IMG/VR virus record: IMGVR_UViG_3300043427_000965 | Coordinates: 1 to 43,850 of that record | Source: a virus | Length of the DNA stretch: 43,850 bases | Direction: 5' to 3' (one strand) | Shown here: positions 1 to 43,850 of the stretch, one piece after another | Layout of the letters: each line of letters begins with the position of its first letter | How positions within the stretch are numbered: position 1 is the first letter of the stretch | Translations under genes and position numbers: made by a program | Notes under the pieces: generated by a model | Seen by the model: the letters and a program-made list of their open reading frames with translations, nothing else | Database searches by the model: none | What the model was told of the DNA's origin: nothing

Positions 1-150
1 ATTACTCAGAAAGATGAAGGACTCTATCAAATGAAAGAGGGTCCTAATCACACTTACAAGTTCGACTACGACGGATATGAAAAAGTCGCTAAGCGAATGG
101 AGAATGGCTTTAGACTCTTTGGTAAGTACTACCAAGGGCTCTGGGATTGA
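1..150 (+). CDS. 3' end of an unrecognised protein (partial)
   Basis: An open frame runs from the first base to a TGA at 148-150, giving the last 49 residues of a protein whose start lies outside the window. It is rich in Lys, Tyr and Gly (ending GKYYQGLWD). No family was recognised. It is followed directly by a strong promoter, so the next gene begins a new transcription unit. Confidence 0.55.
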   Translation: MTQKDEGLYQMKEGPNHTYKFDYDGYEKVAKRMENGFRLFGKYYQGLWD

Positions 151-179
151 TTTACAATAATTCTTAATTGTGGTATAAT
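151..179 (+). promoter_or_regulatory. sigma70-type promoter for the metallophosphoesterase operon
   Basis: TTTACA (151-156), a 17-bp spacer and TATAAT (174-179), with an extended -10 TGG. The spacer contains ATTCT at its positions 4-8. The predicted +1 (7 nt after the -10) is base 186, the A of the ATG, and no Shine-Dalgarno sequence is present. The transcript should therefore be leaderless. Confidence 0.8.
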
Positions 180-185
180 ACTATT

Positions 186-959
186 ATGAAAATCGCACTA
201 GCATCCGACCTTCACCTTGAATTTGGCGAGATCTCACTAGAAAATAGTGAAGATGCCGAAGTACTGATCTTGTCAGGCGACATCTGTGTCGCTAGTAAGT
301 TCCGTGACAAAGATCGCAGATTCTTTCGCGAGTGTTCCGAGCGCTTTCCCAAGGTGATCTACATCATGGGTAACCATGAGCACTACAATGGTAGCTTTGT
401 TTTATCCGAGAATCTTCTACGAGAAGAACTAGAAGACTTTGAAAACATTCACTTGCTAGAAAAGCAGTCTGTCGATATTGGCGACTATACTTTTGTAGGT
501 GCTACTATTTGGACCGACATGAACAAGAATGATCCAAATACTCTTTGGCACGTCAATCGTGTGATGAACGATTTTCGTATCATCAGTCATCCTAATACTA
601 TGTACGAACGATTCTCACCAGAACTTGCGTATGAAGAACATCTCAACGCAATGGACTATATTAAGAGTGTAGTCGACGCTAAGCCGGACGGTAAGTTTGT
701 AGTCGTGGGTCATCACGCTCCGTCGAAGCTGTCAGTGAAGCCTCGTTATCAAAATGATCCACTCACTAATGGTGCATACTCGTCTGATCTGTCTGAGTTT
801 ATTCTCGATCGTCCGCAGATTAAGATGTGGACCCACGGGCATACTCATGATACCTTTGACTACATGATTGGAACTACTCGTGTACTGTGCAATCCTCGTG
901 GTTACATCTACTATGAAGATCGCGCCGATGATTTTAAACTGGAGTTTTACGAAGTATGA
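186..959 (+). CDS. Calcineurin-like metallophosphoesterase
   Basis: A 257-residue phosphoesterase of the calcineurin-like superfamily. The metal-binding motifs are in order: D8-x-H10 (SDLHLEF), G-D32 (LSGDIC), GN63-H64 (MGNHEH), then GHH and the distal GHTHD. Such enzymes hydrolyse phosphomonoesters or diesters using two metal ions; the phage substrate cannot be told from sequence. An upstream in-frame ATG at 168 is rejected because it overlaps the -10 element; the ATG at 186 sits at the predicted transcription start. It is the first gene of an overlapping run (ATGA junctions) reaching gene 1881. Confidence 0.85.
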   Translation: MKIALASDLHLEFGEISLENSEDAEVLILSGDICVASKFRDKDRRFFRECSERFPKVIYIMGNHEHYNGSFVLSENLLREELEDFENIHLLEKQSVDIGDYTFVGATIWTDMNKNDPNTLWHVNRVMNDFRIISHPNTMYERFSPELAYEEHLNAMDYIKSVVDAKPDGKFVVVGHHAPSKLSVKPRYQNDPLTNGAYSSDLSEFILDRPQIKMWTHGHTHDTFDYMIGTTRVLCNPRGYIYYEDRADDFKLEFYEV

Positions 960-1369
960 TCGACTGCATGATTATTGGAGACAGCATTGCTGTAGGTGTG
1001 TCTATGATGCGTAAAGAGTGTGTTTCTTACTCTAAAGGCGGATGGAACAGCTGGCAGTGGAATAAAGACTACCTGTCTAAAGCTACTGATAAATCTTATG
1101 AAACCATTATCATTAGTCTTGGTGCCAATGATCATGCAGGAGTAAAGACAGAACAAGAACTTCGAAAGATGCGAGCTTCTATTAAAGGTAAGAGAGTATT
1201 TTGGATTAGTCCTGGGGCAGATAGAAAACCAATCCCTCAGGCCGCAATTGAAAAACTCGCAATTGAATATGGTGATATAATACTAAATAGGCCACTCAAT
1301 CATATGAGCGCCGACAAGATTCACCCCACTATGAATGGCTATAAAGAACTAGCGGAGTTGACAAAATGA
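956..1369 (+). CDS. SGNH/GDSL-type hydrolase
   Basis: A 137-residue protein with the SGNH blocks: block I IIGDS (nucleophile S10), a Gly-rich block II (KGGW near 28), block III LGAND (N58) and block V DKIHP (D120, H123). All catalytic positions are present although the protein is shorter than most family members (about 180-200 residues). The family includes esterases, lipases and deacetylases acting on sugars or lipids. It overlaps the phosphoesterase stop by ATGA and the next gene by ATGA, so translation is probably coupled. The true substrate is unknown. Confidence 0.75.
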   Translation: MIDCMIIGDSIAVGVSMMRKECVSYSKGGWNSWQWNKDYLSKATDKSYETIIISLGANDHAGVKTEQELRKMRASIKGKRVFWISPGADRKPIPQAAIEKLAIEYGDIILNRPLNHMSADKIHPTMNGYKELAELTK

Positions 1370-1884
1370 TTGTTACACTTGAAAAAGATGAAAATGGCGA
1401 GCTTATTCTTCCTCTCAGTGATGAGCTTATGGCCGAACTTGGATGGAAGATTGGTGACACGATCGAATGGATCGACAACAAAGATGGTACTTGGTCAATG
1501 AGGAAAAAAGAAGTGGAAAAAGAACTCGTACTGGTTGAAACTATTTCTATGTTTCGTATGCGGTATGTCGTTGAAGTGCCTAAAGGCAAAAAAGAATGGG
1601 CACTCGATACTGTGACGATGCAGGAAGCTGAAGAGATGTCGCAGTATCACGTTGGTGAAGACATCACTTCTCATCGCGTAATCAGTGAAGAAGAATTTTT
1701 GCGAATTCACGACGAAGACAACGACTACCTCAAAGGGTGGACCAACGAGCAAAAACAACGTTGCATCCATCGATGGGTAGACGACGAAGCCGAAGCGAAT
1801 AAATTCGCAGAAGCAGCTTCAGAAGAAACACTAAAAGATATTGAACACTCAGAACATTGGTATGACAGGAATCGCAATCGATGA
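1366..1884 (+). CDS. Conserved phage protein with AbrB-like N-terminus
   Basis: A 172-residue protein. Residues 1-48 resemble a SpoVT-AbrB swapped-hairpin domain: Leu-Pro-Leu-Ser, then LGWKIGDTIEW, and a short Arg/Lys end. The rest is acidic and rich in Glu, Asp, Trp and His, with HxGEDITSHRVISEEEF and a C-terminal EHWYDRNRNR. Similar AbrB-like proteins with this C-terminal part occur in T4-like environmental phages. DNA binding is possible but the acidic C-terminus could equally point to a protein partner. It overlaps both neighbours by ATGA. Confidence 0.6.
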   Translation: MIVTLEKDENGELILPLSDELMAELGWKIGDTIEWIDNKDGTWSMRKKEVEKELVLVETISMFRMRYVVEVPKGKKEWALDTVTMQEAEEMSQYHVGEDITSHRVISEEEFLRIHDEDNDYLKGWTNEQKQRCIHRWVDDEAEANKFAEAASEETLKDIEHSEHWYDRNRNR

Positions 1885-2378
1885 AGATCTACTTGGATAT
1901 GGATGGTGTACTTGCCGACTTCGCAGGTCGCTACTTTGAACTATATGGAGTACGACCTGGCGAAACACGAGCTCAAAAAGAACACTTTTGGAAAAACTGG
2001 AGAAATTTTGTCGAAGGTAAGAACTTCGAGACATTGGAATTAAACGAAGGTGCTGTTGAACTGCTGGCTTATGTAGCATCCCTCGACGTGCCTGTTGAGA
2101 TCTTGAGTTCTTCAGGTGGTGGAGATCTACATGACGTCGTAGTACCACAGAAACTCAAGTGGCTTGAGTCAAAGGGTATTCCATACAAGGCCAACATCGT
2201 TCCTGGCGGCGCTAAGAAAGCCGCGTTTGCTACTCCTTGGAATATTCTAGTTGACGATACAGAGAGAGTCGTGAATACCTATAGAGCTGCAGGTGGCCCA
2301 GCGATTCTTCATAAAGACGCTAACGATACCATCAAGCAACTCTCTAAATTCCACTTGGAATGGAGAGGCGGGCAATAA
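1881..2378 (+). CDS. HAD-superfamily 5'-nucleotidase-like hydrolase
   Basis: A 165-residue HAD hydrolase. Motif I is YLDMDGVLADF (D6 nucleophile, D8), motif II is the ILSSSGG strand, Lys lies in the KGIPYK/GAKK region, and the acidic motif IV is NILVDDTER. The size and the DMDGVLADF signature resemble 5'(3')-deoxyribonucleotidases (NT5C type), which T4-like phages use to tune nucleotide pools. The start overlaps the preceding stop (ATGA). The exact substrate is inferred, not seen. Confidence 0.75.
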   Translation: MKIYLDMDGVLADFAGRYFELYGVRPGETRAQKEHFWKNWRNFVEGKNFETLELNEGAVELLAYVASLDVPVEILSSSGGGDLHDVVVPQKLKWLESKGIPYKANIVPGGAKKAAFATPWNILVDDTERVVNTYRAAGGPAILHKDANDTIKQLSKFHLEWRGGQ

Positions 2379-2381
2379 ATT

Positions 2382-3011
2382 ATGAATATATTCTATCTGC
2401 ATAATGATCCTAAGACTTGTGCACAGATGCACAACGATAAACACTGTGTAAAGATGATACTCGAATATGCTCAACTTCTTTCTACTGCTCATCGTATTCT
2501 TGACGGTGTTCCTACTGTTTCCGTGGGTCCTTCCGGTCGTCGCAGCACTAGGTATCATCTATCTGACGATCGTAATGACACTCTTTATTCTGCTACCCAT
2601 ACTAATCATCCTTCTGCTGTTTGGGTAAGACAGACTAATACCAATTACCAGTGGCTCTTCAATCTCTTTGAAGAACTAATGATTGAATACACACATCGCT
2701 ATTCAAAAGTACACAAGTGTTTTGAATTACAAGAAGCTGTGAGTCACGCCCCCAATAATATTCCTATTGGCGATTTCACAGAACCCACTCCAGCTATGCC
2801 GGATGAGTACAAGGTGAAAGGTGATTCTATTGCGTCGTATCGTAACTATTACCTAGGTTCTAAGTATAAAATGTCACGTTGGACTAACCAAGTAATGCCT
2901 TGGTGGTTTGCAGATGGTATATATACTCTATATAGCGATACGTGCTATATAGAAGACAAACCGAAGTTAAATCGTATAATTTCAATGCCATTTAATCATG
3001 CCAACTTATAA
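2382..3011 (+). CDS. Conserved T4-like phage protein, unknown function
   Basis: A 209-residue protein beginning MNIFYLHNDPKTCAQMHNDKH, followed by KMILEYAQLLSTAHRILDG. This N-terminus is familiar from many cyanophage and other T4-like genomes, where it is a conserved hypothetical protein. It is rich in His, Tyr and Trp and ends in a WTNQVMPWWFADG segment. No catalytic signature could be assigned. It starts three bases after the HAD gene and overlaps the next gene by 14 bp. Confidence 0.6.
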   Translation: MNIFYLHNDPKTCAQMHNDKHCVKMILEYAQLLSTAHRILDGVPTVSVGPSGRRSTRYHLSDDRNDTLYSATHTNHPSAVWVRQTNTNYQWLFNLFEELMIEYTHRYSKVHKCFELQEAVSHAPNNIPIGDFTEPTPAMPDEYKVKGDSIASYRNYYLGSKYKMSRWTNQVMPWWFADGIYTLYSDTCYIEDKPKLNRIISMPFNHANL

Positions 3012-3243
3012 ATTTCGTGACAAAGATACCGGAGTTGAATTTGAGCAGTTCATGTCTATCTCCGGTAGAGAACAATACCTAAAAGAGAATCCCAATCTCG
3101 AACAGATGGTCAACGGCGCTCCAATGCTGGTTGATCCTGTTCGAGTTGGCGTACGTAGGAGCGACGCAGGCTTCAAAGAGGTACTACACAAGATTCACGA
3201 GAAGACACCAGGTAGCGACCTTAAGAAGATGAACGCAATTTGA
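2998..3243 (+). CDS. FmdB-like small protein lacking zinc cysteines
   Basis: An 81-residue protein starting MPTYKFRDKDTGVEFEQFMS, like the FmdB zinc-ribbon family (MPxYxYxC...). The usual CxxC pairs are absent: there is no Cys in the protein at all. A Lys/Arg-rich C-terminus follows (GFKEVLHKIHEKTPG). FmdB-like versions of this type are common in T4-like phages and have no defined role. The start overlaps the previous gene by 14 bp. Confidence 0.6.
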   Translation: MPTYKFRDKDTGVEFEQFMSISGREQYLKENPNLEQMVNGAPMLVDPVRVGVRRSDAGFKEVLHKIHEKTPGSDLKKMNAI

Positions 3244-3265
3244 TTAACTAACCGGAGAGCTCGCA

Positions 3266-4036
3266 TTGGCTAGTGGTAGAAAAGCAGCATTAAAGAGCGT
3301 AAATGATGAGACACTTGATAAATTACCAAGAGTTGCAGTGAACAACTCGTTAAAGATAAGGATCGACGATCTAAAAACATTCGAACCACTTACTGAGAAT
3401 CAGAAATTATTTTTTGAAGCTTATAAACGACAAGACTACTTTGTAGCTCTACATGGAGTGGCTGGAACTGGTAAAACATTCTGTGCACTATATAAAGCAC
3501 TAGAAGAAGTACTAGATAAGTCAAATCCCTTCAAGAAAATTATCATAGTTAGATCAGCAGTACAGTCTCGTGAAATCGGGCATCTACCTGGTGATGTGTC
3601 CGAAAAGATGGAGATCTACCAACAACCATATCGTCAGATATGCGAAACCCTCTTCGATAGAAAAGATGCTTGGGATCGCCTAGAAGAACAGGGTTATATT
3701 TCTTTCATATCAACTTCGTTCATTCGTGGAATGTCGTTCGACGACGCGATCATTATCGTAGACGAGATGCAGAACATGACTTTCGAGGAAATAGACACCG
3801 TCATGACTCGTGTTGGTTATCGCTCAAAGATTATTTGGTGTGGTGACTACCGTCAGACAGACCTAAACAAGAAGAAGAACGACGTTAGTGGTATCCTTAA
3901 GTTCTTTGATATCGCGTATCACATGCATGCTTTCACAAAGATTGAATTCACAGTCGACGACATCGTGAGGAGTTCACTGGTTAAGGACTACATCTTAGCT
4001 AAACTAAAGTATGAAGACAATGTTCCAGCATATTAA
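3266..4036 (+). CDS. phoH: PhoH-like P-loop ATPase
   Basis: A 256-residue PhoH-family ATPase. Walker A is GVAGTGKT, followed by the hallmark RSAVQSREIGHLPGD segment. Walker B is IIIVDEMQNM, and a sensor-like GDYRQTD follows. PhoH is a widespread gene of marine phages, and helicase or RNA-related ATPase activity is proposed for the family. The start is taken as TTG at 3266, because GGAGA at 3254-3258 is well spaced and no nearby ATG extends the frame. It overlaps the downstream nuclease by 26 bp. Confidence 0.9.
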   Translation: MASGRKAALKSVNDETLDKLPRVAVNNSLKIRIDDLKTFEPLTENQKLFFEAYKRQDYFVALHGVAGTGKTFCALYKALEEVLDKSNPFKKIIIVRSAVQSREIGHLPGDVSEKMEIYQQPYRQICETLFDRKDAWDRLEEQGYISFISTSFIRGMSFDDAIIIVDEMQNMTFEEIDTVMTRVGYRSKIIWCGDYRQTDLNKKKNDVSGILKFFDIAYHMHAFTKIEFTVDDIVRSSLVKDYILAKLKYEDNVPAY

Positions 4037-4670
4037 CTATGATATTCCAAAACTTGTACGAGTCGATTCGCCTGAAGGTAGAAAATATCAAACACCTTCA
4101 GGTAAGTCGTATCCGTCAGTCACAAGCATTGTCGGACTACTCGGAAAAGAAGCAATTAGAGAATGGCGTTCACGAGTCGGAGAAGAGGAAGCAAATAGAG
4201 TCTCAGCGCGAGCAGCAAGAAGAGGAACTGATGTACACTCGCTCTGCGAAAATTATCTACTCAACAAAGAAGTCAAACCTGGATTATTTGACATAGAGGC
4301 ATTCAATAGCATCAAGCCACTATTGAATCGTATCAATAATATCCACTGTCTAGAGACTCAACTCTTCTCAGACTATCTTCAGGTGGCTGGTACTGTTGAT
4401 TGTATTGCCGAGTTTGATGGACGAGTATCCGTTATAGACTTTAAGACTTCTAGAAGAATAAAGTCACGCGAAGATATTCACGGATACTTCATGCAGACTT
4501 CTGCTTACGCAGTTATGTTTGAAGAACTTACTAAGATTCCAGTAGATCGTCTAGTAATCATTATGTCAGTCGACGACGAAGCACCTTTGCTATTCATCGA
4601 GAAGCGCGACGATTGGATTGGACAATTCATCGAGCTTAGAAAAGACTATTCTAAGTTGCACAATAAGTAA
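4011..4670 (+). CDS. PD-(D/E)XK exonuclease (RecB/MGME1-like)
   Basis: A 219-residue nuclease. The motifs are a helix RGTDVHSLCENYL, an acidic TVDCIAEFDG and the core VIDFKTS (D-x-K), followed by a conserved QTSAYAVMFEEL helix. This is the order seen in RecB-type and MGME1-like single-strand exonucleases, which are common in T4-like marine phages. A second in-frame ATG at 4020 (MFQHINYD) may be the true start, since relatives begin similarly. It overlaps PhoH by up to 26 bp and ends just before the late promoter of the adhesin. Confidence 0.8.
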   Translation: MKTMFQHINYDIPKLVRVDSPEGRKYQTPSGKSYPSVTSIVGLLGKEAIREWRSRVGEEEANRVSARAARRGTDVHSLCENYLLNKEVKPGLFDIEAFNSIKPLLNRINNIHCLETQLFSDYLQVAGTVDCIAEFDGRVSVIDFKTSRRIKSREDIHGYFMQTSAYAVMFEELTKIPVDRLVIIMSVDDEAPLLFIEKRDDWIGQFIELRKDYSKLHNK

Positions 4671-4684
4671 TAATAATCTTTCTT

Positions 4685-4692
4685 TATAAATA
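4685..4692 (+). promoter_or_regulatory. T4-type late promoter (TATAAATA)
   Basis: An exact match to the T4 late -10 consensus recognised by gp55-RNA polymerase. It lies 22 bp before the adhesin ATG, with AAGGAGG as ribosome binding site between. All genes from 4714 to 13748 follow without a visible terminator, so they may be expressed late from here. Confidence 0.75.
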
Positions 4693-4713
4693 TAATAAAA
4701 GGAGGATTTAGAT

Positions 4714-5835
4714 ATGGCAATGGTTTCTAGTGCTTCTGGTGGGCAAATTAGTCTTGCGGGTTCAGCTACTGGACCTGGCTCTACAAATCGTTCGATGAGC
4801 TGGGAATTTAAGGGTACGACAACTTCACAGACCAGTTTAAGTGAGTACTATCGTGGAGGCACATATGTAGCAAATCATCCGTGGAATGCTCCAGTTGCAA
4901 CTACTGGCGCTATAACTATAGGATCTTTCTATGGTGCAAGTAAGAGATATGTAGTTTCAGTATCCATTACTTCTAATACTTCTAATTATAATTTCCAAAC
5001 TAGTTCTGTATCTGGATATACTGCTGGGTGGACTGATGCCACACTAGTAATTAATTCTGGAGTTACTGTTAGTGCTTCTGCTGCGGGTGGAACAGCTCTT
5101 ACAGTTACAGGATTTAATTCTGCTGACACTGTAGCTATTCAAAATAGCGGCATAATACAAGGTGGTGGTGGGACTGGAGGTGCTGCAACTGGATCTGCTG
5201 GAGGGCACGCTATAGATTTAACTCCCGCTTCGAATGCCAATGTGTATGTTAGCAATCTTTCGGGAGCAACTATTGCAGGCGGCGGTGGCGGTGGTGGTAG
5301 AGGTATGGCAGTATATGGGTATTATGTAGATAATTATTTTAATCCTGTTACTCCTGTCACTTACATGAGAGGTGGTGGCGGTGGAGGTGGTGCTGGAAAT
5401 CCAGTAGGAAGCGGAAGCGCGGCAGTTGGATCTGCACAGGGCACTTATTACAACTATCTAATAACTGCAACTGCTGGTGGTGCTGGTTCGTCTAGCGCTG
5501 GTGGTGGTGGTGGTAATGGAGATGGTGGCTATGTTAATGTGCTTAATAATTATTACTTGATGTATGCAGGTGCTGGTGGGCCAGGCGGCGGCCAGGGTGC
5601 TTCAGGTTCTGGTGGTAATCAGGGATATTTAAATGGTCCTCCTGGAGTAGTTTATATTCCTACAACTGGTAGTGCAACAGCCGCATATCCGGGATCTGGA
5701 GTATATGGTGTTATGCAATCTGGTAGCAACTATGGTAGTGGAGGCGCTGCAGGCTATGCAGTTAAAGGAACTAATAAACTAGCAGCAGGTTCTATTAGTA
5801 ACAGTGGGTCAGTGTACGGACCTCAAGGAACATAA
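4714..5835 (+). CDS. Glycine-rich tail-fibre adhesin
   Basis: A 373-residue virion protein. The N-terminal region has repeated SLSEYYRGGTYV and ITIGSFYGAS elements, typical of phage fibre tips. From about residue 150 on there are long glycine tracts (runs of up to 8 Gly) separated by variable Tyr/Asn-rich loops. This layout matches the polyglycine-II sandwich of receptor-binding adhesins such as gp38 of T2/S16-like phages, where the loops contact the receptor. It has a strong RBS and a late promoter directly upstream. Its role in host recognition is inferred from architecture. Confidence 0.75.
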   Translation: MAMVSSASGGQISLAGSATGPGSTNRSMSWEFKGTTTSQTSLSEYYRGGTYVANHPWNAPVATTGAITIGSFYGASKRYVVSVSITSNTSNYNFQTSSVSGYTAGWTDATLVINSGVTVSASAAGGTALTVTGFNSADTVAIQNSGIIQGGGGTGGAATGSAGGHAIDLTPASNANVYVSNLSGATIAGGGGGGGRGMAVYGYYVDNYFNPVTPVTYMRGGGGGGGAGNPVGSGSAAVGSAQGTYYNYLITATAGGAGSSSAGGGGGNGDGGYVNVLNNYYLMYAGAGGPGGGQGASGSGGNQGYLNGPPGVVYIPTTGSATAAYPGSGVYGVMQSGSNYGSGGAAGYAVKGTNKLAAGSISNSGSVYGPQGT

Positions 5836-5836
5836 T

Positions 5837-6433
5837 ATGAGTGAAAATATTGAGAATGAATCTAAATTATTACCACAGAATTGGTTTTGGAATAGCAATA
5901 TTCGTAAATTTGTTCCAGACAATATTTTAGATTGTCTGGAAGAAGAAATACAAAACAAGATACAAAATAATCATTTTATAAAAGGTGGTATCGGCCACAA
6001 ACATGATATTAGAGAAGATTTAGATATTAGAGATACAGATATTATTATGTTTGATTGCATGCATTGGTTTTGCGGAATACTATTTAATATAGGTTTGGCA
6101 TCTAATGCTCAAGCAGAATGGAATTTCGGAGTTCATTCTCCCGAAACTTTGCAAATAGCAATATATAGAGAGAATCAACATTATAAGTGGCATACAGATT
6201 CGGCGTTGTTAACTCGTGATCCTAATGTTCGTAAAATAACAGTCATCTGTATGTTGTCAAATAAAGAAGAGTATACTGGAGGAATTCTAGAATTAGAAGG
6301 AACTGGTGAGATGCAAATGAATAGAGGCGACATTATAGCATTTCCTTCTTTTATACCCCACAGAGTAACGCCAGTAACTAGTGGAATTAGAAAAACCGCA
6401 ACACTTTGGATACTAGGTAACAGGAGTTTTTAA
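5837..6433 (+). CDS. 2-oxoglutarate/Fe(II)-dependent oxygenase (PKHD/prolyl-hydroxylase type)
   Basis: A 198-residue dioxygenase. Metal ligands are H119-x-D121 (KWHTDS) and a distal H175 (FIPHRV), and the 2OG-binding Arg follows in GIRKTATLW. The core also has GGILELEG and GDIIAFPS, as in P4Hc/PKHD hydroxylases. The start is ATG 5837, one base after the adhesin stop; an upstream in-frame ATG lies inside the adhesin gene. Hydroxylation of a virion protein or host factor is possible. The tight link to the adhesin makes a fibre target attractive but unproven. Confidence 0.8.
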   Translation: MSENIENESKLLPQNWFWNSNIRKFVPDNILDCLEEEIQNKIQNNHFIKGGIGHKHDIREDLDIRDTDIIMFDCMHWFCGILFNIGLASNAQAEWNFGVHSPETLQIAIYRENQHYKWHTDSALLTRDPNVRKITVICMLSNKEEYTGGILELEGTGEMQMNRGDIIAFPSFIPHRVTPVTSGIRKTATLWILGNRSF

Positions 6434-6820
6434 ATGATAGACTACACTTTTGAACTTTTAGAAGTTATAGAAGAGCAAAATCAAATGATGGTTAAGTTTT
6501 CTTCTCCAGGCCGGGAAGATATAATTGTCGGAACGCCTCTTCCAACAGAAGGAATCGATTTAAAAGACTTTCTGTACCCTTATGCGCCAATTCCTATTTG
6601 GTTAGAGAAAGAGAGAAAAGTTTTTGTTCCACAAGTTGGACAGACTGGTCAATATTCTGTTGCAGAAGCAGAAGAAAAGATTAAACAAGCTCAAATTGCA
6701 GCTGCTGAAGAATTTGCTAATAGTGCTGAACAACAGTTAATGAAAGAACTTCAGATTCAGTCGACCAAAGATCTAGTTAAAGAAGTTCTGACAGAAGAAG
6801 GTTTGATCACACCTCAATAA
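6434..6820 (+). CDS. Hypothetical protein, possible fibre-associated chaperone
   Basis: A 128-residue acidic protein starting directly after the oxygenase stop. The N-terminal half is beta-rich (FELLEVIEEQNQMMVKF). The middle contains YAPIPIWLEKERKVFVPQ. The C-terminal half is an Ala/Glu/Gln helix, probably coiled (EAEEKIKQAQIAAAEEF). Position after an adhesin and a short helical C-terminus recall tail-fibre assembly chaperones, but no family signature was recognised. Confidence 0.5.
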   Translation: MIDYTFELLEVIEEQNQMMVKFSSPGREDIIVGTPLPTEGIDLKDFLYPYAPIPIWLEKERKVFVPQVGQTGQYSVAEAEEKIKQAQIAAAEEFANSAEQQLMKELQIQSTKDLVKEVLTEEGLITPQ

Positions 6821-6823
6821 GTT

Positions 6824-7825
6824 ATGTATTATTTTGATGATGGTAGTAAATTCTCTTCAAAAATAGAAGCTATTCAATACAGTCTGAAGTCGCAAAAAAA
6901 CTTCAGACTGTATTACTTTGATGAAGTATTTTCTTCTATTGATTGGTCAATAGAACCATCAAACACTCTGCAATATCACTACAAACAACAGGCACAACGT
7001 ATTCGTGATGAATATGATTACGTCGTACTATGCTATAGCGGAGGTGCCGATTCTACAAATATTCTAGAAACTTATGTTTATAATAACATTAAGCTTGACA
7101 AAATAGTTGTTGTTGGTGCATTGAGCGAAGATTCATCTAAAGGCGTTGATGAAAATCACAATGGTGAGTTATACCACAATGTATTTCCTTATCTTAAAGA
7201 TTTAGGATTAGAAGGTATTACACAAATATGTGATTATACTACTTTATTCGACAAACCAGAGAATTTCTCTATATATGAATATGGCGAAAATTGGGTTGAT
7301 GTAGTTGGAACACGATTAAGTCCACACAATTGGTTTTGGCGTGATTTACATAAACATGTAGTTCCTATCGAGTGGCGTAGTAAAAAAGTAGCAATCATTT
7401 TTGGTAAAGACAAACCTAAATTAAGTTATCACGACAATAAATTTGCATTTAGATTTAGTGATATTGTCGTGAATAACTATGGTAATATAGAGACTGTTGA
7501 CAATTGTGATAGAATTAATTTCTATTGGGACCCAAATTATCCGCTTATCATAATCAAACAATTACATATTTTAAAATCACATTTTAATGCATTTAAATTT
7601 GGTGATAGTGTCGATAACATGGTGTATAATTTAAAAAGGCCTTTAGTTTTCAAATCACCTAAAAGTCGATTAAACTATTTAAGTCTAAGAGATAACTTTC
7701 TCGTCAATAAGAAAAATTCTTCAATATATAAATTTTATTTTGATGGTTTACATTATATGAATAAAAAGATTGGCATGAATCACCAAACAATCTACTCAAA
7801 ATTTTACTATATAAATGATAACTAA
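6824..7825 (+). CDS. PP-loop ATP-pyrophosphatase-like protein 1
   Basis: A 333-residue protein with the pyrophosphate-binding loop CYSGGADSTN (SGGADS at 72-77). This marks the N-type ATP-pyrophosphatase fold of QueC, asparagine synthetase B, TilS and similar enzymes, which adenylate a substrate before amidation or sulfur/nitrogen transfer. It shares with proteins 9008 and 11824 an N-terminal WxIEPSxTL signature, (R)xxQxxRxxYDY just before the loop, and a later GKDKPKL motif. It is AT-rich. A perfect 14-bp inverted repeat lies in its first 100 bases. It overlaps the next gene by 11 bp. Substrate unknown. Confidence 0.75.
   Translation: MYYFDDGSKFSSKIEAIQYSLKSQKNFRLYYFDEVFSSIDWSIEPSNTLQYHYKQQAQRIRDEYDYVVLCYSGGADSTNILETYVYNNIKLDKIVVVGALSEDSSKGVDENHNGELYHNVFPYLKDLGLEGITQICDYTTLFDKPENFSIYEYGENWVDVVGTRLSPHNWFWRDLHKHVVPIEWRSKKVAIIFGKDKPKLSYHDNKFAFRFSDIVVNNYGNIETVDNCDRINFYWDPNYPLIIIKQLHILKSHFNAFKFGDSVDNMVYNLKRPLVFKSPKSRLNYLSLRDNFLVNKKNSSIYKFYFDGLHYMNKKIGMNHQTIYSKFYYINDN
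6876..6914 (+). repeat. Perfect 14-bp inverted repeat (hairpin) inside PP-loop gene 1
   Basis: AATACAGTCTGAAG at 6876-6889 is followed by an 11-base loop containing seven A, then its exact reverse complement CTTCAGACTGTATT at 6901-6914. It lies in codons 18-31 of the gene and is read through as coding sequence. No T-run follows on the plus strand, so it is not a standard terminator. Confidence 0.85.
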
Positions 7826-8648
7826 ACATAATTGGTTAAACACAAATATTGGGGAGCGTCTTTTAGATAAATCTGTTGGGTTGAAGTTAAATATCAAACC
7901 ATATAAGTTTAAAAATATATCATTTGACGAAGCAACAGATTTAACATGTTTTCAAATAAACAATATGAATAAGGAAATATACGTAGCGCTCAGTGGAGGA
8001 TATGATTCCGAGTATGTTTTAAGAAGTTTTTGCAAAAATAATGTATGCGTAACACCAATCATAGTTAAGTGTGGTAGAACGGAAGAAACCAAATACGCGT
8101 ATCAAACATGTAATGAACTAAAATTACAACCTATTGTAATTGATATAAATGAAACAGACTTCTTAAATTTTGTAGATAAAAACATCGTTGAAAAATTTGA
8201 TGCAGTTGGGTATAATAGCGCGTATGGAATGATTGCAGCTGAGTATGTTTCCAAAATTCCTAATTCAATTTTAATAAGTGGCGAGCACTTTTTAGGAGAT
8301 GGATTTGATTTAATAACAGATGAAGATTTTTTTATCTCTCACGATTGGGATTTTTATATTGACAATTTTCTAGAAATTCCAGTGAATATAAATTTCTTTA
8401 TGTATAATATAGAAATAGTGTATTCAGTCGTTCCAACTGAAGAGGATAAAGGAATGACTTGGGCAATGTTTAAGTATAAAAAATTTAATTTAAAAATAAG
8501 AGATAAAATGAGATATCACTATACTAGTGAAACGCAAAACAAATTGAATGGTCTATTGAGAAAAAGAAAGCATCCTAATAAAAAATTTGCATTTCGCTTA
8601 ACGAAATCTCAATTTTATGATTGTTTCGAAAAATACAAGGAGATATAA
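7815..8648 (+). CDS. PP-loop ATP-pyrophosphatase-like protein 2 (divergent)
   Basis: A 277-residue protein with YVALSGGYDSEYVL (SGGYDS at 60-65), the PP-loop of the asparagine-synthetase/ExsB-like group. A C-terminal basic stretch (RKRKHPNKK) follows. It lacks the WxIEP N-terminal region and KPKL motif of the other three PP-loop proteins, so it belongs to a different subfamily. The start overlaps the upstream gene by 11 bp, and no clear RBS is seen, suggesting coupled translation. It is very AT-rich. Substrate unknown. Confidence 0.7.
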   Translation: MITKHNWLNTNIGERLLDKSVGLKLNIKPYKFKNISFDEATDLTCFQINNMNKEIYVALSGGYDSEYVLRSFCKNNVCVTPIIVKCGRTEETKYAYQTCNELKLQPIVIDINETDFLNFVDKNIVEKFDAVGYNSAYGMIAAEYVSKIPNSILISGEHFLGDGFDLITDEDFFISHDWDFYIDNFLEIPVNINFFMYNIEIVYSVVPTEEDKGMTWAMFKYKKFNLKIRDKMRYHYTSETQNKLNGLLRKRKHPNKKFAFRLTKSQFYDCFEKYKEI

Positions 8649-9005
8649 ATGGCAAAGTTAATTATGACACATTCTAGAGATGATGTTAGTAAACCTTGGG
8701 TGTATGATTCTCGTGAAAATGCTGTAAGCGGTATGTTTACACCACAAGAAAATATTATTTTAAAATCGACTGTCGTTGGTATAACTTCTCTTCCAGGGTG
8801 GATTAGTACAGAAAATTCTTTTCCAGACAACAATACGCATGTAATAACTCTAAATTTTGATACTTTAGAACATGCTGAAGCTGCTTCTGAATCTTTTCAG
8901 AGTCCTGTTGAAGGTTCTTTATTAGATATAAGAAAAAAATTTTTACTTCAAAAAAGAGAAAGTTTAGGCATAACTTACACGACCACATACTCAGTTACTG
9001 AATAA
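8649..9005 (+). CDS. Hypothetical protein between PP-loop genes
   Basis: A 118-residue protein with a good RBS (AAGGAGAT, 8637-8644) and immediate abutment to the preceding stop. It has a beta-rich start (AKLIMTHSRDDVSKPWVYDS) and a segment HVITLNFDTLEHAEAASESF that looks like a ferredoxin-like or ABM-type strand-helix. No family could be assigned. Its tight position between two PP-loop genes suggests a linked role. Confidence 0.5.
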   Translation: MAKLIMTHSRDDVSKPWVYDSRENAVSGMFTPQENIILKSTVVGITSLPGWISTENSFPDNNTHVITLNFDTLEHAEAASESFQSPVEGSLLDIRKKFLLQKRESLGITYTTTYSVTE

Positions 9006-9007
9006 AC

Positions 9008-10144
9008 ATGTTTTCTGAACTTGGCTATTATATCTGTGATGGTAAAATTTTTGAGACTAAACTCAAAGCAATGATGTACGCTAATGATAAGAAGTTACCG
9101 ATAAAATGGCATTTCAATGATAAAGAATTTGATTCTTATAATTGGGCGATCGAGCCAGAACAAAGTTTAGATTCTTTATATGATGCTAGAGCTCGCCAAA
9201 TTCGTGAACAATTTGATTACGTAATTTTAAGTTATAGCGGCGGCTCAGATACTAATAACATTCTTGAAAGTTTCTTAAGACAAAATCTGTTAATCGATGA
9301 AGTTGTTACTAGTTGGGCACTCGATGTTACTTCTAAATTTATAGTGTGTAATGAAAATGTAAAAGATCCGTGGAATAACAATGCAGAATTTTATTTGCAT
9401 ACTCGGCATCGTTTAGAATATATTAAGCTTAAATCTCCTAGAACAAAAATAACGGTGTTGGATTCATCTAAAAGTATATTAGATGGATTATTAGATAATG
9501 ACAATGCGACATGGGTTGAAACTAAGAATGATGTATTCAACGTAACAGGAGCATTTCAGTACAATCCATTATACTTTTCTAATATTAGAAAATCGTTTGA
9601 TTCGCTCAAAAAAGTTGCATATATTATTGGTGCTGAAAAACCAAAATTGGTTTTAATAGATGATAAACTTTATATGTTTTTTAATGATAAATCTGCTAGC
9701 TTAATACCATTGCGAGAAAATGTTGTAGAATACACCAATATACGTCCTGTTCTTTTTTATTGGTCTCCAGATTCGTGTGCAATGTTAGCTAAACAAGCTC
9801 ACACAGTACTGAAGTATATTAGAACCAATGAGTCTGCTAAACAGATATGGAGATCTAGAGATTTTAGAGTAGCACGAAGAATACAAGAAGAGTTATTGAA
9901 AACAATAATATATACTACATGGAATCCTAATTGGTTCCAAGTTAAAAAATCAATCAGTGATTGGAATTGTGAACTTGATTATTGGTTTACACGTGGATTA
10001 AAACAATCTAAACAATATTCGATTTGGACTGATGGTCTACAAAACTTAATACCCCACATTTCTAATTTTTTAATCTATGAGAATGGAATTGCTAAAGGCA
10101 CTATTGCATATCATAGTAACTATCATTATATAGGATCATTATGA
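9008..10144 (+). CDS. PP-loop ATP-pyrophosphatase-like protein 3
   Basis: A 378-residue paralogue of proteins 6824 and 11824. It has an N-terminal YNWAIEPEQSLDSLY, RARQIREQFDYVILSYSGGSDTNNIL (PP-loop SGGSDT at 77-82), IDEVVTSWALDV, GAEKPKLVLIDDK, FYWSPDSCAMLAKQAH and a C-terminal TTWNPNWFQ...IWTDGLQNLI. All PP-loop residues are present. Relatives with this WxIEP + SGGxDS layout occur in T4-like cyanophages as conserved hypotheticals, as far as I recall. The stop overlaps the start of the first TctC-like gene by ATGA. Confidence 0.75.
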   Translation: MFSELGYYICDGKIFETKLKAMMYANDKKLPIKWHFNDKEFDSYNWAIEPEQSLDSLYDARARQIREQFDYVILSYSGGSDTNNILESFLRQNLLIDEVVTSWALDVTSKFIVCNENVKDPWNNNAEFYLHTRHRLEYIKLKSPRTKITVLDSSKSILDGLLDNDNATWVETKNDVFNVTGAFQYNPLYFSNIRKSFDSLKKVAYIIGAEKPKLVLIDDKLYMFFNDKSASLIPLRENVVEYTNIRPVLFYWSPDSCAMLAKQAHTVLKYIRTNESAKQIWRSRDFRVARRIQEELLKTIIYTTWNPNWFQVKKSISDWNCELDYWFTRGLKQSKQYSIWTDGLQNLIPHISNFLIYENGIAKGTIAYHSNYHYIGSL

Positions 10145-11010
10145 AATATATCATTTCTATCATATTAATGTTTTTTAGTAACGCATACGCATCTCAAGTA
10201 GTTCCTATCGTTTGGCCATTTTCGCCTGGATCTAATCAAGCTAATGCCATTCGAAAAGTAATCGAAAACGCAAATGCTTCACAGAGTAAGTATGTTTTTG
10301 TTTTTGAGAATAAACCTGGAGCAGGTGGATCCATAGCAGTCAATCATGTAATTCAATCTTCTACTCCGGCTTTATTAGCTACTACAACTAGTTTTTTTGT
10401 GCGACCTCGTTATTATCCTAATCAATCACACGACGTAAATGCTATTCAACCAGTTGTTATCATGGCTACAAACGGTCCTCTCGTTCTTATGTCTACTAAA
10501 ATGACTAGTGTGGAAGAGTTGAAGAAAAAGAGTTCGATTAGAATAGGAATAATTCAAGGATCAATTACCGAATCTCTAGCTAGAACTCTACAAAAAAATT
10601 TAAATAATGATGTAGTATTAGTGCCTTATCAGGGAACAATTAATGCCACATCTGATATGATTGGTGGCCATATTGATGCTTCTATTGAATTTATTAAAGA
10701 TGCATTACCCTTTGTTGAAGCAAATAGAGCTAATATAGTTGGTATTACTGGAAATTCTGCTGTTGATAAACATAAAACATTTGAATCACAGGGAATTAAA
10801 GATACAACAGAGATAGTTAATAACTATTATATTGCTGCTAGTGTAAAAATGAGTGAATCTTTAGTTAAAGAACTTTATGAAATATTATCTATTGCAGCAC
10901 AGCAACAAAATGTAGTAGATTTTTGGAAAAGTGATAGCGCTATTTCGACTAAACGCTCTTATAGAGAGACAGTAGAATTTTGGAATAACACTAAAAATTA
11001 TTGGAAGTGA
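10141..11010 (+). CDS. TctC/Bug-type periplasmic solute-binding protein 1
   Basis: A 289-residue exported protein. The signal peptide covers residues 1-17, ending AYA before SQVVPIV. The Bug/TctC hallmarks are WPFSPGS in the ligand loop, the ENKPGAGGSIA segment and VPYQGTINATSDMIGGHIDA. The usual PGGxxDxxAR loop is altered (PGSNQANAIRK), so the ligand may differ from the common carboxylates. The family normally feeds tripartite tricarboxylate transporters, but no tctA or tctB gene is seen here. It overlaps the PP-loop gene upstream by 4 bp. Confidence 0.8.
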   Translation: MKYIISIILMFFSNAYASQVVPIVWPFSPGSNQANAIRKVIENANASQSKYVFVFENKPGAGGSIAVNHVIQSSTPALLATTTSFFVRPRYYPNQSHDVNAIQPVVIMATNGPLVLMSTKMTSVEELKKKSSIRIGIIQGSITESLARTLQKNLNNDVVLVPYQGTINATSDMIGGHIDASIEFIKDALPFVEANRANIVGITGNSAVDKHKTFESQGIKDTTEIVNNYYIAASVKMSESLVKELYEILSIAAQQQNVVDFWKSDSAISTKRSYRETVEFWNNTKNYWK

Positions 11011-11012
11011 TT

Positions 11013-11834
11013 ATGAAAAAATTGATTCTGTCAATAGCTTTAGCTATTGCAACACACTCTGTTTTTGCAAACACTTGCAATATCGTAGTTCCTATTAAAC
11101 CAGGAGGAGCTACTGATATAGTAGCTCGGATTATGCAGAAATATAATCCAAACATTACCATAGACTATAGACCTGGCGTTTACGTCAGTGCTGCGATCAG
11201 TTATGCCGAAAATAATCCTTCAGCTGGGATCATAACATTACCTACGATGTATAGTTCTCAAAATCCAAATAAGAATCCAAATGTAACAGCAATTAAAGTA
11301 TTTGGATCTTATGATCATGGAATTATAACAAATAAAGATATTACTATTAGCGATATTCTTACTAAAAAAATGAATGTAGGAATTTCTTTCTTTGGTAGTC
11401 CTGCTCATGTTATTGGAGAGCAATTAAAGGAAAAAAATCCTAATATCAATTTAGTTTCATTTGGTGGAGATACTAATGCTCTCGCCTCTGTAAAAAATGG
11501 AGATGTAGATGTCTATATTACTGCGTGGCCATCTATAGAATCTTGGACTAATGACTTTAAATTTAAAACTTTGCTAAAGATTACCGCCGGTGCAGGAGTA
11601 ATGATTGAAGATATAAAATTAACCAATATTAGTCTATTCGCTATTTTTATGAGTAACAATTCTACTAGAGAACAAAGATCTCATATGCTCAATTGTGTTA
11701 ATGCTGCGCTCAATAATGAAGGACTGAAAAATGACTTTAAGAAAATATACATGAATATTTTAAATGAAGATGAAGAAAAAGCAACTAAATCTATTCAAAA
11801 TTATATCAATACTTTAATTCGCTATGGTATTTGA
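11013..11834 (+). CDS. TctC/Bug-type periplasmic solute-binding protein 2
   Basis: A 273-residue exported protein with a signal peptide at residues 1-19 (ending VFA). The canonical ligand loop VPIKPGGATDIVARIM is present, and a DYRPG segment stands where NKPG is usual. A second lobe contains VSFGGDTNALASVKNGDVDVYI, matching the conserved YKGxxxAxxDLLxGxVD region. The ATG at 11013 is preferred to an upstream TTG at 11001 because the signal peptide starts there. It overlaps PP-loop gene 4 by 11 bp. It is somewhat shorter than typical family members (about 300). Confidence 0.75.
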   Translation: MKKLILSIALAIATHSVFANTCNIVVPIKPGGATDIVARIMQKYNPNITIDYRPGVYVSAAISYAENNPSAGIITLPTMYSSQNPNKNPNVTAIKVFGSYDHGIITNKDITISDILTKKMNVGISFFGSPAHVIGEQLKEKNPNINLVSFGGDTNALASVKNGDVDVYITAWPSIESWTNDFKFKTLLKITAGAGVMIEDIKLTNISLFAIFMSNNSTREQRSHMLNCVNAALNNEGLKNDFKKIYMNILNEDEEKATKSIQNYINTLIRYGI

Positions 11835-13026
11835 AGACCGCGCGCTAGCAGAAAAATTTTCTGCTATAACTGAAAGAGGATATTGGTCTGTAGCCAACAA
11901 ATTTTTCTTTAATAAAGCTGAATGTCTAAAATACGCAAGTTCTATAAAGAACTATAAAGTAAGTTATACATTCATGGATTTTGCTTATAGAACGTTGAAT
12001 TGGAATATAGAACCATCGGAAACATTAGAAGAACTCTATAAACTTCGAGCTCAACAACTTAGATCAACATACGACTATTTGATTTTATTTTATAGTGGTG
12101 GTGCTGACAGTACTAATATATTAAACACTTATATGGATAATGGTATACATTTAGATGAGGTAGTTACATGTTATCCTATAAGTGTAATTGAAAAAACGAT
12201 TAGTTCATTTACACCAACTGACACTGATAAAAAGAATGTGATGTTTGAATATACACTAGCTGCCCAGCCAAAGTTGAAAGAATTAAGCACTAGATACCCA
12301 AATACTAAAATAACAGTGCTTGATTATTCTACTCTGGCATTAGATATGATTATTACTGATAATCTTAACAAAGTTTTTCAGGCAGGACTTGCAGCAGATC
12401 CATATCATATTAGTCATTATTACGTTGGTCGCGAAATGAGAAAAATATCTGAAACGCGGAGTGTCTGCGCTATTGCTGGGATAGATAAACCTCGATTAAT
12501 GTACGACATGATTAATAAAAAATTTGGTTGTACTTTTCATGATTTAAATACTATATTTGGTAATTTTTCAAATGAATCATTTAATGGTTATATACCTAAA
12601 ATTGAATATTTTTATTATACGAGTTCTCTTCCAACACTTATGCAGAAACAGTGTTTTATTTTAAAAAATGCTTTTATTAATATGGGAATGACCAATCCCG
12701 TTACTGCTAAAAATTTTCTAATTAAAATTAAAGACAGCAAATATCTCATATATAATTCACATACCTCTTTATTTAGAACTATATTGTACCCAACGTGGAA
12801 CGATTCAACTTGGCAAGCTGATAAAGATACTACAAATTTTTTCTATCAAAGCAATTCTAATTGGTATCATACTGACAAATTTACCGATAAAAGACAAAGA
12901 GATTATTATTCCGGTCAAGTGAGTGAGTTAGTTAATGGAATCTCTGAAGTCTTTATTGAGAGAGATAAAGTTACTAATAGAATTAATAAATTAACTGATT
13001 TTATTACTGCGCCAATATGGTTTTAA
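11824..13026 (+). CDS. PP-loop ATP-pyrophosphatase-like protein 4
   Basis: A 400-residue paralogue of proteins 6824 and 9008. It has LNWNIEPSETLEELY, RAQQLRSTYDYLILFYSGGADSTNIL (SGGADS at 91-96), LDEVVTCYPIS, GIDKPRLMYD and a C-terminal YPTWNDSTWQ region. It has about 20 extra N-terminal residues relative to the other two. It overlaps the TctC-like gene before it by 11 bp and the one after it by 10 bp, so PP-loop and TctC proteins are interleaved in one translational chain. Confidence 0.75.
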   Translation: MVFEDRALAEKFSAITERGYWSVANKFFFNKAECLKYASSIKNYKVSYTFMDFAYRTLNWNIEPSETLEELYKLRAQQLRSTYDYLILFYSGGADSTNILNTYMDNGIHLDEVVTCYPISVIEKTISSFTPTDTDKKNVMFEYTLAAQPKLKELSTRYPNTKITVLDYSTLALDMIITDNLNKVFQAGLAADPYHISHYYVGREMRKISETRSVCAIAGIDKPRLMYDMINKKFGCTFHDLNTIFGNFSNESFNGYIPKIEYFYYTSSLPTLMQKQCFILKNAFINMGMTNPVTAKNFLIKIKDSKYLIYNSHTSLFRTILYPTWNDSTWQADKDTTNFFYQSNSNWYHTDKFTDKRQRDYYSGQVSELVNGISEVFIERDKVTNRINKLTDFITAPIWF

Positions 13027-13748
13027 AATTTATACTAGTACTAGCAATATCGTTGAACATAGCATACGCAAATACTATAGAATTCATAGTGTCTGCTTCT
13101 GCGGGAGGTCCTAATGATACTGTGACTAGAGCAATAAGCGCAGAGTTAGAAAAGAATAACTTGAAAATAATAGTGTTAAATAAACCAGGTGCTGCGCACA
13201 CTATAGCATATCAATACGCTTATGACAGTGATAAACCGACATTAATAATGTCTACTTCAGAAATTACACATCATAAAGTTCATGGACAATTAGATGAAAT
13301 ATTTAATGCTGGATATTTTAGAAATGTGTTATATGTTTCATCTAAATCTAATATTAATCATATCAATGATTTAATTTCTATTTCTAAGAATAGACAAATT
13401 AAATTTGGTTATGGAGGAGTTGGATCTTATAGTCATATGGCAATGAAAACAATATGTGAGCATAAGTTAAACTCGAATTGTTTAGAAGTCGCTTATAAAG
13501 GTGGGTCTGTTGGGATGTTAGATGTTATGCGTGGCGAAATAGATGCATATGCTCTTGTATCATATGGCTCATCTCAGTTTTCCAACAACGATAAACTTAA
13601 AGCGATATACGATATTGACATTGGAAAAGAAAAGAGCTGGTTTAAACTGTTTTCTAAAAATATCTCTTTAAAAGATAGACAAATCATATTAGATACTTTG
13701 AATTCTTTAGATAATAAGTTCTATCAAGATATGGGATTCAAAAAATAA
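13017..13748 (+). CDS. TctC/Bug-type periplasmic solute-binding protein 3 (short)
   Basis: A 243-residue exported protein, the shortest of the three. The signal peptide is residues 1-18 (ending AYA). The ligand loop reads VSASAGGPNDTVTRAI (Asp and Arg kept), followed by LNKPGAAHTIAYQYA and AYKGGSVGMLDVMRGEIDAYA, all diagnostic of TctC/Bug proteins. The C-terminal lobe seems trimmed relative to the family. It is the last gene of the accessory cassette; the tmRNA promoter begins two bases after its stop. Confidence 0.75.
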   Translation: MVLKFILVLAISLNIAYANTIEFIVSASAGGPNDTVTRAISAELEKNNLKIIVLNKPGAAHTIAYQYAYDSDKPTLIMSTSEITHHKVHGQLDEIFNAGYFRNVLYVSSKSNINHINDLISISKNRQIKFGYGGVGSYSHMAMKTICEHKLNSNCLEVAYKGGSVGMLDVMRGEIDAYALVSYGSSQFSNNDKLKAIYDIDIGKEKSWFKLFSKNISLKDRQIILDTLNSLDNKFYQDMGFKK

Positions 13749-13750
13749 AT

Positions 13751-13779
13751 TTTACTTTAAATCTGGAATAATATATAAT
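13751..13779 (+). promoter_or_regulatory. Promoter of the permuted tmRNA gene
   Basis: TTTACT (13751-13756), 17-bp spacer, TATAAT (13774-13779). Predicted +1 is about 13786, just before the acceptor piece. The spacer has AATCT where most other promoters of this window have ATTCT. Confidence 0.7.
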
Positions 13780-13785
13780 ACTATA

Positions 13786-14158
13786 TGATCGTATGAAGTT
13801 GACCGAAAGGTGTTTCGGACGGCGGTTCGATTCCGCCCAGGTCCACCAGAAAACTCTTTGAGTAGCTACACTAGATAAACAGAAAAACTTGCTAAAGTCG
13901 ACCAAAGCAAGGACTTGCTAGGAAGAAGGGCTACCATGATTTCAAGTATCGCAGAGAGTTTTCTAATGGGCCTGACCTGGTTTCGACGGGGCAAGTATTA
14001 GGGATACAGACGATTCGGCAATGTGAAAGTCGTAGGGTTGAGGCAACTCGGCCGAAGAAACAAAAACGTAAACGCAAACGACGAACAGTTCGCATTGGCT
14101 GCCTAAACTCGGCCTAGGGTTTCGGTGGGTTTCCTCGTAACAGAATAACCCATCACTA
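13786..14158 (+). ncRNA. ssrA: Circularly permuted (two-piece) tmRNA gene
   Basis: The 3' part comes first. The acceptor piece (about 13786-13848) has a T-arm GGCGG-TTCGATT-CCGCC, the acceptor strand CAGGTCC and an encoded ACCA. An intervening segment (13849-13967) follows, whose ends pair (GAAAACTCT with AGAGTTTTC). The coding piece starts at 13968 with GGGCCTGACCTGGTTTCGACGG. GGGCCUG pairs with CAGGUCC and gives a G-U at the third pair, the alanine identity element. GTAAAC precedes the resume codon at 14074. Both outer ends are estimated. The gene fills the only gap above 300 bases; I see no protein gene in it. Confidence 0.9.
14074..14106 (+). other. tmRNA tag reading frame (ANDEQFALAA)
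   Basis: The reading frame runs GCA AAC GAC GAA CAG TTC, then GCA TTG GCT GCC TAA, encoding a 10-residue proteolysis tag ending ALAA. The alanine-ending tail is that expected for ClpXP/ClpAP recognition. The AND-E start and ALAA end resemble betaproteobacterial tags as I remember them. Confidence 0.85.
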
Positions 14159-14173
14159 AAAAGGAGATCACTG

Positions 14174-14704
14174 ATGCATCTTATGAAACTTGTTTTCATA
14201 AGCATTCTTGGCTACTTTTTCGTGCAGCACTTTCACCTATTAGTTGATCAAAAGTTTGAAGAGGTTAAGGAGAGTAAGCATCCGCCATATGTTACATTGG
14301 CACAGCGCGAAAGAGAGTTAGACTGTTTAACGAAAAATATATACTATGAAGCAGGGATAGAACCGTTTGAAGGAAAAGTAGCAGTAGCTCAAGTGACAAT
14401 CAACAGGACTAAATCTGGAAAATTTCCAACAGACATATGTGCAGTTGTATACGAACGAAATTTAGTGTATAATAATTTCATATGTCAGTTCAGTTGGTAT
14501 TGTGAAAGTAAAACAAAGGTAAGGCCTATTCATGTTGCAACATATAAAGAATCCGAGGCTGTGGCTAAAAAAGTACTTCTCGAAGGATTCAGACTCGACA
14601 TCATTAAAGAGGACACACTATACTATCATGCAGACTACGTCAACCCCCGATGGAAAAAACAACGAGTCGCCAAAATTGGAAAACACATCTTCTACAAAGA
14701 CTGA
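14174..14704 (+). CDS. SleB-type cell-wall hydrolase (endolysin candidate)
   Basis: A 176-residue protein. Residues 5-24 form one hydrophobic segment (signal anchor), then a charged linker leads to the Hydrolase_2/SleB domain: LTKNIYYEAGIEPFEGKVAVAQVTINR with catalytic-type Glu59, followed by FPTDICAVVYE and an FSWYCE segment. SleB-like enzymes cleave peptidoglycan glycan strands. The N-terminal anchor suggests export by Sec, like SAR endolysins. AAGGAG at 14161-14166 gives a strong RBS for ATG 14174. The downstream membrane gene overlaps its 3' end, as in a lysis cassette. Confidence 0.75.
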   Translation: MHLMKLVFISILGYFFVQHFHLLVDQKFEEVKESKHPPYVTLAQRERELDCLTKNIYYEAGIEPFEGKVAVAQVTINRTKSGKFPTDICAVVYERNLVYNNFICQFSWYCESKTKVRPIHVATYKESEAVAKKVLLEGFRLDIIKEDTLYYHADYVNPRWKKQRVAKIGKHIFYKD

Positions 14705-15020
14705 CTGGTTGAATAAGTTCTCTAATATTAAGAGTTCTATTAAATATTTTCTAGAACATAAGCTTCGACCTAGCACTGCAGAGTCGATTGGGTGGATTGG
14801 TTTAGTACTCTTATTGGTTTCTCTAATCCCAACATTTCTGGCTATCATGGCGGGCATCACAGATAAAATGCCCGCTATTGATTTAGTTCTATTCATGTGG
14901 GGAGCGCTTGTAACTTTCTTCATTAGAGCAGCGATCTTAAAAGATACTGTAGTCGTATTAACTGTAGGAATTGGATTCATTGTCAATTCCGTATTCATGG
15001 CTCTTATACTATTCAAGTAA
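14628..15020 (+). CDS. Three-helix membrane protein, holin candidate
   Basis: A 130-residue protein. A polar, Lys/Ser-rich N-terminus of about 50 residues is followed by three hydrophobic helices: IGWIGLVLLLVSLIPTFLAI, LVLFMWGALVTFFIRAAIL and VVLTVGIGFIVNSVFMALILF. The ATG at 14628 is chosen; an earlier in-frame ATG at 14532 would make a longer overlap with no RBS. It overlaps the SleB gene by 77 bp. Size, helix number and location next to a cell-wall hydrolase fit a class I holin. Holins have no diagnostic motif, so this is inference. Confidence 0.5.
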   Translation: MQTTSTPDGKNNESPKLENTSSTKTDWLNKFSNIKSSIKYFLEHKLRPSTAESIGWIGLVLLLVSLIPTFLAIMAGITDKMPAIDLVLFMWGALVTFFIRAAILKDTVVVLTVGIGFIVNSVFMALILFK

Positions 15021-15032
15021 TTGGAGATTAGC

Positions 15033-15662
15033 ATGTCTGAAATACTCGAAATTGGTCGTCCTAAGATTCACTCTAATGGGTATTTTCCAAGTAAGCCCGT
15101 ATCGCAACTTCACGAGTTTTACTTAACTGGAGAGATAGGATCTGCCGAAGATTATGTAGAATGGTTTGATGCTATTCGACATGCTAGTGAATACGATACG
15201 ATTAAGATTTATATCAACTCCTCAGGCGGTGATCTATTTACAGCGATTCAGTTCATGAGAGTATTGGCAGAATCAGAAGCCACAATTATATGCTCTGTTG
15301 AAGGTGCCTGCATGAGCGCAGCAACTATGATATTCATGTGCGCCGATAGCTTTGAAGTAACACCTCATTCTATCTTTATGTTTCACAATTATTCTGGTGG
15401 AACTATTGGTAAGGGCGGCGAAATGATAGACCAACTGCAGCACGAGCGCAAGTGGTCTGAGCGTCTTATGAAGGAAATCTATTCCGACTTTATGTCTGAC
15501 GACGAAATAAAAGCGATGTTGAATAACAAAGACTTTTGGATGGATGGCGAAGAAGTCGTAAAGCGTCTATCTAACAAGATCAAGACTCTTCAGAAGCCAA
15601 AAGAAGCTCCCTCAGCTAAACCTAAGCGCAGGCCGGTCGCCAGAAAAAAAGTAACACGATAA
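15033..15662 (+). CDS. clpP: ClpP-like serine protease
   Basis: A 209-residue ClpP/crotonase-fold protease. INSSGGDLFTAIQFM forms the oxyanion-hole region, nucleophile S95 lies in GACMSAATM, and the catalytic His is H118 in FMFHNYSGG. An acidic KDFWMDGEE region follows. The C-terminal tail is basic (KPKRRPVARKKVTR). ATG 15033 is chosen because TTGGAG lies 7-12 bases upstream; an in-frame TTG at 15021 is less likely. ClpP-like proteases occur in T4-like marine phages. Roles in proteolysis of head or host proteins are possible; no Clp ATPase gene is seen nearby. Confidence 0.8.
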   Translation: MSEILEIGRPKIHSNGYFPSKPVSQLHEFYLTGEIGSAEDYVEWFDAIRHASEYDTIKIYINSSGGDLFTAIQFMRVLAESEATIICSVEGACMSAATMIFMCADSFEVTPHSIFMFHNYSGGTIGKGGEMIDQLQHERKWSERLMKEIYSDFMSDDEIKAMLNNKDFWMDGEEVVKRLSNKIKTLQKPKEAPSAKPKRRPVARKKVTR

Positions 15663-15681
15663 TTCTTTTCTGTGATATAAT
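15653..15681 (+). promoter_or_regulatory. Promoter of tRNA-Arg
   Basis: An extended -10 (TGATATAAT, TATAAT at 15676-15681) with a 17-bp spacer that carries ATTCT at positions 4-8, like the neighbouring promoters. The -35 position reads AACACG, a weak match. Predicted +1 is about 15688, four bases before the tRNA. Confidence 0.55.
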
Positions 15682-15691
15682 TATATCATAT

Positions 15692-15767
15692 ACGGCCGTG
15701 GTCTAATGGATAAGGCAACACTCTTCTAAAGTGTACGATACGGGTTCGATTCCTGTCGGCCGTGCCA
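15692..15767 (+). tRNA. tRNA-Arg (anticodon TCT)
   Basis: The acceptor stem ACGGCCG pairs with CGGCCGT, followed by discriminator G and an encoded CCA. The D-loop is GTCTAATGGATAAGGC. The anticodon arm ACACT-CTTCTAA-AGTGT gives anticodon TCT (reads AGA/AGG). The T-arm is ACGGG-TTCGATT-CCTGT. AGA is common in the phage genes here, so the tRNA probably supplements the host for late gene translation. Confidence 0.95.
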
Positions 15768-15777
15768 AAAATAACGG

Positions 15778-15806
15778 TGTACAATAATTCTTTATTATGG
15801 TATAAT
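15778..15806 (+). promoter_or_regulatory. sigma70-type promoter with leaderless downstream gene
   Basis: TGTACA (15778-15783), 17-bp spacer, TATAAT (15801-15806) with extended -10 TGG. Nearly identical to the promoter at 151-179, including ATAATTCTT in the spacer. Predicted +1 is 15813, the A of the ATG. Confidence 0.8.
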
Positions 15807-15812
15807 ACTCTT

Positions 15813-16034
15813 ATGAATGTACACTTCCAACGTAAGATGGTGGCCGACGAGTTGTGGGATACGCTGTATCTAGCGACTATGGAGTATCCAACCAAGACAA
15901 AGTTGCCCGAGGTTCGCATCATGGAGTGCGAGGGCTTCTTCGTCGAGATCTACAACATGCGTCGAATCTTTGTCAACGGTGAACGCTGCGAATCTATTCG
16001 CGCTGCCAAACATGAGATCTGCACTTACCTATGA
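15813..16034 (+). CDS. Small hypothetical early protein (73 aa)
   Basis: A 73-residue protein (MNVHFQRKMVADELWDTLYL...) with an alternating hydrophobic beta-like middle (VRIMECEGFFVEIYNMRRIFV). The start at 15813 coincides with the predicted transcription start and has no RBS. An in-frame upstream ATG at 15762 is rejected because it lies in the tRNA end and promoter. It overlaps the next gene by ATGA. Base composition is clearly richer in G+C than the PP-loop cassette. No family recognised. Confidence 0.6.
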   Translation: MNVHFQRKMVADELWDTLYLATMEYPTKTKLPEVRIMECEGFFVEIYNMRRIFVNGERCESIRAAKHEICTYL

Positions 16035-16369
16035 TTATTCATCCACACATCCCAAAGCGCAAGCCTCGTAAACCTACTGCCGCTCAGCGCCAGCTAGCGT
16101 CCGACTGGGAAGCTCTCGTCAAAAAGTACGAGCCCAAGAAACCAGTAGCTAGTAAGTCTACCTATACGCCTCCGCGCCCGTACGTGCGCGACACAGGTCC
16201 TCGCATCCCGAGTCTCAGCTCGGGTGACACCGGCGTAGCAGCAGCTAAGCCACGCATGCAGTATACTGGTACTAAGATGATCGGTATCGGTACTCTGCAT
16301 AAGTCCAACGCTGTGCCGGTATTTAGCGAGGACGAAGCCGCCGACATGGCACGCATGCGTCGCGGCTGA
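16031..16369 (+). CDS. Conserved phage hypothetical protein, Pro/Lys-rich
   Basis: A 112-residue protein. The N-terminal part is basic and Pro-rich (IPKRKPRKPTAAQRQLASDWEAL), the middle is low-complexity, and the C-terminal KMIGIGTLHKSNAVPVFS then DMARMRRG is a motif I remember from many T4-like phage hypothetical proteins. It looks largely disordered with one conserved C-terminal peptide. It overlaps the preceding gene by 4 bp. A short CCCGAG/CTCGGG hairpin lies inside at 16207-16224. Confidence 0.65.
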   Translation: MIIHPHIPKRKPRKPTAAQRQLASDWEALVKKYEPKKPVASKSTYTPPRPYVRDTGPRIPSLSSGDTGVAAAKPRMQYTGTKMIGIGTLHKSNAVPVFSEDEAADMARMRRG

Positions 16370-16396
16370 TACTTTTATTCTCAACTATGGTATAAT
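16368..16396 (+). promoter_or_regulatory. sigma70-type promoter with leaderless downstream gene
   Basis: GATACT (16368-16373), 17-bp spacer with ATTCT at positions 4-8, extended -10 TGGTATAAT (TATAAT 16391-16396). The ATG at 16402 is six bases after the -10, at the predicted +1 within one base. The -35 overlaps the stop codon of the preceding gene. Confidence 0.75.
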
Positions 16397-16401
16397 CACT
16401 C

Positions 16402-16668
16402 ATGAACTACAAGAATCTTTCAAGCGCAGTTATGTATGCTCACGCGATGCGTGACCGACAGAAGATCCGCGATATCTATATGGATCTAATCAACGAGAAG
16501 TCTCGGCTCGATCGTTGGTTTAACAAGTATCTCGACATGTTCGACAATAAGATGAATTCATCTAATCGTAAAGATCCGGTGTGGAAGCTCTATCACGCCA
16601 AAGCAGAAGAATATTCTAACCTAAGCTCAGCGGTACGCACTGCTGAGTACTACCTCAAGCAGTCATGA
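16402..16668 (+). CDS. Small helical hypothetical protein (88 aa)
   Basis: An 88-residue, highly charged and probably all-helical protein (RDRQKIRDIYMDLINEKSRL, then a second helix to the C-terminus ending AEYYLKQS). It has a leaderless start and overlaps the next gene by 4 bp (ATGA). No family recognised; small early phage proteins of this kind often act on host functions, but nothing here shows which. Confidence 0.55.
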   Translation: MNYKNLSSAVMYAHAMRDRQKIRDIYMDLINEKSRLDRWFNKYLDMFDNKMNSSNRKDPVWKLYHAKAEEYSNLSSAVRTAEYYLKQS

Positions 16669-16883
16669 TGTTCAAGGGAGCCTCATCATTCTCTCTTCAT
16701 ATAGAGAAGATCGCAGCCGACAACAGGTTGTCCTACATGGACGCAGTCCTCAAGTACTGCCAGGACAACTACCTAGAACCTGACGACATCAAACATCTCA
16801 TCAACAAGACACTTAAGGACAAGATCGAGCAGGACATGATGGATGCTAATCTTCTACCAAAGAAAGCTTCATTAGATATATGA
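16665..16883 (+). CDS. Possible late-transcription accessory protein gp33
   Basis: A 72-residue protein with SYMDAVLKYCQDNYLEPDDIKHL and a following LKDKIEQDMMDANLLPKKASLDI. This SYMDAVLxYCxxxxxEP...KxKIE...LNLL pattern resembles gp33-like proteins annotated in T4-like cyanophages, as I remember them. gp33 bridges RNA polymerase to the sliding clamp at late promoters. Location upstream of gp59 and gp32 matches the T4 order 33-59-32, and late promoters exist in this window. The two in-frame starts ATGATG leave the first residue open. A tentative assignment. Confidence 0.45.
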   Translation: MMFKGASSFSLHIEKIAADNRLSYMDAVLKYCQDNYLEPDDIKHLINKTLKDKIEQDMMDANLLPKKASLDI

Positions 16884-17116
16884 ACAAGCGAATTAAAGAG
16901 TTGGCCGTAAAAACATACGAGACTATCTCTAACAATCCTAAGATTAACCCCAAAAAAACTGATGAATGGTTAGATGCGTATGTTTTAGAGCTCACCCGAA
17001 ACGTAGTCTTTGCCTGTTCAGACGTGATCAGAGAACAAGCAAAGACAGCGCCTCCTGAAATTTCAAAAGCTTTAAAGGTCGCAGCAGTTGATATGCTCGA
17101 CGAATTTGGACTATAA
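16880..17116 (+). CDS. Small hypothetical protein (78 aa)
   Basis: A 78-residue helical protein (MNKRIKELAVKTYETISNNP..., then WLDAYVLELTRNVVFACSDVIREQA). It starts with an ATGA overlap to the gp33-like gene and ends five bases before the next ATG. It has one Cys and no motif that I recognise. Confidence 0.5.
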   Translation: MNKRIKELAVKTYETISNNPKINPKKTDEWLDAYVLELTRNVVFACSDVIREQAKTAPPEISKALKVAAVDMLDEFGL

Positions 17117-17120
17117 TCAA

Positions 17121-17663
17121 ATGCGCAAAGAACTAGACGACAAACTCTGTGCCAAGTATCCTAAGCTGTTCAGAGATCGTCATGCTCCTATGACAGTGAC
17201 CTGCATGTGCTGGGGATTTGATTGCGGCGATGGATGGTATAACATCATCGACGCGCTGTGCGGAAACATTCAGTCATACGTCGATAATAAACGTGAACAA
17301 CGTGCTCGCGTTCTTCGCTACAACCGACTTTTGAAGAGAGCACTTAATGGTGATCCTTCTGGTTTAGAAAAATACTATGCACTTGGTAAGGAAGTCACCG
17401 ACTGGACTCGAAAGATGGTTACTCAAGATATTGAGAATGGTAGGTTCCGTACAGCTCCTGACAAAGCATATCAAGTGATCGTGAGTCAAGTCAAAGAGAA
17501 ATATGGATCACTTCGATTCTACGTAGACTATGGCGACGACACAGTCTATGGTATGATTAGTATGGCTGAGTCTATGTCCTACCGCACGTGCGAGGTGTGT
17601 GGTAATCCAGGAGAAGCAAACAGCGAAGGGTGGATCAGCGTTCGTTGTGAGACACACCGATAA
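17121..17663 (+). CDS. Conserved phage protein with C-terminal zinc ribbon
   Basis: A 180-residue protein. Residues 1-35 contain a Cys-rich TVTCMCWGFDCGDGWYNIIDALC segment. A central charged helix follows, then VKEKYGSLRFYVDYG and a C-terminal CEVCGNPGEANSEGWISVRCETH zinc-ribbon-like end. The KYGxLRFY plus CxxCG combination is common in phage hypothetical proteins. The ATG at 17121 is preferred to one at 17088, which lies inside the upstream gene. Function unknown. Confidence 0.6.
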   Translation: MRKELDDKLCAKYPKLFRDRHAPMTVTCMCWGFDCGDGWYNIIDALCGNIQSYVDNKREQRARVLRYNRLLKRALNGDPSGLEKYYALGKEVTDWTRKMVTQDIENGRFRTAPDKAYQVIVSQVKEKYGSLRFYVDYGDDTVYGMISMAESMSYRTCEVCGNPGEANSEGWISVRCETHR

Positions 17664-17679
17664 TTTGATAAAAATATAT

Positions 17680-17708
17680 TGTACAAGATTCTATAGCTTT
17701 GTTATAAT
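17680..17708 (+). promoter_or_regulatory. sigma70-type promoter with very short leader
   Basis: TGTACA (17680-17685), 17-bp spacer, TATAAT (17703-17708). ATTCT is at spacer positions 3-7. Predicted +1 is about 17715, so the RBS CTGAGG (17715-17720) would form the 5' end of the message for the gene at 17727. Confidence 0.75.
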
Positions 17709-17726
17709 GGTTCTCTGAGGTTTACA

Positions 17727-17915
17727 ATGAATTCAAATAAATTTACTATCACAGTCGGTAAGAATTACAATTATACTCTATATATTCCAGCACCTTACAG
17801 TTGGGGAACAGTATCGATAGGTCTACCTCTGGCAGTAGTAGAGAGTATCGATGCTAAAGTAGAACAGATGACCGAGTTTCCTGAAGTTAAAGCGCTCCTA
17901 GAGCGAGTAAAATGA
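17727..17915 (+). CDS. Small hypothetical protein (62 aa)
   Basis: A 62-residue protein, mostly beta-like (NKFTITVGKNYNYTLYIPAPYSW) with a helical end (VEQMTEFPEVKALLERVK). It has its own promoter and a GAGG RBS, unlike the leaderless genes upstream. Its stop overlaps the next start (ATGA). No family recognised. Confidence 0.5.
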   Translation: MNSNKFTITVGKNYNYTLYIPAPYSWGTVSIGLPLAVVESIDAKVEQMTEFPEVKALLERVK

Positions 17916-18028
17916 TAGCTAAGATAGTGTCGATACTTGGCACTCTGCTGGTATTGTTCGCTATGTCATTATTGTTGATACCACTATTTGGTATATTAAT
18001 TGGTTTAATTGTGGAGGCGTTTAAGTGA
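17912..18028 (+). CDS. 38-residue single-span membrane peptide
   Basis: A 38-residue peptide starting MIAKIVSILGTLLVLFAMSL, continuing as a hydrophobic segment (LLIPLFGILIGLIV) and ending EAFK. It overlaps the previous stop by ATGA and the next GTG start by 4 bp, so it sits exactly in a coupled chain. That gap-filling position supports it being a real gene. It could be a small membrane effector; nothing more can be said. Confidence 0.55.
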   Translation: MIAKIVSILGTLLVLFAMSLLLIPLFGILIGLIVEAFK

Positions 18029-18519
18029 ATAATTATGAGAGTCACGCATGGACTGAGTTTCGCGCAGCAGGTTGGGTTGATGAGAACAATAAGTTCAATG
18101 ATGAGATGCAGGAGATGATCTGCACTCACGTATTGAAGTTGCTCGATGTGTTTCACGATGAAGGACATTCTGGATCATCTGCACCGTATACAATCAATAT
18201 GTTCAGGAGACTGGCTTCATTTGAACCTATTGCGCCCGTGACTGGTGAGGATTGGGAATGGGTTGATGTTGAAGATAGAATGGGTTCTCCTCTGTGGCAG
18301 AACAAGCGATGCAGTTCGATATTCAAAGACAAGGACGGTGCTTACGACATAGAGGGTATCGTATTCTGGGAATGGTACAAGAATGACGAAGGCGAGATGC
18401 GTAAGGCTTACTTTACTAGCTCCGCATCTAGAGTTCCCGTAACATTTCCCTACGTTAAACCCGATAAGCCTGAGTATCGATTCATGCCTACTGCAGAATA
18501 TCCTTACGAGGTCCTATGA
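18025..18519 (+). CDS. Hypothetical protein (164 aa), GTG start
   Basis: A 164-residue acidic protein rich in Trp and aromatic residues (DWEWVDVEDRMGSPLWQNKRC, IVFWEWYKNDEGEMRKAYFTSS). The GTG at 18025 has GGAGG at 18012-18016 and overlaps the upstream stop. The middle looks beta-rich and binding-like. It overlaps the next gene by ATGA. No family recognised. Confidence 0.55.
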   Translation: MNNYESHAWTEFRAAGWVDENNKFNDEMQEMICTHVLKLLDVFHDEGHSGSSAPYTINMFRRLASFEPIAPVTGEDWEWVDVEDRMGSPLWQNKRCSSIFKDKDGAYDIEGIVFWEWYKNDEGEMRKAYFTSSASRVPVTFPYVKPDKPEYRFMPTAEYPYEVL

Positions 18520-18809
18520 AGACTCGTGAGCAGATCATCACCGACATGTGCTACACTTGGCGCCACGACTATGGTCTAGCTAAAGAGAAAGATCCAGCCG
18601 GTTATAGCTTTCCATATCTAGCTGGTATGGACGATGAAGAGAGAAAAGCACTGTGGAATCAAATGGCTCAACTTTATGATAGATGTATAGCACCCAACTT
18701 CACTGGTGTACGGCAGGATTCCATATATAAATGTAGAGTATGTGGATTAGAAGGAACGTCTGGTTACGTGTGTCCGAGGTACGACTGTCCAGTTAGAATA
18801 ACTTGTTGA
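18516..18809 (+). CDS. Small protein with zinc-ribbon C-terminus
   Basis: A 97-residue protein. The N-terminal two thirds are helical (REQIITDMCYTWRHDYG). The C-terminus holds YKCRVCGLEGTSGYVCPRYDCP, a four-cysteine zinc-ribbon-like arrangement. It is coupled by ATGA to the previous gene. Function unknown; nucleic-acid or protein binding through the ribbon is possible. Confidence 0.5.
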   Translation: MKTREQIITDMCYTWRHDYGLAKEKDPAGYSFPYLAGMDDEERKALWNQMAQLYDRCIAPNFTGVRQDSIYKCRVCGLEGTSGYVCPRYDCPVRITC

Positions 18810-18810
18810 T

Positions 18811-19083
18811 ATGAGCAAAGACGAAGTAAAAGAAAAGAGAAGTAAGCGTCTACACGACGAAGAGACACACATCAAGAAACAGGTGCGTATCGCGAAACAG
18901 TATGGTGTAGATAAGAAATATGTAGAGCAACCCCATAGATTCGCAAAGCATCACGTGTTCGACTGTGGTAATCCCAAGTGTGTGCTGTGTTCGAATCCTA
19001 GACACAACAAGATGTCTAAAGATAAGCTTACTATTCAAGAGAAAAGATTATTTCAGTCTGAACTACAAGACGATTCCGAATGA
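18811..19083 (+). CDS. Conserved phage protein with CxxC motif
   Basis: A 90-residue, very basic protein with HHVFDCGNPKCVLCSNPRHN followed by KLTIQEKRLFQ. The CGNPxCxxCxxPRxN motif is common among small conserved proteins of T4-like environmental phages. Four Cys/His ligands could hold one zinc. It overlaps gp59 by ATGA. Function unknown. Confidence 0.6.
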   Translation: MSKDEVKEKRSKRLHDEETHIKKQVRIAKQYGVDKKYVEQPHRFAKHHVFDCGNPKCVLCSNPRHNKMSKDKLTIQEKRLFQSELQDDSE

Positions 19084-19682
19084 TAGACGCATTTCAAACT
19101 TATAAGTACTACACGGCAGTAAGACTCCATTTGACCACAGATCGCTACGACGTCTTCCAGTCGAATGGTCGAGTATCCGGATCGAGAGCTACCTTTGACA
19201 AGCGACCAGACAGAGGACTGTTTGAAAAGATCGGCAGGAAGTTCTCGGCTCCTCGAGATCTAATAGAATACTTCGTCGCGAATATTGCCTACGGTAACGA
19301 CTCAGTGGTGTACTCTACAACGGCCGATGAATATTATACTACTTGGATATCTCGAAAAGAGTCTCGAACCGCTCTGTTCAAGAAGCAGATGAGCGAGATA
19401 TATAATCATCTAGAATTAAAGAACCTAAGTGAAGAAGATCTCTACAGTGTAGAAGGTGAGATTCCTGAACTATTGAATCTCTACTTTGCTGGAGTAGTTC
19501 ATCTTGAAACTATGGTTATTCTAGACGAACTAGAAAACTTCTTGCCAAGATGGGATTGCTTGAGTTTGATTTGGGGTAACCAACTGCGTATCATCAATAA
19601 GATAAAAAAGTTTGTTAAGTTCGACAGAAGTAAGGTAGAATTAATCTATAACCACTACAGGGAACACGCAACAGAGCTATAA
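19080..19682 (+). CDS. 59: gp59 helicase loader
   Basis: A 200-residue protein aligning by eye over its length with T4 gp59, the loader of gp41 helicase onto gp32-coated forks. Shared features are YKYYTAVRLHLTTDRYDVFQSNGRV, LFEKIGRKF...LIEYFVANIAYG, the ADEYYTTWISR segment, and LLNLYFAGVVHLETMVILDELENF...LIWGN. T4 gp59 is 217 residues. It lies just upstream of gp32 as in T4. Confidence is high from both sequence and position. Confidence 0.85.
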   Translation: MIDAFQTYKYYTAVRLHLTTDRYDVFQSNGRVSGSRATFDKRPDRGLFEKIGRKFSAPRDLIEYFVANIAYGNDSVVYSTTADEYYTTWISRKESRTALFKKQMSEIYNHLELKNLSEEDLYSVEGEIPELLNLYFAGVVHLETMVILDELENFLPRWDCLSLIWGNQLRIINKIKKFVKFDRSKVELIYNHYREHATEL

Positions 19683-19683
19683 C

Positions 19684-19899
19684 ATGGGCCGCACAGTATA
19701 TAAATTTCGTGACGACGACGAAGAAGATAGACACCGCCGTAAAAGTAAATCGCCAAAACATTCGAGAAATATCCCTGGCAAGGGTATGCGTGTTATAAAT
19801 AGTTGGTCAGAGGAAGACGACATCGAACTCGAATTCGAAGAAGATGTCAAAACCAAAGACGAATATCTCGATAACACACCGTTTATACATCGTAAATAA
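19684..19899 (+). CDS. Small charged protein between gp59 and gp32
   Basis: A 71-residue protein starting MGRTVYKFRDDDEEDRHRRK, with a basic middle and an acidic C-terminal part (EEDDIELEFEEDVKTKDEYLD). Similar short MGRTVYK-type proteins precede gp32 in T4-like cyanophages, as I recall. It is probably disordered. A TATAAATA late-type element lies inside the gene at 19794-19801. Function unknown. Confidence 0.55.
   Translation: MGRTVYKFRDDDEEDRHRRKSKSPKHSRNIPGKGMRVINSWSEEDDIELEFEEDVKTKDEYLDNTPFIHRK
19794..19801 (+). promoter_or_regulatory. Possible late promoter upstream of gp32
   Basis: An exact TATAAATA inside the small gene, 108 bp before the gp32 ATG. T4 gene 32 is also served by a late promoter. 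The position inside a coding region lowers confidence. Confidence 0.4.
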
Positions 19900-19909
19900 A
19901 GGAAAATAT

Positions 19910-20821
19910 ATGGACATTACTACACTCCGCAAGATGCGTTCTTCAAACTTCGCTAAGATCAGCACCGAGTTCGAGAAGATCGCTAATCCCCAGTCAGACT
20001 CTAAGTCTTATCAAGACGACCGCTTTTGGAAACTAGAACCAGATAAAGCCGGTAACGCTTCAGCGACTATTCGCTTCCTTCCTAATCCCGATCCAAACGA
20101 GCTCCCTTGGGTTAGAGTATTCAATCACGGCTTCCAAGGTCCTACTGGCAAATGGTATATTGAGAATTCTCGTACTACGATCGGCGAAGCTGATCCAGTT
20201 GGTGAGTTGAACGCTCGTCTCTGGAATTCTGGTATCGAAGCTGATAAAGAAGTAGCCCGCAAACAGAAGCGTCGGTTGACCTACATCGCCAACGTGATGA
20301 TCGTCTCAGATCCTAAGCATCCTGAGAACGAAGGTCAAGTTCGCCTGTTTAAGTTTGGTAAGAAGATCTTCGACAAGATCATGGACAAAGCTCGTCCAAC
20401 GTTTGAGGATGAGACACCCGTCAACGTCTTCGATCTATGGGAAGGTGCAGACTTCAAGCTTCGTCAGCGCAAGGTCGAGGGTTATCCTAACTACGATCAG
20501 TCGACGTTCATGGAACCAGCAGCTGTAACTGAGAGCGAAGAAGATCTGTTGAAGCTCATGAATAAAGTTCATGACCTCAAAGAGTTCGTCGATCCTAAGA
20601 ACTTCAAGTCGTACGAAGAGCTATCACGTAAACTCGAGTCAGTATTGAATGGATCTTCAGCTCCAGTTCAGACCGCCGAGTCGATGAGTGAAGAGCAAGA
20701 CGCACCTGAAGTTAAGAAGGTCGTAAAGCCAGCTACTAAGAAAGTCGCTGTGACTGCTCCTGATGAAGATGAGGATGCAGAAGCGATGAGTTTCTTTAAG
20801 AAGATCGCTATGGAAGAGTGA
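19910..20821 (+). CDS. 32: gp32 single-stranded DNA-binding protein
   Basis: A 303-residue gp32 homologue. The N-terminal basic 'B' domain (MDITTLRKMRSSNFAKISTEF) drives cooperativity. The core has RFWKLEPDKAGNASATIRFLPNP, WYIENSRTTIGEADPVGELN and NVMIVSDPKHPENEGQVRLFKFGKKI. The acidic C-tail is preceded by an Ala/Lys/Pro-rich linker. ATG 19910 is chosen for the conserved start and the AAAGGAAA RBS; an upstream in-frame ATG at 19844 lies within the previous gene. The zinc-binding His/Cys set of T4 gp32 is missing: the protein has no cysteine. Confidence 0.9.
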   Translation: MDITTLRKMRSSNFAKISTEFEKIANPQSDSKSYQDDRFWKLEPDKAGNASATIRFLPNPDPNELPWVRVFNHGFQGPTGKWYIENSRTTIGEADPVGELNARLWNSGIEADKEVARKQKRRLTYIANVMIVSDPKHPENEGQVRLFKFGKKIFDKIMDKARPTFEDETPVNVFDLWEGADFKLRQRKVEGYPNYDQSTFMEPAAVTESEEDLLKLMNKVHDLKEFVDPKNFKSYEELSRKLESVLNGSSAPVQTAESMSEEQDAPEVKKVVKPATKKVAVTAPDEDEDAEAMSFFKKIAMEE

Positions 20822-20845
20822 TCCACGTAAGAGTGGATAGTGACA

Positions 20846-20871
20846 AGGGAGGCGAAAGCCTCCCTTTTTTT
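20846..20871 (+). terminator. Rho-independent terminator after gp32
   Basis: Stem AGGGAGGC / GCCTCCCT with a GAAA tetraloop, followed by a T7 run. A second hairpin (ATCCAC / GTGGAT, 20821-20838) lies just before it. The terminator separates the converging gp32 and tape-measure genes and ends at the stop codon of the latter. Confidence 0.9.
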
Positions 20872-22990
20872 ATGGCCCGATATAAGATGTGTTTGATATG
20901 TAATCAATAAACCCGCCGTCGTTGTTGCGAACAGGAGCTGGCATAGTAATATTCTGTCTATTCGTTGTGTTGACATTAGTTGGAGCGTTTACTATAACTG
21001 GTGCCGGCTGCGCAGTTGTCATAGAAGCTTGTGCGTTAGCTGCAGAACGATTATATATTTCAGTCCCACTGGTGACCTGAGGCTTGCTCGCTGCCAGTAG
21101 ATCGGTTGCTTTAGCATAGCCGACGTCGACTTTTCTCTTATCCCAGAATCCTAACTGCTGATATGCCTCATCTTCTTTAACGATCTCAGCAATTGCTGCA
21201 GTATCCTTTCCTTCTCTAGCAGCTGACTTAATCTGACGAAAAGCTCTAGCTGATATATCTTTTACACCTTCTTCACCCGCTACACTACCACCTAATATAG
21301 CTTTTCCTGTCTTAGGATCGAACTGAGCGAAAGCATCTTGTATGTCTACTTTATTGTTATCTTGTCTTTCAGTATTGACTAGAACTCGTGTAGATTCTGC
21401 ATCTGTTGAAACTATATTCTGTTGCATCGAGCTTCTAGTATTTCCTTCGCTATCTTGTGTTGTCTTCAATTGTGTTTCACTAGATATTTTTGTTACGTCT
21501 GGTTCAGGCCTAAATGGATAGAACGGACCAATGCTGACTTTCTTCTTTATAATTGGTATAGTAAAAGAAATCTCAGGTATACCAAAATCTTCTAAGAAAG
21601 ATATGACATCGTTCTTCATCTTAATAAAGAATTGTTTTACTGGTTCGAATACTTTTGCTAGTGGTTTTAATACGTATTCGTCTAGTAGACCGTAAAGTTG
21701 AGTTGCTATATTCGTTAATGGTTCTACGATGTAGATATCAAATAGATCACCCATCCAACTGAAGAATTCTGTGACTGGGGTTATAATGTATTCATCTACA
21801 GCTTTACCCATCCATGTAACAGCACTCTTTAAAGTCTCAGCATCTATTAGGCCGAAGCTTAAGAATTCTATAATTCCCCCTAATCCGTCTAAAAGAACAT
21901 CTATAAAATCGCCACCGTCGAAAAAAGTATTAAATGCATCGATGATACCATTGACTATAGCGCCAACTATCATCGCAGGTATGAATACTTTCGTGAATAT
22001 CTTAAGTAAATTCTTAGGATTAAACAAGAACTTTAAAGCTGCCATGACTCCTTCTTTTAACCAGCCTAGAGCTTTCTCTAATATTCCATCTAAGAATCCA
22101 CCTACTTTTTTCTTTGGTTCTTCTTTCTGTTCTTCTTCTCCGCCCCCAGCACCTCGAGTATTAGCTTCTATCTTACTTAATAGATCTATAACCTGCGCCT
22201 GTTGACGCTGCGATTCTAGAGCTGCTTCATCCGAGAAGCTATCTGCCGATACTGTCTTTGCACCACCATCTTCTGTAACTTTTGCTGTTCTAACAGAAGA
22301 CTTAGATTCTTGTTCTTTGACCTGTCTAATTCTAGGATCAACCTTTTCCATCTGCTCAGCTAGAGTGCCACGCATTTGAAATAAACCAGCTTTCTTTATC
22401 TGATCTTCTCTGTATCCTGCTTTTTCTAGTCTGGAGATTTCGCCCTCATTAGCTCGCATGTCTCTACGAAGTCTCTGCTGCTCGTCAAATTGAGCTCCAA
22501 ATGTTCTTCTTGCAGTGGCTTTCTTTTCTTCGTCTGTAGCACCCTTAGCTATCTTATAGTAGTTAGGATCTGTCTTCATTCTATCTTCGACATACTGCAT
22601 GCGTGCAGCGCGTCGATTGACAGCTGTTGAGACTATACCACCCGACTCAGCGTCGACTATACCTGTCTTATTTAAGAATCCCTTTAGAGTAAAGAAATCC
22701 TTAAATCCTTTCTTAAAGTCTCCTATACGTTCGCCAATAGTCTTGAATTGTTCTAAAGCCATAGACTTATCTGTGATCTGTCCCGCGCGCTCAGGAGACA
22801 TCTTCTCGATAGCTTTGGTCTGCTTCTTAACTTCTTTGAACAGTTGAATCACATTAGAGTTGAGTTGCTCATCGGCCTTCTCAACTTTTTGATGATGATT
22901 CTGAGCCGATAGCTGTAACAGTCTATCCTGCTTGGTGAGATCTGTTAGTTCTGCCAGTTGCTTTTCTTGCTTTTCTAAAGCGTTTTTCAT
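20870..22990 (-). CDS. Tail tape-measure protein (gp29-like)
   Basis: A 706-residue protein. The N-terminal 60 residues form a coiled coil (MKNALEKQEKQLAELTDLTK), followed by long charged helices. The central part is hydrophobic with probable membrane-type helices (IFTKVFIPAMIVGAIVNGII, then FIDVLLDGLGGIIEFLSFGL). The C-terminal 50 residues are Pro/Asn/Thr-rich (PTNVNTTNRQNITMPAPVRN), a tail found on T4-like phage tape measures. T4 gp29 is 590 residues. It follows the gp26 chaperone-like genes, the usual place of a tape measure. Start overlaps the frameshift ORF stop (ATGA). Confidence 0.7.
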   Translation of the reverse strand: MKNALEKQEKQLAELTDLTKQDRLLQLSAQNHHQKVEKADEQLNSNVIQLFKEVKKQTKAIEKMSPERAGQITDKSMALEQFKTIGERIGDFKKGFKDFFTLKGFLNKTGIVDAESGGIVSTAVNRRAARMQYVEDRMKTDPNYYKIAKGATDEEKKATARRTFGAQFDEQQRLRRDMRANEGEISRLEKAGYREDQIKKAGLFQMRGTLAEQMEKVDPRIRQVKEQESKSSVRTAKVTEDGGAKTVSADSFSDEAALESQRQQAQVIDLLSKIEANTRGAGGGEEEQKEEPKKKVGGFLDGILEKALGWLKEGVMAALKFLFNPKNLLKIFTKVFIPAMIVGAIVNGIIDAFNTFFDGGDFIDVLLDGLGGIIEFLSFGLIDAETLKSAVTWMGKAVDEYIITPVTEFFSWMGDLFDIYIVEPLTNIATQLYGLLDEYVLKPLAKVFEPVKQFFIKMKNDVISFLEDFGIPEISFTIPIIKKKVSIGPFYPFRPEPDVTKISSETQLKTTQDSEGNTRSSMQQNIVSTDAESTRVLVNTERQDNNKVDIQDAFAQFDPKTGKAILGGSVAGEEGVKDISARAFRQIKSAAREGKDTAAIAEIVKEDEAYQQLGFWDKRKVDVGYAKATDLLAASKPQVTSGTEIYNRSAANAQASMTTAQPAPVIVNAPTNVNTTNRQNITMPAPVRNNDGGFIDYISNTSYIGP

Positions 22991-23172
22991 ATCTTGTTTC
23001 TCTCTATTCTCTGTTTTTCTTCTTCCAGATATTGAATCAACATGGCAACGTAAATCTCTCGCTCAAATGGTATTAGGTTCTCAATGTCTGCTAGACTATA
23101 CTTATGGTACTGCATCAGAGCGAAGTTATTCTTGTAATAGTTAGCGAGACTTTCATGACAAAGATTAATTAG
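22987..23172 (-). CDS. -1 frame extension of gp26 (tail-chaperone-like C-terminal part)
   Basis: An open frame of 61 codons reading LINLCHESLANYYKNNFALM, QYHKYSLADIENLIPFEREI, YVAMLIQYLEEEKQRIERNK and I. It has no ATG before codon 20 and no RBS. The N-terminal YYKNNFALM part before the first Met looks conserved with small proteins I remember from T4-like phages, so it should be translated. The frame is -1 to gp26 and continues from its slippery stop. It resembles the T part of G-GT tail chaperones. Its stop overlaps the tape-measure start. Confidence 0.65.
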   Translation of the reverse strand, partial: LINLCHESLANYYKNNFALMQYHKYSLADIENLIPFEREIYVAMLIQYLEEEKQRIERNKI

Positions 23173-23882
23173 AAAAAATTTTCGATTCCTTGTATGCTGT
23201 GATTATGCATATAGTTACAAACTGGGCAACTAAATTCTATTTTTTTCTCTAACTTAGGCATAGTTTCAAAGAACTGTTGGATCTTCTTAAACTGTGACTG
23301 TGTTAGATTATCTAAGAAAGAAATTAATTCTTCTTTACTCTGTTCTTTAGAAGAATATATCTGATCACCGGCATAGATGTTGTCAATACAAGACGTAATT
23401 ACTTCGAAAACAGCTTCGATACTTTCTTCTTTTACGTTCTTCATTTTGTCAAGCATATCTAAGCTAGGATACTTCATAGTCACACCAACGTCGTCAAAGA
23501 GATCAATACTCTTCTTATGATCTGGATGAAATTCGACTTCTAACTCCGTAAGATTGATTGCGACTTTCATCTTTGCCTTGGGGTCATTGCATTCAAGGCA
23601 GTTGAACATAAGCTCTGATATCTCGCCTACAGATTTAGCTCGAAGCTGGCAGAAGATATATTCTATGTCAAATATAGCTAGATCTTCTACATTTAACTTA
23701 CCAAACGTACAAGACGATATAATGTCTTTGATCGTATTCAGCATCACTGCAGGATCTTCACTCTGCTGAGCGATCAAGAGAGCTTTTTCTTCTTTAACTA
23801 AGAAAGCTCTGTACTTAACTTTTTTCTTTAGTGAAGGCACTTTCAATTCATATGTCGGACTCGACATTACTGGTAAAGCCAT
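23169..23882 (-). CDS. 26: gp26-like baseplate hub assembly protein
   Basis: A 237-residue protein of the T4 gp26 (T4_baseplate) family: MALPVMSSPTYELKVPSLKK, then RAFLVKEEKALLIAQQS, a central FNCLEC and CPVCNYMH cysteine pairs that may bind zinc, and ISFLDNLTQSQFKKIQQFF. The ATG at 23882 has an AAGGAAA RBS; an upstream ATG at 23909 lies inside gp16. Its last codons are GAA AAT TTT TTC TAA, a classical slippery sequence that permits -1 shifting into the next frame. With frameshift the product would be about 298 residues. Confidence 0.75.
   Translation of the reverse strand: MALPVMSSPTYELKVPSLKKKVKYRAFLVKEEKALLIAQQSEDPAVMLNTIKDIISSCTFGKLNVEDLAIFDIEYIFCQLRAKSVGEISELMFNCLECNDPKAKMKVAINLTELEVEFHPDHKKSIDLFDDVGVTMKYPSLDMLDKMKNVKEESIEAVFEVITSCIDNIYAGDQIYSSKEQSKEELISFLDNLTQSQFKKIQQFFETMPKLEKKIEFSCPVCNYMHNHSIQGIENFF
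23172..23181 (-). promoter_or_regulatory. Programmed -1 frameshift site at the end of gp26
   Basis: In gene orientation the bases read A-AAT-TTT-TTC-TAA. Both A_AAT_TTT and T_TTT_TTC match the X_XXY_YYZ heptamer rule for tandem slippage, and a stop codon follows immediately. Slippage joins gp26 to the 61-codon open frame that has no proper start. Confidence 0.65.
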
Positions 23883-23883
23883 G

Positions 23884-24300
23884 TTATTTTTCCTTTCGTA
23901 AATTTTCAAGCATCTTGCTCAACTCATTAGTGCTACCTACGAAGATAGCGTTATTCGTCACGTTGTTTGGCTGTTGTCTAGGAGTTTCTACTATCTGTTT
24001 CTTTCTATGAAGGTCTAGCAATTGGGTGTTTATGTCTGATAAATTCTTCATTAGACCACCCACAACTTCAAAAGCCCGAGGATGTTCTGAGTTTTTTGCC
24101 ACTTCTAAAGCATGATACAATGCATCTTCACCTTGTGCTAATAAATTATGTAGATTGCGTCTAGTCGCATCATAATCATGTTCTAAAGCTTCATTGCTTT
24201 CTAATTTTTCAAGAGACACATGAGCAACAGGTTCCATCTTACTGATGGGCTGAACATCAAAGACTTCGCTTAATTTATCAGTATTCATAATTGTTTCCAT
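23884..24300 (-). CDS. 16: gp16-like terminase small subunit
   Basis: A 138-residue protein with the helical core of T4 gp16: YDATRRNLHNLLAQGEDALY, HALEVAKNSEHPRAFEVVGG and LMKNLSDINTQLLDLHRKK. The PRAFEVVGxxMKxxSDxNxxLLxLH signature is that of T4-type small terminases, which form oligomers that load DNA into the large terminase. The Asn-rich C-terminus is probably flexible. The start overlaps the gp54 stop (TAATG); a second ATG twelve bases downstream is possible. Confidence 0.8.
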   Translation of the reverse strand: METIMNTDKLSEVFDVQPISKMEPVAHVSLEKLESNEALEHDYDATRRNLHNLLAQGEDALYHALEVAKNSEHPRAFEVVGGLMKNLSDINTQLLDLHRKKQIVETPRQQPNNVTNNAIFVGSTNELSKMLENLRKEK

Positions 24301-25055
24301 TATGTAAAGATACCAGCATATCCAGTAAATTCACCAATATTTTCTCTACTAGATGCGCTTATAACGCCATCCACCGAAGCAAAATCGTATCCATCAAATC
24401 TATTTTGAAACGATCTAAAATTATTAAAATATTCTGGAGGCATTTCTACTGGTAAATATCCATAGTCATATGTAGGCATAGAACTAGCTACAGGAGGTAT
24501 TATAGCTGCATTGATACTCTTCTCAGTTGCTAGTAGTTTAGTAGTATAATACTCATAACTTATCGTTATGTTCATTTTCATTACTTCTTTACCGGCATAA
24601 TCTAATTGTATAGGTGCGATCGCTTTTGGAAAACAATTATATAAAGTAGTATTATACGCCATTTCTTCTTCGTTATTTCCTACGCGAATTTCTATACTAT
24701 TACATCTATATTGTTGTGGATAGGAATAATCTCTAGATGTTGGATTTTGTATAAGTTCTATCCATTTGTCGAACAGATATTTTACAGTCATGTCGGCGTC
24801 GACATAAAAACCAAGAGTAACTTGTTCATATAGTCTTTCGTATGGAACTTCTCTTGTTTCGCCGTACGATCTTATAGGAGCACTAGCAAATGACGTACCA
24901 GGAATAGATGTCTGATCACAGAATAAAATTACTCTTCGCATATTAATTTCTCTCATACCTGCTAGACTTTCAGGTAGATGTATTGCTACTAAGAACTTAT
25001 TATTCTTAGCTACTCCACTTTTTACATATGAAATAAATTCTTTTAAAGTATTCAT
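24300..25055 (-). CDS. 54: gp54-like baseplate tail-tube initiator
   Basis: A 251-residue protein with the gp19/gp54 tail-tube fold. It starts MNTLKEFISYVKSG...NNKFLVAI like T4 gp54 (MYSLEEFN...NNMFSCVF). VPYERLYEQVTLGFYVDADM then FDKWIELIQNP, and LYNCFPKAIAPIQLDYAGKE with MNITISYEY, match the corresponding strands of gp54. T4 gp54 is 320 residues, so this one is shorter. It would cap the baseplate and start tube polymerisation. A gp19 tube protein is the alternative, but length and neighbours favour gp54. Confidence 0.65.
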   Translation of the reverse strand: MNTLKEFISYVKSGVAKNNKFLVAIHLPESLAGMREINMRRVILFCDQTSIPGTSFASAPIRSYGETREVPYERLYEQVTLGFYVDADMTVKYLFDKWIELIQNPTSRDYSYPQQYRCNSIEIRVGNNEEEMAYNTTLYNCFPKAIAPIQLDYAGKEVMKMNITISYEYYTTKLLATEKSINAAIIPPVASSMPTYDYGYLPVEMPPEYFNNFRSFQNRFDGYDFASVDGVISASSRENIGEFTGYAGIFT

Positions 25056-25633
25056 AGACTTACTGAATCTCCCCAGACTCTGTTCTTATTAGACTTAACA
25101 AATCGTTCTACTGGCAACATCATAGCAGTATGCCAGTCTTGGCCTGGAATCTCTAGAAACGGAGACTCGACGTGTTCGTTAAGATAGTGTTTTATACATG
25201 GTTCTGCGAATCTAAACTTACTAGCTCCAGATATAAGCGACCAGGAGTATCTTATCTTAGTAGTCTCATCGAAAGCGGTGTTGGTCGCGAACTGCATCAG
25301 TCTCGTCATTAACTGCACCCTGTAATAATATGGTAAGTAGTGCATGTTGAGACCCATGAACCCGCCTTGTACTTTTGCGTAAGGAAACACAAGAGGAAAG
25401 GTGTCGTAATATGGTAGAGTGTCTTTCATCTTTGGATCATAGAAAAACATATAGAGTCTACCTGGAACTAAGCGAGTCGTCTGCTGACCTTGGTTTAATA
25501 ATTTTCTAGGCGTAATACCAGTTCTCTTCTTTAGTAGAAGAGCTTGTTGTTCGAACCATGTTTTAGATTTTGTCGCTATACTTTTGTCGTAGCGATATTT
25601 CTCAAACAGTGTTTCAAGAGGTTGTTTTGCCAT
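25052..25633 (-). CDS. Structural protein next to gp4, possibly gp2 DNA-end protector
   Basis: A 193-residue basic protein: a helical N-terminus (KTWFEQQALLLKKRTGITPRK), then VPGRLYMFFYDPKMKDTLPY, YDTFPLVFPYAKVQGGFMGL and NMHYLPYYYRVQLMTRLMQF. The GxLYMFxYDPKxKxxLPYYDxFPLVFP block is well known to me from T4-like marine phages, in some cases annotated as the DNA-end protector gp2. Location beside gp4 fits (T4 order 3-2-4). It overlaps gp54 by 4 bp and abuts gp4. The gp2 name is tentative. Confidence 0.5.
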   Translation of the reverse strand: MAKQPLETLFEKYRYDKSIATKSKTWFEQQALLLKKRTGITPRKLLNQGQQTTRLVPGRLYMFFYDPKMKDTLPYYDTFPLVFPYAKVQGGFMGLNMHYLPYYYRVQLMTRLMQFATNTAFDETTKIRYSWSLISGASKFRFAEPCIKHYLNEHVESPFLEIPGQDWHTAMMLPVERFVKSNKNRVWGDSVSL

Positions 25634-26052
25634 TATAGTCCAAGTTCTTTTTCCGTAATTACCATAAATTCCCAGTTACGAGCTTTAGCGAATCTTCTAG
25701 CTGAGTCCCACTTAGCCTGATTAACTAGATACGTAGCGGCTTCTTCCAAGTATCTCTTTGTCTTTCTAGTCCCTTTTGGAGGGACAGTCTGACTAGATGG
25801 TTTAATCTCCACAAGATATACCTTATTATTTACCGTCTGTATCTTGAAGTCCACAAAGTATCTATGGGGCTTTCCATCTACAGGCGAGACATATGGTATT
25901 ATAGTCTCTTCAGAACTCCATTTTAGAATATCGGGATTTCTGTCACACCATATCGCAAACTTTGTCTCCCAACTAGACCTCATTATGATGTTTGAAGCAT
26001 CACCGATATACTTCTGGGGAAACATTGGTACATATTTTCTCTTATGATACAT
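25633..26052 (-). CDS. 4: gp4 head completion protein
   Basis: A 139-residue homologue of T4 gp4 (150 residues). Shared stretches by eye are K-x-V-P-x-x-x-x-K-Y-x-G-D, MRSSWETKFAIWCDRNPDIL, WSSEETIIPYVSPVDGKPHR, YFVDFKI and the KVYLVEIKP core. The D-x-(E)xK arrangement (VDFKI...LVEIKP) is that of TnsA-like PD-(D/E)XK folds. gp4 is needed to complete filled heads before tail joining. It is the first gene of the minus-strand unit, 26 bases downstream of a TATAAATA late promoter start. Confidence 0.85.
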   Translation of the reverse strand: MYHKRKYVPMFPQKYIGDASNIIMRSSWETKFAIWCDRNPDILKWSSEETIIPYVSPVDGKPHRYFVDFKIQTVNNKVYLVEIKPSSQTVPPKGTRKTKRYLEEAATYLVNQAKWDSARRFAKARNWEFMVITEKELGL

Positions 26053-26062
26053 CTCTAATATG

Positions 26063-26070
26063 AATAAATA
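26063..26070 (+). promoter_or_regulatory. Possible late promoter for the baseplate operon
   Basis: AATAAATA, one base off the late consensus, 31 bp before the gp48 ATG. The same variant is found before gp25 (33350-33357). It points right and overlaps the transcribed leader of the opposite-facing late promoter. Confidence 0.4.
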
Positions 26071-26084
26071 ACATAGATCAATTC

Positions 26085-26092
26085 TATTTATA
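26085..26092 (-). promoter_or_regulatory. T4-type late promoter for the minus-strand structural genes
   Basis: TATTTATA on the plus strand is TATAAATA on the minus strand, an exact late -10. It lies 32 bp before the gp4 ATG at 26052. The following genes on the minus strand are all structural or packaging genes. Confidence 0.65.
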
Positions 26093-26101
26093 AGCCAATC
26101 T

Positions 26102-27274
26102 ATGGATCCAGAACTATACCAATATCCGGCTAAATCTTCGAGTGACCAACAGCCTTCTGAAAAGAATGCTTTTGCGCCAGCTTTTAGCTATGGTGGATCG
26201 TTATTTGACGCTAATAAGTATAGCGTAAAAGGTCTAGTGTATCCAGACGATCTTATGGCAGATCCCATGTCGAATAGATACGGTGGGAATAAGGTAGTGT
26301 TTTATATTAATACTGCCGTAGATTCTAGATTATTTAAGAATAATTCTCAAGTAGCAGTAGTTGGTGGTGTACAGAAAGATCGAATGAGAGGCGGTCTCAT
26401 AAATCAAAATATAAGTGGACTACAGGCTGGTGCTGCAGCTGGTATAGCAGGCACAGCAGCGGGTGGAATTGCAGCCGGCGCACTTGGTGGCTCAAATAGT
26501 GTAGGAGCTGGTGGTTTAGCCGGTGGTGCGATTGGCGTAGCTGGCACTGCACTTATAGCTGGAAATGCACCAGCTTCAGATCAAGAAGTTCCACCGAGTG
26601 AAGAAAAGCCTGGAGTGTTTACACGACCTCAGAAGAGACTAAGAGCAGCTATCGCTCTATATATTCCTAATCAACTTAATGTTAGATATTCTGTTGGTTG
26701 GGGAGAAGAAGATACTCTCGCTTTTTCAGCTTTAGCTCGAGGGGCCGAAGAAATAGGTAGAGCTTTTTCTAAAGATATTAATGCAAAGAGAACTGGTGGA
26801 CTAGTCGGCGAAGTACTAGCGGCCGCTGCTATTAACGCTGCACCATTTGGAAAAGAACAAGCTCTTGCTGCTGGCTTAGCAGTCAATCCAAAGAAAGAGC
26901 AAGCATTTAAGAACGTAGATTTTAGAACTTTTACTTTCGACTATCAGTTTTCGCCTAGGTCCAGCGCTGAAGCACAAAATGTATTGAACATTGTTCGCGC
27001 GTTTAAGTATCACATGCATCCTGAATTTAAGAGCGAAGATCAATTTTTATATGTGTACCCATCTGAGTTTGATATAGCTTATTACAAAGGTATCAATGAA
27101 AATCTTGCGATTCATCGCCATACTTCTTGTGTACTCACAGAGATGAATGTTAACTATACGCCCAATGGTTCTTTCTCGACTTTTGCTGATGGTACACCAA
27201 CTCAGATTAATATGTCTCTAACATTTAGAGAACTCCAGCTTCTTAGTAAAGAAACTATCGAGAAATATCTCTAA
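26102..27274 (+). CDS. 48: gp48-like baseplate tail-tube cap
   Basis: A 390-residue protein (T4 gp48 is 364). Residues 50-75 hold a strand typical of the family (NKVVFYINTAVDSRLFKNNS). An Ala/Gly-rich segment (about 105-160) looks membrane-like or flexible. RPQKRLRAAIALYIPNQLNV then RYSVGWGEED follows. The C-terminal tube-like domain contains FRTFTFDYQFSPRSSAEAQN, IVRAFKYHMHPEF and MSLTFRELQLLSK. gp48 with gp54 starts the tail tube on the hub. First gene of the right-hand baseplate unit. Confidence 0.75.
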   Translation: MDPELYQYPAKSSSDQQPSEKNAFAPAFSYGGSLFDANKYSVKGLVYPDDLMADPMSNRYGGNKVVFYINTAVDSRLFKNNSQVAVVGGVQKDRMRGGLINQNISGLQAGAAAGIAGTAAGGIAAGALGGSNSVGAGGLAGGAIGVAGTALIAGNAPASDQEVPPSEEKPGVFTRPQKRLRAAIALYIPNQLNVRYSVGWGEEDTLAFSALARGAEEIGRAFSKDINAKRTGGLVGEVLAAAAINAAPFGKEQALAAGLAVNPKKEQAFKNVDFRTFTFDYQFSPRSSAEAQNVLNIVRAFKYHMHPEFKSEDQFLYVYPSEFDIAYYKGINENLAIHRHTSCVLTEMNVNYTPNGSFSTFADGTPTQINMSLTFRELQLLSKETIEKYL

Positions 27275-27287
27275 ACGGAAACTCAAA

Positions 27288-28295
27288 ATGTACTTTAGTA
27301 ATTTTCAAAAGATATTCTATGATTTCCCTACAAAAGAGAATCAGGAAAATACACTACATATTCTTACTGACATTACTGCAAATGTAAGAGTAAGAAAACA
27401 GATTTTAGAAAATATAACGCTGTATGATGAATACGATATTTTAGATGGAGAAACTCCAGAGCTGATTGCCGAAAAAATTTATGGTAATCCAGAATATCAT
27501 TGGATTATAATGTTGGTCAATCAGAGATACGACTACATTCGTGATTTTCCTATGTCGGTTGGAGAACTATATGATTATGTAGTAGATAAGTATGGTGTTG
27601 AAGGAAAAGATAGAGTTCATCACTATGAGAAAAATGGACAGATAGTAGAAGCTCTAGCGACTATGAGTATCCCAGCATTAGCTCATTCACAGATGAAGAA
27701 GAATGATTTTATATTTACTAATACAGCAAATGCTAGAATAGAAGCCATATCTTATAAATTCAATATTAGTAATGTCTCAAACAGAAATAAGTTTGCGCCC
27801 TTTAAGTCAGTTAAACTATATGATGCTCCATTATCTACTAGGACTATAGATAACTATATGGGCACAGCAAACGTTTACGAGTTAAACGAACTTGACATCA
27901 CTGTAGGTAATATCAATTTGTTGTCTGGTAAATTTGCACCCGACATTGCATCTATATTTACAGAATCCGACGACTTTAAATGTAATATGACTTTGAATAC
28001 AACTAGTCAACCTATAATCAATGTACTAGTTGATTATGGAAGATTTATATCTGGTGATCCAGCGACAGTCAGAGGTTTTAGATTCAACGACGAAGGAATT
28101 CAAACACTCAGTAATGTAGTCAGCTACTATGTACCGCAGACTGATGGATTTGTTTTAAACGATGATTATATCCCAATAACTAACTATGAATACGAATTAA
28201 TTACCAATGAAAATAAGAGAAGAATAAAGATAATATCTCCAAGATTAGTTGGTCAAATAGTCGAAGAAATGAAACAGCTTATGGCTCCTCGATAA
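27288..28295 (+). CDS. 53: gp53-like baseplate wedge protein (enlarged)
   Basis: A 335-residue protein. Its N-terminus matches T4 gp53: P-x-x-x-E-N-T-L-H-I-L-T-D-I, ETPELIAEKIYGNPEYHWII, MLVNQRYDYIRDFPMS and the VHHYEKNG segment (T4: IYGNPQLYWVLLMCNDNYDP, VYHVNENG). The C-terminal helix EYELITNENKRRIKIISPRL matches the gp53 end. T4 gp53 is 196 residues, so about 140 residues are inserted between these parts. It has a good RBS and follows gp48 closely. Confidence 0.8.
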   Translation: MYFSNFQKIFYDFPTKENQENTLHILTDITANVRVRKQILENITLYDEYDILDGETPELIAEKIYGNPEYHWIIMLVNQRYDYIRDFPMSVGELYDYVVDKYGVEGKDRVHHYEKNGQIVEALATMSIPALAHSQMKKNDFIFTNTANARIEAISYKFNISNVSNRNKFAPFKSVKLYDAPLSTRTIDNYMGTANVYELNELDITVGNINLLSGKFAPDIASIFTESDDFKCNMTLNTTSQPIINVLVDYGRFISGDPATVRGFRFNDEGIQTLSNVVSYYVPQTDGFVLNDDYIPITNYEYELITNENKRRIKIISPRLVGQIVEEMKQLMAPR

Positions 28296-29567
28296 ATGCA
28301 ATCTAGTACATCGAATTTAAGATTTGCCGGCGACGTCTATATAAAAGAAGTTCAACTCAATTCACTAAATGGTAGAGTTGCTAATGTAACTGCGCAGGTA
28401 GAACAGATAGAGATCTTTGAGGATCTCTTTTCGCCGTTTACTACTATGTCTATAGTGATGAGAGAATCTATAGACTATATAAATTTATTTCCATTCGTTG
28501 GAGAAGAGTATGTAGACATAGACATATTTACTCCAACTATGAATAAAGGATTTAAAGGCCGCTACTACATTTATAAAATTACAAATAGAGAATACAGTAA
28601 AGAAAAGGAAGTAGTATATACTATTAAAGCTATTTCTCAAGAATTTCTTGTAGATGCTAATACTAAAATAAGTAAAGGATTCAATGGTAATATTTCTGAA
28701 ATAGCTAGAAGCATTATGTTAAAAGAAGGTCTGAATACGCAAAAGAACATAGTAATAGATCCAGCCACAAATAAAACTAGATTCACTGCAAACTATTGGA
28801 CACCAAGCAGATGTCTAAACATACTTTCTGCTAGTGCAGTCGACAGTAGTAATTCTCCTTCTTTCTTATTCTTCGAAAATAGAGATGGATTTAATTTTAG
28901 ATCTATTAATAGTATTCTGACGAGACAGATCTATCAACAGTTTAAAAAAGATAATTACGTTAGAGACACTAACTACGACGGAGTTACTAGCAGTAGAAAT
29001 ATAGAAGAAGATTATAAGAGAATAATAAGCTTGAGTATACCAGTAGTCACCGACTATATGGACGATATTCAGACCGGCAAGATAAAATCGCGAATGATAA
29101 ACTACGACATATTGACTAAGAAATATGCCGTCAAAGATTACTCTGTTAAAAAAGATAAAGCTAAACCAGTATGGTTGAATAAAAATCCAGCTTATTCGAA
29201 ATATACTCTAGCGAATGCTGCCAGTACTCTAATCAGCATGCCAAAACACTATAATAATTTTAACAACTACATAGATACTACAAATTCTAAGACGATGCAG
29301 AGAAGACTGTCGTTTTTTAAACTGCTAGAATCTTACAAAGTCAATATTCAAGTTTATGGAAGAACAGACTATACAGTAAGCCAAATAGTTGATTTGAACA
29401 TATCTAAAGCGACTCAATTATTTAAGAATGAAAATGATCCTAGAGACTTAATTATTTCTGGAAAATATGTAGTGTCAGCTCTCAATCATACTATTACTAG
29501 AGATCAACACATATGCAATATGGAACTTATAAAGAACTCAGTTCTAACAGACTTGAGTAACGAATAA
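28296..29567 (+). CDS. 27: gp27-like baseplate hub protein
   Basis: A 423-residue protein (T4 gp27 is 391). It begins with beta strands typical of hub domains (VQLNSLNGRVANVTAQVEQI, then EIFEDLFSPFTTMSIVM and YEEYVDIDIFT-type elements). The central KEVVYTIKAISQEFLVDANT then GNISEIARSIMLKE, and a C-terminal gp27-style VNIQVYGRTDYTVSQIVDLN, complete the hub fold. It abuts gp53 and sits next to gp5, its partner in the (gp27)3-(gp5)3 cell-puncturing complex. Confidence 0.75.
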   Translation: MQSSTSNLRFAGDVYIKEVQLNSLNGRVANVTAQVEQIEIFEDLFSPFTTMSIVMRESIDYINLFPFVGEEYVDIDIFTPTMNKGFKGRYYIYKITNREYSKEKEVVYTIKAISQEFLVDANTKISKGFNGNISEIARSIMLKEGLNTQKNIVIDPATNKTRFTANYWTPSRCLNILSASAVDSSNSPSFLFFENRDGFNFRSINSILTRQIYQQFKKDNYVRDTNYDGVTSSRNIEEDYKRIISLSIPVVTDYMDDIQTGKIKSRMINYDILTKKYAVKDYSVKKDKAKPVWLNKNPAYSKYTLANAASTLISMPKHYNNFNNYIDTTNSKTMQRRLSFFKLLESYKVNIQVYGRTDYTVSQIVDLNISKATQLFKNENDPRDLIISGKYVVSALNHTITRDQHICNMELIKNSVLTDLSNE

Positions 29568-29575
29568 GGACGAAT

Positions 29576-32350
29576 ATGAATTTATATACTGGTTGTGTAG
29601 AGAATAGAAAAGATCCAATGAAACTCGGGCGATGCCAAGTCCGAGTTGTAGGTGTACACACTCACGATAAGATAGTTCTTCCAACTGACGATCTACCTTG
29701 GGCATACCCCATGCAGCCAGTAACTTCGGCTGCTATGAATGGTATTGGACACACACCTCTCGGCGTGGTAGAAGGTACTTGGGTTGTTGTTATGTTTCGA
29801 GATGAAGAGAAACAACAGCCAATTATATTGGGATCTTTAGGTGGTATACCACAACAAGATTCAAAGAGTGTAGATGAAGATGAAGATGACGTAATTACTA
29901 TTGAGACTGGAACTAAACATATAGAGTCGACTCCAAAAGGAGATGTGCTTGTTTCTCAGTCAGGATCTGTGGTAACTGATGGCAATGGAAATCCTTGGAC
30001 AACTGGATCTAGTAGTACTGCAGTTCAGCCTGAAGCAAAATTAATTGATTCTAAGCCGGGGACTCCTCCACCAGCTAAAGCAAAACCAGGTATTGACGCA
30101 CTAAACAAAGCAATGGATGCTACTGGATTTACTGGCAAGTATGGTAGAGCCGCTTTACTTGCGATCGCAGGTGGAGAATGTGGATGGATACCTCAAGAAG
30201 AAGGGTATAATTATTCTGCAAATGCTCTTATGTCAGTGTTTGGAAAAACTTTTGGTGGAAAACCAGAATTAGCAGCTAAGTATGCTCGTTGGAAAGGAAC
30301 TAGAGAAGAGTTCTTTGCATTCGTATATGCTCCAGAAAATAATGGATCGCAGTTAGGTAATAATCAACCGGGTGATGGCGGGCGATTTTATGGCCGAGGA
30401 TTTATTCAACTCACAGGCCGCGGCAACTACACCAGATATGGTCGTATAGCAGGCGTAGACATACTAGGTAATCCATCGCTATTAAATCAAGATTACGATA
30501 TTTCTGCCAGAGTGGCCATAGCTTATTTTAGAGATAGAGTTAAGGTTTCTCCAGATGATCCTTCTTATATGGAGGCAGCGTTAAAGGCAGTTGGAGGTGT
30601 TGGTGGAATTGGATTCGAAAAGAAAAGAGGCTACTATCGATATTTCTTAGGTGAACCGGTTCCTCCGCCAGAACAAACTAATAAGTCTACTAAACCTGAA
30701 GACACAGTTCAAAATGTGCCCATAGCAGCGAATGGACTACCCGAAGATAGACAGAAGAATGTAGTCGTAGGATTCTCAGATCCGAACATGAAGTATCCTT
30801 TGCGAGATTATGTTGGTGAACCAGACACAAATAGACTTGCAAGAAGTAAGACAATCGGCACGTGTATAGAATTTAAAGACAAGCAGAGAATTACTGGAGT
30901 AGAAACTGCTAAAGGAATTACTTGGGATCAGGTTAATGTTCCTTACAACGCGCAGTATCCTTACAATAAGGTTACAGAGTCTGAATCTGGCCACGTGTTA
31001 GAATTTGATGATACTCCAGAAAATGAGCGAATTCATCTATATCATCGAATGGGCACCTTCATAGAGATCGACGCTAATGGCACTCAAGTTAATCGAATAG
31101 TTGGTGATGGATACCACATCATCGACCGCAACGGCTATATTCTTATAGAAGGTGTAGCGAATATCACCGTAAAAGGCAACTGTAACGTATTGATCGACGC
31201 TGATGCAAACATAGACGTGACGGGCGACACTAATATCAATATGGCTGGTAATGCCAACTTTAATGTCGCAAACGACATGGCTATCAACGTAGGCGGTGAT
31301 CTAAAGATACGAGCCGGAGACATCAAGATAAACTCCGAAGCAGATTTCAACGTCACGACTTCTAGCGACGTTAAGTTTAGTGCAGAAGGATCGTTTAATT
31401 CTACTTCCGGTAGTTCTACTTTCTTGACAGCCGCTGGAAGTATGGAGATCAACGCTTCTGGAAAGGCTAACATTGAAGGTTCTACTGTTCACTTCGCCGA
31501 GGGCGCAGGAACTGCAACTGCAGCCACTTCATCTGGACTTGGCGAACCTATCGATGCTGGTTCTAAGAATACTCAGACTTTCGCTCAGTTACAACCTCCA
31601 GCTAGAAATGCTGAAGATGATTTTAAGTTTGAAACGCCTGAAGAAAATGAAGAAGAACCAGAGAAAGCTAAACAGTTCCATGACAATAGACCAACTGCTC
31701 CCAACGAACAGAGCCCGACTGTAACTCCACCCGCAGATGCTCCAGTACAGGATAAACCAGACAATAAGATTGAGACACAAAATGTAGATTGCTCTGTGTT
31801 CATCGACATGAAGTCGTTCCCTGACTCATATGTAGTCCACACAGATTCTACTGGATATGCTTGGACTATTGGTACTCTAACTAAGGGCAGAGCTATCATA
31901 CCTGGAAAATATGGAATGGGACTTGGAAGAGGTTCTAAAGATATGAGTGTTAGTGAGATCGTTTGTAATCTAAAAGGACTGTGCGTTAATATCTTAGGTC
32001 CTATAAATGAGTCAGTCGGGCGAGTTGGAAAATCATGGAACTTGAATTCATGTTTTAGAAACGACGTTCCAACTGGTGGTTCACTCACTTCGCAGCACTT
32101 GATTGGTTCAGCAGCTGATATATCAATCGGTGGTAATTTTGGTTACAAAGCAATGTTTGACTTTGCAAAGAAAGCATCAGAGACTCTACCCTACGATCAA
32201 CTGTTACTAGAATATAGAGACCGCACCGATGGCAGAATATGTTGGGTACACATAAGTAATAACAATTATGGCCCACCAAAGAAAGATTTACGTACGTTCT
32301 TAAATGACAAGACACATACTGCAGGCAAGCTAGTTTACCTAGGATCGTGA
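29576..32350 (+). CDS. 5: gp5-like tail spike with GH19-type and M15-type cell-wall domains
   Basis: A 924-residue cell-puncturing protein. Residues 1-105 form the OB-fold (GCVENRKDPMKLGRCQVRVV). About 175-365 is a GH19 chitinase/muramidase-like domain with LLAIAGGECGW (Glu201) and GRFYGRGFIQLTGRGNYTRY (269-288), replacing the T4 lysozyme domain. About 500-670 is the triple-stranded beta-helix (repeats such as INMAGNANFNVANDMAINVG). The C-terminus (about 760-924) is an M15-like Zn peptidase: SQHLIGSAADIS (H841, D848) and CWVHIS (H892). T4 gp5 has 575 residues and no such C-terminal enzyme. Confidence 0.8.
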   Translation: MNLYTGCVENRKDPMKLGRCQVRVVGVHTHDKIVLPTDDLPWAYPMQPVTSAAMNGIGHTPLGVVEGTWVVVMFRDEEKQQPIILGSLGGIPQQDSKSVDEDEDDVITIETGTKHIESTPKGDVLVSQSGSVVTDGNGNPWTTGSSSTAVQPEAKLIDSKPGTPPPAKAKPGIDALNKAMDATGFTGKYGRAALLAIAGGECGWIPQEEGYNYSANALMSVFGKTFGGKPELAAKYARWKGTREEFFAFVYAPENNGSQLGNNQPGDGGRFYGRGFIQLTGRGNYTRYGRIAGVDILGNPSLLNQDYDISARVAIAYFRDRVKVSPDDPSYMEAALKAVGGVGGIGFEKKRGYYRYFLGEPVPPPEQTNKSTKPEDTVQNVPIAANGLPEDRQKNVVVGFSDPNMKYPLRDYVGEPDTNRLARSKTIGTCIEFKDKQRITGVETAKGITWDQVNVPYNAQYPYNKVTESESGHVLEFDDTPENERIHLYHRMGTFIEIDANGTQVNRIVGDGYHIIDRNGYILIEGVANITVKGNCNVLIDADANIDVTGDTNINMAGNANFNVANDMAINVGGDLKIRAGDIKINSEADFNVTTSSDVKFSAEGSFNSTSGSSTFLTAAGSMEINASGKANIEGSTVHFAEGAGTATAATSSGLGEPIDAGSKNTQTFAQLQPPARNAEDDFKFETPEENEEEPEKAKQFHDNRPTAPNEQSPTVTPPADAPVQDKPDNKIETQNVDCSVFIDMKSFPDSYVVHTDSTGYAWTIGTLTKGRAIIPGKYGMGLGRGSKDMSVSEIVCNLKGLCVNILGPINESVGRVGKSWNLNSCFRNDVPTGGSLTSQHLIGSAADISIGGNFGYKAMFDFAKKASETLPYDQLLLEYRDRTDGRICWVHISNNNYGPPKKDLRTFLNDKTHTAGKLVYLGS

Positions 32351-32351
32351 T

Positions 32352-33029
32352 ATGTCTCTTGTAGTTAATCCAAATGTTGAGCTGGAAGTAGATGGATTAT
32401 TTCCAGAAGATATAGAGATAACTGAAGTATTCTCGCTGCAGCTTTATAACCCTGCTTCTGTAGCTATATTCAAGTTAAAAATAAAGAGTCAGAGTGTTGC
32501 CGACTTCGCTGATCCGACTGCTAGTACTGAAGAAAGTGGGCCTCCACCATCTTTTAATGGTAAGTTTGAGGGTACTTTGTTCAATGCTGCTGTTGAAGTA
32601 GAAGTAACTATGCCAATAGATGAGCTCACTGGTCCAGTTGGAGTAGCCACATTAACTAGCGCTGTATTACTTGATTATAGTGTTGACTGTGATGGATTTA
32701 CTGGAGCACAACAGGGAAATGATATTATTGTAAGTGGAACACCATTTAATGTATTTGATTCTGTCTATAGATTTATAATGCCTGATGGTTCCATCAAAGC
32801 TTTATCTGCAGACACAACAGAAGATTTTGTTTCTATTGTCGAGTGGGCTCCTCCAAGTATAAAAGTTAGAGAACTTTCTCATAAGTTTAGTATAATAGCA
32901 AATTATGTAGAAGATGGGGTAAATAGAACTAGAGCTATGACTTTAGTGATGCCTCAGACAATAAGATGGAATTTTAATAGTGCTGTTAGTTCTTTTCAAC
33001 AACTCGTAGCCAGAGGTAGGAGACTGTAA
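32352..33029 (+). CDS. Hypothetical baseplate/spike-associated protein
   Basis: A 225-residue, acidic, strongly beta-rich protein without cysteine clusters or catalytic motifs. It starts two bases after the spike gene and its stop overlaps the PAAR gene (TAATG). It contains PSFNGKFEGTLFNAAVEVEV and a C-terminal TRAMTLVMPQTIRWNFNSAV. Location between spike and PAAR tip suggests a hub or spike accessory protein. No family recognised. Confidence 0.5.
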   Translation: MSLVVNPNVELEVDGLFPEDIEITEVFSLQLYNPASVAIFKLKIKSQSVADFADPTASTEESGPPPSFNGKFEGTLFNAAVEVEVTMPIDELTGPVGVATLTSAVLLDYSVDCDGFTGAQQGNDIIVSGTPFNVFDSVYRFIMPDGSIKALSADTTEDFVSIVEWAPPSIKVRELSHKFSIIANYVEDGVNRTRAMTLVMPQTIRWNFNSAVSSFQQLVARGRRL

Positions 33030-33343
33030 TGCCTTCAGTTGCTAGAGCAAATGGAACAGATCGTGTATTATCTCCAGATGGTACAGGAAAAAAGTGTGCT
33101 TTCCCAATGAATACTGCGACAGGTCCTGCGACTCAAACGCGGGTATTCGCCGATGGAATACTAATAGCGGTCATAGGAGATCCAGTACAACCACACCCGC
33201 GCAGAGGTTGTGCACCGGATACACAAACTCTATCAAGCGCTAGCGCAAGAGTCTCAGCTATGGGTAAGAAGATAGGGAGAATCGGTGATATTTATGGAGA
33301 TAACATTATCACTTCTGGCAGTTTTAGATGTTTCAGCAGCTAA
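33029..33343 (+). CDS. 5.4: PAAR-type spike tip protein (gp5.4-like)
   Basis: A 104-residue protein with the PAAR layout: MPSVARANGTD at the start, TRVFADGILIAVIGDPVQPH with P-R-R-G-C, and the C-terminal GKKIGRIGDIYGDNIITSGS. PAAR proteins fold into a metal-holding cone that sharpens the tip of gp5/VgrG spikes; the His and Cys residues are the likely metal ligands. T4 has gp5.4 in this role. It overlaps the preceding gene by one base. Confidence 0.8.
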   Translation: MPSVARANGTDRVLSPDGTGKKCAFPMNTATGPATQTRVFADGILIAVIGDPVQPHPRRGCAPDTQTLSSASARVSAMGKKIGRIGDIYGDNIITSGSFRCFSS

Positions 33344-33349
33344 GAGTCA

Positions 33350-33357
33350 AATAAATA
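33350..33357 (+). promoter_or_regulatory. Possible late promoter before gp25
   Basis: AATAAATA, the same variant as at 26063-26070, six bases before the gp25 ATG at 33364. The +1 would fall at the ATG or inside the gene, so this could be coincidence. Confidence 0.25.
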
Positions 33358-33363
33358 ATATCT

Positions 33364-33756
33364 ATGGCTAGAAATACACGAACATTTACAGATCTCGACT
33401 TTAACTTCCTTCTTCATCCGAAGACGGGAGACGTATCTACTCGCTCAGATGAAGAGGCTATAAAACAATCTATTAGGAATTTGGTTTTAACTCGAAATTT
33501 TGAGAGACCATTTCGCCCTGAAGTTGGTTGTCAAGCTACAACTCTATTGTTTGAGCCTGCATCTCCAATGCTGGCTCAACTTATGGAAAGAAGTATAGCA
33601 GATGTTATAAACAATTTTGAGCCTAGAGCAGTTCTCTTGGGCGTAAGAGCAAATTTTAGCCCAGAAAATAATTCAGTTTATATCGTTGTAACATTTAAGA
33701 TTAGAAATACAGAGACGCCTATTGAGGTAAACTTAATTCTAGAGAGAACTAGATGA
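33364..33756 (+). CDS. 25: gp25 baseplate wedge protein
   Basis: A 130-residue gp25 homologue (T4: 132). The hallmarks are FTDLDFNFLLHPKTGDVSTR, AIKQSIRNLVLTRNFERPFR, PEVGCQATTLLFEP and the later LERSI/MERSIADVI helix. The EPR-type signature appears as FEPRAVLLGVR. gp25 is the most conserved sheath-initiating wedge subunit in contractile tails. It overlaps gp6 by 4 bp. Confidence 0.9.
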   Translation: MARNTRTFTDLDFNFLLHPKTGDVSTRSDEEAIKQSIRNLVLTRNFERPFRPEVGCQATTLLFEPASPMLAQLMERSIADVINNFEPRAVLLGVRANFSPENNSVYIVVTFKIRNTETPIEVNLILERTR

Positions 33757-35582
33757 ATAATAACAGAATAAAAGTATCAGATTTAGACTACAATGAAATT
33801 AGAGAGAATCTAAAGACCTTCATGAGAGGTCAGTCTCAATTCTCAGACTATGACTTTGATGGTTCAGCTCTGTCTACATTAATAGATGTTCTTGCGTATA
33901 ATACACACTATAACGCTCTGTATACTAATCTAGCCATAAACGAGATGTTTTTGGATTCTGCCAGTAAGAGAAGTAGTGTAGTATCAATAGCTAATAATTT
34001 TGGATACATGCCTGTTTCAGCTAGAGCAGCTAGATCTACTCTAACTGTGACTGTTACTCAAGCCGGAGCAACAGAAACTGTAAAATATCTACCAAAGTAT
34101 AGTAGCTTTACTACTACTATTGATAATACTCAATATTCTTTTTATACACTCCAAGATTATATTGCCAATAGAGTTGGAAATGTATATACTTTTCAAAATG
34201 TAGAGGTATTTGAAGGCACACCACAGACTCTGTTATTTGTGTGTACAGAATTCAATGAGAAATTCATTCTCCCAAATACTAATATAGACAGTTCTACTAT
34301 AGAAATTACAGTTCAACCAACTAGTGAACAGCCAGATTATGAAAAATACACTATAGTATCAGACATATTAGATTTAACACCGACCAGTAAAGTGTTTTTT
34401 CTAAAAGAAATGGACGATCAGACGTATCAGATATCTTTTGGTCGTCAGGGATTGGGTCTGCCAATAGATATCGGTAATATAGTTACCGTGCGATATTTAG
34501 TTACCAATAAAGAAGCTGGAAATGGGGCTACTCTCTACACATATACTGGAGCTGGTTTAGGAGGAGTTGTTAGTGTAACATCTTCAGTGACTAGCTATGG
34601 CGGAAAAGAAATAGAATCTATCGAACAAGTTAAATATAATGTAAGCCAAAGTTTCTTTGATCAAAATAGAGCTGTTACTCCAGGTGACTATGTAGCTTTA
34701 ATCAAGAGACTCTATACTAATTTGGACTCAATAAGTGTCTGGGGTGGAGAGGATAACGATCCTCCTCAGTATGGTAGAGTCTACATATCGATCAAACCTA
34801 CTACTGGACCATTCTTAACACCTCCAGAAAAAACATATATCTCAGAAACACTACTTAAATCAAAGAATGTAGTCTCTGTGACTCCAGTCATAATCGATCC
34901 AACATATATTGAGCTAGAGTTAAACACGTCAGTCTACTATAATAAGAGTAGGACTACTCGATCAGTAGATGAATTGAAAGCTGCTATAATTTCTGGTATA
35001 CAAAATTATAGAGAAACATATCTACAGAAATACGATGGTGTGTTTCGTATGTCTAAGTTTAACGCTATGATCGACGGGATTGACCAATCGATCAGTAGCA
35101 ACATTACTACATTTAAAGCATATACAGAGATCGTCCCAAAATATTCTGTCGCATCAGAATATAAATTGAACCTAGTCAATCCAATCTACAGTGAAGGAGT
35201 TCCTGTAGAAGCTTTTAAGTCTACTGGATTTTATTTAGATGATACCGATACAGTATATTATATGGATGACGACGGTGCTGGTCATGTTAGAATATATAGT
35301 ATAGTTTCGGCTACTGGCCAAAAAGTTATCTATAAGTCATCTATAGGAACTATAGATTATGACAATGGTAAAGTTATTATAAGCGGTTTAAAAATTATCA
35401 ATCTTTATGAACCAAATTTTTATTTTATATTTAAGACTGCATCTTTTGATGTTATATCGGTTCGTAATCAGATAGTAGATATACCTGATTCCAGAATCTC
35501 TGTCAATATAATTGAAGACGTAGTAGCTTCAGGAACTTACAAAGGTGGTACCAACTACATCTTCACCAAGAGTAGAAATTAA
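33753..35582 (+). CDS. 6: gp6 baseplate wedge protein
   Basis: A 609-residue homologue of T4 gp6 (660). The start KVSDLDYNEIRENLKTFMRG, then DYDFDGSALSTLIDVLAYNT, HYNALYTNLAINEMFLDSAS and KRSSVVSIANNFGYMP is diagnostic of gp6/baseplate J-like proteins. The YGGKEIESIEQVKYN and VTPGDYVALIKRLY segments are shared with BPJ-type proteins. It makes the inner wedge ring with gp7 and gp53. It overlaps gp25 and the next gene by 4 and 1 bp. Confidence 0.9.
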   Translation: MNNNRIKVSDLDYNEIRENLKTFMRGQSQFSDYDFDGSALSTLIDVLAYNTHYNALYTNLAINEMFLDSASKRSSVVSIANNFGYMPVSARAARSTLTVTVTQAGATETVKYLPKYSSFTTTIDNTQYSFYTLQDYIANRVGNVYTFQNVEVFEGTPQTLLFVCTEFNEKFILPNTNIDSSTIEITVQPTSEQPDYEKYTIVSDILDLTPTSKVFFLKEMDDQTYQISFGRQGLGLPIDIGNIVTVRYLVTNKEAGNGATLYTYTGAGLGGVVSVTSSVTSYGGKEIESIEQVKYNVSQSFFDQNRAVTPGDYVALIKRLYTNLDSISVWGGEDNDPPQYGRVYISIKPTTGPFLTPPEKTYISETLLKSKNVVSVTPVIIDPTYIELELNTSVYYNKSRTTRSVDELKAAIISGIQNYRETYLQKYDGVFRMSKFNAMIDGIDQSISSNITTFKAYTEIVPKYSVASEYKLNLVNPIYSEGVPVEAFKSTGFYLDDTDTVYYMDDDGAGHVRIYSIVSATGQKVIYKSSIGTIDYDNGKVIISGLKIINLYEPNFYFIFKTASFDVISVRNQIVDIPDSRISVNIIEDVVASGTYKGGTNYIFTKSRN

Positions 35583-37306
35583 TGACTAAGCTTAAGCAGT
35601 CTGTCGCAGTTCAGAGACAGATACCACAACACGTTCGAGATAATTATCCTGCTTTCGTAGAGTTTATTAAGCTCTACTACGAATTTCTCGAAGAAACTCA
35701 GTCTCAGAATCTAGAAAAGATTCGAGATCTAGAGACAACTCTCGAGGAATTTATCGATAGATTTAAGTTGGAACTTGCTAAAAATGTTCCTATTGAGATG
35801 TCCAACGATAGAAGACTATTACTCCAACATATTAGAGAGTTTTATCTTTCTAGAGGTTCTGAAGACTCTTTTAAGTTCGTATTTAAATCTCTATTTGGCA
35901 AAGATGCAGATTTGTTTTATCCATCTACTCAAATGTTGAGAGTATCAGACGGTAAGTGGCAACAGGAAATAGCGGTATTTGTTAGACTGACTGGATCAAC
36001 TACGTCTTTATTTCCTTTAGCTGGTAGATATATCAATATTATAACTCCAAGAAAAACTATTCAGACCTTCGTAGAAAATGTTAATGCTTATAACGAATTA
36101 ACTTATGAAGTACTAATTCAAAGAGACTATGCTAATGAGATAACTGTAGGTTCTACGATAAGATACGTCGATACTGATGGAACTATTTACACTGGTGTTA
36201 TTGTTCCTTGTCCATCAAAAATTAAAGTGTATAAGCAGGGAAAAGGATTTAGAGTAGGTCAATTATTTTCACTAAAAACTTCTATAGGAAATGGTTGCTT
36301 AGTTAAGATTACTAAAGTGAACTCAGATGGTGGAATAGTGGCTGTTCAACCTATTAAGTTTGGTCTAGATTATGTTTCTAGATTTTATTCTTATCTTTCT
36401 AATAAAGATATGACTGCGTATGAGTATATGCATCCACTAAAGATTCATACTACAGCACAAACTGCATCTCAAGTTAATACTGCAAATTATACAGCTAGTC
36501 CAACTAATGGCACACAAACTTTTGCTATACAATATTATGTTTTAGACGGTGTTCCTTTAGTTGCTGTAACTGTTACTAGAAATGGTACTAAAGTAAATGT
36601 CTCGTTTTCTGGAATTTCAGGCACTGCACTAACAGTATCTGGTTTGATAGCTGGAGATGTAGTGAATTTAGTAGGATACAAGTCACCTGGTTATATCGAT
36701 CCTTATGGAGATTTCGTAGAGTTCGGATTTGCCAGCAAACAGACGTATATGGATTATGATACTACTATCAACGTCGCAAATGAATCATTTGGCGCAGATA
36801 GATACTTCGTAGATGCTTCGTACGTTGGCGATATCGTGCAACAGTTCTACACAGATTCTACAAATAAACTAGACGAAGATCTGGCAATTATTGAAATAGA
36901 AATAGGAGCAGTAGCTAGATATCCAGGCTACTATAGAACGTCTGATGGATTCATATCAGACGAGATGTATATTCAAGATGGAAAATATTATCAGGCTTTT
37001 TCTTATGTCATTAGAGTTGAAGAAGAACTTCGCAAATATGCAGACATTATAAAAGCATTAGTTCACCCTGCTGGTATGAAGATGTTCGCGGAATATAATC
37101 TGTTTAATGAGATTATAGTGTCTGCTGGCGTACCAAATGTATTTAGACTTCTTCAATTTTCTGACGAAGTAACTAATATATTCGACCAAGGGGAAAATTA
37201 TACTATCTATGAAAATGATGAGCCTTTACTGTCATCTTCAAAAGTATTCTCAAATATTGGTAAAGCTGTTTTAATTCCAAGAAAAAATTTCTTTGAGGAA
37301 ATATAA
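35582..37306 (+). CDS. Baseplate wedge protein, tentative gp7-like
   Basis: A 574-residue protein with an N-terminal helical VRDNYPAFVEFIKLYYEFLE followed by LLLQHIREFYLSRGSEDSFK, a block found in many T4-like environmental phages after gp6. The centre has beta-rich FIRLTG-type strands and the fibre-like NYTASPTNGTQTFAIQYYVL. T4 gp7 (1032 residues) is the next wedge gene in T4, so position suggests a gp7 counterpart. Sequence evidence for gp7 itself is weak. It overlaps gp6 by one base. Confidence 0.5.
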   Translation: MTKLKQSVAVQRQIPQHVRDNYPAFVEFIKLYYEFLEETQSQNLEKIRDLETTLEEFIDRFKLELAKNVPIEMSNDRRLLLQHIREFYLSRGSEDSFKFVFKSLFGKDADLFYPSTQMLRVSDGKWQQEIAVFVRLTGSTTSLFPLAGRYINIITPRKTIQTFVENVNAYNELTYEVLIQRDYANEITVGSTIRYVDTDGTIYTGVIVPCPSKIKVYKQGKGFRVGQLFSLKTSIGNGCLVKITKVNSDGGIVAVQPIKFGLDYVSRFYSYLSNKDMTAYEYMHPLKIHTTAQTASQVNTANYTASPTNGTQTFAIQYYVLDGVPLVAVTVTRNGTKVNVSFSGISGTALTVSGLIAGDVVNLVGYKSPGYIDPYGDFVEFGFASKQTYMDYDTTINVANESFGADRYFVDASYVGDIVQQFYTDSTNKLDEDLAIIEIEIGAVARYPGYYRTSDGFISDEMYIQDGKYYQAFSYVIRVEEELRKYADIIKALVHPAGMKMFAEYNLFNEIIVSAGVPNVFRLLQFSDEVTNIFDQGENYTIYENDEPLLSSSKVFSNIGKAVLIPRKNFFEEI

Positions 37307-37308
37307 AG

Positions 37309-39639
37309 ATGATAGTGTTAACTTTCACTGGTGTAGATTCTTCAGGGCAAGAACACGCATTCATTTACAACTATCAAGAGTTGTTTATAAAAGGAATTGT
37401 AAAACCACACACAGAGGTTATAGGTGAAGGTTATGCAGCGTTTTCTTCTTTTGATGGAGGACACTATTATATAGCTTCACCTTTAGAAAATGGTGATCAA
37501 ACGTTTGATGTTGATTATAAGATAGTAAACTTCGTACCTGAAATACAAGTAGAAATTGTTAGAAATGGAATTACATCTACTCCAAATTATCTTGCAACAG
37601 ATGGTGCTACTATCACTGTAAATGAGCTTCAATCTGGTGATATAGTAAAGATCTATGTTAAACAATATTTTGAAAATAATTATGATGAAACTATATTTAA
37701 AGGTATAGAAAAGCCTTTTACAGAACAGATACCAGAATATCTAGTGACTGTGCAAGCATTAGATGGCGATGGAACTAATCACACATTTATAAAAAATTAT
37801 AATGAGACATACTCAAAAGGCGTCTTAAAAGATCACAGAGAAACCATCCCAGAAGATCTAGTAGTACAAGCAACTAATGATCCTGATTTTGTAATACGCC
37901 GTAATTATTCTGAGACTTATCCTAAAGCAGTCAACAAGTCTACACCAGCTGAATTTATTACTGAGAGACTAGCTCCTTATTCTGGACTTGATAGCTTTGG
38001 AGCTACTCATTTATTTGCTAGAAATTATGAAGAAACTATAGCAAAATTATTTGATAAGAGAGGTTATAATACAAATCCAGATCATCCAGAAGGTCTAGGG
38101 TTTGGTAGATTTGATCTTATTATTCCTGAAAATTTATCTACTACTACTGGCTTAGATAGTGGTGGAACTAGTCATACATTTACAAAAAATTATAGCGAGA
38201 CTTATGACAAAGATACAACGAAAACGCACACTGAAAATTTAACAGCAGTATTTAACAGAGCTTTAGACTATATACACAGTATATTAAAACCACTTACAGA
38301 ATCTATTCCTGAAAATTTATCTACTATTACTGGCTTAGATAGTGGTGGAACTAGTCATACATTAATTAAAAGCTATAATGAAACTATATTAAAATTATAC
38401 TCAAAGCAATTAACTGAGTCTATAACAGAGAGACTGGATACTTCTGGACAAGGATTAGATAGTGGTGGTATTAACCACACATTTATTAAAAATTATGATG
38501 AAACAGTAATTAAACAATATCTAAAAAATCCTACAGAATCTATTCCTGAAAATTTATCTACTACTACTGGCTTAGATAGTGGTGGAACTAGTCATACATT
38601 TACAAAAAATTATAGCGAAATACATGTTAAAGACACAACAAAAGGACATAGTGAAACTTTAGCAGCACTAGATCCTCCAGAAGCAATTAATAAAAATTTT
38701 ACAAAACCTCTTGAAGAAATACAACAATTATTAGATCTAGTAGCAAAAACATATCTTAAAAATGTTCCAGAAGAATTGCTAGTATTATCTGATAAAATTG
38801 CAAATTTAATTGAAAAAAACATTGCATTTAAAGAATTTGGTTCTACTGAAAATGAAGCAGTTGTAGTTTCATTTAATCGTACAACAGATTATGTTCATGA
38901 TATATCAAAATTACATCGTGATTCTATCCCAGAAAATTTATCTACTACTACTGGCTTAGATAGTGGTGGAACTAGTCATACATTTCGAAAAAATTATAAC
39001 GAGACTATATTAAAAGATTATAGAAAAGATCTATTAGAAGCATTAAGTCTATTAGATGTATATGCTTCTGTTTTAACTAAAATAATTCCAAATGAAACGC
39101 TATTTGCTACAGATTTTTATATTAATACACCAATTCTCAATAAAGAAGATAGCGCTATAGTTGATCCGTTTGAAGATTTATTCATACAAAATATCCCCGG
39201 TTCTGGCACTGGCACATTAAGAGTTCACGAAGTAATGCAGTTGATTACTGATACTATATTCGTAACTAAAGCTATCTTTTTGGATGATTCTTTCTTTATA
39301 GATGAAAAATTTATTAATGCTCCAATAAAGAATCTTACAGAATCTTTACCTCTTTCAGATGTATCGAATTCTTCGTTTATCATGGGCACTTTGGCTCAAC
39401 CGATCTTAACTGTACCAGATAGTAGTTCTTTAAGACCAACTTTAGGCAAGAGTGAAACATTAACTTCACCTACCGATTCTATACTTGGACATTCTATAAA
39501 CAAAGGTCCAGCAGAAACAATAAATACACCTATGAATGGCAGAATGATATTAAGCCCGTATGACGATCAATCTTCTTATCCATTCAACACATATTTTGTT
39601 TACGATAGCGATTATCGTAACTCTACTACCCTCACCTAA
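37309..39639 (+). CDS. Repeat-rich virion protein (fibre- or adhesin-like)
   Basis: A 776-residue protein built from about eight repeats of roughly 35-60 residues. The core reads GLDSGGTSHTFTKNYSET, often preceded by IPENLSTTT and followed by a K-rich segment (for example YDKDTTKTHTENL). The repeats start near residue 5 and continue to about 590; the last 180 residues are non-repeated and rich in F, D and I. Some repeats are identical in DNA (78-bp copies). A fibre, whisker or decorative role is likely from position, but no known family was recognised. Confidence 0.6.
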   Translation: MIVLTFTGVDSSGQEHAFIYNYQELFIKGIVKPHTEVIGEGYAAFSSFDGGHYYIASPLENGDQTFDVDYKIVNFVPEIQVEIVRNGITSTPNYLATDGATITVNELQSGDIVKIYVKQYFENNYDETIFKGIEKPFTEQIPEYLVTVQALDGDGTNHTFIKNYNETYSKGVLKDHRETIPEDLVVQATNDPDFVIRRNYSETYPKAVNKSTPAEFITERLAPYSGLDSFGATHLFARNYEETIAKLFDKRGYNTNPDHPEGLGFGRFDLIIPENLSTTTGLDSGGTSHTFTKNYSETYDKDTTKTHTENLTAVFNRALDYIHSILKPLTESIPENLSTITGLDSGGTSHTLIKSYNETILKLYSKQLTESITERLDTSGQGLDSGGINHTFIKNYDETVIKQYLKNPTESIPENLSTTTGLDSGGTSHTFTKNYSEIHVKDTTKGHSETLAALDPPEAINKNFTKPLEEIQQLLDLVAKTYLKNVPEELLVLSDKIANLIEKNIAFKEFGSTENEAVVVSFNRTTDYVHDISKLHRDSIPENLSTTTGLDSGGTSHTFRKNYNETILKDYRKDLLEALSLLDVYASVLTKIIPNETLFATDFYINTPILNKEDSAIVDPFEDLFIQNIPGSGTGTLRVHEVMQLITDTIFVTKAIFLDDSFFIDEKFINAPIKNLTESLPLSDVSNSSFIMGTLAQPILTVPDSSSLRPTLGKSETLTSPTDSILGHSINKGPAETINTPMNGRMILSPYDDQSSYPFNTYFVYDSDYRNSTTLT
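38121..38618 (+). repeat. 78-bp perfect direct repeats within the repeat-rich virion gene
   Basis: 38121-38198 and 38541-38618 are identical over 78 bases (offset 420). Two further copies with a few differences start at about 38308 and 38929. They encode the PENLSTTTGLDSGGTSHTF core. The low divergence suggests recent duplication or gene conversion. Confidence 0.85.
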
Positions 39640-39652
39640 TCAGGAGAAAACA

Positions 39653-40150
39653 ATGATCTTAATTCCAAAATACACCGGTTTAGTAGAAGTGGCGGGTTCT
39701 CTATCTCTAGTTCTTGCGAACGAAGAGACTGGAGAAATTCGTCAAGAAATCTATGTACCTAACCTAGTTCTACCAGCTGGTAAAACCTTTATTGCTTCTA
39801 GAATGGTTGGCACTTCTTCAGCGATTATGAGCCATATGGCCATTGGTACTAGTGATACTGCTGAATCTACAGCCGGTACTGTCCAAACTCAGTTGGGAGC
39901 TGAGCTAAGTGGTAACAACTACAGCCGTCCTACTCTTACGACTGCTTCCAATAGCTCTAACGTTGTAACCTATACTGCTACTTTCCCAGCAAATAATCCT
40001 AATGCTCCTGCTGGCGGTGTTGTTCTTCGTGAAGCTGGTGTATTTAACGCAGCTACTGGTGGTACTATGCTCTGCCGTACAGTATATCCAACTGTAACTA
40101 AGCTTCCAGCTGATGCGCTAACTATTACTTGGACCATCACTATTTCCTAA
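39653..40150 (+). CDS. Virion structural protein (hypothetical)
   Basis: A 165-residue protein rich in Thr, Ala and Ser. It has VEVAGSLSLVLANEETGEIR, then VPNLVLPAGKTFIASRMVGT, GTSDTAESTAGTVQTQLGAE and a C-terminal LREAGVFN...MLCRTVYPTVTKLPADALTITWTIT. This last element is common in phage virion and fibre proteins. The ATG at 39653 has an AGGAG RBS and follows the previous stop; an earlier in-frame ATG lies inside that gene. Location is between the repeat protein and gp8. Confidence 0.6.
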   Translation: MILIPKYTGLVEVAGSLSLVLANEETGEIRQEIYVPNLVLPAGKTFIASRMVGTSSAIMSHMAIGTSDTAESTAGTVQTQLGAELSGNNYSRPTLTTASNSSNVVTYTATFPANNPNAPAGGVVLREAGVFNAATGGTMLCRTVYPTVTKLPADALTITWTITIS

Positions 40151-40162
40151 TCAAAGGTTATA

Positions 40163-42796
40163 ATGGCTAATCAAACGTCTCTACTGAAGTATTCGTTAAA
40201 AACGAATATTGTTAAGTCTATTCTTTTTGAAGTAATTTCAAAGGTATCAAACTATTATTATGTCTTCGGTAGATCACAGGAATGGCCAACGGTAAGTGGA
40301 GTAAATCCACTTACCAATAATACTGAAATTTTATCTAGTGAAGAAGATCCACCAGGAATTTCTGACACATATAGCGCAGAGTTAGAATCTCGCCGAAATA
40401 TAATCTATAGTAAGCTTATAGATTCAAATGACGTAGCTCTAGTTGTACGAAGAATAAATTGGACTTCAGGTTTTACGTATGACCAATACGACGACTATAC
40501 TGAAGACAATCCTTCGTATACTGGAGCTGCTTCAATAAGTGAAGCACTATTTTATGTTCTTACAGATGACTTTAACGTATATAAATGTCTCTATAATAAT
40601 AATGGAGCTCAGTCGATCGTAAAACCAACAGGCACTTCAACTGACCCAGTTACTGAAAGCGACGGCTATATCTGGAAATTCATGTATAGTGTTCCGATCT
40701 CGTTAAGAAATAAGTTCTTAAATTCTACTTACATGCCAGTTACGACTTCTCTCACTAATCAATTTTATTCTAGAGGTTCTATTCTAGACTATGTTATTGA
40801 AGACAGAGGAAAAAAATACATAGCAAATACTTGGAAGATAAAAAGAATTTTAGTTATGAATACTGGTTCTGGTTACACCACCAGCGCCGTCGCTCCGAAT
40901 TTAGCAGATAATTTAACGATTACTTTTCCATCACCAGATATGAGTGGTGGAATACAAGCTGTAGTAACAAATAATGATATCTACATCGATCAACAAGGGC
41001 ATGTAATATCAATAAAAGTTAACTCAAATAATACAGGTTATTCTACACAGGTGCAACCAATCATTCATCATGGTTCTGGCACTAATTTAGATATTATAGT
41101 CGAATATAGTGTAGATGACGCGGCATATACAAAGTTAAGAGTAGTTGGTGATGGATATAATGAGCTAAATCCTTATACTCTTAAAACTGTCACAGTGATA
41201 AACAAAGGATCTTACGACGCGCCTTTGTCCGGCGACTTGTATAGTGTATCCGCTTCTCGACTGTCAACAGCAAAATTACCACAATTGCAATTTAATTTTG
41301 TTCCTCAAGAAGCTGCAACCGCTACAGCAATTAGCACAATAGAAGCAGGTAAAAAGTATATAATTGCTAGTGTTGGAACAACTACTACAGCGCAGTGGAA
41401 TGCTTTAGGTGTGACTGGCAATCCTACTACAGCAGCCACACCACCGGTACAGATTTTCACAGCACTTATTAATGGTACTAGCGCAATGGGTAGTGGCACA
41501 GTTAAGCGCGTTACTTATATTATTGATACTGTTGATGTGCTTGACGAAGGTTATGCATTTACAGAACCATTAACTCCACAAGCACCAGTAGGATCTTATG
41601 CTCAAGGCACAGTGAGCTTTAATGCTGCTATAATTTCTGGCGGATTTAAGTGTGACTTTAACGTCAATACTCAAAAAAATGAAGCTGAATTAATTCCAAT
41701 AATTAATACCGATGGCGAAATAACCGCCGTTGTAGTACAAAACTCAGGTATAGGTTACACATTCGCTTCTGTTATAATAGAGGCAAAGAAAAAAGTATTA
41801 GTAGATCCTCTAGTTCCTGAGATGGGCTATACTTATAGAGATATTCAAGGCACTGATCCTACTGATACACAAACATATGAAGAAGGATTTGAAGATGGGT
41901 CTATCTTATTACAATTTGGTGTAGGGGATGTTGATACCAGACAGTCTAACGTTGAACTTCAGGCTGTTGACGGGTCTATTCCAGTTGTCAATGTAGATTA
42001 TGGTGGATCTGGATATCCTTCTCCAGTGTATGGACTAGACGAAAATAATACTGTGATTCAAACTGGCGGCACCACAATAAGTTTAGAAGGTGATGGCGCT
42101 GGTTGGAGTGGTAGATTAATTATACAAAACGGATCTATCAAAAAAGTAGAAGTTTTAAATGCTGGATCGGGATATACTTACGCCAATGTTGTATTAAATC
42201 CGTTACTGACTGGTGCTGCTGGTGCTATACTAAGACCGATTATTTCGCCAAAAGGTGGTCATGGAAAAGACTCTGTGGCAGAACTTTATTGCAATTCTTT
42301 ATTGATGGTCACAAAGCTTTCTGTAGAAAAAAATAAAGGTATTATTGCTACTAATGACTATAGACAAGTCGCAATCATTAAGAACTTAAAAGCGTATAAC
42401 GAAGATATATTTTTAAGAAGCCCTAGTTCTTCTTCATGCGCTATGTTTATATGTGATATAAATTCTTTAAATACTTTGTCTTACAATGAATTAGAAAAAA
42501 ACGACATTCTTAATTATTCTTTTGGTGGACAAACGAAAACTTTTACTCTGATTGATAAGACTATATTGAACAATAAATATTATTTGTTAGTTCAAGTTAA
42601 CGACAATTATATTACACTTCCTGGAAGTTCAGTGTTCAAACAAGACGGCAGTTCATCTTATAACATAAGTATTAGTTCTGTGCTACAGCCTGACTTTGAT
42701 AAGTATTCAGGCGAGATGTTATACTTAAACAACAGGACTAAATTCAGTCCTTCTGAAGAACAGACAATAATTGCATCGACCCTACTCAGCTTTTAA
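40163..42796 (+). CDS. 8: gp8-like baseplate wedge protein, greatly enlarged
   Basis: An 877-residue protein whose first ~230 residues look like T4 gp8 (334 residues): KVSNYYYVFGRSQEWP, ALFYVLTDDFNVYKCLYNNN and TESDGYIWKFMYSVPISLRN. An inserted module near residue 390 (IEAGKKYIIASVGTTTTAQW...FTALINGTSAMGSGTVKR) is a widespread phage fibre domain. Repeated glycine/Tyr turns (GSGYTY, GGSGYPSP, NSGIGYTF) follow. The C-terminal 120 residues end in a helical part. A 10-bp perfect hairpin lies near codon 45. gp8 assignment applies to the N-terminal part. Confidence 0.65.
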   Translation: MANQTSLLKYSLKTNIVKSILFEVISKVSNYYYVFGRSQEWPTVSGVNPLTNNTEILSSEEDPPGISDTYSAELESRRNIIYSKLIDSNDVALVVRRINWTSGFTYDQYDDYTEDNPSYTGAASISEALFYVLTDDFNVYKCLYNNNGAQSIVKPTGTSTDPVTESDGYIWKFMYSVPISLRNKFLNSTYMPVTTSLTNQFYSRGSILDYVIEDRGKKYIANTWKIKRILVMNTGSGYTTSAVAPNLADNLTITFPSPDMSGGIQAVVTNNDIYIDQQGHVISIKVNSNNTGYSTQVQPIIHHGSGTNLDIIVEYSVDDAAYTKLRVVGDGYNELNPYTLKTVTVINKGSYDAPLSGDLYSVSASRLSTAKLPQLQFNFVPQEAATATAISTIEAGKKYIIASVGTTTTAQWNALGVTGNPTTAATPPVQIFTALINGTSAMGSGTVKRVTYIIDTVDVLDEGYAFTEPLTPQAPVGSYAQGTVSFNAAIISGGFKCDFNVNTQKNEAELIPIINTDGEITAVVVQNSGIGYTFASVIIEAKKKVLVDPLVPEMGYTYRDIQGTDPTDTQTYEEGFEDGSILLQFGVGDVDTRQSNVELQAVDGSIPVVNVDYGGSGYPSPVYGLDENNTVIQTGGTTISLEGDGAGWSGRLIIQNGSIKKVEVLNAGSGYTYANVVLNPLLTGAAGAILRPIISPKGGHGKDSVAELYCNSLLMVTKLSVEKNKGIIATNDYRQVAIIKNLKAYNEDIFLRSPSSSSCAMFICDINSLNTLSYNELEKNDILNYSFGGQTKTFTLIDKTILNNKYYLLVQVNDNYITLPGSSVFKQDGSSSYNISISSVLQPDFDKYSGEMLYLNNRTKFSPSEEQTIIASTLLSF
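40291..40315 (+). repeat. 10-bp perfect inverted repeat in the gp8-like gene
   Basis: GGTAAGTGGA (40291-40300), loop GTAAA, TCCACTTACC (40306-40315). It is fully coding (around residues 43-52) and lies 128 bp after the start codon. Confidence 0.6.
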
Positions 42797-42806
42797 GAGA
42801 TAATAT

Positions 42807-43850
42807 ATGGCTATAGATTTTTCTATCGAACCGTTCTTCGACGATTACAACGAAGACAACAAATTTCATAGAATATTATTCAGACCTGGATATGCAGTTC
42901 AGGCTCGTGAGTTGACTCAACTTCAGACGATACTACAGAATCAGATCAGTCGTCATGGAGACCATATCTTTAAAGAAGGAGCTATGGTTATTCCTGGACA
43001 AATATCGTATGATTTGAATTTAAAATATATAAAATTAGTACAATCTACTAGTATAAATTACGATATTGTATTATCTACATTAAAAGGAAATGATATTAAA
43101 AACGCGGCAGGTTTAACTGCCAAAGTTATAGAATATGCTCTTACTGAAGGCAATGATCCTCCTACTCTTTTTCTACGTTACTTGAATACCGTTCAAGATA
43201 ACAATGGCAATAACGTAAGAGAGTTTGGTGTAGATGATATTCTTTCCCCAGTTGATACTACTTTAGGTACTGGATTAAATGTAACAGTGGCAGATGTTGA
43301 AGAATTTTTTGGCAATTCTTCTTCAGCTTCTGTTCAACGTGGTGTTTTTTATATAAAGAAAAATTTCGTATTAGTTCCAGAACAACTAATTATTCTCGAC
43401 AAATATGGTAATACACCAAGTTATAGAGTAGGTTTGCAAGCAGTTGAGTCTATAGTATACCCTGAAGAAGATGAAAATCTATTAGATAATGCTTTAGGTT
43501 CTCCAAATTATTCTGCACCGGGCGCAGCTCGATATGTTATCGACCTACAATTAACCAAGCTTCCAATCGAAAGAACTGCTGGTGTAATTACCGCAAATGA
43601 AGACGACGATTTTATTGATCTATTAAGATTAGACGCCGGTAAATTATTATTTAAGATTGATCGCACTCAATACGCAGAATTAGAAAAAACTCTAGCTCGT
43701 AGAACATATGATGAGTCTGGAGACTATTCGCTCTCGCCATTTGGCATACAAGTTAGAGAATATAGAAACAACTTTAGAGGTCCTTGGACAGCAAACAGAG
43801 CTTATATACAAGGTGATATCGTTACGCACAGGCCGTCAAATACACTAACG
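42807..43850 (+). CDS. Large virion protein with DUF4815-like N-terminus (partial)
   Basis: An open frame of 348 codons running off the window. It begins MAIDFSIEPFFDDYNEDNKF, then RPGYAVQARELTQLQTILQN and DHIFKEGAMVIPGQ, the start of the DUF4815-type virion proteins found in T4-like environmental phages. Near the right edge WTANRAYIQGDIVTH is the beginning of a CBM5/12-type carbohydrate-binding module, suggesting adhesive parts further on. It follows gp8 by ten bases and is likely a long fibre or baseplate-associated protein. Confidence 0.7.
   Translation, partial: MAIDFSIEPFFDDYNEDNKFHRILFRPGYAVQARELTQLQTILQNQISRHGDHIFKEGAMVIPGQISYDLNLKYIKLVQSTSINYDIVLSTLKGNDIKNAAGLTAKVIEYALTEGNDPPTLFLRYLNTVQDNNGNNVREFGVDDILSPVDTTLGTGLNVTVADVEEFFGNSSSASVQRGVFYIKKNFVLVPEQLIILDKYGNTPSYRVGLQAVESIVYPEEDENLLDNALGSPNYSAPGAARYVIDLQLTKLPIERTAGVITANEDDDFIDLLRLDAGKLLFKIDRTQYAELEKTLARRTYDESGDYSLSPFGIQVREYRNNFRGPWTANRAYIQGDIVTHRPSNTLT

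Follow-up and report, generated by a model that had tools for sequence, protein, structure and literature searches.

Why a phage should carry genes for PP-loop proteins packed against genes for exported solute receptors is the question raised by positions 6824–13748 of the window (the whole 43,850-nucleotide stretch analysed here, from IMG/VR virus record IMGVR_UViG_3300043427_000965). The window is a fragment of a T4-like phage, in which T4-like baseplate, gp32-like, PhoH and exonuclease genes were recognised, and the cassette consists of eight tightly packed open reading frames: four encode proteins with a PP-loop motif (PP1–PP4), three encode TctC/Bug-type proteins predicted to be exported (T1–T3) and one encodes a small protein (Table 1). 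As TctC genes are packed against PP genes, the import of a small acid and its chemical activation in the infected cell are suggested.

Organization of the cassette

The original prediction of eight packed genes, PP-loop and TctC genes among them, was confirmed in its coordinates, its spacing and its PP motifs, with 11013 being an internal ATG of a frame whose first start is a TTG at 11001. Overlaps of 11 bases join PP1 to PP2 (7825/7815) and T2 to PP4 (11834/11824), overlaps of 10 and 4 bases join PP4 to T3 (13026/13017) and PP3 to T1 (10144/10141), and the remaining junctions are gaps of 0 bases between PP2 and the small protein (8648/8649) and of 2 bases both between the small protein and PP3 (9005/9008) and between T1 and T2 (11010/11013). 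The G+C content of the cassette is 31%, as against 42% upstream, and a scan for promoters and terminators gave results at chance level.

Table 1. Features of the cassette and its edges, with supporting matches
Feature	Position	Strand	Evidence
2OG-Fe(II) oxygenase, directly upstream of the cassette	5804..6433	+	PF13640 8.7e-16; phrog_61 3.6e-26
Small protein, upstream edge of the cassette	6434..6820	+	No Pfam match
PP1, PP-loop-motif protein (virus-only family)	6824..7825	+	SGGADS motif; 30% to PP3
PP2, smaller PP-loop-motif protein	7815..8648	+	LSGGYDS; weak phrog_1550 QueC-like 0.0034
Small 118-aa protein	8649..9005	+	No significant Pfam match
PP3, PP-loop-motif protein, founder of the searched family	9008..10144	+	AlphaFold pLDDT 94
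T1, TctC-type binding protein, type A (altered ligand loop), predicted exported	10141..11010	+	PF03401 1e-11; pLDDT 95
T2, TctC-like binding protein, predicted exported	11013..11834	+	Own profile 1.2e-55 (11001-start ORF); Pfam 0.078
PP4, PP-loop-motif protein paired with T2	11824..13026	+	41% identity, 1e-110 to G020 PP protein
T3, TctC-type binding protein, short form, predicted exported	13017..13748	+	PF03401 1.7e-9
Permuted (two-piece) tmRNA, betaproteobacterial type, downstream edge of the cassette	13736..14170	+	RF04321 2.4e-24; RF01850 beta_tmRNA 1.2e-35

Another locus, L145, carries homologues of the oxygenase (50% identity) and of the 118-aa protein (45–46%) in equivalent places, and the product of the small gene at the upstream edge is 63% identical over 75 aa to that of a syntenic L145 gene. 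The L145 counterpart of PP2 shows 42% identity, and PP1 has homologues there and in L009, L023 and L069 (48–54%). The tmRNA, which ARAGORN placed at 13756–14197 with the tag ANDEQFALAA, points by its betaproteobacterial type to a betaproteobacterial host, and the phages that carry TctC/PP pairs are large, uncultivated phages, probably of betaproteobacteria.

The PP-loop proteins

The PP motif is intact in all four proteins (YSGGADS in PP1 and PP4, LSGGYDS in PP2, YSGGSDT in PP3). PP1, PP3 and PP4 are mutual paralogues (29–31% identity) and PP2 belongs to a smaller sister group. Across 48 PP sequences S77, G79 and D81 are invariant, and the SGGxDS/T motif sits in the core strand-helix loop, being flanked in the PP3 model by a strand (71–75) and a helix (80–91).

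Relatives of these proteins were found in viral contigs (417), with none confirmed in 84,980 bacterial and archaeal genomes, in 50,697 phage records or in plasmids, and the family therefore seems to be exclusive to viruses. A viral scan with PP4 as a single query sequence returned no matches. Pfam supported no family for the 48 PP sequences, with one stray match, a PDB sequence search gave no match below 0.04, and PHROG yielded nothing firm, the weak matches being QueC-like. With Foldseek the PP3 model found GMP synthetase (2.2e-4) and carbapenam synthetase (2.4e-4), and the similarity to known ATP pyrophosphatases was weak (TM 0.2–0.37). The PP3 model itself is of high confidence; as modelled, the family resembles asparagine synthetase B and the beta-lactam/carbapenam and GMP synthetases only weakly. 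Judged by size and model, the 378-aa PP3 is without the N-terminal glutaminase-type domain of an asparagine or beta-lactam synthetase (TM 0.25–0.37). Some enzymes of the PP-loop superfamily have substrates other than free carboxylates.

The TctC-type binding proteins

The identification of T1–T3 as TctC proteins held up: T1 and T3 pass the PF03401 cut-off and T2, which misses it, aligns over its full length (31% identity) with the TctC-like protein encoded beside PP, TctB and TctA genes in the phage contig G020. T1, the one receptor modelled, matches TphC, Bug27, BugD and MatC (TM 0.75–0.84), and TM values of about 0.8 to 7nds, 8hkb, 2qpq, 2f5x and 6hke identify a Bug/TctC fold, as originally expected. 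Counterparts of T3 in L052 (73%), L023 (44%) and L069 (35%) are also short (241–273 aa). Of 39 phage TctC proteins 37 pass the Pfam TctC cut-off, and a strongly hydrophobic N-terminus, the feature by which export was judged, was seen in 94% of 188. T1–T3 are probably exported to the periplasm. In BugD the ligand loop between beta1 and alpha1 reads A15-G16-G17..D20 (PMC5812351); the sequences of T3 (AGGPND) and T2 (PGGATD) agree with this motif, whereas that of T1 (PGSNQA) deviates.

Recurrence of the pairing across phages

Among 59 non-redundant loci selected by their PP genes, 38 of the 46 TctC genes have a PP gene no more than 51 bp away, where gene-order shuffling expects 11.3 (1000 shuffles, maximum 20 adjacent TctC genes). 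Chance adjacency is rejected. A reverse search from phage TctC proteins found a PP gene in 57 of 74 loci: in 20/20 for type B (adjacent in 18) and in 37/54 for type A (adjacent in 23). Of 108 phage TctC genes counted as distinct, 61 have a PP gene as direct neighbour, and TctC copies found with Pfam at other sites of the same phage genomes are once more neighbours of PP genes in G032, G012 and G021. Neighbour searches with PP-loop and TctC genes rarely together would have spoken against the original prediction; the outcome was the opposite. At 25 of the 59 PP loci no TctC gene lay within the fetched flanks.

Four relative orientations are seen among the pairs, namely 21 T>P, 16 P>T, 15 convergent and 2 divergent, so the neighbourhood has been rebuilt repeatedly; together with the separate sites within one genome this rejects descent from a single lineage as the explanation. 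Contamination with host DNA is rejected by the T4-like flanks in the window and the phage genes along G020. Co-divergence of paired T and P proteins was r 0.45 overall and about 0 where the difference between PP pairs exceeded 55%. The pairs are therefore not fixed one-to-one partners, and strict one-to-one coevolution is unsupported at depth.

The window does not encode a complete TctCBA: TctA is absent and no TctB was seen on reading its open reading frames. The original statement that tctAB is missing accordingly stands for the window but not for all of its relatives. In G020 a gene run encodes TctC (31% to T2), PP (41% to PP4), a 2OG-like protein, TctB (2.8e-10) and TctA (2.4e-156), and in G031 the distance between TctA-TctC and a PP gene is about 2 kb. 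Of 33 records, 31 lack TctA; many of these records are fragments. In three loci with no PP gene an AMP-binding (ANL, acyl-adenylating) enzyme occupies the place of PP beside TctC (L156 at +1 bp, L185 at -1 bp, L175 at +3 bp).

Possible function of the cassette

We give about even chances to the reading that the cassette consists of phage-encoded modules for capture and activation: a carboxylate bound by TctC would pass through the TctAB of the host, or rarely of the phage, to an enzyme using ATP for its activation. Receptors of the TTT family bind mostly carboxylates, and betaproteobacteria hold many orphan TctC proteins and few TctAB (PMC5812351). The TctC proteins would enter the periplasm of the infected cell, where they would bind small carboxylates and hand them to the TctAB carrier of the host, most such phages encoding no TctA themselves. 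On the cytoplasmic side the PP-loop enzymes might adenylate the imported acid, or its product, using ATP, which would permit the formation of amide, nitrile, thio or similar bonds, and neighbouring oxygenases and other tailoring enzymes could act afterwards, presumably to the benefit of the phage. Paralogous T-P pairs would then be parallel modules of differing specificity. Against this reading speak the lack of firm family matches and the weak fold similarity of the PP proteins, the breadth of their superfamily, the PP loci with no TctC gene in the fetched flanks, the missing co-divergence at depth, the deviating ligand loop of T1, the low Pfam score of T2 and the scarcity of TctA in the records.

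An alternative that we regard as unlikely is a natural-product-like pathway. Here PP enzymes, together with oxygenases, radical SAM, desaturase, NMO and Rieske proteins, would make or tailor a metabolite, and the role of TctC would be to bind, recapture or sense this product outside instead of supplying a precursor. Beta-lactam and carbapenam synthetases are among the nearest PP folds, and neighbouring genes encode NMO, Rieske, PhyH, ATP-grasp, AMP-binding and radical SAM enzymes and a fatty acid desaturase and hydroxylase, with a halogenase-like protein recognised by eye in L006; yet these sets differ greatly among phages, nothing in them was recognisable as a carrier protein, exporter or core synthase, and the G020 operon includes an importer. 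That PP enzymes modify tRNA or DNA in the manner of TilS, MnmA or QueC, with TctC genes hitchhiking in a variable region, would agree with precedent in the superfamily, the QueC-like PHROG matches, the tRNA-rich neighbourhoods of L004 and L005 and the AT-rich, variable region. We nevertheless find it quite improbable: hitchhiking predicts neither adjacency far above shuffled order, nor its recovery in both search directions, nor its recurrence at separate sites in one genome.

The receptors could also serve phage or host as periplasmic sensors or signalling receptors instead of in transport, with the PP enzymes having some unrelated target; for orphan TctC families that have expanded, a role in signalling has been suggested (PMC5812351, PMC5994714). 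This, too, has little probability in our judgement, since neither a sensor kinase nor a regulator could be recognised next to the T genes and the homologous pair in G020 is accompanied by TctA and TctB. The same TctA and TctB argue against superinfection exclusion or alteration of the host surface by the exported proteins. Phage receptor-blocking proteins are known in general and T1–T3 probably leave the cytoplasm, but exclusion would not explain why they are tightly coupled to an ATP enzyme of the cytoplasm, T1 folds as a complete soluble Bug receptor, and we hold this reading to be highly unlikely. Between the two options of the original prediction, capture and activation is thus better supported, by the two-way pairing, the TctB and TctA of G020 and the ANL enzymes beside TctC, with nothing positive found for exclusion. 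NAD synthetase is a PP-loop enzyme, and Bug27/69 bind quinolinate (PMC11452294); NAD metabolism was considered and no specific pointer to it was seen.

More tentatively, capture and activation could be generalized: virus-exclusive carboxylate-activating ATP enzymes may have evolved with phage-borne periplasmic receptors into phage-run pathways of import and modification, with several modules per genome, and in some of them a leaderless cytoplasmic TRAP-type binding protein may take the ligand over from the carrier and pass it to the enzyme. Individual receptors, PstS among them, are already known from phages; in the present case a receptor family stands gene to gene with a seemingly virus-only enzyme family in many large uncultivated phages. 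If true, infection would give cells new import and chemistry, altering their use of dissolved organic acids. A large unnamed phage protein family gains a concrete functional lead, and for defined pairs such as T2-PP4 the ligand of the receptor should reveal the substrate of the enzyme.

Comparison with known systems

Neither the PP enzyme family nor its pairing with TctC appears to have been described before; the literature search found no description of the pairing, the nearest case being a tctA on a SUP05 viral contig, recognised by a transporter domain match. Like the N-type ATP pyrophosphatases (asparagine synthetase B, beta-lactam/carbapenam synthetases, GMP synthetase, QueC and LarE), to several of which the PP model shows weak Foldseek similarity, the PP proteins carry an SGGxDS PP-loop after a core strand; they differ in lacking a glutaminase domain, in having additional regions at both termini and in giving no sequence match in Pfam or PDB. 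By fold, proteins of uncultured Caudovirales such as A0A6J5TD96 and A0A6J5LU00 belong to the PP family (TM 0.73–0.88, E down to 1.2e-28); these two are uncharacterised, and the result table records neither a function nor a link to TctC for them.

On the receptor side, cyanophage PstS offers a precedent, being likewise a phage-encoded exported binding protein, suggested to maintain host uptake (PMC10976474), but it belongs to another receptor family with another probable ligand and has no known coupling to an ATP-using enzyme. The TctCBA and orphan Bug receptors of betaproteobacteria share with the phage proteins the fold, the Pfam family, probable signal peptides and the usual absence of adjoining TctAB. 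The phage TctC proteins differ in being phage-encoded and coupled to a virus-only enzyme family and, for type A, in a changed ligand loop, and for the two that were tested, identity to bacterial TctC from plasmids did not exceed about 33%. Just as phage TctC genes lie beside PP enzymes, orphan Bug receptors have carboxylate enzymes as neighbours, among them arylmalonate decarboxylases, whose substrate they are thought to import (PMC5812351).

Cassette of the window

All eight ORFs of the original prediction are present in the window and packed as it had described; among the four proteins with a PP-loop motif, PP1, PP3 and PP4 are paralogues at 29–31% identity, and PP2, which has the same motif, is a member of a smaller group. 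The three probably exported proteins are also TctC/Bug receptors, as had been proposed: T1 and T3 were identified as such by Pfam, and T2, with a weak Pfam match, was grouped with the TctC set by profile and by a homologue adjoining TctB and TctA in another phage. The best PDB matches of a high-confidence T1 model were the Ideonella terephthalate-binding protein TphC, Bug27, BugD and MatC. The usual glycine-glycine-aspartate ligand loop is missing from T1 and its subfamily, and the ligand of this subfamily may therefore be unusual. In the PP model (pLDDT 94) the motif lies in a core strand-helix loop. Its fold comes nearest, though only weakly, to those of GMP synthetase, the carbapenam and beta-lactam synthetases, LarE and AsnB; among viral models it is related to unnamed proteins and, at a greater distance, to 'asparagine synthase'.

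With 31% G+C against ~42% upstream, the cassette stands out as AT-rich; it is flanked by a glycine-rich fibre-like protein and a 2OG oxygenase on one side and by a tmRNA on the other, the remainder of the window being a T4-like myovirus. Most of it is syntenic with another viral locus, L145, in which a Rieske-like gene is inserted and one TctC inverted. A betaproteobacterial host is suggested by the type of the tmRNA and by the closest TctC on plasmids (Cupriavidus, Variovorax, Hydrogenophaga, Acidovorax), though tmRNA type can mislead, an alphaproteobacterial-type tmRNA being found in a methylophage (PMC9004378).

Positions of features in the window and in other viral loci
Feature	Record	Position	Remark
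Eight-gene cassette	window	6824-13748
PP1, PP2, PP3, PP4	window	6824, 7815, 9008, 11824 (starts)
T1, T2, T3	window	10141, 11013, 13017 (starts)
Permuted beta-type tmRNA	window	13736-14170	tag ANDEQFALAA; in T4-like phage
Nitronate monooxygenase-like	L114	6855-7766	recurrent neighbour
Rieske	L080	6220-7053	recurrent neighbour
Fatty acid desaturase	L106	1672-2469	recurrent neighbour
Fatty acid hydroxylase	L009	4983-5426	recurrent neighbour
ATP-grasp	L034	9149-10297	recurrent neighbour

Pairing of TctC and PP genes in viral loci

Viral contigs yielded 417 relatives of the PP family. Two scans covering 84,980 genomes of bacteria and archaea, which rely on conserved peptide patterns, confirmed none, and tblastn found none in 50,697 phage records or in 72,556 plasmids. 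As far as these searches reach, the family is virus-only; divergent cellular relatives that escape such patterns may exist.

A TctC-like cluster member occurs in 34 of the 59 non-redundant PP loci, and 37 of 39 scanned phage TctC passed Pfam TctC. A PP gene lies within 51 bp of 38 of the 46 TctC genes (shuffled mean 11.3, maximum 20), and 61 of 108 distinct phage TctC genes directly flank one. Reverse searches from two TctC subfamilies returned a PP gene in 20/20 and 37/54 loci, figures biased towards PP by seeding from PP-linked members. In a less biased Pfam search of whole records, TctC copies outside the first locus likewise adjoin a PP gene in three records (G032, G012, G021), others adjoining sulfotransferase-like or oxygenase-like genes. 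Alternating blocks resembling that of the window occur in L083, L018, L026 and L040. The pairs reassort, the distances of paired TctC and PP proteins being correlated overall (r 0.45) and not at depth. PP and TctC genes exceed the other genes of their locus in AT-richness in 55 of the 59 non-redundant loci (mean difference 2.9 points, Wilcoxon 3e-10). Contig fragments account for many of the loci, and a TctC or TctA missing from a record is weak evidence of absence.

By eye, the PP gene and two TctC genes of the phage contig L006 (3796-5454, 6136-7074) are accompanied by a tryptophan-halogenase-like protein, a betaproteobacterial-type porin and sugar-nucleotide/glycosyl genes. In the 285-kb phage contig L004, the 21 kb that surround the PP/TctC genes contain 29 tRNA genes.

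DctP (TRAP-type) binding proteins without signal peptide number 51 in 37 loci; only 5% have a hydrophobic N-terminus and one reaches 2.9e-43 with Pfam DctP. The order PP-DctP-TctC recurs in L054, L154, L163, L167, L171, L172 and L180 (L163 and L180 being the same phage). A cytoplasmic TRAP receptor is contrary to expectation.

Transport and proposed function

In the viral record G020, TctC, PP, a 2OG-like gene, TctB and TctA form one gene run, its TctC and PP being counterparts of T2 (31%) and PP4 (41%), and G031 has TctA-TctC near a PP gene; TctC is therefore very probably part of transport in at least these phages. Phage genes on the G020 contig are those for ribonucleotide reductase, exonuclease, a virion protein and a phage-family protein of 633 aa (1.6e-279). 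Complete tripartite tricarboxylate transporter (TTT) genes stand on this phage contig, with a second TctC-TctA pair in the same locus (L086, G020:20001-40000).

In three PP-less loci (L156, L185, L175) TctC adjoins an AMP-binding enzyme, not homologous to PP-loop proteins and of a superfamily activating carboxylates by adenylation. By eye these loci share a downstream polymerase-like gene and are possibly from related phages, which makes the adjacency supportive, not decisive. Carboxylates are the main ligands of TTT receptors, and in betaproteobacteria a few TctAB are common to many orphan receptors (PMC5812351, PMC5994714).

The genes, their coupling and their folds are matters of observation. 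Given the transporter genes of G020 and G031, the AMP-binding enzymes beside TctC, the PP folds and the carboxylate preference of TTT, we give an even chance to the cassettes being capture-and-activate modules. TctC would be exported from the cytoplasm of the infected cell, as suggested by N-terminal hydropathy, which stood in for signal-peptide prediction, and would use host TctAB; its ligand would be a substrate common to the PP enzyme, which would adenylate it.

Comparison with known systems

Searches of the open-access literature brought up no account of phages that pair TctC receptors with PP-loop enzymes. The pairing would work like bacterial modules of orphan TctC and enzyme, and like phage PstS, here with a virus-only enzyme family. 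There is a real chance that it is more than a variation on these known systems.

Follow-up and report, generated by a model that had tools for sequence, protein, structure and literature searches.

Two-piece tmRNAs encoded by phages are a described class, with 53 of them reported by 2022 (PMC9004378). Their carriers include the Methylophilales phage Melnitz and the Pelagibacter phages Mosig and HTVC008M (PMC9004378), and the Melnitz gene has been proposed to have been taken from an alphaproteobacterium or acquired by exchange with a prophage (PMC9004378). In huge phages, tmRNAs and phage-encoded SmpB have likewise been reported (PMC7162821). The DNA analysed here, hereafter the window, comes from IMG/VR, where it is a virus record; it has 43,850 bases and carries T4-like baseplate genes. 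By gp6, its closest cultured phages are Mosig, Melnitz and HTVC008M (36-37% identity), and, like these related T4-like phages, it carries a permuted tmRNA.

Identity and parts of the gene

A preliminary description, made from the window's letters alone, proposed a circularly permuted, two-piece tmRNA at this position and suggested an Infernal scan as a check. In that scan both permuted models match window positions 13787-14154 (cmscan): the Rfam model tmRNA_permuted (RF04321) with 125.8 bits, E 2.4e-24 and a gathering cut-off of 47, and beta_tmRNA (RF01850) with 118.6 bits, E 1.2e-35 and a gathering cut-off of 84. ARAGORN, which is independent of Rfam, also calls a permuted tmRNA, with the tag ANDEQFALAA. 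These matches support the assignment of the gene as a phage-borne permuted, two-piece-type tmRNA of the betaproteobacterial class. Its predicted parts are as follows:

13751..13779, plus strand: sigma-70-like promoter match TTTACT-17-TATAAT (10/12, consensus only), with an expected start at about 13786
13787..13848, plus strand: acceptor piece, with the 5' strand of P2 (GATCGT, 13787-13792), the T-arm, the acceptor 3' strand CAGGTCC, the discriminator A and an encoded CCA
13849..13967, plus strand: IVS-119, the intervening segment (IVS) removed in the two-piece model, with an outer stem of 13 bp and inner helices (from the fold and compensatory changes)
13968..14154, plus strand: coding piece, with the acceptor 5' strand GGGCCTG, GGTTTCGACGG, the P2 3' strand ACGATT (14010-14015), the tag frame and a conserved 3' TGGGTT/AACCCA helix; the 3' end is approximate
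14074..14106, plus strand: tag reading frame, with the resume codon GCA, ANDEQFALAA and the stop TAA (ARAGORN)

The order of the halves is as first described: the acceptor/T-arm half, ending in TCC-ACCA at 13848, lies upstream of the GGGCCTGACCTGGTTTCGACGG half, which begins at 13968, and the spacer between them is exactly 119 nt. A standard one-piece tmRNA (RF00023), in which the GGG...CGACGG end comes first and the CCA end last, was ruled out by this reversed order. The acceptor stem comprises 7 bp (GGGCCTG/CAGGTCC) and contains the G-U noticed earlier at its third pair, G3-U70, which is the pair that marks alanine tRNAs. The pairing of the spacer ends also holds: beyond an internal loop formed by CCA-side and AAT-side bases, they lengthen the acceptor stem by 13 bp (MFE -44.3 against a shuffled mean of -30.2, z -3.8), while the gene as a whole folds with z -3.7. 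The P2 helix joining the two pieces has 6 bp, one more than had been given. In the tag frame both the alanine resume codon and the degron end are present (ARAGORN). Within the coding piece, where pseudoknots are expected, one segment differs by about 22 nt between relatives.

The gene had also been credited with its own promoter. A sigma-70-like sequence does lie directly before the RNA 5' end, but it is a consensus match only, one of four such matches in the window against a chance expectation of 2.0, and is a weak candidate for the tmRNA promoter. Among the relatives described below, an exact ATAAATA is found upstream of 18 of 66 genes, against 2.2 in shuffles, most often 7-8 nt before the RNA; this heptamer is the late promoter core of T4 and cyanophage (PMC2984593). 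The window tmRNA has TATAAT in place of this core. Elsewhere in the window exact ATAAATA cores stand shortly before genes at 4686, 19795, 26064, 26085 (minus strand) and 33351, and the heptamer as a whole is rarer than chance (8 against 21.5).

Relatives, locus and maintenance

Relatives were collected in IMG/VR by matching both conserved ends at several spacer lengths, and from loci adjoining the downstream hydrolase; this gave 111 matches, corresponding to 75 distinct genes. The acceptor ends, the CCA, GGTTTCGAC and some of the T-arm are prescribed by the pattern and were barred as evidence, while the rest remained free; because the pattern forces G3-U70, the invariance of this pair is not claimed from the set. 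The helices show compensatory changes in these relatives. When 52 distinct IVS stems, each of nine pairs, are compared, pairing holds in 94% of cells, versus 67% when the 3' ends are dealt anew (z 15.6), and P2 is fully paired in 59 of 67 distinct relatives, where shuffling gives a mean of 30 and a maximum of 39. Acceptor pair 4:69 occurs as GC, CG, TA and AT, and pair 5:68 as CG, AT and GC. Tags end in LAA in 62 of 73 relatives. The compensatory changes in the IVS stem and P2 across the 75 related phage genes show that this is a maintained gene rather than a relic.

The view that phage tmRNAs are rare was overstated, although the phage setting itself stands: such genes had already been published (PMC9004378), and they are now found as 75 distinct copies in IMG/VR and, unannotated, in cultured phages. 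Examples of the latter above the cut-off are L122 in HTVC008M (NC_020484, 145161-145370) and L123 in Xanthomonas phage X1 (OQ427096, 121009-121337). Three other permuted phage tmRNAs (L088, L145, L180) have unusually long predicted tags of 29-31 amino acids, which are mutually similar and end in FAV rather than LAA. In a 349,660-base virus record (L102) two CTA-anticodon tRNAs lie beside the permuted tmRNA, perhaps for amber suppression.

The genes that define the surroundings of the tmRNA in the window are:

3266-4036: PhoH-like gene, preceding the exonuclease gene
4011..4670, plus strand: PD-(D/E)XK-type exonuclease gene (phrog_298, E 8e-73), the usual upstream neighbour, here 9 kb from the tmRNA
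14174..14704, plus strand: cell wall hydrolase gene (PF07486, E 9e-23), the usual downstream neighbour
15021-15662: ClpP-like protease gene (PF00574, phrog_1827), 0.9 kb downstream of the tmRNA

Exonuclease or PhoH lies upstream on the same strand in 44 of the 64 related genes with enough sequence, and hydrolase or gp32 lies downstream in 50 of 63, with no case of opposite-strand placement in either set. Exonuclease and tmRNA are between 5 nt and 6 kb apart in relatives; in the window the distance reaches 9 kb and is taken up by a TctC/PP-loop cassette. The placement between a TctC cassette and the hydrolase given in the preliminary description is thus correct locally but is not the general form, the conserved locus being exonuclease, tmRNA and hydrolase, with the TctC cassette as a variable insert. 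This cargo island (6824-13748) encodes at least three PP-loop-like (SGGxDS) proteins that match no Pfam family, in alternation with TctC/Bug-like binding proteins, two of which have PF03401, and PP-loop relatives directly precede the tmRNA in four other records as well (L004, L005, L153, L183). As listed, the hydrolase frame shares 173 bases with the membrane-protein frame that follows it (14174-15020), and a later start, near ATG 14628, would reduce this overlap.

In Mosig, Melnitz and HTVC008M the tmRNA likewise follows a PD-(D/E)XK nuclease or exonuclease, with PhoH also before it in Melnitz, and is followed by a late-transcription factor. As this locus is common to the alpha-type marine relatives and the beta-type lineage of the window, the gene looks resident rather than recently captured, which suggests that it has long had its place in a single T4-like locus. 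In a FastTree phylogeny of the mature sequences, built from a short alignment with a midpoint root and used only for the separation of bacteria from phages, 20 bacterial genes group together and no phage gene falls among them. The shared position with different classes might reflect either an ancestral gene that followed, or was replaced from, successive hosts, or recurrent replacement at this position. A recent one-off capture is made less likely by the locus data.

Exchange and conservation of the intervening segment

Comparison of close relatives separates the history of the IVS from that of the coding piece. L007 and L110 agree at 199/199 positions of the coding piece and 995/999 of the next kilobase, yet their IVSs (70 versus 119 nt) are unrelated, as is the DNA just upstream. 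Similarly, L011 and L085 are 100% identical in the compared coding stretch and differ in acceptor stem and IVS. Conversely, phages that share IVS-119 at 97-98% identity agree less well in the mature halves, which differ by about 5-15%: identity is mostly 85-94% in the aligned coding pieces and 85-97% in the acceptor pieces. In the tree, the eight IVS-119 tips cannot be gathered into one group without also taking in 14 genes with other IVSs, and IVS families of 61 and 67 nt show the same behaviour. Being unrelated beside identical coding pieces and near-identical in divergent phages, the IVS behaves as an exchangeable module, and its exchange between phages would most simply proceed by homologous recombination through the conserved flanking halves. 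Recombination by itself does not explain why IVS-119 varies less than the mature RNA around it; this might reflect either its recent spread on its own or constraint. Among gene pairs with 70-90% coding identity, IVSs at least 90% identical are found in 28 of 801 phage pairs and in 0 of 143 pairs from 20 bacterial permuted genes, a trend only, as gene pairs are not independent.

The IVS form of L085, 82% identical to IVS-119, retains 39 of the 40 pairs that folding of the window sequence by itself predicts, four of them by double change, and 4-5 pairs are altered on both sides; 43 and 22 of 100,000 permutations do as well (p ~4e-4 and ~2e-4). Such retention would be expected of a processing hairpin as well as of a passenger RNA. 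A known ribozyme or riboswitch was ruled out, as no Rfam match was obtained for the window IVS at E up to 1, nor for the other IVS families. A free mobile element was also rejected, because every occurrence of the IVS core in IMG/VR lies within a tmRNA gene (15 contigs, of which 14 have the gene and one is cut by the contig end), and so was a short frame from ATG 13936 across the IVS, which is not conserved, L106 having AAG in place of the start codon. A search of the open-access literature, which misses most subscription journals, turned up no account of IVS exchange.

Predicted function and relation to known systems

Taken together, these observations make it very probable that the window carries a functional permuted ssrA gene of the betaproteobacterial class in a T4-like myophage; its processing and charging, its tagging activity and any advantage to the phage are inferred. 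The best reading is a working two-piece tmRNA using host SmpB. A precursor starting near 13786 would fold as a long hairpin in which the IVS ends lengthen the acceptor stem, and host tRNA-processing enzymes would excise the IVS to leave two RNAs joined by the acceptor stem and P2. Host AlaRS might then charge the CCA end by way of G3-U70, and host SmpB would bring the charged tmRNA to stalled ribosomes, where ANDEQFALAA would tag the stalled product for Clp proteolysis. During infection the phage might gain by keeping ribosomes free while host and phage mRNAs are cut. Of 20 phage records carrying a tmRNA, 19 lack SmpB, so that use of the host protein is assumed. The exception is a 296,594-base record (L097 and L260) with a full-length SmpB (PF01668, E 3e-55), in which permuted tmRNA, SmpB, ClpP and a sigma factor occur together and which looks like a jumbo phage. 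A permuted tmRNA scoring above the cut-off is present in just 9 of 200 genomes of the order Burkholderiales, so that the host may itself use a one-piece tmRNA.

That the gene is instead a decaying host capture with no phage role appears very improbable. Its neighbours are variable cargo (TctC-like and PP-loop proteins), and a close relative, L002 (hydrolase 98% identical), has a broken copy that lost the coding piece and kept the acceptor piece and IVS, so that the gene is dispensable in that phage. In this relic (1200-1640) the 74-nt IVS and acceptor piece are intact, and after GGGCCTGAC the coding piece is replaced by part of the reading frame that follows the tmRNA in L106. Decay is already contradicted, however, by the conservation data, as dozens of divergent phages keep the tags intact, the locus fixed and the IVS stem and P2 paired through compensatory change, and the phage genes fall outside the group of the 20 sampled bacterial genes. 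It is improbable, too, that the phage tmRNA mainly destroys host proteins for their amino acids, a recycling role already proposed (PMC9004378), or works with the phage ClpP-like protease. That protease is encoded close behind the tmRNA here and, at 0.25-0.4 kb, in two records of 317-350 kb, and it also occurs in L002 and L003 (75% identical). Yet in the clade to which the window belongs, only L003 and the broken L002 resemble the window in having ClpP after the tmRNA, and the tags are of the ordinary kind. A tmRNA-ClpP partnership was rejected, as ClpP is found in 14 of 28 records with a tmRNA versus 3 of 10 without, which is no clear enrichment.

The IVS invites a further reading, compatible with the tmRNA role, in which the 119-nt segment is an RNA with its own job, such as a small RNA freed by the cuts that mature the tmRNA, so that selection explains both its conservation and its spread. 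The near-identity of IVS-119 in divergent phages, the two-sided changes in the L085 form and the occurrence of conserved IVS pairs among the phage genes but not in the bacterial sample would fit this possibility, which we nevertheless consider doubtful: compensatory pairs would arise from a processing-only hairpin as well, recent transfer of the IVS alone would also yield high identity, close relatives have unrelated IVSs, no Rfam family matches, and the gene pairs lack independence. A rather unlikely extension is that in this phage lineage the IVS is a slot for structured RNAs with their own functions, tmRNA maturation releasing a passenger small RNA and phages trading passengers by recombination in the conserved tmRNA halves.

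The betaproteobacterial permuted tmRNA (RF01850) is of the same class as that of the window, and against sampled bacterial genes the coding piece of the window reaches 84-86% identity. None of the 20 bacterial genes parsed encodes the CCA (they have ACCT, ACCC or ACCG), and their IVSs measure 24-48 nt, in contrast to the ACCA and 119-nt IVS of the window gene; because of this lack, the pattern with an encoded CCA has no match in bacterial genomes. Melnitz, Mosig and HTVC008M share with the window a tmRNA locus after a PD-(D/E)XK nuclease, and Melnitz shares PhoH. Their tmRNAs, however, score best with the alphaproteobacterial model and that of the window with the betaproteobacterial one, and the glutamine riboswitch behind the Melnitz tmRNA was not found in the window. 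The Stenotrophomonas and Xanthomonas phages Marzo, DLP6 and X1 also carry permuted tmRNAs, but at a locus unrelated to that of the window (near tRNA genes in Marzo and DLP6), with IVSs of 31-126 nt and tags such as ANDDSFAPMAIAA. The 75 distinct genes provide a set for comparing the two-piece architecture, the helices between the pieces and the supposedly discarded segment, whose role becomes a directly testable question. Phage two-piece tmRNAs are thus known as a kind; what is new is the beta-type carrier group, the locus it shares with alpha-type carriers and the exchangeable structured IVS. To the marine alpha-type carriers of these RNAs, this adds a large group of beta type that is uncultivated.

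Follow-up and report, generated by a model that had tools for sequence, protein, structure and literature searches.

Two-form tail assembly chaperones in long-tailed phages

Frameshifting of the G-T type is conserved in long-tailed phages with the exception of T4 (Atkins et al. 2016; PMC5009743), and the lambda pair gpG/gpGT (Xu et al. 2004; PMC5009743) consists of a short and a long form, as the locus described here is predicted to do. The slippery heptamer at this locus differs from that of lambda, and the G part is larger (237 aa) and has an extra C-terminal half. In lambda the heptamer is GGGAAAG.

Closer to hand are the tail assembly chaperones (TACs) of T4-like phages, which according to two papers citing it (PMC10885494, PMC12846349) were identified by Vladimirov, Gautam and Davidson 2022 (Virology 566:9-15). 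The same citing papers refer to that study for some T4-like phages having a short TAC gene alongside a long, fused one, and for poly-T slippery sites in TAC genes of T4-like phages. Taking what the citing papers say together with the results on T4 given below, our own reading is that the TAC genes in question are gp26/gp51. The likeness to the present locus then lies in a short form, a long form that has an additional domain at its C-terminus and, as reported in the citing papers, a poly-T slippery site, whereas the difference is that T4 and its close relatives have two genes for the two forms and the locus here has a single gene and a predicted −1 shift. The first-pass annotation held that a chaperone frameshift is little described in T4-like phages, and this has to be given up, the kind being already known via the papers that cite Vladimirov 2022. 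Because T4-like chaperones were, by those accounts, identified there, the present locus adds a new member, an uncultured one, to a kind already known; the statistics from the large sample and the Shine-Dalgarno-like signal set out below serve as supporting detail. A further TAC locus, that of the Vandenendeviridae/Andersonviridae (phage Adele, PMC12846349), has a −1 frameshift, a GTTTTT motif and a T part annotated as a separate hypothetical gene, in phage families that differ from that of the present locus.

The gp26-like locus

The window, meaning the whole stretch of DNA that was analysed, is the 43,850 nucleotides of the virus record IMGVR_UViG_3300043427_000965. On its minus strand, and in the direction of reading, the locus has the following features.

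23884 to 24300, minus strand: small terminase-like gene abutting gp26 on the upstream side (phrog_445, E 3e-38)
23169 to 23882, minus strand: gp26-like gene, putative short chaperone form, 237 aa, 0 frame (PF12322/phrog_150)
23187 to 23191, minus strand: AAGGA, candidate internal Shine-Dalgarno-like stimulator, 8 nt before the heptamer (codon bias in relatives)
23172 to 23178, minus strand: slippery heptamer T_TTT_TTC (T_TTT_TTN in 88/88 relatives; six T in 48/48 clusters)
22987 to 23172, minus strand: −1 frame "T" domain, 61 codons and the stop TGA (phrog_634, C-terminal part of phrog_150; purifying selection)
20870 to 22990, minus strand: tape-measure homologue, 706 aa, with an ATG that overlaps the T-frame stop (ATGA), assigned via an ORF of relative L004

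Further upstream of the small terminase-like gene lie tail-tube-like, DNA end protector and head-closure genes. The gp26 protein (ORF 23882-23169, minus strand, starting MALPVMSS) matches the Pfam family PF12322 T4_baseplate (gp26/gp51) with an E-value of 3e-64 and 217 bits against a curated cut-off of 24.5, and PHROG phrog_150 with an E-value of 5e-69, and it is the only PF12322 copy in the record. Its 3' end reads GAA AAT TTT TTC TAA, with the stop at 23171-23169, and the two overlapping heptamers that had been noticed at this stop, A_AAT_TTT (23181-23175) and T_TTT_TTC (23178-23172), are both present.

After a slip the −1 frame would read LINLCHESLANYYKNNFALMQ...NKI (codons 23172-22990, TGA stop 22989-22987). 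It is open for 61 codons and its TGA overlaps, as ATGA, the ATG at 22990 with which the next ORF starts, both as first described, and so too is the predicted fusion length of 298 aa (237 + 61), with ...ENFFLINLCHESL... spanning the junction. The description of this frame as start-less at first is likewise accurate, the earliest ATG being codon 20, with GTG and TTG equally absent before it. Among the PHROGs the T frame hits phrog_634 (E 4e-26), named "baseplate hub assembly catalyst", as well as the C-terminal end of phrog_150, and in Pfam it has no significant match. GenBank records such as NC_026923 (L118:2501-2656) often leave the T frame without annotation, or else give it as a short gene of its own whose start is a guess, under the name "baseplate hub assembly catalyst" or as a hypothetical protein.

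That the next gene downstream is a tape measure was also proposed at first pass, and the 706-aa ORF does prove to be a tape-measure homologue, linked through relative L004: it has 36% identity over 267 aa to an ORF there which itself matches the tape-measure family phrog_4372 (E 3e-10), while direct family searches of the window ORF in Pfam, PHROGs and NCBIfam gave no significant match. Of the 68 relatives in which a next ORF was found, 65 have its start at −14 to +13 nt relative to the T stop, and several of these next ORFs match tape-measure families. The gp26 gene is then directly upstream of a tape-measure gene, as chaperone genes of the G/GT type are. Convergent with the tape-measure ORF, at 19844-20821 on the plus strand, is a 325-aa ORF that by eye resembles the T4 gp32-type single-stranded DNA binding protein.

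Conservation of the slippery site

A profile search of IMG/VR with the small frame found at least 597 relatives, and 80 of these were taken for analysis; together with those from a gp26 search and three isolates they make a set of 88 non-identical junctions, which fall into 48 clusters (nucleotide identity 70% or less). T frames were located via the T domain or via gp26, and never via the slippery site. In all 88 junctions the T frame is −1 relative to gp26, and an in-frame T_TTT_TTN stands at the junction in 88/88 as against 15 of the 20,522 codons (0.07%) elsewhere in the same gp26 ORFs, a difference which argues that conservation of the slip site is not due to chance, with the proviso that the rows share descent and so the relatives' counts are not independent trials. 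The Z base is C in 44, T in 36 and A in 8. Six T are invariant in 48/48 clusters, often with a seventh or eighth T besides, and the invariant run includes the third base of the preceding codon, where codon use predicts T in about 63%. Since the zero-frame residue after TTT varies between Phe and Leu across the relatives, what is conserved is the base sequence rather than the amino acid. What is found at the junction is thus a conserved in-frame X_XXY_YYZ heptamer, the form expected of a −1 programmed ribosomal frameshift site. Alignment of relatives, which the first-pass annotation had proposed as a check, upholds T_TTT_TTN (88/88) but not the overlapping A_AAT_TTT, which was rejected as a slip site on account of a preceding codon that varies among relatives (AGT, AAT, GAT, TCT, GGT, GCT).

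Upstream of the heptamer there are signs of a second signal. At 14 nt upstream, Glu is encoded by GAG in 18/26 cases compared with 152/577 elsewhere (Fisher 1e-5), and the Gly after it is encoded by GGA/GGG in 29/47 compared with 110/347 elsewhere (8e-5), and these biased Glu-Gly codons yield in the relatives a Shine-Dalgarno-like GAGGR some 9-10 nt before the heptamer. The stimulator of dnaX frameshifting has the same spacing, about 9-10 nt before its heptamer. The GAGGR position is too distant upstream to serve any T-frame start, and the upstream sequence is a candidate frameshift stimulator, a role suggested by its position and codon bias. For a conserved downstream RNA structure the result was negative, RNAalifold on the relatives being empty and the window giving a z of 0.30.

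Runs such as this T run can slip in transcription too, and six invariant T, often extended to seven or eight, are what a fusion made by a polymerase that adds or drops a base, and not by the ribosome, might look like. In many members another base follows after no more than six or seven T, which is short for such slippage, and the kept codon phase (T_TTT_TTN throughout) and the upstream Shine-Dalgarno-like codon bias fit ribosomal slippage better. Transcriptional slippage as the source of the fusion is accordingly very unlikely.

Coding in the start-less stretch

From the heptamer to the conserved FALM motif pN/pS is 0.29 in the −1 frame, 1.74 in frame 0 and 1.21 in frame +1 (735 pairs), that is purifying selection in the −1 frame only, which bears out the earlier remark that the first T-frame codons look conserved. 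The first 10 T-frame codons are without ATG, GTG or TTG in 66/88 (the window and 65 other relatives), and in 18 relatives even CTG and ATH are absent there. In 14 relatives a −1 stop immediately upstream and the gp26 stop immediately downstream confine the shift to 7-10 nt on the T run, an example being TGA TTTTTT TTAA. An ATG within the first 9 T-frame codons occurs in 17/88, nearly always 5 nt or less from the gp26 stop and several times as TAATG, and the slippery heptamer is kept in 17/17 of these relatives.

It is with these 17 relatives that the idea of T as a separate small protein, made by termination-reinitiation or internal initiation, has most to work with, and most GenBank annotations draw it so (gp51, hypothetical protein), with ORFs annotated in P-SSM2, phi-ST2 and F86. 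The lack of starts in 66 of the 88 tells against it, the window included, and the 18 without CTG or ATH all the more, as does the loss of conserved residues under purifying selection that a start at the window's first Met would entail. Relatives with a proper ribosome binding site and ATG on the small frame, which at first pass had been named as the observation to set against a frameshift, were not seen, since by eye an upstream site at normal spacing is present in 0/17 of the relatives with an early ATG. A separate T would also leave the invariant T run unexplained, and in T4 and relatives the T part is fused to the G part. A separately made T is therefore very unlikely as the general explanation; in some relatives a free T peptide could be made by reinitiation, given the 17/88 that carry an early ATG mostly near the gp26 stop.

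An exception in the Ackermannviridae and Vibrio phage D509

The Ackermannviridae (Bue1, May, STML-13-1 and 18 IMG/VR contigs) and Vibrio phage D509 also have a single gp26 with T in −1 (gp26 3' ends of L108, L109, L110, L129-L146 and L105), and from their junctions the T_TTT_TTN heptamer is absent. The Ackermannviridae junction reads GAR/CAG ATT TTC ATY TAA T and that of D509 TCA CTT TTC AAG TAATG. The Ackermannviridae T frame is under purifying selection, with pN/pS of 0.16 in −1 as against 1.57 in frame 0, and in the tree they and D509 are one branch (100/99). A search of IMG/VR for relatives of Vibrio D509 found none. A long form made here via an undescribed recoding signal around ATT TTC ATT TAA T, without a canonical heptamer and mostly without a usable start, is a tentative proposal to which we give somewhat less than even odds. 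Quite how such a signal would act is a matter of guesses, among them slippage in the P site on U_UUC and a restart of translation at an overlapping ATG/ATT/ATA.

Fold of gp26

The predicted model of gp26 (pLDDT 91) has as its top four PDB matches 3fgx (Z 7.7), 2ob9 (7.3), 3klu (7.0) and 5ir0 (5.5), with the next, an unrelated chain, at 2.5. Of these 2ob9 is the HK97 tail assembly chaperone (gp13) and 3klu is YqbN. The N-terminal domain thus appears to have the TAC fold of the G/GT type, by Z-scores of 5.5-7.7 versus 2.5, and because these are middling the match is supportive and not proof. With Foldseek alone, 2ob9 ranked first by probability (0.47) at a non-significant E-value, and by sequence gp26 has no detectable similarity to the solved structures. 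The structural matches are confined to the N-terminal ~95 residues, and so HK97 gp13 and YqbN are like gp26 in the fold of that part, whereas sequence similarity is undetectable and gp26 has about 140 additional residues. In a gp51-type model the T part forms the C-terminal helices (196-248), and a second look with this model against the PDB returned no chaperone.

The remaining match, 5ir0, is ORF19 of a Vibrio cholerae PICI-like element, and the chaperone fold it has in common with gp26 hints that this satellite may carry a tail-chaperone-like protein.

T4 gp26 and gp51 as the two-gene arrangement

In T4, gp26 is PF12322 alone (208 aa) and gp51 is PF12322 (residues 1-201) followed in one reading frame by the same C-terminal extension as that of the T frame. 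When a profile is built from IMG/VR T frames only, it picks up the C-terminal part of gp51 in three phages, namely T4 (E 1e-5), Aeromonas phage 25 (2e-11) and FL15 (4e-8). Whole-record searches place T in −1 in 14/14 complete phage genomes with one PF12322 copy, and in the five genomes with two copies (T4, Aeromonas 25, Acj61, RB43, FL15) one copy has T in frame and one is without it. The profile matches, the copy numbers and the in-frame gp51 fusion together identify T4 gp26/gp51 as the two-gene counterpart of the frameshifting gene; on sequence comparison T4 gp26 and gp51 are the short and the long chaperone form split over two genes. For gp51 it is reported that the protein is needed for assembly and absent from the particle (PMC3004832). 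Chaperones of the G/GT type are expected to be missing from the virion, to bind both the tape measure and the tube protein, and to have their long form at a few percent.

In the tree a 98/96 branch separates the two copies of T4-type phages from every single-copy gene, a split consistent with a single PF12322 duplication in the T4 lineage; the tree has no known root, and RB43 gp26 is a long branch of unsure placement in it. As to their layout, T4 gene 26 and gene 51 (L022:4803-6229) are divergent neighbours, paralogues that are both PF12322, and in RB43 (L113) both PF12322 copies are on the same strand.

With T4 gp51 a single open frame across both parts, one might ask whether the window holds a pseudogene or a sequencing error, one former ORF that an indel has split. 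Yet 88 non-identical sequences share both the −1 relation and the heptamer and show selection in each of the two frames, complete isolate genomes carry the same arrangement, the cyanobacterial phages S-SM2 and P-SSM2 have it too, and no close relative of the window was seen with a single uninterrupted frame, all of which makes a broken ORF scarcely conceivable.

A probable frameshifted chaperone and what it would mean

Overall the gp26 gene most probably specifies two forms of a tail assembly chaperone, G-like and GT-like, the second by −1 ribosomal frameshifting (probability about 0.93), a reading that follows from the slip site, the selection in −1, the gene order, the chaperone fold and the in-frame GT paralogue of T4. 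Weighing against it are the negative result for downstream RNA structure, the early ATG in 17/88, the heptamer-less junctions of the Ackermannviridae and D509, the middling fold match and the gp51-type model that returned no chaperone. A short and a long form, by frameshift or from two genes, are as expected of the G/GT type and are found here on comparative evidence. The two leading claims of the first-pass annotation have thereby gained support: sequence comparison, selection and the fold together speak for a −1 frameshift joining gp26 to the start-less frame before the tape measure, and for gp26 as a G-like chaperone.

We infer slipping in vivo, the slip rate and the binding partners, and the scheme would run as follows. 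Most ribosomes would end at TAA and give the 237-aa short form (G-like). A minority would move one base backwards on U_UUU_UUC, where tRNA-Phe would exchange its pairing with UUU UUC for one with UUU UUU. Translation by these ribosomes would go on in the −1 frame and give a long form of 298 aa (GT-like), in which T forms a helical domain at the C-terminus. If the parts act as in lambda, G would cover the product of the neighbouring tape-measure gene and T would bring in subunits of the tail tube, with neither remaining in the completed tail.

For annotation the consequence is that the pair "baseplate hub subunit" and "hub assembly catalyst" or hypothetical protein would become one chaperone gene with two products, a correction that would apply to hundreds of marine T4-like phages. 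It would also explain T4 gp26 and gp51, which as two genes would correspond to the short and the long chaperone form respectively.
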